Positions 1-32,912 of a stretch of 32,912 nucleotides of DNA are shown here, one piece after another (the stretch's first letter is position 1; every line of letters begins with the position of its first letter). Below the pieces are notes generated by a model. That model saw nothing but the letters and a program-made list of their open reading frames with translations. It made no database searches and was not told where the DNA came from. The position numbers and the translations under genes are program-made. This stretch comes from Lactobacillaceae bacterium (lineage in GTDB: Bacteria > Bacillota > Bacilli > Lactobacillales > Lactobacillaceae): contig JAITPD010000030.1 in NCBI GenBank assembly GCA_031289615.1, positions 1 to 32,912 on the forward strand, read 5' to 3'.

Positions 1-224
1 ACCACCTCCGTTACTAAGTCGCCCAGCTGTATGACACAGCTGCCCAACTAAGTACTGCGGATCGTGTTTTGGTAAGCGATAAATCGCTAACAAAACGCAT
101 AATGAATCGTGCAGGGTAAATTCGAAACGTAAAGAATCTTTAGCGAAGCTGATCAATTAAAGATAATATTCTAATGACCGAAGTGTTGCACCACAAGCAA
201 TACAAGTTATTAATCTAAATCAGT
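1..224 (+). other. Gene-free structured region, possibly the 3' part of an RNA
   Basis: No convincing reading frame is present; frame 1 is open only from the window edge to a stop at 49-51. The sequence is rich in self-complementarity. CAGCTGT (24-30) pairs with ACAGCTG (36-42), and this hairpin is flanked by the direct repeat ACTAAGT (13-19 and 47-53). GTTTTG (66-71) pairs with CAAAAC (91-96) around an inner AGCGAT/ATCGCT stem. The region leads into a strong rightward terminator, so a rightward transcript runs through it. It could be the 3' part of a noncoding RNA or the 3' UTR of a gene to the left. I do not see hallmarks of RNase P RNA, tmRNA, 5S or 23S rRNA. It carries one copy of the 33-base repeat (129-161). 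Confidence 0.45.
129..161 (+). repeat. Copy A of a 33-base inverted dispersed repeat
   Basis: This stretch matches the reverse complement of 14950-14982 at 31 of 33 positions. It holds a 13-base palindrome (TAAAGAATCTTTA, 130-142), the linker GCGAAG, and a TGATCA palindrome (150-155). Weaker similarity extends upstream: GTNCAGG lies 13 bases before the core in both copies. The function is unknown. Confidence 0.8.
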
Positions 225-257
225 AAAGTGTCTTGCTATTAGTGAGACACTTTTTTG
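225..257 (+). terminator. Rho-independent terminator
   Basis: AAAGTGTCT (225-233) pairs perfectly with AGACACTTT (245-253) around an 11-base loop, and a T run follows to 256. On the other strand no T run follows, so it acts on rightward transcription entering from the left of the window. Confidence 0.88.
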
Positions 258-365
258 TTACAGCTTCTTAAGAAAAACTTGTGAGAGATAAGTTATACCA
301 CACTTTTTTGGTGTGACAGTGTAAAATAGAATGGAATAGATAATAAAATTCATAGGAGGTTTGTC

Positions 366-1259
366 ATGGAGCAGACACCGTATTTAAAAACGACCATTTC
401 TGATGACCGTGCAGAGTTTAGCCAGAAATTAGATGCAAAAATGCAATACATCAGTGATGTCCAACAAGCAATTAGTGAAGACAACGACCGAGTATTGTAC
501 AATCTTTTAGATCGCAAAAAATATGCTGAGTTGATTGAAGCAAAACAGGAAGTTAAAGATAACCGGGTCGATGCGCGGATGATCGATGATGTCTTGGAAG
601 AACTTTCACATCATTTGGCAGCTCGTTTGATTGAATACCTTTCAGAAAAGTTTCCGTTCTTTTATTATGAAGAAGATGCCCGCGGAGTTTATCAATTGTA
701 CTTTGGAAATTGGTGGGACCGGCGTCATTTTGGATTGCTCGATCCATTGACGGTTAATTTTATTTTTAATGATGACGAATATCAAATGTTGAGTACCGCA
801 GTTGATCTCGCTGAAGAAGGTCGCCGTTATCATACTGATGTGATTGAGGATACGACGCGTTCGAATGAGGCATTGCAAAGTATCGTTGACCAACAAAGTA
901 GCCGAAATGAAGAGCGGGTGGCTTTGACGGCAGAACTCGAACAAATGGGTGAGAAGCCTGGAATGTTTGAATCACAAGAAGTTAAGAACCGCCGGGAGCA
1001 AGTCAAGACGCGTTTGGCGCAGATTCAATCCGCTGATGAAAAAGCAGCAGAAGTGCCTAAGTTGATTGCTGAAAATAATGCAGTCATTTTGAATTATTCA
1101 AAGGAAGATACCATTTTGATTTATGAGCAACGTGCGATTAATGATCAATTTGGTGATTTTGAGGCGTTTAAAACAGCGGTGAAGGATCTCTACAAAGATT
1201 ATGTTAGCCAATTATCTGAGGTTGACTTAAATGAGAATGGAGGTCGAATCAATGGTTGA
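366..1259 (+). CDS. Coiled-coil protein of unknown function, first gene of a three-gene operon
   Basis: A 297-residue soluble protein with no signal peptide or membrane segment. AGGAGG at 354-359 lies 6 bases before the ATG. Residues 1-60 are helical and charged; a middle part (about 95-140) is rich in aromatic residues (FPFFYYEED, GNWWDRRHFG); residues 150-250 read as long amphipathic helices rich in Glu, Gln, Arg and Lys, likely a coiled coil. Such coiled coils attract loose SbcC or SMC-like annotations, but I see no Walker A, ABC signature or Walker B motif, so it is not an SMC ATPase itself. Its end overlaps the next start by 8 bases, which implies translational coupling. The role is unknown; a structural or scaffold role in a complex with the two downstream proteins is inference only. 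Confidence 0.85.
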   Translation: MEQTPYLKTTISDDRAEFSQKLDAKMQYISDVQQAISEDNDRVLYNLLDRKKYAELIEAKQEVKDNRVDARMIDDVLEELSHHLAARLIEYLSEKFPFFYYEEDARGVYQLYFGNWWDRRHFGLLDPLTVNFIFNDDEYQMLSTAVDLAEEGRRYHTDVIEDTTRSNEALQSIVDQQSSRNEERVALTAELEQMGEKPGMFESQEVKNRREQVKTRLAQIQSADEKAAEVPKLIAENNAVILNYSKEDTILIYEQRAINDQFGDFEAFKTAVKDLYKDYVSQLSEVDLNENGGRING

Positions 1260-2247
1260 TCACATTCAAGGACATGTTAATGGTTATGTTGATTTATTAA
1301 AGGCTGATGTTGAAAAAATTTCAGAACAATTGGGGCAACTGGATCTCTTGTCAAACAGTGCTGATCCAACAATTGTGCACAGTGTTTTGGAGCAACTGGT
1401 CAGTGAAAAATTAACAACTGAATGGGCTGTTGTTCCCCGCCAATACAAGCATACTGACTGGTATTTGTTGGCAATGCATCGCTTTTTGAGTTTTGCTGAT
1501 GCACAAGATTATGACTTGTTGACGCCAACTGATCGTGAAGAATTGACGATGGTTTTCAATTTGCTGCAGGTGCCAGGCGTATTTCAGTTTGTTGAAGATC
1601 AGGAGAACAATGCGGTCTTGTTTGTTGAGATGGGCACGCAAGAAAAGCTGTTCTATTGGTCAGCGCAAAATAAGCAACTTTACTTTAACTCGCATGCTAT
1701 TACGAGCTTGTTGGTTTCGAATTATCGGGCAAAGGACACGGCGGATGATATTCGTTCAGTCGCAGATTTGTTGCGGATTTTTGGACGTTATATGGAAGCG
1801 ACATTTGACTATGATGTGCACTACAATATCTTAGAAACAGCTGATTCGTTCTTGTATGAATTAGTGCAAACTGAGATGCCAGCTGGAATGTTGGACCGTT
1901 TGTTTGTCTTGTCAGCTGAGTCAAATTATTTCTTGCAGACTGTTCAAAATGGAGCTGCAATGATGCTCGAGAACAATGTTGAAGTACGCGTATTTTATGA
2001 TGACAATGCACAAGCTGTTGGTGGGCAAGAGTGGCATTTCCAAGTGATTGATGGAACTGACGCAGTTTCATGGCTGGATGTTTTGCTGGATTACGACTTC
2101 ATTGGAACGTGGTATTTGAAGGAACGCAAAACGATTGAGGTCGCATCAAAGGCACTAATATTTGAAGATGGTCCGCGCAAGCCTCAAGGGCCAGCAGTGA
2201 TTGTCGAAGTGTTGTATCCGCGGGAGACTGAAGCAGATGAGCTTTGA
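1252..2247 (+). CDS. Conserved-looking protein of unknown function, second gene of the operon
   Basis: I chose the ATG at 1252 over an earlier in-frame start at 1231, because GGAGGT (1238-1243) sits 8 bases before it; this gives 331 residues. The protein is acidic and soluble with no export signal. Its first 45 residues form an amphipathic helix (MVDHIQGHVNGYVDLL), and the rest mixes helices with aromatic-rich strands (FYWSAQNKQLYF, YDFIGTWYLKERK). I recognise no domain. It overlaps the upstream gene by 8 bases and the downstream gene by 11 bases, the arrangement expected for subunits of one complex. No catalytic motif is visible. Confidence 0.85.
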   Translation: MVDHIQGHVNGYVDLLKADVEKISEQLGQLDLLSNSADPTIVHSVLEQLVSEKLTTEWAVVPRQYKHTDWYLLAMHRFLSFADAQDYDLLTPTDREELTMVFNLLQVPGVFQFVEDQENNAVLFVEMGTQEKLFYWSAQNKQLYFNSHAITSLLVSNYRAKDTADDIRSVADLLRIFGRYMEATFDYDVHYNILETADSFLYELVQTEMPAGMLDRLFVLSAESNYFLQTVQNGAAMMLENNVEVRVFYDDNAQAVGGQEWHFQVIDGTDAVSWLDVLLDYDFIGTWYLKERKTIEVASKALIFEDGPRKPQGPAVIVEVLYPRETEADEL

Positions 2248-2731
2248 TTTTGCGGATTATCTGCGTGAAGCGCGACAAATGTTCCCGGAGATTGCTGCGG
2301 AATGGGAAATGCCAATCAAGCGCGATGATTTTGTGCTAAACGACTATTTGAATTTAACTGCGACGTTGGGTAGCTTGATGCAAGCGACGAAAGCTTTGAA
2401 TTTAAATATTCCGGCAAACGAGGTTGATTCAGCGCCGGTCGTTGAGATTTATGCGCAAGGTTTGGTCCAATTTTTATTGATTAGCTTGAAGCAACAGTGG
2501 ACGCATTTGATGGTGTTGGAAGATAGTGATCTTGTACAGCTCAAGAAGTTTCCGCAGATGCATTTGAATCATCAGTTTATGGGAATTCAAACGATGTTGC
2601 TAAACAGTTACCATCAAAAGCGTCAGGCTGATTTTTCGCATGCGTGGCGTTCGTATCTGAAGCTGGGGTTGTTTGAGTTGAAACTGGGTGAAGATGAGAT
2701 TGATGTAGCGGTGAGGAAAATTGTTGGTTAA
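2237..2731 (+). CDS. Degenerate dimeric-dUTPase-like all-alpha protein, third gene of the operon
   Basis: The ATG at 2237 gives 164 residues and overlaps the preceding stop (2245-2247). GGGAG at about 2221-2225 serves as ribosome site. The protein is all helical. Three stretches resemble the dimeric dUTPase (MazG-related) fold: LTATLGSLMQA, where the family has an ELGELANE-type metal motif; VVEIYAQGLVQFLLISL, where the family has EEYxDGLHFxLS; and a C-terminal YLKLGLFELKLGEDEIDVA, like the family's final helices. The metal-binding acids of the first motif are Thr and Ser here, and the Asp of the second is Gln, so it is probably not an active dUTPase. It may have become a binding or structural subunit. 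A strong terminator follows directly. The family link rests on pattern only. Confidence 0.8.
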   Translation: MSFDFADYLREARQMFPEIAAEWEMPIKRDDFVLNDYLNLTATLGSLMQATKALNLNIPANEVDSAPVVEIYAQGLVQFLLISLKQQWTHLMVLEDSDLVQLKKFPQMHLNHQFMGIQTMLLNSYHQKRQADFSHAWRSYLKLGLFELKLGEDEIDVAVRKIVG

Positions 2732-2739
2732 AATAAGGG

Positions 2740-2770
2740 AGATCAGGCCAATTGTGGCTTGATCTTTTTT
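2740..2770 (+). terminator. Rho-independent terminator of the three-gene operon
   Basis: An 11-pair stem (AGATCAGGCCA / TGGCTTGATCT, one G-T wobble) with the 4-base loop ATTG is followed by six T. Its T run reaches the stop codon of the convergent EamA gene. Confidence 0.92.
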
Positions 2771-3680
2771 AATTTCCCAAATCAACCGGCGAAATCTTCT
2801 TGCTATGCATCGTTTGAATAAACACCGTGCTCACAATCAGGGTGGCACCTAGCGCGTCGATCCAGCCAAATGCAATGTGGAAGAGCAAGACGCTAAAGAT
2901 AGTTCCAATCAGCGGCTCAACTGCACCAAGCGTGCTGGCGACGGTCGGCGAGATGTAGCTTAGACTTTGGATGAATACCAAATAGGCGATTGCCGTTCCA
3001 AAGATAATTGAAAAACTTAAGATGCTGATAATCGGCCAATTGAAAGTTGGGGCGTTTTTCCAAGCCGGATTCACAAAATTTATCGCAATCCCAGCGATGA
3101 GCATGGCCCACCCCGAAACGGTAATTGCACCGAATTTTTTAACCAGTTTTCCTGGAAGCAACGTATAAAACACAGCGCCGACAGCAGCCATGAGCCCCCA
3201 AAACAACGCCAGCTTAGACATTGCTAGTGCACCGATTTGCCCATGCGTCGCGATGAGAAAAGTTCCTGCTACGGCCAATATAATCGCAATAACATCTTGA
3301 CGCCGTGGTAAACGCCATTTCATAACAGCGAGCACGATGACAATCATGATTGGATTAGTGAATTGCAAAACCGTTGCCGTGGCAGCGTTTCCAGCGTGGA
3401 TGGCCATGATATAAGTGTATTGAACAAAGAACATCCCTAGCAACGAAAAAATCAGGAGCCGGCCAATTTCTTTGATTGATTTAAATGGTGTGAAAATTGC
3501 TTTACCATTTTGGGCAAAGGCAATTCCTAAAATAATGATTCCAGCTGTGATTAAACGAAATGTCGCAAACCATTGTGAGTCAACATTGTATTTAAATAGT
3601 AAGTCGACGGCGATACTGTTGAGACCCCAAAAAGCGGGCCCAGTAATTGCTAGCAACAGTCCTTTAGTTCGATTTGACAT
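2769..3680 (-). CDS. EamA/DMT-family transporter
   Basis: A 303-residue integral membrane protein with about ten hydrophobic segments and the internal duplication typical of EamA (drug/metabolite) exporters. The first helix begins LLLAITGPAFWGLNSIAVDL, the usual AxxWG pattern of the family. The second repeat contains FWGLMAAVGAVFYTLLPGKL and TLGAVEPLIGTIFSVLLF, the conserved AxxEPl motif. It starts at an ATG with GGGGGA upstream and stands alone on the minus strand, convergent with the preceding operon. The substrate cannot be told from sequence; amino acids or metabolites are typical for the family. Confidence 0.92.
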   Translation of the reverse strand: MSNRTKGLLLAITGPAFWGLNSIAVDLLFKYNVDSQWFATFRLITAGIIILGIAFAQNGKAIFTPFKSIKEIGRLLIFSLLGMFFVQYTYIMAIHAGNAATATVLQFTNPIMIVIVLAVMKWRLPRRQDVIAIILAVAGTFLIATHGQIGALAMSKLALFWGLMAAVGAVFYTLLPGKLVKKFGAITVSGWAMLIAGIAINFVNPAWKNAPTFNWPIISILSFSIIFGTAIAYLVFIQSLSYISPTVASTLGAVEPLIGTIFSVLLFHIAFGWIDALGATLIVSTVFIQTMHSKKISPVDLGN

Positions 3681-3791
3681 GAATTTCCCCCGCGTAATCT
3701 GATGTATTGGCTAAGTGATTCAGCACAACACGTAATTTAATAATTGTAACAAAAAATTGAGCGAAAACAACTAGGTCGAAGCGCCGATTTG

Positions 3792-3800
3792 TGCTATTAT
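3792..3800 (+). promoter_or_regulatory. Extended -10 promoter of queT
   Basis: TGCTATTAT is an extended -10 (TGn followed by TATTAT at 3795-3800). No good -35 box is present. Transcription would begin just before the riboswitch. Confidence 0.6.
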
Positions 3801-3807
3801 GAAAAGC

Positions 3808-3862
3808 AGTGGTTCGTAACCATCCCACTCCCACAACTTACTGTGGAATAAAAAACTAGGAG
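3808..3862 (+). promoter_or_regulatory. PreQ1 class I riboswitch controlling queT
   Basis: AGTGG (3808-3812) pairs with CCACT (3825-3829), with GGTTCGTAACCATCC spanning the stem and loop. An extra hairpin (CCACA 3831-3835 / TGTGG 3842-3846) comes next, then the A-rich tail AAAAAACTAGGAG, whose AACTAGGAG holds the ribosome site. In preQ1-I riboswitches this tail pairs into the first loop when ligand is bound, which would hide the ribosome site 10 bases before the queT ATG. The motif and the downstream gene agree well. The added hairpin before the A-rich tail is a departure from the minimal form. Confidence 0.9.
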
Positions 3863-3871
3863 TAAATAAAA

Positions 3872-4369
3872 ATGGACGTAAAGAAGAATCATTTGCGGAC
3901 GCGTGAAATCTCATTGATTGGCGTGGTAGCCGCATTATATGTTGCAATTACTTTATTGATCGCACCGATGGCATATGGACAGTTGCAATTACGCTTGTCA
4001 GAAGGCTTCAATCATTTGGCGGTCTTTAACAAACGCTACATCTGGGCCCTTTCAATCGGTGTCTTGATTGCCAATATGTTCTCACCGCTTGGGATTATCG
4101 ATGTAATCTTTGGAACGCTGGGAACACTGGTGATGACGACGATTTCGTATTTCTTGACTCGTAAAATGAAGAGCGTTGTGAAGCGTTTGATTGTCAGCAC
4201 GGTGATTGACACTTTGATGATGTGGAGTGTCGCAGTTGAATTATACTTCGTCGCTAAGGCACCATTCTGGCTGACGTACGGCTGGGTTGCGCTTGGAGAA
4301 CTAGTTTCATTAATCTTTGGCGCAGTGTTAATTTATGTTTTGAGTAAGCGCATGGATTTGAGCAAATAA
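3872..4369 (+). CDS. queT: QueT-family queuosine precursor transporter (ECF S component)
   Basis: A 165-residue membrane protein with five or six hydrophobic helices. The N-terminal REISLIGVVAALYVAITLL, then LQLRLSEGFNHLAVFN, matches the QueT family. In that family the protein is the substrate-binding S component of an ECF transporter that imports a queuosine precursor and shares EcfA, EcfA' and EcfT encoded elsewhere. The preQ1 riboswitch directly upstream independently supports this role. The SDR gene follows after 20 bases, with no terminator between them, so they are probably co-transcribed. Confidence 0.95.
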   Translation: MDVKKNHLRTREISLIGVVAALYVAITLLIAPMAYGQLQLRLSEGFNHLAVFNKRYIWALSIGVLIANMFSPLGIIDVIFGTLGTLVMTTISYFLTRKMKSVVKRLIVSTVIDTLMMWSVAVELYFVAKAPFWLTYGWVALGELVSLIFGAVLIYVLSKRMDLSK

Positions 4370-4389
4370 AGCTAAGATGGAGCATTCAG

Positions 4390-5121
4390 ATGATTACCCA
4401 AAATTATGAGAATCAAACAGTTTTAATTACGGGAGCTGCATCAGGAATTGGGTTTGCACAAACCGAGGTCTATCTCGAAGCTGGTGCGCATGTCATTGGT
4501 GTCGATAAGGCTGTCATTGGGCTCGTACATCCGCAGCTTGAAACTGTGCAAATTGATTTGGCTGATCAAAATGCGGTTGAAATATGGCTGAATAGCACTG
4601 ACTTGAGTAATGTTGATGTGTTCTTGAGCACTGCGGGTGTGTTAGACGAATATATGCCGGCTTTAAAGACTGATTTTAACGCGATGAAAAAAATCATGGC
4701 AGTCAACGTTGATGCGCCGGTTCAAATTACGTTGGCGATTCTTGGTTCAATGATTCAGCACGGGCACGGCGAGATTGTGTACATGGCATCAATTGCCGGG
4801 CAAGTTGCTGGTGGCGGTGGTGCGGCGTATACGATGTCAAAGCATGCACTGGTTGGTTGGATGCGTCAATTGGCGCTTGATTATGCTGATGAAAATATTC
4901 ATATCAATGCGATTGCACCAGGAGCTATTAACACGGCAATGAATTCCGCAGATTTCGCTGGCGATGGAGCAATGGCCAAAGAAGTCGCACAGCAAACGCC
5001 GATTCATCGGTGGGCAAATGCGGATGAAGTCGCTAACTTGACGTTGTATCTAACGAGCCCAGAAGCAAGTTACGTGCAGGGACAGATGTTGACGATTGAT
5101 GGTGGTTGGACAATTAAATGA
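4390..5121 (+). CDS. Short-chain dehydrogenase/reductase (FabG-like)
   Basis: A 243-residue classical SDR. The cofactor motif TGAASGIG is at residues 14-21, and the catalytic set S134, Y147 and K151 (YTMSK) is intact. The usual NNAG motif reads LSTAG, and the PG motif is APGAINTAMN. The acid in VIGVDK at the end of the second strand suggests NAD preference, though this is weak. The ending GQMLTIDGGW is typical of 3-oxoacyl-ACP reductase-like SDRs. The substrate is unknown. It lies 20 bases behind queT and has GGAG upstream, so it probably shares the preQ1-controlled transcript; whether it is also regulated by preQ1 depends on whether the switch acts on transcription or only on queT translation. 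Confidence 0.92.
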   Translation: MITQNYENQTVLITGAASGIGFAQTEVYLEAGAHVIGVDKAVIGLVHPQLETVQIDLADQNAVEIWLNSTDLSNVDVFLSTAGVLDEYMPALKTDFNAMKKIMAVNVDAPVQITLAILGSMIQHGHGEIVYMASIAGQVAGGGGAAYTMSKHALVGWMRQLALDYADENIHINAIAPGAINTAMNSADFAGDGAMAKEVAQQTPIHRWANADEVANLTLYLTSPEASYVQGQMLTIDGGWTIK

Positions 5122-5127
5122 TAAATT

Positions 5128-5165
5128 AAAATCCAGATGGGCAAGTTCGCTCGTCTGGATTTTTT
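5128..5165 (+). terminator. Rho-independent terminator after the SDR gene
   Basis: AAATCCAGA (5129-5137) pairs with TCTGGATTT (5154-5162), followed by T residues. The flanking A run may make it work weakly for leftward transcripts of 5185-5463 too. Confidence 0.9.
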
Positions 5166-5184
5166 CGGTACTAGTCAGCTTGTA

Positions 5185-5463
5185 TTAGTTGATGCGTTGG
5201 TATAGGTAGATTTGTTGCCAGCGATCGTAGTTCCAACCGCCTTCAACTGAGAAATTTTGTAAAGTTCTTCCAGAGTACTTAAAATTAATATTTCTCATAA
5301 CCCATTCATGGTTAGTAACTACACCAGTAATTTTATTTTTGTCCTGATAACGCCAATCTTCAACAGTTTCTGAATGAGCCGAAATTGTTTGTATCACTAA
5401 TCCAGCTGATAAGCCTAGAACAACGATACCAAGGAGATTAAATGCTTTAGATAAATTTTTCAT
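5185..5463 (-). CDS. Small secreted protein, possible lactococcin-972-like peptide
   Basis: A 92-residue protein with a clear Sec signal: KNLSK, then a hydrophobic core LLGIVVLGLSAGLVIQTI, then a likely cleavage near SAHS (about residue 31). The mature part of about 60 residues has five Trp, no Cys, an internal NHEWV, a GGWNYDRW and an aromatic end YLYQRIN. Length, Sec signal, Trp/His/Tyr content and position after an ABC ATPase and permease resemble lactococcin-972-type bacteriocins, which are Sec-exported and encoded with an ABC immunity transporter. The match is by pattern only; the companion permease is shorter than the usual one of that family. GGAAAA lies 6 bases before the ATG, and the gene follows the permease by 22 bases. 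Confidence 0.75.
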   Translation of the reverse strand: MKNLSKAFNLLGIVVLGLSAGLVIQTISAHSETVEDWRYQDKNKITGVVTNHEWVMRNINFKYSGRTLQNFSVEGGWNYDRWQQIYLYQRIN

Positions 5464-5485
5464 AATATTTTCCTTTTTAAGTAAA

Positions 5486-6604
5486 TTATAGACGTTGTGA
5501 AATTCTATTTTGCATAGTTCGAATGCTTAACAAAATTAAAATATAAATTATTGAAACGATGCAACCTTGTGTGAAATTTGCGCTATAGTTGTGGGTCATG
5601 AATGCAACGTGCAAATTTGCAACAAATCCTCCAAGTAGGTATACGCCCGGGAGTAAATGCACAATTGGGTGAACTACCGGAAAAAAGATTGGTGAAATTG
5701 TTTGTAAAAAGGTTAGAAGCAAAGTAAGCATAATTGTAATAATTTTATTTTTAAAAATGAAACTGATAACTTGAGCTAATAATAAGAATGCAAGAATACC
5801 TAAAATTTGTAAAATAATTCCCTGACACAAAATGATCCAAATTGGAGAAATTTTAACTTTTGTTAGGTATTCAATCGCAACAGGGTACTGCATGCTTCCA
5901 AAGCCATGTGTAAGAGTTCCAATGACTAATGATATGAAAATAATCATGAGGTAAATGACTAATCCAGCAAGGAAAGTTGCAATTAATTTAGAATTATCAA
6001 GGCGCTTATTTGATATGGGGAAAAGTTGATCCATATTTTTATTATGCTGATATTTCACAGTAAATTTACCAGAAAGCATAAAAATCATAATAGCGACGAA
6101 TAACTCAGGAAAGAGACTAGTTAGACTATCGAAGACCAATCCTAATCCAGATAAACCACGTCCAATCATATCAGGGTATACATTATGATTTTGGACAAAT
6201 TTTAGAATCTTTTTTTCTCTTTTCACATAGATTAAACCTGCATCTTGAGAATAATCTACACGATTTTTTTTCGCGTAAGCAAGATCACGGTCTAAAATAT
6301 TAATCCGATATTTGGCTGCTTCTGCCCAATTATGGGATGAAAAAGCTTTTTGTGATTTTTGCATTGTGTTTGTTTCATTAATTAACCATTTTGGAATTTC
6401 CTTGTGCTCTGATTTTAATTCTTTCATATAACTTTGATTAGCTGAAATGTTCTCGGATAGAATCCCGGAAATACTTGTAGTTTTTGCTGAGTTACTCTGA
6501 CCAATGTAAAATCCACCAATGATAAGTGCAATCATGATTGTTGATACATAAAACACCTTCTTACGCACCAAACTTCTAAATTCAAATCTAATTAGCTTGT
6601 TCAA
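5486..6604 (-). CDS. ABC transporter permease with extracellular loop
   Basis: A 372-residue membrane protein of ABC-2 type. One helix near residues 18-35 is followed by a polar stretch of about 120 residues (about 38-160), likely outside the cell, and then by five or six hydrophobic segments in the C-terminal half. The start appears to be TTG at 6604-6602, because GGGAGGTGA lies 5 bases before it and no ATG lies nearby. It overlaps the ATPase gene by 17 bases and is surely coupled to it. The single N-terminal helix plus ectodomain recalls transporters for peptide export or self-protection. Base composition is more AT-rich than in the neighbouring housekeeping genes. Confidence 0.88.
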   Translation of the reverse strand: MNKLIRFEFRSLVRKKVFYVSTIMIALIIGGFYIGQSNSAKTTSISGILSENISANQSYMKELKSEHKEIPKWLINETNTMQKSQKAFSSHNWAEAAKYRINILDRDLAYAKKNRVDYSQDAGLIYVKREKKILKFVQNHNVYPDMIGRGLSGLGLVFDSLTSLFPELFVAIMIFMLSGKFTVKYQHNKNMDQLFPISNKRLDNSKLIATFLAGLVIYLMIIFISLVIGTLTHGFGSMQYPVAIEYLTKVKISPIWIILCQGIILQILGILAFLLLAQVISFIFKNKIITIMLTLLLTFLQTISPIFFPVVHPIVHLLPGVYLLGGFVANLHVAFMTHNYSANFTQGCIVSIIYILILLSIRTMQNRISQRL

Positions 6605-7193
6605 TTAACTCACCTCCCTTCAACGTCAACTTGATAGAATCAATTTCTTCCAAGTCAGCTGGTTGATGGGTCACAAAAACGATCATCTTGTTGCTTTTTG
6701 TCATCTCGTTTTGCAAAAGTGTGACTAGGATTTCTAAATTAACTTCATCGAGACCGTTGTTGAGCTCATCCACAAACCAACAGTCGGTGTCGCTCACCAT
6801 GTACAATGCGGTCATCAACATCTTACGCATCCCCAGCGAATAGCCACCAACTCGGCGATTGATATATTCAGTCATATTTAATTCTTCAACAAGCGGATCA
6901 ATCTCTACGTCGCTTTGCCAAATGTACTTTATGTACTCTAAATATTCGCGTCCCTTCATGACCTCATCAAACTCATAATCGTTTGGAAGATAAAAGACAT
7001 CTTTTTTCGGAAGTGTGCTTTCAATCGAACCTTGAAATGGAACAAGGCTAAAGATCGCGTTGAGTAAAGTTGATTTACCAGAACCATTGCGCGCCTGAAT
7101 CAGGTAAAATTGATTCTCCTTAAATATGTAATTCACATTTTGTAAAACTTTATTTTTGGAGAAAGTAACGGACAAGTCTTTGATTTTTAGCAT
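6588..7193 (-). CDS. ABC transporter ATP-binding protein
   Basis: A compact 201-residue nucleotide-binding domain. Walker A is ARNGSGKST (residues 34-42; Ala replaces the usual first Gly). The signature region is degenerate (YSLGMRKM, 118-125, where LSGGQ is usual). Walker B is WFVDE with D142 and E143, the D-loop is NGLDE, and the switch His is H176 in FVTHQ. These are enough for ATP hydrolysis. GGAG lies 6 bases before the ATG. It is the first gene of a leftward operon with the permease and the small secreted protein. A bacteriocin-immunity or peptide-export role is inferred from neighbours; the motifs alone show only an exporter-type ATPase. Confidence 0.93.
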   Translation of the reverse strand: MLKIKDLSVTFSKNKVLQNVNYIFKENQFYLIQARNGSGKSTLLNAIFSLVPFQGSIESTLPKKDVFYLPNDYEFDEVMKGREYLEYIKYIWQSDVEIDPLVEELNMTEYINRRVGGYSLGMRKMLMTALYMVSDTDCWFVDELNNGLDEVNLEILVTLLQNEMTKSNKMIVFVTHQPADLEEIDSIKLTLKGGELIEQAN

Positions 7194-7281
7194 AGTGACT
7201 CCTTTTTTCTATAAATTCACAATTGTCATAATATAAGTTATTTTATATGATGATTATGCGCAAATTATGAATATTTGCAGA

Positions 7282-7295
7282 AGAAAGCGGTTTCA
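7282..7295. promoter_or_regulatory. CcpA cre-like site 1
   Basis: AGAAAGCGGTTTCA matches the cre consensus TGWAANCGNTNWCA at 13 of 14 positions (first T is A). It lies about 90 bases upstream of the ABC operon start and 290 upstream of the lipase, so it could act on either. Confidence 0.6.
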
Positions 7296-7328
7296 TTTAA
7301 AATGCAGGGTAAAAAGTCAGCCTCCAAA

Positions 7329-7345
7329 ATGATTTTCAAAATCAT
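7329..7345. repeat. Perfect 17-base palindrome
   Basis: ATGATTTT and AAAATCAT flank a single C. It lies in the divergent control region between the two cre-like sites. Perfect symmetry with a 1-base centre suggests a dimer-binding operator rather than an RNA hairpin. Confidence 0.65.
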
Positions 7346-7454
7346 AAAACGCCTTAATATAAGCTTAAAAGTGATTTTGCCACTTTGCAAAAATCAGGAA
7401 AAACTCCAATTTACAGGATTTTAAACAAAACTCGAAATACCGGATTTCCAACAA

Positions 7455-7468
7455 TGTAAACGGTTACT
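7455..7468. promoter_or_regulatory. CcpA cre-like site 2
   Basis: TGTAAACGGTTACT matches the cre consensus at 13 of 14 positions (last A is T). It lies about 34 bases upstream of the candidate lipase -35 box, a position at which CcpA can activate; sites inside or after the promoter usually repress. Confidence 0.65.
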
Positions 7469-7501
7469 TAGGATTAAATGCAAAAACTTTATGAAAAAAG
7501 T

Positions 7502-7531
7502 TTGCCTTAATTATGATTTTATGTAGATAAT
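7502..7531 (+). promoter_or_regulatory. Candidate lipase promoter
   Basis: TTGCCT (7502-7507), 18 bases, then GATAAT (7526-7531). This leaves a leader of about 45 bases before the ATG at 7585. Confidence 0.5.
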
Positions 7532-7584
7532 TTTCTTGTAGCAAAATACAAAAATTTATCACAAAATAGGATGGTACATAAGTA

Positions 7585-9141
7585 ATGCGTAATAAGCGAA
7601 TGAAGCAAGCAGGAATTGTTTTGGTCACAACATTGGCCCTGGGAACTGGAACGAGCAAGTTGTTTGCGAACTCTACTACAGATGGTCAAGCACAAAATGG
7701 AAATCAGATTCAATTGTCAGTGCGACCTGAAACAATGTTTTGTTCAGACTCATCAATTAAGCACAGCGATGAAGCAGTTGTAAATGTTCCCAACACGGCA
7801 TTGACTAATAACGAATATCCAAAAGCGAATGTCTACGATCAAAAGTTGGCCCAAGTTGGAGCAGTTTTGAGTCAATCTGCATATTCTAAGAGCGCGACAG
7901 ATGACATTGCTCCTGGCTACACGAATAAAGACCTCAAGATTTTAGGATATAGTGATATTCAATTGTACGATTTTGATTTAAAGACGAACGAACAAAAAGT
8001 TGATTCGGAAAGTAATATTGCTTTTACAATCGCTCACAAGACTACAGAAATTGATGGACACAAGGCAAATGCATTTGCGATTATTTTACGCGGGACGCCA
8101 ACCAGTAAGGAATGGAAGGGTAATTTCCGCTATAAGGACGGATTCGGCGACAAATACGCTCAATTCTGGGAGAACAACATTTATTCATTGAGCAAGAAAG
8201 TCCATGCAACGTTTGAAGAATATTGCCAAGCGCATGAAGAAGATATTGCACCACAAGTGACAAACAAGATCTTTATCACTGGACATAGCCGTGGTGGTGG
8301 GACTTCAGAATGTTTGGGCTACATGCTGGACAAAGATTCTCAAAACAACACTGGCTTGATGGCTGCGCATAGTGCCATCAACGCAAATAACACAGCGATT
8401 AACAAGGAAAACGTGCTGGTTTATGCTTTGGCACCAACGCAAGCTTTCCGGCCAGAAGGGGATGATACGTCAGCAGAAACTGAAATCAATGCAAATCAAG
8501 ATGGAGCATATAATAATATTCAAGTCATTGTAAATCCGCTTGACTTCGTGCCAACTAATCCTACGAACCAATGGGGTTACCAACACGTGGGAACTGTTCA
8601 CAAGTTGTTTGACGCAGACAAGATTACATCAGCTCAATATGAAGAAGGTTTGATCGGTTTGCAAAAGGTTGCGAAGTTGAGGGATGGAAAGACATTGTTC
8701 ACACCACAAGCCATTGAAAATATGATTGGTAAGAACAAGGAGTTCAAGACGATTGCCGACCGAAAGGCTCACGACAAAGATGGCATCTTGCAATTACGTG
8801 AAGCATTGGATCAAATTTGCCCTAACTTGAGCACTTATGATACTCCACAAACTTTCCAAATCAGTGATGGTAGCGCAGTTAAGACATACAGCTTCTCATT
8901 ACACGAATTCTTTAATTCATATGTTGTTTCATTTTATGGCGGGAAAGCCTTTGACAATGAGACATTCCATGATGTTGTTGGCTATTTGATGAACCCAAGC
9001 ATCAAGCAAACTGATCCAGTCGCATTAGCATATCAAAAGTTGTTGGCACACCTTCCAACGTCACCAGATGGACCAAACATTGGACAACATTTGTGCACGA
9101 CATATATGGGATGGTTGTTTAGCACAAAGACGGTTGATTAA
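7585..9141 (+). CDS. Secreted lipase (class 3-like alpha/beta hydrolase)
   Basis: A 518-residue exported protein. The signal peptide has RNKRMK, a hydrophobic core and a cleavage near LFANS (about residue 28). The nucleophile elbow GHSRGG has Ser235; an ILRGT strand near residue 170 fits the oxyanion-hole region. NPLDFVP near 317-323 probably carries the catalytic Asp, and a His in the C-terminal half (FHDVVGY, about residue 461) is a candidate for the third triad member. No LPxTG anchor or membrane helix follows, so it is likely released. It is longer than minimal class 3 lipases and resembles large secreted lipase-family proteins of lactobacilli. AGGATGG lies about 10 bases before the ATG. 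Carbon-source control is suggested by the upstream cre-like sites. The actual substrate is not known. Confidence 0.88.
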   Translation: MRNKRMKQAGIVLVTTLALGTGTSKLFANSTTDGQAQNGNQIQLSVRPETMFCSDSSIKHSDEAVVNVPNTALTNNEYPKANVYDQKLAQVGAVLSQSAYSKSATDDIAPGYTNKDLKILGYSDIQLYDFDLKTNEQKVDSESNIAFTIAHKTTEIDGHKANAFAIILRGTPTSKEWKGNFRYKDGFGDKYAQFWENNIYSLSKKVHATFEEYCQAHEEDIAPQVTNKIFITGHSRGGGTSECLGYMLDKDSQNNTGLMAAHSAINANNTAINKENVLVYALAPTQAFRPEGDDTSAETEINANQDGAYNNIQVIVNPLDFVPTNPTNQWGYQHVGTVHKLFDADKITSAQYEEGLIGLQKVAKLRDGKTLFTPQAIENMIGKNKEFKTIADRKAHDKDGILQLREALDQICPNLSTYDTPQTFQISDGSAVKTYSFSLHEFFNSYVVSFYGGKAFDNETFHDVVGYLMNPSIKQTDPVALAYQKLLAHLPTSPDGPNIGQHLCTTYMGWLFSTKTVD

Positions 9142-9158
9142 GAATTTCAAAATAAACA

Positions 9159-9187
9159 TTGTCTTAATGCCGAAAAATTTGTAAAAT
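9159..9187 (+). promoter_or_regulatory. Promoter of the tRNA gene
   Basis: TTGTCT (9159-9164), 17 bases, TAAAAT (9182-9187). The tRNA begins 24 bases downstream, after a small hairpin (GAGTTA 9192-9197 / TAACTC 9204-9209). Confidence 0.65.
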
Positions 9188-9211
9188 AAAGGAGTTAGAG
9201 TTTTAACTCTT

Positions 9212-9283
9212 GCCCATGTAGCATAATGGATAGTGCAAAGGAGTTCTAACCCTGGGATGAGGGTTCGATTCCCCCCATGGGCA
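9212..9283 (+). tRNA. tRNA-Arg (anticodon UCU), atypical
   Basis: A cloverleaf of 72 bases can be drawn. The acceptor stem GCCCATG/CATGGGC is perfect. The D arm GCAT/GTGC has GG in its loop. The anticodon loop is GTTCTAA with TCT at 9245-9247, and the T arm is GAGGG-TTCGATT-CCCCC. The invariant positions T8, A14, GG, T33, TTC and A58 are present. Three stem mismatches are unusual: A-G at the top and A-C at the bottom of the anticodon stem, and A-C in the T stem. The variable loop has 4 bases and CCA is not encoded. It has its own promoter, so it is probably transcribed, but it may be a weak, specialised or decaying tRNA. Confidence 0.75.
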
Positions 9284-9365
9284 CTCGGGTGGTTTAAAAA
9301 GAGTCTCTGTTATACCGGCGAACAAAGCTGTGTATGATGGAGTTTTTTGTTTTCTAACATCTTGA

Positions 9366-9384
9366 TTATTACAAAATGTAATAA
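9366..9384. repeat. Inverted repeat upstream of the keto acid decarboxylase
   Basis: TTATTACA and TGTAATAA flank AAA. The short spacing and symmetry suit a protein operator. It lies about 65 bases upstream of the candidate decarboxylase -35 box. Confidence 0.6.
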
Positions 9385-9448
9385 CTTATTGAAAGCTTGA
9401 AGTGACAGGTATTTAGCCGAAATAATTAAGAAAAATATAACAGTGTAT

Positions 9449-9478
9449 TTCGACAAAAAAAATTCAAATTAATATGAT
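9449..9478 (+). promoter_or_regulatory. Candidate promoter of the decarboxylase
   Basis: TTCGAC (9449-9454), 18 bases that are almost all A/T, TATGAT (9473-9478). It implies a leader of about 100 bases before the start codon. A second -10-like TGCTAATAT at 9560-9568 is too near the start codon to leave a ribosome site. Confidence 0.5.
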
Positions 9479-9492
9479 ATGGTAATTGATAG

Positions 9493-9531
9493 TGAAAATA
9501 AATACATGCCGATTTAGCGAATTTATTTTCA
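9493..9531 (+). promoter_or_regulatory. Long inverted repeat in the decarboxylase leader
   Basis: TGAAAATAAAT (9493-9503) and ATTTATTTTCA (9521-9531) are perfectly complementary over 11 bases with a 17-base loop. It would fold in the 5' leader about 50 bases before the start codon, or act as an operator. No T run follows, so it is not an ordinary terminator. Confidence 0.65.
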
Positions 9532-9585
9532 TGAAATATCAAAGAAATAAGCAATATTTTGCTAATATATTTTAGGATGGAAATG

Positions 9586-11271
9586 ATGGCAACTACAACT
9601 ATTACTTTAGGTAAATATATCGCAGCACGAATTGAGCAACTTCAAACCGAATATTTGTTTGGTTTGCCAGGCGATTTTAATTTGGCACTTTTGGATGAGA
9701 TGTTGACTAATGAAAATTTGCATTGGGTTGCAAATGCGAACGAACTGAATGCCAGTTACGCTGCAGATGCCTATGCTCGAGCTAACAAAAAACTAGGTGT
9801 GCTCTTTACGACATACGGTGTTGGTGAATTGTCAGCTGTCAACGGAATTGCAGGTTCATACGCTGAATACGGTCCGGTCTTGCATATTGTCGGAACGCCA
9901 GCTTTGGCTAAAGTTGAAAGCGGAAAGCATTTACATCATACAATTACAGATGGTAAGTACGACCATTTTGCCAAGATTTTTGATGAAATCACGGTTGACA
10001 GTTTGTTGATTCAATCAGCTGATTTGGATGATTTGCAAAAACTAGTTGACCGTATTGATGCCATTTTCAAAAATATTTTGACAAATTCACGGCCTGGTTA
10101 TTTAGCTGTGCCACAAGATTTGGTTTATTTAGAAGTTCCTGCGGCTAATTTGGATCACACGTTGGAAGCAGAGGGAGCAGACAAGTTAGCAGTTGCACAA
10201 TTCAAGCATGATTTGGAATTGCAACTTAAAGATCACGTTGCCAACGATAAGCAAAAGTTTACTTCACTGGCAGGGATGTTGAACTATCGTCGCAACACTG
10301 CTGAGTCTGTACTAGCATTGGCGGACACTGGTAAAATTAACATCGCCTTCCAACCTAATTCACGGACGTTGATTCCTGAAGAGCATCCGGCTAACATTGG
10401 TTTGTATCTTGGTGGGATTACGCCGAATAAAGAAGTTAAAGAAGCTGTTGATAACGCTAAGCCACTATTTTTGATTGGAACTGTGCTTGGCGAGATGAGC
10501 ATGGGTAATTTCACAAATAAATTTGACGAATATAGTGTCATTGAATTGGGAATTAATGCAGCACGAATTGGTTTAGCTGAGTATCCGAATGTACCGTTGG
10601 ATGAAAGTTTACCAATTTTGGTAGAAATCGTTGAACAGTTGGATGTAGAAGTTAACAATCCGGTCAAGGAGACAGCGCAACTAGAACTAAATCAAATTAC
10701 TGGTGAGTTAAATAGCGCTACTTTCTGGGCGAATATGGAAAACTTCTTTGCGCAATCAACAACGCATGATGCGATTCTTCCTGAAATGGGAACAACCTTC
10801 TTTGGAATTATCGATGTAAAGCTGCCAAAGAACTCAAATTATTTGTCACAACATTTGTGGGCATCAATCGGCTACACGTTGCCTGCTGTTCTTGGAGTTG
10901 GGTTGGCGCAAAAGGATGTCCGGCCAATCTTGATTATTGGGGATGGATCAACTCAATTGACTGTTCAAGAACTTGGTACAATTGAACGTTGGGGAATCAA
11001 GCCAATAATTATCATGCTCAACAATGCTGGGTATACGATTGAGCGAGCAATTCAAAATCCGTATGCGATTTATCATGAGATTACTTCATGGGATCATAAC
11101 CTGGTCGTAAAGGGCTTGATGCCAAGTGCCAATGTCTATGATGTTTTGTCAAATGATGATCTGACAAATGCATTGCAACAAGCAAATGAAAAGCAAGACG
11201 AAACTCATTTCTTGAATGTTCGCTTGGATCCTCAAGATTTGCCACCAGTAATGAAAGAATTCTTTAAGTAG
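9586..11271 (+). CDS. Thiamine-diphosphate-dependent 2-keto acid decarboxylase
   Basis: I take the ATG at 9586 (561 residues), as AGGA lies 8 bases before it; the ATG at 9583 is also possible. The protein belongs to the pyruvate / indolepyruvate / branched-chain keto acid decarboxylase family. Visible marks are FGLPGDFN near the start, the catalytic Glu53 in NANELNASYAAD, FTTYGVGELSAVNGIAGSYAE, the His pair H117-H118 in HLHHTITDG, and the cofactor motif from GDGS (452-455) to NNAGYTIE about 25 residues later. These are all intact. The reaction is non-oxidative decarboxylation of a 2-keto acid to an aldehyde. The sequence resembles lactococcal KdcA by eye, but substrate choice among pyruvate, branched-chain and indolepyruvate cannot be read reliably. 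It has its own terminator and a long leader with inverted repeats. Confidence 0.93.
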   Translation: MATTTITLGKYIAARIEQLQTEYLFGLPGDFNLALLDEMLTNENLHWVANANELNASYAADAYARANKKLGVLFTTYGVGELSAVNGIAGSYAEYGPVLHIVGTPALAKVESGKHLHHTITDGKYDHFAKIFDEITVDSLLIQSADLDDLQKLVDRIDAIFKNILTNSRPGYLAVPQDLVYLEVPAANLDHTLEAEGADKLAVAQFKHDLELQLKDHVANDKQKFTSLAGMLNYRRNTAESVLALADTGKINIAFQPNSRTLIPEEHPANIGLYLGGITPNKEVKEAVDNAKPLFLIGTVLGEMSMGNFTNKFDEYSVIELGINAARIGLAEYPNVPLDESLPILVEIVEQLDVEVNNPVKETAQLELNQITGELNSATFWANMENFFAQSTTHDAILPEMGTTFFGIIDVKLPKNSNYLSQHLWASIGYTLPAVLGVGLAQKDVRPILIIGDGSTQLTVQELGTIERWGIKPIIIMLNNAGYTIERAIQNPYAIYHEITSWDHNLVVKGLMPSANVYDVLSNDDLTNALQQANEKQDETHFLNVRLDPQDLPPVMKEFFK

Positions 11272-11309
11272 GGTGTTTCACAACTAGTACAACGCAGTAA
11301 ATAAAAATG

Positions 11310-11358
11310 AAAGCTAGAACGCAAACTCTGTCAAATGAGCTGGTTGTTCTGGCTTTTT
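11310..11358 (+). terminator. Terminator of the decarboxylase gene
   Basis: AAAGCTAGAAC (11310-11320) pairs with GTTCTGGCTTT (11346-11356) over 11 pairs with one G-T wobble, followed by T residues. The next gene's promoter starts at the end of its T run. Confidence 0.85.
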
Positions 11359-11359
11359 C

Positions 11360-11368
11360 TGTTAAAAT
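11360..11368 (+). promoter_or_regulatory. Extended -10 promoter of a leaderless gene
   Basis: TGTTAAAAT is an extended -10 with TAAAAT at 11363-11368. Transcription would be expected 6-7 bases later, at or next to the A of the ATG at 11375. There is no ribosome site in between. The spacer overlaps the terminator arm of the preceding gene. Confidence 0.6.
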
Positions 11369-11374
11369 AAAGCT

Positions 11375-11935
11375 ATGAATAATTTAAAAACAATCCGCGA
11401 GTTCTTCGCGTTGAGCTTGTCACAAGCTAGTGTAGCACTGCAAATCACTAAAGAAAATTTAACCGGTTTTGAAGATGGTTCGATTCAACCATCTGTTTTA
11501 GAATGGCAAAAATTATCTGAGTTTTATGCAGACAAATTTCACGTTCAGGCTGTAGACGAACATGTTGAGCCAATTCATTTTCGCCTGAGTGTTGATTATC
11601 TGATGAATATTGGGCTGACGATTAACGACCTAATTGCAATTAAGTGGTACTTTGAAAATACGCGTCCTGAGTTGGGCGAGTTTTCATTGACGTTGTATGA
11701 TGTGAATAATGCTTCAATCGAACGGCGCACTTCAGAAATTAAAGACATTGTGGATCAATTTGCTGGGTATGTTTTATTGAATCACGATGGGACCATGAAC
11801 CAGTTTATTGATGAAAGAAATAATAATCACGTGTCTGATTGGCGTTTGATTTTGTACAAGAATGAGCAATTAATCATTGATGTGACGGAACAGTTGGTGA
11901 CATTTGAAACTTTGGTTAATTATTCGATCATGTAA
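11375..11935 (+). CDS. XRE-type helix-turn-helix protein with unknown C-terminal domain
   Basis: A 186-residue soluble protein. Residues 2-55 fit an XRE helix-turn-helix (IREFFALSLSQASVALQITKENLTGFEDG), with the usual spacing of helices though the motif is weak. The C-terminal 120 residues (from IHFRLSVDYLM) are not recognised; they look like mixed alpha/beta and may bind a ligand or mediate dimerisation. No ribosome site precedes the ATG; the promoter places the transcript start at the start codon, which implies a leaderless mRNA. It lies 103 bases after the decarboxylase gene and could regulate it, but nothing in sequence shows this. Confidence 0.8.
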   Translation: MNNLKTIREFFALSLSQASVALQITKENLTGFEDGSIQPSVLEWQKLSEFYADKFHVQAVDEHVEPIHFRLSVDYLMNIGLTINDLIAIKWYFENTRPELGEFSLTLYDVNNASIERRTSEIKDIVDQFAGYVLLNHDGTMNQFIDERNNNHVSDWRLILYKNEQLIIDVTEQLVTFETLVNYSIM

Positions 11936-11993
11936 CGCGTAGGGCTAGTTGTGCAAGATGTTGGTCGCTTTTCATGAACGTTTCTTTCAAATT

Positions 11994-12022
11994 TTCATAA
12001 ATGGCTTAGTCTTTGATATAAT
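11994..12022 (+). promoter_or_regulatory. Promoter of ispE
   Basis: TTCATA (11994-11999), 17 bases, TATAAT (12017-12022), with an extended TGA before the -10. This supports the downstream start at 12057, as it rules out starts upstream. Confidence 0.7.
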
Positions 12023-12056
12023 GAACGCAAGAGATTTTATGAAAGGATTGCCAATT

Positions 12057-12914
12057 ATGGAAGTATTAGAGCGTGCATACGCCAAACTTAATATTAGTCT
12101 AGATACGCCATATCTGCATTCGGATGGCGTACAAGAGTGGGATATGCTCATGGTCGCAATTGATTTAGCAGATACAGTGACAGTGCGAACGACGACTGAG
12201 CATTCAGAGATTGTGATTGATTCTACTTCTGGTTTGTTGCCGTCAAATGAGCGAAACCTAGCATATCAAGCTGCCCAAATTATGCGAGAATTGGCCCAGT
12301 CTAATGATGGTGTTGAAATTCACATTGATAAGCGGATCCCAATTGCAGCTGGGCTCGGTGGCGGTTCATCAGATGCAGCAGCAGTTTTGCGAGCACTAAA
12401 TCAAATTTGGAATTTGCAAATGAACGAAGCACAACTGGCCAAAGAAGGTCTCAAGATTGATGCAGATGTTCCTTTTTGCGTTTATTCGCGGCCGGCGCAA
12501 GTCACTGGACGGGGCGAAGTTGTTACACCGTTAAATAAAAAAATGCCACCGATTCATTTTGTGATTGCAAAACCTTCTGTGAGTGTTTCTACGCCAAAGC
12601 TACTGCGTTTGGTTAATTATGATCAGTTAGAGCACGGTAATATGCAAAAATTAATGGACGCCGTAGAGCAAGGTGATTATAGTGCAGTTGCGGAAAATAT
12701 GTTTAATGTCTTGGAACCAGTGACGGCAAAGCAATTTCCTGAAATCATGAGAATCAAAAATAAGATGATTCAGTTTGGGGCGGATGCGTCACAAATGTCA
12801 GGAACGGGGCCGACTGTCTTTGGGATTACGACAAAAGCAAGTCGCGCTAAACATATTTATAATGGGCTAAAAGGCTTTGTAGACGAGGCTTATATCACAG
12901 GTTTGGTCAATTAA
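12057..12914 (+). CDS. ispE: 4-diphosphocytidyl-2-C-methyl-D-erythritol kinase
   Basis: A GHMP kinase of 285 residues, the usual IspE length. The ATG at 12057 has GAAAGGA upstream and lies behind a clear promoter; the longer in-frame extension would begin before that promoter. Marks are RAYAKLNISLDTP at the N-terminus, the ATP-binding PIAAGLGGGSSDAAA, and a C-terminal MSGTGPTVFGI. It phosphorylates CDP-methylerythritol in the non-mevalonate route to isoprenoids. Many lactic acid bacteria use the mevalonate route instead and keep an orphan ispE, so its presence does not prove a complete MEP pathway. The gene is transcribed alone, with a terminator directly after it. Confidence 0.95.
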   Translation: MEVLERAYAKLNISLDTPYLHSDGVQEWDMLMVAIDLADTVTVRTTTEHSEIVIDSTSGLLPSNERNLAYQAAQIMRELAQSNDGVEIHIDKRIPIAAGLGGGSSDAAAVLRALNQIWNLQMNEAQLAKEGLKIDADVPFCVYSRPAQVTGRGEVVTPLNKKMPPIHFVIAKPSVSVSTPKLLRLVNYDQLEHGNMQKLMDAVEQGDYSAVAENMFNVLEPVTAKQFPEIMRIKNKMIQFGADASQMSGTGPTVFGITTKASRAKHIYNGLKGFVDEAYITGLVN

Positions 12915-12918
12915 TTTT

Positions 12919-12950
12919 AAAACACGTCAGATTTGGCGTGTTTTCTTTTG
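12919..12950 (+). terminator. Terminator of ispE
   Basis: AAAACACG and CGTGTTTT (8 pairs) enclose a 10-base loop and are followed by CTTTT. Confidence 0.85.
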
Positions 12951-12977
12951 GAATTCGTTTTATAATATAGATATAAA
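12948..12977 (+). promoter_or_regulatory. Candidate nagA promoter
   Basis: TTGGAA (12948-12953), 18 bases, TATAAA (12972-12977). A second TATAAT lies at 12961-12966 without a good -35. The dre-type operator begins on the next base after the -10. Confidence 0.5.
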
Positions 12978-12989
12978 TGGTATAGACCA
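12978..12989. promoter_or_regulatory. dre-type operator for the GntR/HutC regulator
   Basis: TGGTATAGACCA matches the TGGTNTANACCA core known for NagR (YvoA) and DasR regulators of amino-sugar genes. It overlaps the start of transcription of nagA, a repressing position. The matching regulator is encoded two genes' length downstream at 14236. Confidence 0.85.
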
Positions 12990-13013
12990 CGGCTGATTAG
13001 GAGGGAGAATGAA

Positions 13014-14186
13014 ATGAGTAAAGTTATCACTAATGCTAAGATTTACACGGGGACCGGCGCTCAGCCAGTAATTAAAAATGGGTTCATTCGATTTGGTGAG
13101 CAAATTGAGGCACTTGGAGCAATGAGTGAATTTGTTCAAAAAGATAATGATGAAGTCAGTGATGTCGATGGAGCGGTCCTTGTACCAGGCTTTATTGACG
13201 TGCATACCCATGGTGCGTATGGCTTTGACACGATGGATGGAAATGCTGATGAAATTGTACAGATGGTACGCGATGAAATTACTGAGGGAATCACATCAGT
13301 TTTTCCAACGACGATGACACAAAGCATTGAGCACATTGATCATTCGATGAAAGCGGTCAATATCGCAGCTAAACAGGAGCCTGCGATTATGGGAGTTCAT
13401 CTTGAGGGCCCATTTATTAATCCGCATTTTAAGGGGGCACAACCTGAGCAATACATTATTGCCCCAAGTGCTGAGTTGGTAGAACGTTGGAATAAACTGT
13501 CTGGGAACCGGGTGCGCTTGATTACGTACGCGCCGGAAAAGGCAGAAAATTTAACTGAGTTTGAAGTTTATCTGCGTGACCACAATATTATTGGATCAGT
13601 TGGGCATTCGGATGCAACGCGCGACTTTTTGCAGGCAAATTCAAAAGTTAAGCATGTGACACATCTGTATAATGCACAACGGCCAATGAAGCATCGCGAT
13701 CCAGGTGTGACCGGTCATGCAATGTTGGATGAAGATATCTATGCTGAAATGATTGTTGATGGCTTCCACATCGCTCCTGATATGGTCAAGATTGCCTTTA
13801 AGTTAAAGGGAGCCAAGCGGATTGACTTGATTACTGATTCGATGCGGGCTAAGGGGCTTGGCGAAGGTGTTTCTGAATTAGGTGGTCAAAAAGTTTGGGT
13901 CAAAGACGGACAGGCCCGGCTCGAAGATGGAACGTTGGCTGGATCAGTTTTGCAGTTTAAGAATGCATTTTTGAATATGATGGCATTTACTGGTGCAACG
14001 GTTGAAGAGGCCGTGCATATGTCTTCTGTCAACATGGCAACAGAGTTTGGCTTGACTGACAAGGGAACGCTAGAAGTTGGTAAGGCAGCTGATTTAAACG
14101 TCTTTGATGGCGCATTAACTGAATTACAAGCTACGTACAGCATGGGACGTAAATTTACGCCGGCAGACGCAGTGGTGAAAAAATAA
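13014..14186 (+). CDS. nagA: N-acetylglucosamine-6-phosphate deacetylase
   Basis: A 390-residue amidohydrolase of the usual NagA size. Metal and active-site marks in order: HTHGAYGFD, HLEGPFINP (metal Glu), GHSDAT, HLYNAQRPMKHRDPG, and the catalytic Asp in ITDSMRAKGLG. It removes acetate from GlcNAc-6-P, giving GlcN-6-P for glycolysis or wall synthesis. GGAGGG lies 7 bases before the ATG. The GntR-type regulator gene follows after 49 bases, and a dre-type operator lies in the promoter, so control by amino-sugar phosphate is very likely. Confidence 0.95.
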   Translation: MSKVITNAKIYTGTGAQPVIKNGFIRFGEQIEALGAMSEFVQKDNDEVSDVDGAVLVPGFIDVHTHGAYGFDTMDGNADEIVQMVRDEITEGITSVFPTTMTQSIEHIDHSMKAVNIAAKQEPAIMGVHLEGPFINPHFKGAQPEQYIIAPSAELVERWNKLSGNRVRLITYAPEKAENLTEFEVYLRDHNIIGSVGHSDATRDFLQANSKVKHVTHLYNAQRPMKHRDPGVTGHAMLDEDIYAEMIVDGFHIAPDMVKIAFKLKGAKRIDLITDSMRAKGLGEGVSELGGQKVWVKDGQARLEDGTLAGSVLQFKNAFLNMMAFTGATVEEAVHMSSVNMATEFGLTDKGTLEVGKAADLNVFDGALTELQATYSMGRKFTPADAVVKK

Positions 14187-14235
14187 TATAATTTTCATTG
14201 ATTAAAAATAACAGTTCCAATAAAAGGGGATCGCG

Positions 14236-14928
14236 ATGGTCGCACCAATTTACATTCAAATTCATGATGAACTTAAAGAAGCAATTGACTCGGGTCGATG
14301 GGCTGCAGGAGATCGGATTCCTTCAGAACGTGAACTATCTGAGCAATTTGGTGTTTCACGAATGACGTTGCGGCAAGCAGTCATGCTATTAGTGGACGAA
14401 AATTATCTGGAACGTCGCGTTGGATCAGGGACATTTGTTGCAACCGCTCGTGTGCAAGAAAGTTTGGACAGTAATTCGTCATTTACGGAAATGATGGCAG
14501 CGGCTGGCAAGCAAGCTTCTTCAAAAGTAATCACTTATAAAAGTGCGACGCCGACTCCTCAAGAAGCAAACGAATTAAAATTAAACTCCGGCGAAAGCGT
14601 TTTGCGAATGGAGCGGGTGCGTTATGGTGATGCTGAGCCGATCGCCTTTGAAGTTGCGAGTGTTCCGGCCAAATTGTTAAAGGGAGTGGCCAAAGAAACA
14701 GTGACTGCATCTTTGTATCAAGCATTGACTAGTAATGGTTTAATTGTTGGACAGGCCCGGCGCATTTTAACTGCAGGCATGGCTCAAGAACAGGTGGCAG
14801 AATTGCTTGAAATTAGGACCGGCGAACCAGTGCTGATCATGAATCAATTAACCAGCGATATAAATGGTGTGCCGTTTGAATTTGTGCGTACTCAATATGT
14901 TGGGAGTCGCTTTGAATTCCAATTGTGA
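14236..14928 (+). CDS. nagR: GntR/HutC-family regulator of amino-sugar genes
   Basis: A 230-residue regulator. The N-terminal winged helix (residues 1-70) shows the GntR pattern IHDELKEAIDSGRWAAGDRIPSERELSEQFGVSRMTLRQAV. The C-terminal UTRA domain (80-230) has VLRMERVRYGDAEPIAFE and ends PFEFVRTQYVGSRFEFQL, as in the HutC subfamily. This subfamily includes NagR/YvoA, which binds dre sites and releases them on binding GlcN-6-P or GlcNAc-6-P. AGGGG lies before the ATG. Its position after nagA and the operator at 12978 support the same role here. I saw no separate promoter. Confidence 0.9.
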   Translation: MVAPIYIQIHDELKEAIDSGRWAAGDRIPSERELSEQFGVSRMTLRQAVMLLVDENYLERRVGSGTFVATARVQESLDSNSSFTEMMAAAGKQASSKVITYKSATPTPQEANELKLNSGESVLRMERVRYGDAEPIAFEVASVPAKLLKGVAKETVTASLYQALTSNGLIVGQARRILTAGMAQEQVAELLEIRTGEPVLIMNQLTSDINGVPFEFVRTQYVGSRFEFQL

Positions 14929-15040
14929 TTTAGTAGCACGATATTGTGTTTTACTTGATCATCTTCGCTAAAGATTCTTTACAATCAATCAAAAGCCTGA
15001 ACCAACAGCGCACTCATCAAGCGATAATGGAAAATTCTTC
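14929..15040. other. Gene-free stretch upstream of rpsD
   Basis: No coding frame is visible. It contains copy B of the 33-base repeat (14950-14982) and no clear terminator for the nagA-nagR operon. Confidence 0.6.
14950..14982 (-). repeat. Copy B of the 33-base inverted dispersed repeat
   Basis: On the minus strand this matches 129-161 at 31 of 33 positions. It lies between the end of the GntR regulator gene and the rpsD promoter, about 60 bases upstream of the -35 box. The paired palindromes suggest either a protein-binding site or part of a structured RNA; neither can be decided here. Confidence 0.8.
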
Positions 15041-15069
15041 TTTACATGAAGGACCGTTTTTGTTAAACT
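15041..15069 (+). promoter_or_regulatory. rpsD promoter
   Basis: TTTACA (15041-15046), 17 bases, TAAACT (15064-15069), with TG at 15061-15062 making an extended -10. Transcription starts near 15076, giving a leader of about 180 bases. Confidence 0.75.
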
Positions 15070-15086
15070 ATTAGAAGTGTTGAAAA

Positions 15087-15173
15087 CTGCAGCGGATTGT
15101 CCGTAAGCTCGTCAACAATTTATCGTCCTCGTTTCAATTAAATGGCGAGGCCTCACTAGTACCCGCGCTGCAG
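15087..15173 (+). promoter_or_regulatory. Structured rpsD leader, likely S4-binding autoregulatory RNA
   Basis: CTGCAGCG (15087-15094) pairs with CGCTGCAG (15166-15173). Inside this closing stem are ATTGT/ACAAT (15096-15100 with 15115-15119) and CCTCG/CGAGG (15127-15131 with 15146-15150), a multi-stem fold. In Bacillus subtilis S4 binds a structured rpsD leader and represses its own synthesis. A leader of this size on a single-gene rpsD transcript fits the same control. Confidence 0.75.
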
Positions 15174-15258
15174 CGGTGAAAGTTTGGATAAATTGCACGA
15201 ATATGAGGCAATTCTCTAGAATGAATTCACACAAATAAAATTCTGGAGGACATTTAAT

Positions 15259-15870
15259 ATGTCACGTTATACTGGTCCTAAGTACCGTATCTCACGTCGT
15301 TTGGGTGTTTCTTTGTCAGGTACTGGTAAAGAAATCGCTCGCCGTAACTATGCACCTGGAGATCACGGTGCCGGACGTCGCGCTAAGCTTTCTGATTACG
15401 GAACTCAATTGCGCGAAAAGCAAAAGGTTCGTTTCACTTACGGTTTGACAGAACGTCAATTCCACAACTTGTTCAACAAAGCTGGACAAGTTCGTAAGGG
15501 TCTTCACGGTACCAACTTCTTGATCTTGTTGGAAACTCGTTTGGACAATATCGTTTATCGTTTGGGATTGGCATCAACTCGCCAACAAGCCCGTCAATTA
15601 GTTAACCACGGCCACATTTTGGTTGATGGTAAGCGCGTTGATATTCCTTCATATGAAGTGAAGGTCGGACAAGAAATCTCAGTTCGCGAAAAGTCACAAA
15701 AGAACGTTTACATCTTGGCATCTGTTGAATCACAATTCGGACACTTGCCATTCGTAGACTTCGACAAGGACGCTCTTAAGGGAACTTTGACTCGTTTGCC
15801 TGAACGTGAAGAGTTGGACGGAGACTTTAACGAAGCACTAATCGTTGAATACTACAACAAGTTGGGATAA
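15259..15870 (+). CDS. rpsD: 30S ribosomal protein S4
   Basis: A 203-residue S4, full length. The start [19 protein letters not shown] and the S4 RNA-binding domain (from about residue 93: [34 protein letters not shown]) are typical. It is the cysteine-free form, without the N-terminal zinc motif found in some S4 proteins. It binds 16S rRNA early in assembly of the small subunit. CTGGAGGA precedes the ATG. It stands alone between its own promoter with leader and its own terminator, as in Bacillus. Codon use is visibly biased, as expected for a highly expressed gene. Confidence 0.98.
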
Positions 15871-15893
15871 TTCTTTATCACCAGTTTGCTACG

Positions 15894-15925
15894 AAGCACA
15901 GAGCTCTTGGGTTCTGTGCTTTTTA
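15894..15925 (+). terminator. Terminator of rpsD
   Basis: AGCACAGA (15895-15902) pairs with TCTGTGCT (15913-15920), followed by TTTT. Confidence 0.92.
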
Positions 15926-16012
15926 CTTGCCAATTTTATTCAAATTATGCAAACCAAATCTCCAATTCTCCGTGTTATTATTAAATATAAAACTATGATT
16001 GGGGTAATGGAT

Positions 16013-16684
16013 ATGCACGTAGAATTAGAATACATCTTACGGGTTATCGTCGCTGGGATGTGTGGGTTCGTTCTTGGCTATGAACGTAAGGGACGCCTGA
16101 AAAATGCCGGAGTTCGTACACATATGATTGTGGCAATGGGAGCGGCATTGATTTTGATTGTGTCGAAATACGGTTTCAATGATATTTTAGGTGTGGCCGG
16201 GGTGAGTTTGAACCCTGCGCAGATTGCCGGACAAATCGTCAGTGGAATTGGTTTCTTGGGAGCTGGCTTGATCTTTGCTCGCAATGGTGTCGTGAATGGC
16301 TTGACAACGGCGGCCGGAGTTTGGGCGGTTGCCGGAGTGGGGATGGCGATCGGCTCAGGGATGTACGTGATTGGAATTGCAACCACAGTGATCATCTTGA
16401 TTGTGCAGTCATTTCTACGGGCTAGCGAAAAGTGGATGCATTTGCCGAGTGAAGTCTCGCTGATATTTAAATTGAAAAATGAAAATAATGCTGTTGAACA
16501 GATTTTAAATAGTCTAGAAAAAATTGGTATTGAGACAGTTGGCCTCGAATCAACTAAGCATCCTGATTTTATTGACTTGACCGTTGCAGTTAAAATGAAA
16601 AAGGAACATGGCTTGAAGGATGTTTTGATTAAGCTTGAAAAAGAGCCTGTCGTCGAATCAATCGCATGTACAGGACAACACTAA
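16013..16684 (+). CDS. MgtC/SapB-family membrane protein
   Basis: I choose the ATG at 16013 (223 residues), as GGGG at 16001-16004 is correctly spaced and the family begins at this point (HVELEYILRVIVAGMCGFVLGYERK). Longer frames run back into the rpsD terminator. Four or five helices fill residues 5-135, with the family marks GYERKGRLKNAGVRTHMIVAMGAAL and GIGFLGAGLIF. The soluble C-terminal domain of about 85 residues resembles an ACT-like fold. In pathogens MgtC supports survival at low magnesium; in lactic acid bacteria the role is not settled. I found no magnesium-sensing leader. Confidence 0.9.
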   Translation: MHVELEYILRVIVAGMCGFVLGYERKGRLKNAGVRTHMIVAMGAALILIVSKYGFNDILGVAGVSLNPAQIAGQIVSGIGFLGAGLIFARNGVVNGLTTAAGVWAVAGVGMAIGSGMYVIGIATTVIILIVQSFLRASEKWMHLPSEVSLIFKLKNENNAVEQILNSLEKIGIETVGLESTKHPDFIDLTVAVKMKKEHGLKDVLIKLEKEPVVESIACTGQH

Positions 16685-16713
16685 AAAAAGCCAGCCCGTG
16701 AGCTGGTTTTTTG
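16683..16713. terminator. Bidirectional terminator between the MgtC-like and permease genes
   Basis: CCAGC/GCTGG (16691-16695 with 16702-16706) is flanked by an A run on the left and a T run on the right, so it can end transcription of both convergent genes. Confidence 0.88.
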
Positions 16714-16723
16714 ATTGAAAAAT

Positions 16724-18031
16724 TTAGTGAGCGACCAAGAACAAGAAGATCAAGAAGATGACAGCCAAAACGTACATCATAATTGGGACTTCTTTTCCAC
16801 GCTTCGTTGCGATCATCGTCATTGGGTAAAGGATGAACCCAAGCGCGATTCCATCAGAGATTGAGTACGTGAACGGCATTCCGATCACAATCAAGAATGC
16901 TGGTGCAGCAATTGCAAAGTCTTGCCAGTTAACCTTCTTCAAGCTCTCGGCCATCAAAACTCCAACCACGACAAGGGCCGGTGCGGTCACTTGTGGTGTA
17001 ACAACGGTCAAGAGTGGTGAGAAGAGCAAGGCGAACAGGAACAAAACTCCAGTATAGACGGAGGTCAAACCTGAACGTCCACCAATGGCGATTCCTGATG
17101 ATGATTCTACATATGCTGAAGTTGGTGAAGTTCCAATCACAGCTCCAACAGTCATTCCAACCGCGTCGGCCATCAAAGCTTTTCCGGCACGAGGCATTTG
17201 ACCATCTTTCATGAAGCCGGCTTGTGTTGCAAGTCCGATCATAGTTCCAGCAGTGTCAAAGAATGTCACGATCAAGAATGTCAAAACAACTGTCCAAAGT
17301 TGGAAAGTATTTATGTCACCAAGATGCTTAATTGATTCGCCAAATGTTGGTGCCAAAGATGGAGCAGACGAAATCAAGTGTGTTGGCAAGTCAATCAAGC
17401 CAAACAAAATTCCAACAATTGATGTCAAGACCATTCCGATAAAGATTGCGGCAGGAGTCTTACGGGCCATCAAGACGAATGTCACAATGATTCCAAAAAT
17501 AGTTAGCAGTGAAGTTCCAGAAGTCAATGATCCAAGTGAAACCATCGTGTCCTTATTTGCGACAATCAAACCAGCATCGTGCAAACCGATAAAGGCAATG
17601 AAAAGCCCGATTCCAGCAGCAATTGCGACCTTTAAGTCTTGTGGAATCAAATTGATGATTTTTTCACGGACCTTAAAGAAAGTCAAAACCAAGAAAATTA
17701 AAGCAGCAACCAAAACTCCGGCCATCGCTGTTTGCCAAGGAATTTTCATCCCGATGACAACTGAGTAAGCAAAGAATGCGTTCACACCAAGCCCAGGAGC
17801 GATTGCGATTGGATATTTAGCCACGACACCCATGAAGATGGTGGCAACCGCAGTCGCGATTCCTGTTGCCGTAAAGACGGCTCCCTTGTCCATCCCGGCA
17901 GCGCCAAGAACAGTTGGGTTAACGAATAAAATGTACGCCATTGAGACGAAGGTAGTGACACCTGCAATTAATTCGCGGCGATGAGTCGTCTTGAGCTCAT
18001 CCAGTTGGAAGTAACGGGCGATGAAATTCAT
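16724..18031 (-). CDS. NCS2-family purine permease (PbuG/PbuO type)
   Basis: The ATG at 18031-18029 has AGGAGAA upstream on its strand and gives 435 residues; a longer frame back to 18145 would span the promoter. The start MNFIARYFQLDELKTTHRRELIAGVTTFVSMAYILFVNP, and the motifs KYPIAIAPGLGVNAFFAYSV and SPTSAYVESSSGIAIGGRSGLTS, are those of the AzgA-like (guanine/hypoxanthine) branch of NCS2. About 12-14 helices are visible. It faces purA and hpt across a shared control region with a PurBox-like site, so a role in purine base uptake is well supported. Which base is carried is not resolved. Confidence 0.93.
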   Translation of the reverse strand: MNFIARYFQLDELKTTHRRELIAGVTTFVSMAYILFVNPTVLGAAGMDKGAVFTATGIATAVATIFMGVVAKYPIAIAPGLGVNAFFAYSVVIGMKIPWQTAMAGVLVAALIFLVLTFFKVREKIINLIPQDLKVAIAAGIGLFIAFIGLHDAGLIVANKDTMVSLGSLTSGTSLLTIFGIIVTFVLMARKTPAAIFIGMVLTSIVGILFGLIDLPTHLISSAPSLAPTFGESIKHLGDINTFQLWTVVLTFLIVTFFDTAGTMIGLATQAGFMKDGQMPRAGKALMADAVGMTVGAVIGTSPTSAYVESSSGIAIGGRSGLTSVYTGVLFLFALLFSPLLTVVTPQVTAPALVVVGVLMAESLKKVNWQDFAIAAPAFLIVIGMPFTYSISDGIALGFILYPMTMIATKRGKEVPIMMYVLAVIFLIFLFLVAH

Positions 18032-18077
18032 GATAAGTTCTCCTATATTCGAATGATAAAGAATTGCTAACAGGATT

Positions 18078-18106
18078 ATTATGAAGACCAAAAGTAAGTT
18101 AGTCAA
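18078..18106 (-). promoter_or_regulatory. Promoter of the purine permease
   Basis: On the minus strand TTGACT (18106-18101), 17 bases, CATAAT (18083-18078). I see no guanine riboswitch in the leader between here and the start codon. Confidence 0.75.
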
Positions 18107-18109
18107 GTA

Positions 18110-18122
18110 AAAAACGAACATT
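18110..18122 (+). promoter_or_regulatory. PurBox-like site
   Basis: AAAAACGAACATT matches the PurR box AWWWCCGAACWWT at 12 of 13 positions. It lies 3 bases upstream of the permease -35 and about 47 bases upstream of the purA -35. A single box is visible; Bacillus operators usually have two. Confidence 0.6.
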
Positions 18123-18168
18123 AATCGCATTAATTTGAAATTCATTCGCAGATTTACACAAGATAATA

Positions 18169-18197
18169 TTGAAAAATTGTTAAAATGTTGCTAAAAT
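18169..18197 (+). promoter_or_regulatory. purA promoter
   Basis: TTGAAA (18169-18174), 17 bases, TAAAAT (18192-18197), with TGC directly before the -10. This supports the start at 18267 rather than any upstream codon. Confidence 0.75.
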
Positions 18198-18266
18198 GGA
18201 TAAGGTTGTTAAGTGCGGACAGAATCACAATTGTCAGCACACGTCTTAGATATATGGGAGGCCGAT

Positions 18267-19565
18267 ATGGCAGGAATTGTAGTTGTTGGGAGTCAATGGG
18301 GTGATGAAGGTAAGGGTAAGATTACCAACTTTATCGCACGCGATGCAGATATGGTGGTACGTTACCAAGGGGGAAACAATGCTGGTCACACCATCTATGT
18401 GAATGGCGAAAAGTTTGAACTATCTTCAATCCCATCTGGAATTTTTGATCCCAAGAAATTAGCTGTGATTGGGAATGGCTCAGTTGTAAATCCTAAGGCC
18501 TTGCTTGAAGAATTAGCTTCGATTCATGTTAAGGGTGTTACGACGGATAATTTGCGGATTTCTGATCGCGCGCACGTTATTTTCCCATATCATATTTTGA
18601 TTGATAAGCTTGCTGATGCTAAAAAAGGTGACAGCAAGATTGGGACGACTGGTCGTGGAATTGGTCCAGCGTACATGGACAAGGCTGCTCGGACTGGTAT
18701 TCGCGTGGTTGATTTGCTTGACGAAGAAGTTTTACGCGAACGTTTGACGACGGTTTTGGCAGAAAAAAATGAATTGTTAGAAAAAATTTATGAACACGAG
18801 CCACTTGAAGTCGAGCCATTGGTCCAAGAATTTTATGCTTACGGTCAAAAGTTGGCGCCCTATGTAGCTGATACTGCCGTGTTGGCCAATGAATATCTCG
18901 AACAAGGCAAGCGCGTTTTGTTTGAAGGTGCACAAGGGGCATTGCTTGATATTGACCACGGAACTTATCCATATGTAACTTCATCTTCTCCGGTTGGTGG
19001 TGGTGCAACAATTGGTGCAGGAGTTGGTCCAACAAAGATTCAACGTGTTGTAGGTGTTTTGAAGGCTTATACTTCACGAGTTGGTGATGGTCCTTTCCCA
19101 ACTGAATTGTTTGATGCTGTGGGTGATCGGATTCGAGAAGTCGCTCATGAATACGGTGTTGTCACTGGACGTCCCCGTCGGATTGGTTGGCTTGATACTG
19201 TCATCATGCGTCATTCAGCGCGAATTGGTGGATTTACGCATATTGCATTGAACTCATTAGATGTATTGTCAGGTTTGGATACTGTTAAGATTGCGGTTGC
19301 TTACGAATTGGATGGCAAGAAATTAACGCATTATCCTGCGTCATTGGGCGATATTCGCCGTGCTAAGCCAGTCTATGAAGAATTGCCAGGTTGGGAAGAA
19401 GATATTACTGATGTGAAGCGTCGTGAGGATTTGCCTGAAAATGCGCAAAAGTATTTGCAACGCGTTGAAGAATTGGTTGGAGTTCCTTTGTACACCTTTG
19501 CGGTTGGTCCATCAAACGAGCAAACGAACGTCCTCTTTGATATTTGGAAGGATGCTGAGGCTTAA
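18267..19565 (+). CDS. purA: Adenylosuccinate synthetase
   Basis: A 432-residue enzyme of normal length. The ATG at 18267 has GGGAGG 5 bases upstream and begins [18 protein letters not shown] with the GTP-binding loop. Also seen are [18 protein letters not shown], and [11 protein letters not shown]. It joins IMP and aspartate using GTP to give adenylosuccinate, the first committed step to AMP. hpt follows after 2 bases, so the two are co-transcribed and link salvage of hypoxanthine (to IMP) with AMP formation. Confidence 0.97.
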
Positions 19566-19567
19566 AA

Positions 19568-20107
19568 ATGGGAATGAAACTTGGACGCACAGTTGTTACG
19601 ACCGAAGAAATCGCTGAGATGGTTCCTCGGATTGCCAATGAAATCAAAGCCGAATGTGGTGCAGATCTTGATAATGCATTGTTTGTTGGAATCATGAAAG
19701 GCGCATATATCTGGATGTCTGATCTCTTGCGTGAGATTGGTGGCGATGTTCAAATGGATTATATTCACGTGTCTAGTTATGCCAGCGACCAATCAACTGG
19801 TGTGGTGACGGTGGTGAAAGATATTCAACAAGAGATACAAGGCCGTGTTGTAGTCTTGCTTGATGAAGTCATTGACACTGGACTGACTTTGCAATATTTG
19901 AAGAGAGAGTTACTTGCTCGCGGTGCTAAGAAGGTTTTGCTGGCCGTTGCGACCGATAAGCGCGAAGAAATTGGTGCAGATGAGATTAAAGCTGATTTCG
20001 TGGGGATGCAAGTGCCAAATGAATTTTTGGTTGGCTATGGGATGGATTATAATGACCATTACCGCAACCTTGGCTATGTGGCAGTTTTGGAACTAACTGA
20101 AGACTAA
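19568..20107 (+). CDS. hpt: Hypoxanthine (guanine) phosphoribosyltransferase
   Basis: A 179-residue type I phosphoribosyltransferase. The PRPP motif reads VVLLDEVIDTGLTL; the usual order is ED-x-x-D-T/S-G, so the acidic pair is swapped to DE. Other family marks are FVGIMKGAYIWMSDLLR, the VSSYAS loop, and a C-terminal KADFVGMQVPNEFLVGYGMDY with RNLGYVAVL. It makes IMP or GMP from hypoxanthine or guanine. It begins 2 bases after purA, with GAGG inside the end of purA as ribosome site. The permease across the divergent region probably brings its substrate. Confidence 0.94.
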   Translation: MGMKLGRTVVTTEEIAEMVPRIANEIKAECGADLDNALFVGIMKGAYIWMSDLLREIGGDVQMDYIHVSSYASDQSTGVVTVVKDIQQEIQGRVVVLLDEVIDTGLTLQYLKRELLARGAKKVLLAVATDKREEIGADEIKADFVGMQVPNEFLVGYGMDYNDHYRNLGYVAVLELTED

Positions 20108-20112
20108 AATAA

Positions 20113-20156
20113 AGCACCAGCGACTCGATTTTTAAAAAGAGTTGACTGGTGTTTTT
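20113..20156 (+). terminator. Terminator of purA-hpt
   Basis: CACCAG/CTGGTG (20115-20120 with 20146-20151) and an inner ACTC/GAGT stem are followed by TTTTT. Confidence 0.85.
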
Positions 20157-20171
20157 GAATTTATCAGAAAT

Positions 20172-20957
20172 TTAATGTGCTTGTTGCATAAACACTAACA
20201 AGATCGTGATTGCCTGTAACACGGTGAAAAATGACATGCGATAACGTTGCTTTAAATCTAAATTGATGAGCACCATCCACGTCGCAATTAAGATTAACGT
20301 TGCCAATAAGGTCCAAAGATTCCACGGTAGCGACAAAATATTGAGCAGGAACATCACGCCAAAGACCAGTGCAGTAACCCGTTTCTTTTGGCCTTCTGGA
20401 ATGAAAATAACGCTCATAAAGAAGAGATAACTTAGCAACAATGGTAGCAGACTAACTAAGAATGGTTTAGTCAAAAACGTATTTTGTTGGTAAAAGATTA
20501 CCACCGGTAGCGACAGGGTTGAGAGGCCTGAAAATAAAATCAAGCCGAAAATATTTTGCAAATTCAACCACTTCAGATGGATTGCCACGAGCGCCACAGG
20601 TAGGAGTGTGAGCAAGATAATTTGATGAATTGTCATTTCTTTATATAGAAAATAGAGCAAAATGAAGGGTATTATTAAAAATAGAAAGTTTAGCCAGCCG
20701 ACAAAACGGCGATTGAATGTAAAGAAGATTGTTAACGCCAAGAAAAATGAATAAGTCAGCAAGAGAGGGTTGTTTTGCCATTGACCAGCACTCAATCCTT
20801 TAGAATAAATCAGCGGATAAACCCACCAAATTAAGATTTGGGCGACTACGCTAAAGATGACGGAGAACCATGGTATTTGCTTGTAGATTGGCTTTTTAGG
20901 CGCAACAGGGTGGTTGATAAATTGTTCGGGTTGTTCTGCTGTAAATTGCGAATCCAT
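20172..20957 (-). CDS. Multi-spanning membrane protein of unknown function
   Basis: A 261-residue protein. The first 28 residues are polar and proline-rich (VAPKKPIYKQIP), and the rest forms about eight closely packed hydrophobic helices with very short loops. No charged residues are conserved inside helices in a way that suggests a known transporter. I do not recognise a family. AAGGAG lies 7 bases before the ATG. It is divergent from the gtrA-HAD pair and convergent with hpt. Its only charged loop (EGQKKR) lies between helices 6 and 7. Confidence 0.82.
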   Translation of the reverse strand: MDSQFTAEQPEQFINHPVAPKKPIYKQIPWFSVIFSVVAQILIWWVYPLIYSKGLSAGQWQNNPLLLTYSFFLALTIFFTFNRRFVGWLNFLFLIIPFILLYFLYKEMTIHQIILLTLLPVALVAIHLKWLNLQNIFGLILFSGLSTLSLPVVIFYQQNTFLTKPFLVSLLPLLLSYLFFMSVIFIPEGQKKRVTALVFGVMFLLNILSLPWNLWTLLATLILIATWMVLINLDLKQRYRMSFFTVLQAITILLVFMQQAH

Positions 20958-21123
20958 AATGGAACTCCTTTTTTAAAGTTTTTAATGTAACGTTTAACAA
21001 ACTCTTGTATAATTTAAGATACGGGTTGATAAATTAACAGAGTGATGAATTAATCTTTATTTTACCAAATTTAAACGGTTAGAGTTTATCTGACATAGTT
21101 AACACAACTAATTCATAAGAAAC

Positions 21124-21561
21124 TTGGTGGAAAAATTGGCTAAGCTGGTGGCTATTTTTAATAAATTCAAGGCTCAAATTTTATATCTCATCTTTGGAGT
21201 ATCGAGCACGCTTGTTAATATAATTGTATATTACATTATGCATCGCTTAGGATCTCCGTATCAATTTTCATATTGGATGGCTTGGTTTTGGGCAGTTTTG
21301 TTTGCCTATTTGACTAATCGGGTATGGGTCTTTAACTCAAAAGCTACTGGGATTAAGCAAATTAGCATGGAAGTAATTAACTTTTATTTAGCACGAATAT
21401 TGACCGGCCTGATTGGAATTGGGATTATGTATATTGGAGTCAGTCTTTTACATCAAAACGATTTACTTTGGAACTTAATTCAAAACGTTTTTGTGATTTT
21501 AACAAATTATGCGTTGAGTAAGTGGTTCATTTTTCAGGCAAAGGAGCAAATTAAGAAATGA
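21124..21561 (+). CDS. GtrA-family membrane protein
   Basis: About 145 residues with four helices. The pattern LIFGVSSTLVNIIVYYIMHRLG, FAYLTNRVWVF and, at the end, NYALSKWFIF is that of GtrA proteins, which are thought to help flip lipid-linked sugars or to act with glycosyltransferases on wall polymers. No ATG is available: candidates are TTG at 21124, GTG at 21127, or TTG at 21136; the last has GGTGG 5 bases upstream. The start is therefore uncertain by up to 4 residues. The end overlaps the HAD gene by 4 bases (ATGA). No glycosyltransferase gene is adjacent. Confidence 0.88.
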   Translation: MVEKLAKLVAIFNKFKAQILYLIFGVSSTLVNIIVYYIMHRLGSPYQFSYWMAWFWAVLFAYLTNRVWVFNSKATGIKQISMEVINFYLARILTGLIGIGIMYIGVSLLHQNDLLWNLIQNVFVILTNYALSKWFIFQAKEQIKK

Positions 21562-22403
21562 CAATTAAATTAATCGCAACTGATATGGACGGAACGTTGC
21601 TTCGGACGGATAAGACGTTTGACTATGCTCGTTTTGAAGATCTCTTAGATCAAATGGACGAACGCGGGATAAAGATGGTTGCGGCGAGCGGAAATCAAGT
21701 TAAACAGCTACAAGCATACTTTAATCCGGTTAATCCAGACCGTTTGACGTATGTTTCAAGTAATGGTGCAATGGTTTCTGATCATAATGGAGTTCTGTAC
21801 AAGCGTCCGGTTTCAAAAGAGTCACTCCAACGAATCTTGAATTGGAATCGTGAAAACCATGCAATGATGGAAAACCTGATTGTTCTTTCAGGAACAGATG
21901 CAGCCTACGTTTCAAACCACGCAACTCCTGAAATGATTGAACTGGTGTCACAATTTTATGTTAAGGTAATCCAGGTTGAGAAGTTCATGGAAATCGACGA
22001 CGACATTTTAGTGATTGAGCTTGTTTGGCCCGAAACTGCCAATGTTGTGGAGTATATCCGTGCATTACGAGATGTTTTTGGTGAGGAGTTGCATACAACC
22101 GGCTCTGGATTTGGTTCTGTCTCTATTTTAGCAGCAGGAACAACGAAAGAAACCGGTTTGGAAGCCTTGAGCCGAATTTGGAATATTAAGCCAGAAGAAA
22201 TGGCTGCGTTTGGGGACAATGGAAATGACCTAGAAATGCTGCGCTATGTTGGATTGCCATTTGTGATGCCAAATGCGGAAGACTTCATGAAAGTCAGAAT
22301 TGATAACATTGCTCTCAATGATAATGAGCATAATGGCGTAATTGATACAATGGAAGCTATTTTGGCCGGTGCCTATGATGAAAATGGTACAATGAAAAGA
22401 TGA
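21558..22403 (+). CDS. Cof-type HAD-family hydrolase
   Basis: A 281-residue sugar-phosphatase-like HAD protein. Motif I is DMDGTLL with nucleophile D9 and general acid D11. Motif II is AASGNQ, and motif IV is FGDNGNDLEML. A C2-type cap lies between, as in Cof/YidA-like enzymes. The substrate is likely a phosphorylated sugar or small metabolite, but cannot be named. It is translationally coupled to the GtrA gene through an ATGA overlap. Confidence 0.92.
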   Translation: MTIKLIATDMDGTLLRTDKTFDYARFEDLLDQMDERGIKMVAASGNQVKQLQAYFNPVNPDRLTYVSSNGAMVSDHNGVLYKRPVSKESLQRILNWNRENHAMMENLIVLSGTDAAYVSNHATPEMIELVSQFYVKVIQVEKFMEIDDDILVIELVWPETANVVEYIRALRDVFGEELHTTGSGFGSVSILAAGTTKETGLEALSRIWNIKPEEMAAFGDNGNDLEMLRYVGLPFVMPNAEDFMKVRIDNIALNDNEHNGVIDTMEAILAGAYDENGTMKR

Positions 22404-22483
22404 TAAATAGTTGAGCAGAAACGTATTACTCAATTAATAATATATAAAGAAACGTGCGCTTGCACAATGATTGGAGAACAATC

Positions 22484-23269
22484 GTGTTTTTTAAGAAACG
22501 AGCACCAAAGAATAATCAAACAATTCAATTAGATTTAAACCGGATTCCACAACATATTGCAATTATTATGGATGGAAATGGGCGCTGGGCCAAGGCCAAA
22601 GGATTACCACGGATTGCTGGGCATCAACGCGGAATGGATGTGGTTAAGACTATTACCATTGCAGCAAGTGATTTAGGCGTAAAGGCGTTGACGTTGTATG
22701 CTTTCTCAACTGAAAATTGGAAGCGCCCTGAAACCGAAGTGAGTTTTCTAATGAAGCTACCTGGTCGTTTTTTTGAAACATTTGTCCCCGAATTGATTGC
22801 TAATAATGTCAAAGTCGAAGTGATGGGTTATATCGATCAGCTTCCTACTGATACGCAAAAAGCAGTTTACGATGCGATTGAACAGACAAAAGACAACACG
22901 GGGATGACTTTGAATTTCGCCCTCAATTATGGTGGCCGGGCAGAAATTGTTTCTGGAGTTCAAAAGATTGCCGAACAAGTCAAGGATGGACAAATTCAGC
23001 CTGCAGACATTGACGATGAAACGATTGCAGAATCGCTGATGACGGCTCCGCTGGGTGAATATCGTGATCCAGAATTGCTTATTAGAACTAGTGGTGAGGA
23101 ACGGATTTCAAACTTCCTTTTGTGGCAATTGGCATACAGCGAGATGGTCTTCTTGCAAAAGCATTGGCCAGAAATGACTGCTGAAGAATTAAAGAAAGTA
23201 ATTGCAATTTATCAAAGTCGCGATCGACGTTTTGGTGGAATTGCTGAAAATAAGAGTGACAAAAAGTAG
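22484..23269 (+). CDS. uppS: Isoprenyl transferase (undecaprenyl diphosphate synthase)
   Basis: A 261-residue cis-prenyltransferase. I place the start at GTG 22484, as GGAG (22472-22475) is 8 bases upstream; the longer frame starts without a ribosome site. Marks are IAIIMDGNGRWAKAKGLPR with the catalytic Asp30, GHQRGMD, TLYAFSTENWKRP, and RTSGEERISNFLLWQLAYSE. It builds the C55 lipid carrier for wall polymers. It opens the uppS-cdsA-rseP-proS-polC block common in Firmicutes, but frr, the usual upstream neighbour, is absent here. cdsA follows after 39 bases. Confidence 0.96.
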   Translation: MFFKKRAPKNNQTIQLDLNRIPQHIAIIMDGNGRWAKAKGLPRIAGHQRGMDVVKTITIAASDLGVKALTLYAFSTENWKRPETEVSFLMKLPGRFFETFVPELIANNVKVEVMGYIDQLPTDTQKAVYDAIEQTKDNTGMTLNFALNYGGRAEIVSGVQKIAEQVKDGQIQPADIDDETIAESLMTAPLGEYRDPELLIRTSGEERISNFLLWQLAYSEMVFLQKHWPEMTAEELKKVIAIYQSRDRRFGGIAENKSDKK

Positions 23270-23308
23270 TCCTGAAAATTCCAAGCAAGGAAAAGGAAAA
23301 TATTAATT

Positions 23309-24109
23309 ATGAAGACGCGAGTTATAACCGCCATTGTGGCATTGATTATCTTTATTCCGACATTATATCTAGGCGGAGTTGTTTTGCAGGCCGTTGCAGC
23401 GATTTTAGCTGTCATTGCCATGAGCGAAGTCGCTTTGATGCGTAAAAAATTATTGGTTTCATTTGAAGCTGTCATCTCAATGTTGGGAGCCGCTTTGATG
23501 ACACTGCCAAATCAAGTTTGGGATACAGTTAACACACAACTACCAATTCCTGTCCACGCTTCGTCATTGCTGTACATTTTTGTGCTGTTAATGTTGTTCC
23601 ACACTGTTGTAACCAAGAACCATTTTAATTTTGAAGACGCTGGTGTGTTTACCTTAGCTATGATGTATATCGGAATGGGCTTTCATTTCTTCGTGGAAGC
23701 ACGTGAAGCTGGCTTGAGCGTGATTTTCTTTGGAATGCTAATCGTGTGGCTGACTGATTCGGGCGCTTATATGATTGGTCGTAAAATTGGAAAGACGCCA
23801 CTGTCACCACGTTTGAGTCCTAAAAAGACCATCGAAGGTTCAGTCGGTGGAACAGTTGTCGCTACGATTTTGATGACGATTTATGTCTACTTTTTTCCAC
23901 AAGCTTATAGTTTACCAATTATGATCTTGATTATTATCATCTTGTCAGTTGCTGGCCAATTCGGTGACTTGATTGAATCTGGGTTAAAGCGTTTCTACAA
24001 AGTTAAGGATTCTGGAACGATTTTGCCAGGTCACGGTGGGATTTTGGACCGTTTTGATTCAATGCTAATCGTCATGCCAATTCTCTTCTTGCTAGGAGGA
24101 TTACATTAA
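23309..24109 (+). CDS. cdsA: Phosphatidate cytidylyltransferase
   Basis: A 266-residue membrane enzyme with seven or eight helices. The CDP-diglyceride synthetase signature spans SPKKTIEGSVGGT to GGILDRFDS, with the conserved DLIESGLKR and KDSGTILPGHGG between. It converts phosphatidic acid and CTP to CDP-diacylglycerol, the precursor of anionic phospholipids. Its stop codon overlaps the rseP start by 1 base. AAGGAAAA lies upstream of the ATG. Confidence 0.96.
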   Translation: MKTRVITAIVALIIFIPTLYLGGVVLQAVAAILAVIAMSEVALMRKKLLVSFEAVISMLGAALMTLPNQVWDTVNTQLPIPVHASSLLYIFVLLMLFHTVVTKNHFNFEDAGVFTLAMMYIGMGFHFFVEAREAGLSVIFFGMLIVWLTDSGAYMIGRKIGKTPLSPRLSPKKTIEGSVGGTVVATILMTIYVYFFPQAYSLPIMILIIIILSVAGQFGDLIESGLKRFYKVKDSGTILPGHGGILDRFDSMLIVMPILFLLGGLH

Positions 24110-25368
24110 TGGTCGGAATTATTGCTTTTATCATTGTTTTTGCAGTGGTCGTGTTCATCCATGAGCTCGGCCATTTTGTCGCTGCTAAAAAATCTGGCGT
24201 GCGGGTTCGTGAATTTGCGATAGGAATGGGTCCCAAGGTTTTTCAGGTTCGTAAAAATGGAACAACGTACACATTGCGCTTGTTGCCGCTTGGTGGTTAT
24301 GTGCGAATGGCTGGCCGGGGTGATTTAGACTCTGCAGAATTACAGCCAGGAATGACAATTGTCGTTGTTCGTGAAAATGATGTTGTGACGCGTTTGAATT
24401 TATCAGAGCAGACTGAACTTGTCGGCGGAATTTCGTTTACGCTTGATAAGGCAGACTTGGTTGATGAGTTGTTTATTCAGGGTTATCTGGAAGACGATGA
24501 AGAAAACCTTGTGAAATGGGCGGTTAGTCCAGATGCGACGATTATTGAGGAAAATGGAACAGAAGTGTTGATTGCACCTCGTTCAACGCATTTGGAATCA
24601 GCCAAAGTTTGGCAACGATTAATCATTAACTTTGCTGGCCCATTCATGAATTTCGTATTGGCAACCATCTTGTTCTTTGGACTCGCCTTTGCTGTGCCAT
24701 CTGTCACAACCACTGTGATCGAACAAGCACAAAAGTCAGCTCCGGCATATTCTGCTGGATTGCGCCATGATGACCAGATTATTAAACTGGATAACAAAAA
24801 AATTAATAACTGGCAATCAATGCAAACGTATATCCAAACAACGCCAGAGCACAGTGTCAAAGTTACTTTTATTCGGGATGGCAAGACTAAAACGATTCCG
24901 GTGAAGATCAAATTGATGTCTGAAAATGGGCAAAAGTATCAAATGATTGGGATTACGCCAAAGCAATCGACGGCATTTAATGAACGAGTTAAATACGGTG
25001 TAAATACAACTGGGCAGGCATTCACACAGATTTTTCATAGTATCAAGGATTTGATTGTGAAGCCTAATTTGAACAAGCTTGGGGGACCCGTTTCAATCTT
25101 TAAGACGACTTCTGACGTGAGTTCGCTGGGGATTTTGGCAATTATCAGCTTCACAGCTTGGTTGTCAGTGAATTTGGGATTAATTAATCTGTTCCCAATT
25201 CCTGCTCTTGATGGTGGGAAAATTGTGCTAAACGTCATTGAAATGATAGTGCGTCGACCAATTCCAGAGAAGGTTGAAAATTATGTAACAATTGTGGGAG
25301 CTGGGATTTTAGTGGTACTAATGGTTGCGGTGACTTGGAACGACATTACAAGGATTTTTCTAAAATGA
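24109..25368 (+). CDS. rseP: Site-2-type intramembrane metalloprotease
   Basis: A 419-residue RseP-family protein. The zinc motif HELGH is at residues 18-22 in the first helix. A PDZ domain lies near residues 205-270 (SAGLRHDDQIIKLDNKKI). The third ligand region is LINLFPIPALDGG near the C-terminus, and a last helix follows. All catalytic residues are present. It cleaves membrane proteins after site-1 cutting, including anti-sigma factors or signal-peptide remnants; the target here is unknown. It is translationally coupled to cdsA. A region of about 100 residues between HELGH and the second helix is acidic, as is common in lactobacilli. Confidence 0.95.
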   Translation: MVGIIAFIIVFAVVVFIHELGHFVAAKKSGVRVREFAIGMGPKVFQVRKNGTTYTLRLLPLGGYVRMAGRGDLDSAELQPGMTIVVVRENDVVTRLNLSEQTELVGGISFTLDKADLVDELFIQGYLEDDEENLVKWAVSPDATIIEENGTEVLIAPRSTHLESAKVWQRLIINFAGPFMNFVLATILFFGLAFAVPSVTTTVIEQAQKSAPAYSAGLRHDDQIIKLDNKKINNWQSMQTYIQTTPEHSVKVTFIRDGKTKTIPVKIKLMSENGQKYQMIGITPKQSTAFNERVKYGVNTTGQAFTQIFHSIKDLIVKPNLNKLGGPVSIFKTTSDVSSLGILAIISFTAWLSVNLGLINLFPIPALDGGKIVLNVIEMIVRRPIPEKVENYVTIVGAGILVVLMVAVTWNDITRIFLK

Positions 25369-25392
25369 TGTAACCGGCTTGCCATATTGCTA

Positions 25393-25401
25393 TGGTAAAA
25401 T
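25393..25401 (+). promoter_or_regulatory. Candidate extended -10 promoter of proS
   Basis: TGGTAAAAT is an extended -10 (TG, one base, TAAAAT at 25396-25401) 46 bases before the proS ATG. No convincing -35 precedes it, and no T-box leader is present. Confidence 0.45.
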
Positions 25402-25440
25402 AAATGAATAATTTTAAGTAGAGCTAAAAAAATAGGATAG

Positions 25441-27168
<1,728 letters not shown>

Positions 27169-27182
27169 ATTTTATTAAAAAT

Positions 27183-27244
27183 GAGGAGGTTGAGACTAAA
27201 TTTTGCTAACCGCTGGGTTTCTTAATTTAGGTCGACCTCTTTAA
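27183..27244 (+). terminator. Large hairpin between proS and the DUF1361 gene
   Basis: GAGGTTGA (27186-27193) pairs with TCGACCTC (27232-27239) and CTAAATT (27196-27202) with AATTTAG (27224-27230), with a small internal loop and AACC/GGTT in the apical loop. The trailing CTTTAATTT is a poor T run, so it may be a leaky terminator or an RNA-processing or regulatory element. Confidence 0.6.
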
Positions 27245-27261
27245 TTTGCGGAGAAGGATTG

Positions 27262-27885
27262 ATGAGAAAAGGCGAAAAGAAATTAATAGTGCTATTGCAT
27301 TTGGCCGTGCTCTTGTTTTGGGCGGTCGTTTTTGCCGTTCCTTCACACTTTGATTTTTTAATCTGGAATGTCTTTTTAGCACTTATTCCACTTGACTTTG
27401 CAATTTTTTATCGTAAAGCAAAGCAGGGAACTAATATCTGGATCCATGGCGCAGCTTTTCTACTTTGGCTTTTCTTTTTTCCAAATGCAATGTACTTGTT
27501 GACGGATTTTAGCCATTTATCGGCGATTGGAACAGGATTAGCAAATACTGCACAATACCTCAACTATGGCTTCTTGTTTATGGGCCTAATGTTTGGAATG
27601 CTGATTGGGCTTTCAAGTTTGGAAATGATTGTTGAGACAGTGCAAGTTAAATCGCGACAACGTTTATTAATTTTTTATACTGCCATTGCATTTTTGTCCG
27701 CGCTAGCAATTTATTTAGGACGATTTGCACGAATTAATTCATGGGATATTTTCACCAATCCACAATTGATTGTTTCGCAGTTATTCACGTTGATTAGTTG
27801 GGATATGTTTGTTTTTATTGTTATTTTTGGACTGATTCAGTTGATGATTTTTATCATTTATCACCTGATTTGGAAAAATCATTAA
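27262..27885 (+). CDS. DUF1361 membrane protein
   Basis: A 207-residue protein with six or seven helices. The marks of DUF1361 are FFPNAMYLLTDFSHL and the loop YLGRFARINSWDIF. The function of the family is not known. I use the ATG at 27262, with GGAG 8 bases before it, over the TTG one codon earlier. The gene interrupts the usual direct proS-polC neighbourhood and ends 16 bases before polC, so both probably share a transcript. Confidence 0.9.
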   Translation: MRKGEKKLIVLLHLAVLLFWAVVFAVPSHFDFLIWNVFLALIPLDFAIFYRKAKQGTNIWIHGAAFLLWLFFFPNAMYLLTDFSHLSAIGTGLANTAQYLNYGFLFMGLMFGMLIGLSSLEMIVETVQVKSRQRLLIFYTAIAFLSALAIYLGRFARINSWDIFTNPQLIVSQLFTLISWDMFVFIVIFGLIQLMIFIIYHLIWKNH

Positions 27886-27901
27886 AAGAGAGGGGCCACA
27901 G

Positions 27902-30900
27902 ATGAGTTTGTTACCAGAAGAACAATTTAAAGTATTAGCTCAGCAATTGGAATTAAGCGAAATTCCAGCTGGTTTTAGTGATGCAAAATTAGAAAAATTA
28001 GTAGTGCACGAAACTTCAAAAGTTTGGGAATTTAATATCGGTTTAGCAAAGTTGCCAGATGTGCATGAAGTTGCAGGATTCGTTCAGCGGTTAATGACTA
28101 GTTTCCAATCAATTGCAACAACCGATTTTCGCTTTACGTTGGAACAGCAACCGACCTTAGAACAAATTGACGCTTTTTGGACGTGGGTTTTGCAACAGCA
28201 TCAAAATGAATCAGGAGCATTCAGACCAGCGTTTTCAAATACAATTACAGAGTTAGACGATGCGCAGATCACTTTAAAGTTTGATTCAGAGACATGGGCA
28301 AGTTATGCGCAAAATACTGGAATGGCACTGATTGAAGCGACTTATGCAAAGCTTGGCGTTACTAATCAAATTCCTTTTAAGATTCTTGTTGATGAACAAT
28401 TAGCACGGGATTCAATGGCGCAATTGCTTGAAAAAAGAGCTGAAGAAGAACGGGTCTTAGCTAAACATGCGCAAGAAAATATGGCAAGTCAACATGCTGC
28501 TTCGATTGAGCGTCAAAAAGAGTCTGAAAAGATTGAGGATGCTCAAAAGTCACGCGTTCGTTCAAAGGTGACTGATAAAGCGATTGGTAAGGGAATTCCA
28601 AGTGGCGTGATTGTGACAAAGATGGGCGATGCCAACATGGAAGCCGACCTTGTCACGTTTGAAGGATATGTCTTTGATAGTGAGATTCGTGAGCTTAAAA
28701 ATGGTCGGAAGCTGGCGATTCTCAAGATGTCAGACTATACAGATTCGTTTATCCTCAAGAAGTTTTTGAATCAAGAAGCCGAAGAACCTTGGCTAGCTGA
28801 TTTAAAGAACGGTGGTTGGTATCGTGTTCGTGGAAATATTCGCGAAGACGCTTTTAGTCATGACTTGACGATGATGTTCCGCGATATTGAAGTGATTCCT
28901 GGAAAAAAGGCGCGCAAGGATAGCTATACTGGTGATGAAAAACGGGTTGATTTGCAAGTGCATTCAATTATGTCGACGATGGATGCAACTAGTTCAATTG
29001 GCGAATACGTAAATACTGCAGCTAACTGGGGAATGCACGCATTAGCAATTACTGATACTGCTGGAGCACAGTCATTTCCAGAGGCATCAGGAGCTGCTGC
29101 GAAAATTAACGGCAAAATTAAGGACCGCGTCATCAAGCAATTCGCAAAAAATCAAGGCGTAGATGTTGATGACGAGGGAGCACTAAAGACTTTTCAAAAG
29201 GAAAATGTCACTGAAATTCAAGCATACGTCGATGAAAATGCGCAATTCTTCAAGATGATTTATGGAGTTGAGATCAACTTGGTGGAAGACGGAACGTTGT
29301 TTGCTTTGAACACGGACGATGAAAATTTGGATGACGCAGAATATGTTGTTTTTGACGTGGAAACAACAGGGCTGTCACCGCGTTATGACAAAGTGATCCA
29401 ACTATCAGCAGTTAAGATGCAAAAAGGGAATGTTCTGGCAGAGTTTGACGAGTACATTAACCCCAGCGAGCCATTGAGCCCAATTATCATGGAAATTACG
29501 CACATTACGGACAACGACTTGCAAAACGCCCGCACTGAGCAAGAAGTCTTTGCAGAATTCCGTAAGTTTTTTGGTGATGCAATTTTGGTCGGGCATAACG
29601 TTATAGATTTTGACGTTCCGATGGTCAATGAAGCCTTTAAGCGTTCAGGAATGCCAGAGTTAACCAATGCTGTCATTGACACCTTACCATTGGCACGCTT
29701 TTTGCATCCTGAAATGCGCAGGTTCACATTGAGTACGTTGTCAAAGAAGTTGGGAATCCCATTGGAACACGCCCACAATGCCATTTATGATGCGACTGCA
29801 ACTGGGCATGTTAGTCGAAAACTTTTGCAAGACGCCCGTGAACGTTATGGAGTTGAAACGACTAATCAATTGAATGAACACACGCATGATGGAGAACCTT
29901 GGCGCCATGAGCGGCCTAAGAAGGCGACTGTATTAGTGAAAAATCAAACCGGTGTTAAAAATTTGTACAAGTTGATTTCTGACTCAAACGTTAAATTCCT
30001 TGATCGGGTACCTCGGACTCCACGTTCTTTGCTTGAAAAATATCGCGAAGGGCTTTTAGTCGGGACCGGTGATGCTAGTGGTGAGTTCTTTGAAACCCTT
30101 GAACGTAAGGGGAAAGAACCGGCAAAAAAGCTTGCTGAATATTATGATTATATTGAAATTCAGCCAACGCCAAATTATTCACAAGAATTACAACGTGAAA
30201 TGATTAAGGGTGAAGAGCGTTTGCATGAAATTTTGAATGATGCCGTGGCAATTGGGCATGAACTGGATAAGCCTGTTGTTGTGAGTGGGGATGCGCATTA
30301 TCTGGATCCTGAAGATGCAATTTATCGCAAGATTTTGATTAACTCTCAGGGTGGCGCTAACATGATGAACCGTTATGAATTGCCAGAGGTTCATTTCCGC
30401 ACGACGCAGGAATTGTTGGATGATTTTGCGTTTATGGGCAGTGATGTCGCAAAAGAAGTGGTCGTGCATAATACCAACTTGGTGGCAGATCAAATCGATC
30501 CTGTTGAGGCGATTAAGAGCGGGAATTATCCGCCAAACATGCCAACAGCTGAGCAAGAAATTCGTGATAAGACCTATGAGACAGCTTATGCAATGTATGG
30601 TAAGCCGTTGCCGCTCCAAATCGAAGCCCGGATTGAACGTGAGCTAGCTTCAATCATTGGAAATGGTTTTGCCGTGATTTACTTGGTGGCACAACGGTTG
30701 GTGGCTAAGTCAAATAAAGATGGTTATTTGGTTGGGTCACGTGGTTCAGTCGGTTCGTCGTTGGTGGCGCTTTTGGCTGGGATCACCGAAGTTAACGCGT
30801 TGGCTCCGCACTATTACAGTGAGGCTGGTGATTATATAGAGTTTGTAGATCCACGAATTTATGGATCAGGATATTCAATTCCAATGAAGAATTCGCCAAT

Positions 30901-32476
30901 TGATGGCACGCCTCTGATTGGGGATGGACACAACATTCCGTTTGAAACGTTCCTAGGGTTCAAGGGGAATAAGGTTCCCGATATTGATTTGAATTTCTCA
31001 GGTGATTATCAACCTTATGCGCATAATTATATGAAATCGTTGTTTGGTGAAAATAACGTTTTCCGGGCTGGAACAATTGCGACAGTGGCTGATAAGACTG
31101 CGTTTGGTTATGTGAAGGGTTATGAACGTGATCTAAACGAAGCAGTTCGCAAGCAAAAGCAAAAGGATCTTGGAATTCAAAATCTTGAAGATGTGCACTT
31201 GGCAGAAGATGAAGTGATTACATTTAAAACGGCTGAAATAGAACGGTTGGCTGCCGGAGCAACTGGTGTCAAACGTACGACCGGTCAGCACCCGGCTGGG
31301 ATTTTGATTGTGCCAGACGATATGGAAATTTATGACTTTACGCCAATTCAATTTCCAGCTGATGATGTGAAGGCCAAGTGGAAAACAACCCACTTTGATT
31401 TTCATTCGATTCACGACAATATTTTGAAAATGGATATTTTGGGACATGATGATCCGACAATGATTCGCGCGCTTCAAGATATGTCTGGTATTGATCCTAA
31501 GACGATTCCGATGAACGATGAAGGGGTGATGAGCCTATTCCAGTCGCCAGATGTACTGGGAGTTAAAGCGGATAATATTTTCTCAAAGACTGGGACGCTT
31601 GGTGTGCCAGAGTTTGGGACGGCGTTTGTCCGTGGGATGTTACAAGAAACTAACCCAAAGAGTTACGCGGACCTCCTTCAAATTTCTGGTCTGTCGCACG
31701 GAACGGATGTGTGGCGTGGAAATGCAGATGAGTTGATTTCACGCGGACTTGCTGACATTTCAACTGTGATTGGAACCCGTGATAAGATTATGACCGACTT
31801 GATCAACGAAGGGGTTAATCCAGAATCGGCCTTCCAGATTATGGAAAAGGTTCGAAAAGGTAAGGGTGTTTCGGATGCGTACCAGGTTGAGCTTCGAGCT
31901 GCTGGGGTTCAAGAGTGGTATATCGATTCGCTCAAGAAGATTCAGTATATGTTCCCACTTGCTCATGCGGCGGCCTATGTCTTGATGGCGTTGCGGATTG
32001 CATATTTTAAGGTGTATTTTCCAACTCTGTACTATGCTGCATATTTCTCAGTTCGAGCAAGTAATTTTGATATTGTAACAATGGCTCGTGGTGGGCAGGC
32101 TTTGAAGGGCCGGATTCAAGATATTCATGGTCAAGGACTGGATGCGTCTGCCAAAGAACGCGACTTGGTGACCGTTTTGGAAATTGCTAACGAAGCGACA
32201 GAACGTGGAATTAATTTTGGGATGGTAGATTTGTATAAGTCTGATTCTGAGCAATGGGTCATTGATGGAGATAGGTTGCTAGCTCCATTTAACGCAGTTC
32301 CTAGTTTGGGCGATAACGTTGCAAAGAAGATTATTGCAGCCCGTGCAGAAGGCGAGTTTCTGTCTAAAGAGGATCTTGCTAAGCGTGGGGGTGTCTCACA
32401 GACATTGATGCAGTTCTTTGAGGATAACGGTGTCGTAGAAGGTATGTCAGATGAAAATCAAATGGCACTCTTCTAG
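27902..32476 (+). CDS. polC: DNA polymerase III alpha subunit, PolC type
   Basis: The protein has 1524 residues, longer than the roughly 1440 usual in Bacillus. In order: N-terminal domain, a charged helix (about 175-225), an OB fold (about 250-330), a split PHP domain, a DEDDh exonuclease inserted in PHP, the polymerase core, and a C-terminal clamp motif QMALF. The exonuclease is intact (D485, E487, H565, D571, H625, D630), as are the polymerase acids (D1027, D1029, D1178). The PHP metal ligands are altered: QVH at 352-354 where HLH is usual, DT at 385-386 for DH, and Q754 for His. The zinc knuckle near 971-1005 has no cysteine. Insertions lie at about 393-440 and 1082-1108. AGAGGGGC-type ribosome site precedes the ATG. 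It is the leading replicase with proofreading. Confidence 0.97.
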   Translation: MSLLPEEQFKVLAQQLELSEIPAGFSDAKLEKLVVHETSKVWEFNIGLAKLPDVHEVAGFVQRLMTSFQSIATTDFRFTLEQQPTLEQIDAFWTWVLQQHQNESGAFRPAFSNTITELDDAQITLKFDSETWASYAQNTGMALIEATYAKLGVTNQIPFKILVDEQLARDSMAQLLEKRAEEERVLAKHAQENMASQHAASIERQKESEKIEDAQKSRVRSKVTDKAIGKGIPSGVIVTKMGDANMEADLVTFEGYVFDSEIRELKNGRKLAILKMSDYTDSFILKKFLNQEAEEPWLADLKNGGWYRVRGNIREDAFSHDLTMMFRDIEVIPGKKARKDSYTGDEKRVDLQVHSIMSTMDATSSIGEYVNTAANWGMHALAITDTAGAQSFPEASGAAAKINGKIKDRVIKQFAKNQGVDVDDEGALKTFQKENVTEIQAYVDENAQFFKMIYGVEINLVEDGTLFALNTDDENLDDAEYVVFDVETTGLSPRYDKVIQLSAVKMQKGNVLAEFDEYINPSEPLSPIIMEITHITDNDLQNARTEQEVFAEFRKFFGDAILVGHNVIDFDVPMVNEAFKRSGMPELTNAVIDTLPLARFLHPEMRRFTLSTLSKKLGIPLEHAHNAIYDATATGHVSRKLLQDARERYGVETTNQLNEHTHDGEPWRHERPKKATVLVKNQTGVKNLYKLISDSNVKFLDRVPRTPRSLLEKYREGLLVGTGDASGEFFETLERKGKEPAKKLAEYYDYIEIQPTPNYSQELQREMIKGEERLHEILNDAVAIGHELDKPVVVSGDAHYLDPEDAIYRKILINSQGGANMMNRYELPEVHFRTTQELLDDFAFMGSDVAKEVVVHNTNLVADQIDPVEAIKSGNYPPNMPTAEQEIRDKTYETAYAMYGKPLPLQIEARIERELASIIGNGFAVIYLVAQRLVAKSNKDGYLVGSRGSVGSSLVALLAGITEVNALAPHYYSEAGDYIEFVDPRIYGSGYSIPMKNSPIDGTPLIGDGHNIPFETFLGFKGNKVPDIDLNFSGDYQPYAHNYMKSLFGENNVFRAGTIATVADKTAFGYVKGYERDLNEAVRKQKQKDLGIQNLEDVHLAEDEVITFKTAEIERLAAGATGVKRTTGQHPAGILIVPDDMEIYDFTPIQFPADDVKAKWKTTHFDFHSIHDNILKMDILGHDDPTMIRALQDMSGIDPKTIPMNDEGVMSLFQSPDVLGVKADNIFSKTGTLGVPEFGTAFVRGMLQETNPKSYADLLQISGLSHGTDVWRGNADELISRGLADISTVIGTRDKIMTDLINEGVNPESAFQIMEKVRKGKGVSDAYQVELRAAGVQEWYIDSLKKIQYMFPLAHAAAYVLMALRIAYFKVYFPTLYYAAYFSVRASNFDIVTMARGGQALKGRIQDIHGQGLDASAKERDLVTVLEIANEATERGINFGMVDLYKSDSEQWVIDGDRLLAPFNAVPSLGDNVAKKIIAARAEGEFLSKEDLAKRGGVSQTLMQFFEDNGVVEGMSDENQMALF

Positions 32477-32489
32477 ATATAGAAATTAA

Positions 32490-32518
32490 AAGGCGATTGT
32501 GGCGAGCAATCGTTTTTT
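32490..32518 (+). terminator. Terminator of polC
   Basis: CGATTG (32494-32499) pairs with CAATCG (32507-32512), followed by six T. Confidence 0.9.
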
Positions 32519-32635
32519 ATTGTGCATTACAACCTATCACAATGTTATTGTCAAAAAGTAAGTTAGCGTATTTTAGCGGGTTAAGCCAGATGTGAAATAA
32601 CGGAATGTTCGGTAATTTTCAATAGAACTTAGCAG

Positions 32636-32664
32636 TTGACGAACGTTCAAGAATGAGTTATATT
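32636..32664 (+). promoter_or_regulatory. rRNA operon promoter P1
   Basis: TTGACG (32636-32641), 17 bases, TATATT (32659-32664). Confidence 0.8.
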
Positions 32665-32731
32665 TAATAAGTCGAATTCAAGCAAACAACTATAGAAATC
32701 AGTAATTAAAAATTCATATTGAAAATTAGTG

Positions 32732-32760
32732 TTGACTTTGGTTCTGTAACTTGGTAAGAT
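32732..32760 (+). promoter_or_regulatory. rRNA operon promoter P2
   Basis: TTGACT (32732-32737), 17 bases, TAAGAT (32755-32760). An A/T-rich stretch directly upstream (32695-32730) could act as an UP element. It lies 96 bases after P1. Confidence 0.85.
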
Positions 32761-32767
32761 ATAAAAG

Positions 32768-32912
32768 TTGTCGAATAAGGCGACAAGTAGAACATTGAAA
32801 ACTAAATAACGTTTCGATGAAACAAATGTGCAGGTGTGTCACAAATGAAGCAATTCATTTGGATGATACAAACATTTGCGAAGTCAATTTCGCTAGTAAA
32901 TTCGTTTAACAA
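32768..32912 (+). other. 16S rRNA leader with antitermination and processing elements
   Basis: TTGTCG/CGACAA (32768-32773 with 32781-32786) forms a first hairpin. A boxA-like GAACATTGAAAAC follows at 32790-32802. A larger fold is made by CAAATGT/ACATTTG (32823-32829 with 32872-32878), with an inner CAAATG/CATTTG. Such elements serve rRNA antitermination and RNase III processing. The 16S gene itself is not in the window and should begin shortly after its right edge; this is inference from the tandem promoters and boxA-like site. Confidence 0.75.

What the first reader, a model, noticed from the sequence alone, without database searches (positions are those of the whole stretch)
366..2731. Tightly coupled three-gene operon of unknown function with a coiled-coil protein and a dead dUTPase-like subunit
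All three genes overlap their neighbours or nearly so (8 and 11 bases) and share one ribosome-site style and one terminator, as expected for a stoichiometric complex. The first protein is a long coiled coil without ATPase motifs; the second has no recognised domain; the third looks like a dimeric dUTPase whose metal-binding acids became Thr, Ser and Gln. A coiled-coil scaffold with a repurposed nucleotide-binding fold could be a cell-envelope, chromosome or defence system not yet described.
Basis: partly seen in the sequence, partly recalled or inferred. Interest (0 to 1): 0.7.

Follow-up and report, generated by a model that had tools for sequence, protein, structure and literature searches.

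The report
Unnamed operon with dead dUTPase
A conserved trio of lactic-acid-bacterium genes pairs two proteins that none of the family libraries searched here names with a former nucleotide-cleaning enzyme (dUTPase) that has lost its active site, and related lineages appear to have lost it repeatedly while keeping the gene, which points to a second, unknown job.

Summary
In detail: three overlapping genes (366-1259, 1252-2247, 2237-2731; overlaps 8 and 11 bases), each behind a Shine-Dalgarno-like site, closed by a strong terminator. P1 and P2 reach no curated Pfam or NCBIfam cut-off. P3 descends from dimeric dUTPase (PF08761): relatives in the same operon keep the metal-site quartet E,E,E,D and motif V; the window has T43, S46, I71, Q74 and a shortened C-terminus. 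On a P1+P2 tree, intact versus lost active sites need 8 changes (bootstrap 5-95% range 8-8), so catalysis was probably lost about eight times while the gene stayed. Another dUTPase family is present in 220 of 221 genomes.

The 'one three-part complex' idea is weakened. P1-P2 is the inseparable unit (71 of 71 Enterococcaceae carriers have both, adjacent). P3 is missing beside P1-P2 in several genera and in the Enterococcaceae loci read, and survives alone, without the quartet, in 16 genomes. Best reading: a P1-P2 cytosolic adaptor pair, with P3 a dUTPase turned non-enzymatic partner. The cellular role is unknown; no defence link was found.

The parts
225..253 (+). terminator-like hairpin that may close the preceding transcript
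   Evidence: consensus scan only; 4 such sites found in 1-3000 against 2.3 expected
354..359 (+). Shine-Dalgarno-like AGGAGG of P1
   Evidence: sequence
366..1259 (+). P1, 297 aa: conserved N-terminal part (about 1-138, with FPFFYYEE and FGNWWDRR) and coiled-coil part (about 139-262)
   Evidence: relatives
1239..1243 (+). Shine-Dalgarno-like GGAGG of P2
   Evidence: sequence
1252..2247 (+). P2, 331 aa: orphan protein found next to P1 in the loci read
   Evidence: low-confidence AlphaFold2 model
2222..2226 (+). Shine-Dalgarno-like GGGAG of P3
   Evidence: sequence
2237..2731 (+). P3, 164 aa: derivative of dimeric dUTPase without the active site
2363..2374 (+). P3 T43 and S46, at the first two metal-binding Glu positions of dimeric dUTPases
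2447..2458 (+). P3 I71 and Q74, at the third (Glu) and fourth (Asp) metal-binding positions
2498..2500 (+). P3 W88, first residue of the P3-specific conserved block
2639..2668 (+). P3 H135-A136-W137 ... K142 ... G144, rest of the P3-specific conserved block
2734..2771 (+). intrinsic terminator of the operon, facing the convergent EamA gene

Best explanation
P1 and P2 form an obligate soluble two-protein complex: P1 gives an N-terminal conserved part and a coiled-coil arm, P2 a second partner; neither shows a recognised enzyme domain, so together they act as an adaptor or scaffold. In an ancestor of part of the Lactobacillaceae a dimeric dUTPase (P3) joined the transcription unit and gained a new conserved block (W88, H135, W137, K142). 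Since a second dUTPase family covers the housekeeping job, hydrolysis became dispensable and was lost about eight times, leaving P3 as a non-enzymatic dimeric partner or regulator, as in the window. Shown: gene order, ancestry of P3, loss of its active site, recurrence of that difference on the tree, P1-P2 linkage. Inferred: physical complexes, the adaptor role, that P3 binds P1-P2 where they occur together, and that the changes were losses. Unknown: the target and phenotype.
For: P3 ancestry: PF08761 matches 11 of 37 aligned P3 members at E<=1 (best 2.9e-23) and 55 of 221 Lactobacillaceae genomes, 54 at E<=4e-18 and one at 1.3e-5, all 55 at P3 places (coordinates compared); canonical Bacilli dUTPases share active site and motif V with intact P3s. 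Loss: window T,S,I,Q; of 63 operons with P3, 18 have E,E,E,D and 45 do not, one of the 45 keeping two of four and the rest one or none. Recurrence: 8 changes, bootstrap 5-95% range 8-8, 0 of 500 shuffles as low. Retained constraint: W88 in 18 of 18 intact and 44 of 45 lost, K142 in 17 of 18 and 44 of 45, H135 in 18 of 18 and 43 of 45, while the commonest residues of 20 canonical dUTPases there differ. Redundancy: PF00692 in 220 of 221 genomes, own genome included. P1-P2: of 98 Enterococcaceae 71 have P1 and the same 71 have P2, adjacent in 71 of 71; 67 of 67 Lactobacillaceae loci of the tree, which were chosen for P1, have P2. 102 genomes of 17 genera have P1 and P3, and no genome of these genera was listed with only one of the two.
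Against: P3 lives without detectable P1 in 16 genomes of two genera, with W88, W137 and K142 still in 16 of 16 (H90 and H135 relax), so this block cannot be only a P1-P2 interface. P1-P2 live without P3: 0 of 19 Enterococcaceae loci read and 0 of 12 Lactobacillaceae loci chosen for lacking it have a P3 nearby. No structure of a complex was computed; the P2 model is poor (pLDDT 63) and P1 could not be folded. In genus g29 P1 is short (frames of 230-246 aa) and lacks much of the coiled coil, so the arm is not essential everywhere. Parsimony cannot tell gain from loss. dS was saturated for 8 of 12 pairs of dead P3s.
Confidence: 0.55

Rival explanations
1. P3 has nothing to do with P1-P2 physically; it is an independent moonlighting protein that only shares a promoter in a packed core-genome region.
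For: P3 persists without detectable P1 in g23 and g26, in the five loci read in full between glnA, miaA or pyr genes and the rplU region; P1-P2 persist without it.
Against: 102 genomes of 17 genera have both and none of these genera was listed with only one; the order P1-P2-P3 holds also where the operon sits at another chromosomal place (g19: L071, L076). H90 and H135 relax where P1-P2 are gone.
Confidence: 0.3
2. dUTP/dUDP-sensing module: P3 binds or cleaves the nucleotide and signals through P1-P2, like phage dUTPases that act as regulators; in dead lineages the input was rewired.
For: 18 of 63 P3s keep the full quartet, and the 11 of them checked keep motif V, although PF00692 dUTPases are present; regulatory use of dimeric dUTPases is known (passages of PMC5608427).
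Against: 45 of 63 operonic and 16 of 16 solo P3s lack the site; no recognised repressor or signalling domain in P1 or P2.
Confidence: 0.1
3. Anti-phage or other defence system.
For: Two IMG/VR contigs with phage-like genes carry P1; an unnamed coiled-coil protein beside a nucleotide-pocket protein would fit.
Against: PADLOC best E 0.017 for the window proteins, on the coil; no phage match; core neighbourhood in many genera; 28 of 28 same-genus genomes have P1.
Confidence: 0.04
4. P3 is decaying, on the way to a pseudogene.
For: Active site and motif V lost; a few P3 frames hold stops inside the matched stretch.
Against: Mostly open frames, low dN/dS in the 4 of 12 dead pairs where it could be estimated (0.07-0.14), and a block kept in nearly all dead P3s.
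Confidence: 0.03

Closest known systems
Dimeric dUTPase family, Pfam PF08761 dUTPase_2 (cellular Bacilli enzymes, loci L137-L156)
   Same: Intact P3 relatives keep VELxExAN...WFKxWK, EEYVDA and the C-terminal N..RQ...Y end; the window P3 aligns with them over most of its length.
   Different: Window P3 lacks all four metal ligands and motif V and has no Pfam match itself; it carries W88/H135/W137/K142 instead.
Staphylococcus aureus phage dimeric dUTPases that derepress SaPIbov1 (PMC5608427; passages read; solved chains 5myd, 5mil)
   Same: A dimeric dUTPase used for a protein contact besides catalysis.
   Different: Those are active enzymes of phages with a variable motif VI; P3 is a bacterial gene with a lost active site and no known partner. 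The sequence match of an intact P3 relative to them is weak (E 0.33 and 0.51).
SbcC / SMC-type coiled-coil ATPases (label 'exonuclease SbcC' on the L. fermentum P1)
   Same: Coiled coil; weak coil-only match of an enterococcal P1 to SMC_prok_B (E 1.5e-4, 19.7 bits against a cut-off of 567).
   Different: P1 is 297 aa and has no ATPase domain match; the label looks spurious.

Membership tests
dUTPase_2 (PF08761) | profile match above the gathering score | tested here: not met
   window P3: 0 families at E<=10; met by relatives in 55 of 221 genomes
dUTPase_2 (PF08761) | four acidic metal ligands E,E,E,D | tested here: not met
   T43, S46, I71, Q74
dUTPase_2 (PF08761) | motif V at the C-terminus (K, N, R contacts to the nucleotide, as described in PMC5608427) | tested here: not met
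   window P3 ends before it
dUTPase_2 (PF08761) | common descent through intermediates | tested here: met
   one alignable family A3 at the same operon place, part of it above the PF08761 cut-off
dUTPase_2 (PF08761) | dUTP/dUDP hydrolysis | not testable with these tools
   needs an assay
SbcC/SMC ATPases | ATP-binding head domain | tested here: not met
   no such match for P1 in Pfam or NCBIfam; 297 aa
known anti-phage defence systems (PADLOC-DB 2.0.0) | match to a system protein | tested here: not met
   best E 0.017 for the three window proteins
RWD-like or other known fold for P2 | clear structural match | tested here: inconclusive

The most novel reading that the evidence does not exclude
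P1-P2 is an undescribed two-protein cellular machine of Lactobacillaceae and Enterococcaceae, and P3 is a dUTPase that was captured as its dimeric subunit and then turned into a non-enzyme in about eight lineages in parallel: a natural series of enzyme-to-structural-subunit conversions inside one operon.
Probability: 0.35. Interest if true: 0.75.

Novelty: new variant of a known kind. Interest (0 to 1): 0.5.

Why it matters
P1 and P2 are widespread genes of a heavily used group of bacteria (P1 in 138 of 221 Lactobacillaceae genomes) and have no family in the libraries searched. P3 offers intact and dead versions of one enzyme in the same operon, so one can ask what a metabolic enzyme does after it stops being one, with about eight replicates. 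It also warns that a 'dUTPase' label, such as the L. fermentum one (its quartet is E,K,Q,K), may be wrong as to activity.

Tried and rejected

Literature: (listings and starts of abstracts only) showed no paper on these genes; the locus tags searched were guessed from memory. Of the papers listed I opened only PMC5608427 (passages). The library lacks most subscription papers.

Full report
1. The observation. The window is contig C57 of a 2.0 Mb genome; its nearest named relative found is Weissella kandleri (P1 69% identical). Three genes overlap as described: P1 366-1259, P2 1252-2247, P3 2237-2731, with Shine-Dalgarno-like sites before each, a terminator-like hairpin upstream at 225-253 and a strong terminator at 2734-2771 (-21.7 kcal/mol, z -6.3). 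None of the three has a clearly transmembrane-like stretch by a simple hydropathy scan (highest 19-residue mean 1.51, in P3). P1 has a conserved N-terminal part and a stretch of about 139-262 with a 3.5-residue hydrophobic period in its first half; the second half is less clear.

2. Families. P1 and P2 of the window reach no curated cut-off in Pfam or NCBIfam; their aligned relatives gave only scattered weak Pfam matches (best E 0.0011 among 43 and 0.0017 among 45). PHROGs (window proteins), PADLOC and, by profile, the PDB gave nothing convincing. P3 alone has none either, and its profile finds no dUTPase in the PDB, but 11 of 37 members of its family match dUTPase_2 at E<=1, best 2.9e-23.

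3. Distribution. P1 is in 28 of 28 same-genus genomes and in 138 of 221 Lactobacillaceae genomes, 24 of 40 genera, by profile (188 of 301 with the single protein). P3 is in 118 of 221, 19 of 40 genera. Comparing the two genome lists: 102 genomes of 17 genera have both, 36 genomes of 7 genera have P1 only, 16 genomes of 2 genera have P3 only. P2 was not searched across the family; it was seen beside P1 in the loci read (67 of 67; in L123 a 345-aa frame stands there that the profile does not recognise). Across the order, P1 was found in 17 of 198 genomes: 13 Lactobacillaceae and 4 of family f3. Those four hold a P1-P2 pair whose profiles match ours (hhalign: P1 probability 98.1, E 1.3e-13; P2 94.6, E 7e-8, single comparisons). 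In 98 genomes of f3, P1 is in 71 and P2 in the same 71, adjacent in all 71 (read off the coordinates). In 230 genomes of the class only one further f3 genome and noise were seen. Phage records have no P1; the one plasmid hit is a 760 kb L. fermentum record with core genes.

4. Context. In many Lactobacillaceae loci read the order is miaA-glnR-glnA-P1-P2-P3-...-rplU-rpmA-...-efp-nusB, with other places in some genera (gene names by recall from the translations, partly backed by the annotated L. fermentum region). There the labels are 'exonuclease SbcC', 'hypothetical protein' and 'dUTPase'. In f3 the pair sits elsewhere, in some genomes behind a DUF1002 protein.

5. The dUTPase question. Intact P3s align with canonical Bacilli dUTPase_2 proteins over the active site and C-terminal motif V; against the solved phage enzymes an intact P3 relative aligns only weakly but with the acids in register (E 0.33 and 0.51). 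The quartet is E,E,E,D in intact P3s; the window has T43, S46, I71, Q74. All 11 intact rows of the first set keep the C-terminal N..R of motif V, and the dead ones lack it or end before it (the regular expression in that script caught only 2 of the 11, the statement rests on the printed ends and on the column counts). In the larger set of 67 loci, 63 have P3: 18 intact, 45 not; one of the 45 keeps two of four residues, the others one or none. I left out of this set short loci cut before P3 and the P3-less paralog L041; four loci without P3 were in the tree. An earlier, smaller tree gave 6 changes. The P1+P2 tree of the larger set needs 8 changes between intact and lost, with a bootstrap 5-95% range of 8 to 8 and 0 of 500 shuffles as low. 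Because the intact form matches the canonical enzyme, about eight losses is the natural reading, but parsimony alone does not give direction. A different dUTPase family (PF00692) is in 220 of 221 genomes, one copy in the window's genome; many of these matches cover only profile positions 30-129.

6. What P3 keeps. W88, H135, W137, K142 and G144 are nearly invariant in intact and dead P3s: W88 18/18 and 44/45, H135 18/18 and 43/45, W137 17/18 and 42/45, K142 17/18 and 44/45, G144 17/18 and 45/45. In 20 canonical dUTPases G144 is commonly shared (16 of 20); W137 is W in 2 of 20, and for the others the commonest residues listed are different (only the five commonest were printed). Of 12 pairs of dead P3s, 4 gave an estimable dN/dS, 0.07-0.14; in the other 8 dS was saturated. 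Some P3 matches hold stops inside. On the whole dead P3s are under constraint.

7. Evidence against a simple three-part complex. In g23 and g26 P3 stands without detectable P1, in 16 of 16 without the quartet, and W88, W137 and K142 are still in 16 of 16, while H135 falls to 8 of 16 and H90 to 1 of 16. P1-P2 without P3: 0 of 19 Enterococcaceae loci and 0 of 12 Lactobacillaceae loci chosen for lacking it have a P3 nearby. In g29 P1 frames are 230-246 aa and lack much of the coil, and in one genome P1 is split in two frames next to an intact P2 (L129).

9. Verdict. What it works like: most likely an adaptor pair (P1-P2) with a dUTPase-derived non-enzymatic partner in part of the range. Membership: P3 descends from dUTPase_2 but fails its defining residues, so it is a likely pseudoenzyme of that family, not a dUTPase; no assay backs this. 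P1 and P2 belong to no family I could find. The shown steps are homology, order, the difference in active sites and its recurrence; complex formation and function are inferred.

Noticed in passing
L091 (CP033372.1 417685-434479): A 760 kb Limosilactobacillus fermentum record filed as a plasmid carries glnA, rplU, rpmG, nusB and other core genes, so it may be a piece of chromosome; its P3 is labelled dUTPase but has the quartet E,K,Q,K.
   Followed up: partly
L089 and L090 (IMG/VR contigs): Two contigs filed as viral carry P1 next to phage-like genes (in L090 P1-P2-P3 is followed by a phage integrase gene, PF00589), so prophages may insert beside this operon in some lactobacilli.
   Followed up: partly
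L041, L042, L130 (Weissella genomes G005, G006): A second, 37%-identical P1-P2 copy without P3 beside an ABC transporter and what look like menaquinone genes; a second P1 match is also listed for G008 and G011.
   Followed up: partly
L125, L128 (genus g29): P1 is shortened to 230-234 aa by loss of much of the coiled coil while P2 is kept.
   Followed up: no
L107, L108, L180, L185, L187 (Enterococcaceae): A secreted-looking protein precedes P1-P2 in several genomes; Pfam was run on one of them, the copy in L112 (same genome as L108): DUF1002, PF06207, E 7e-51.
   Followed up: partly
window 7585-9141: 518-aa secreted-looking protein with a class 3 lipase domain (PF01764, E 5e-6).
   Followed up: no
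L050, L051 (Weissella): P2 is 459 and 437 aa, over 100 residues longer than in the window.
   Followed up: no
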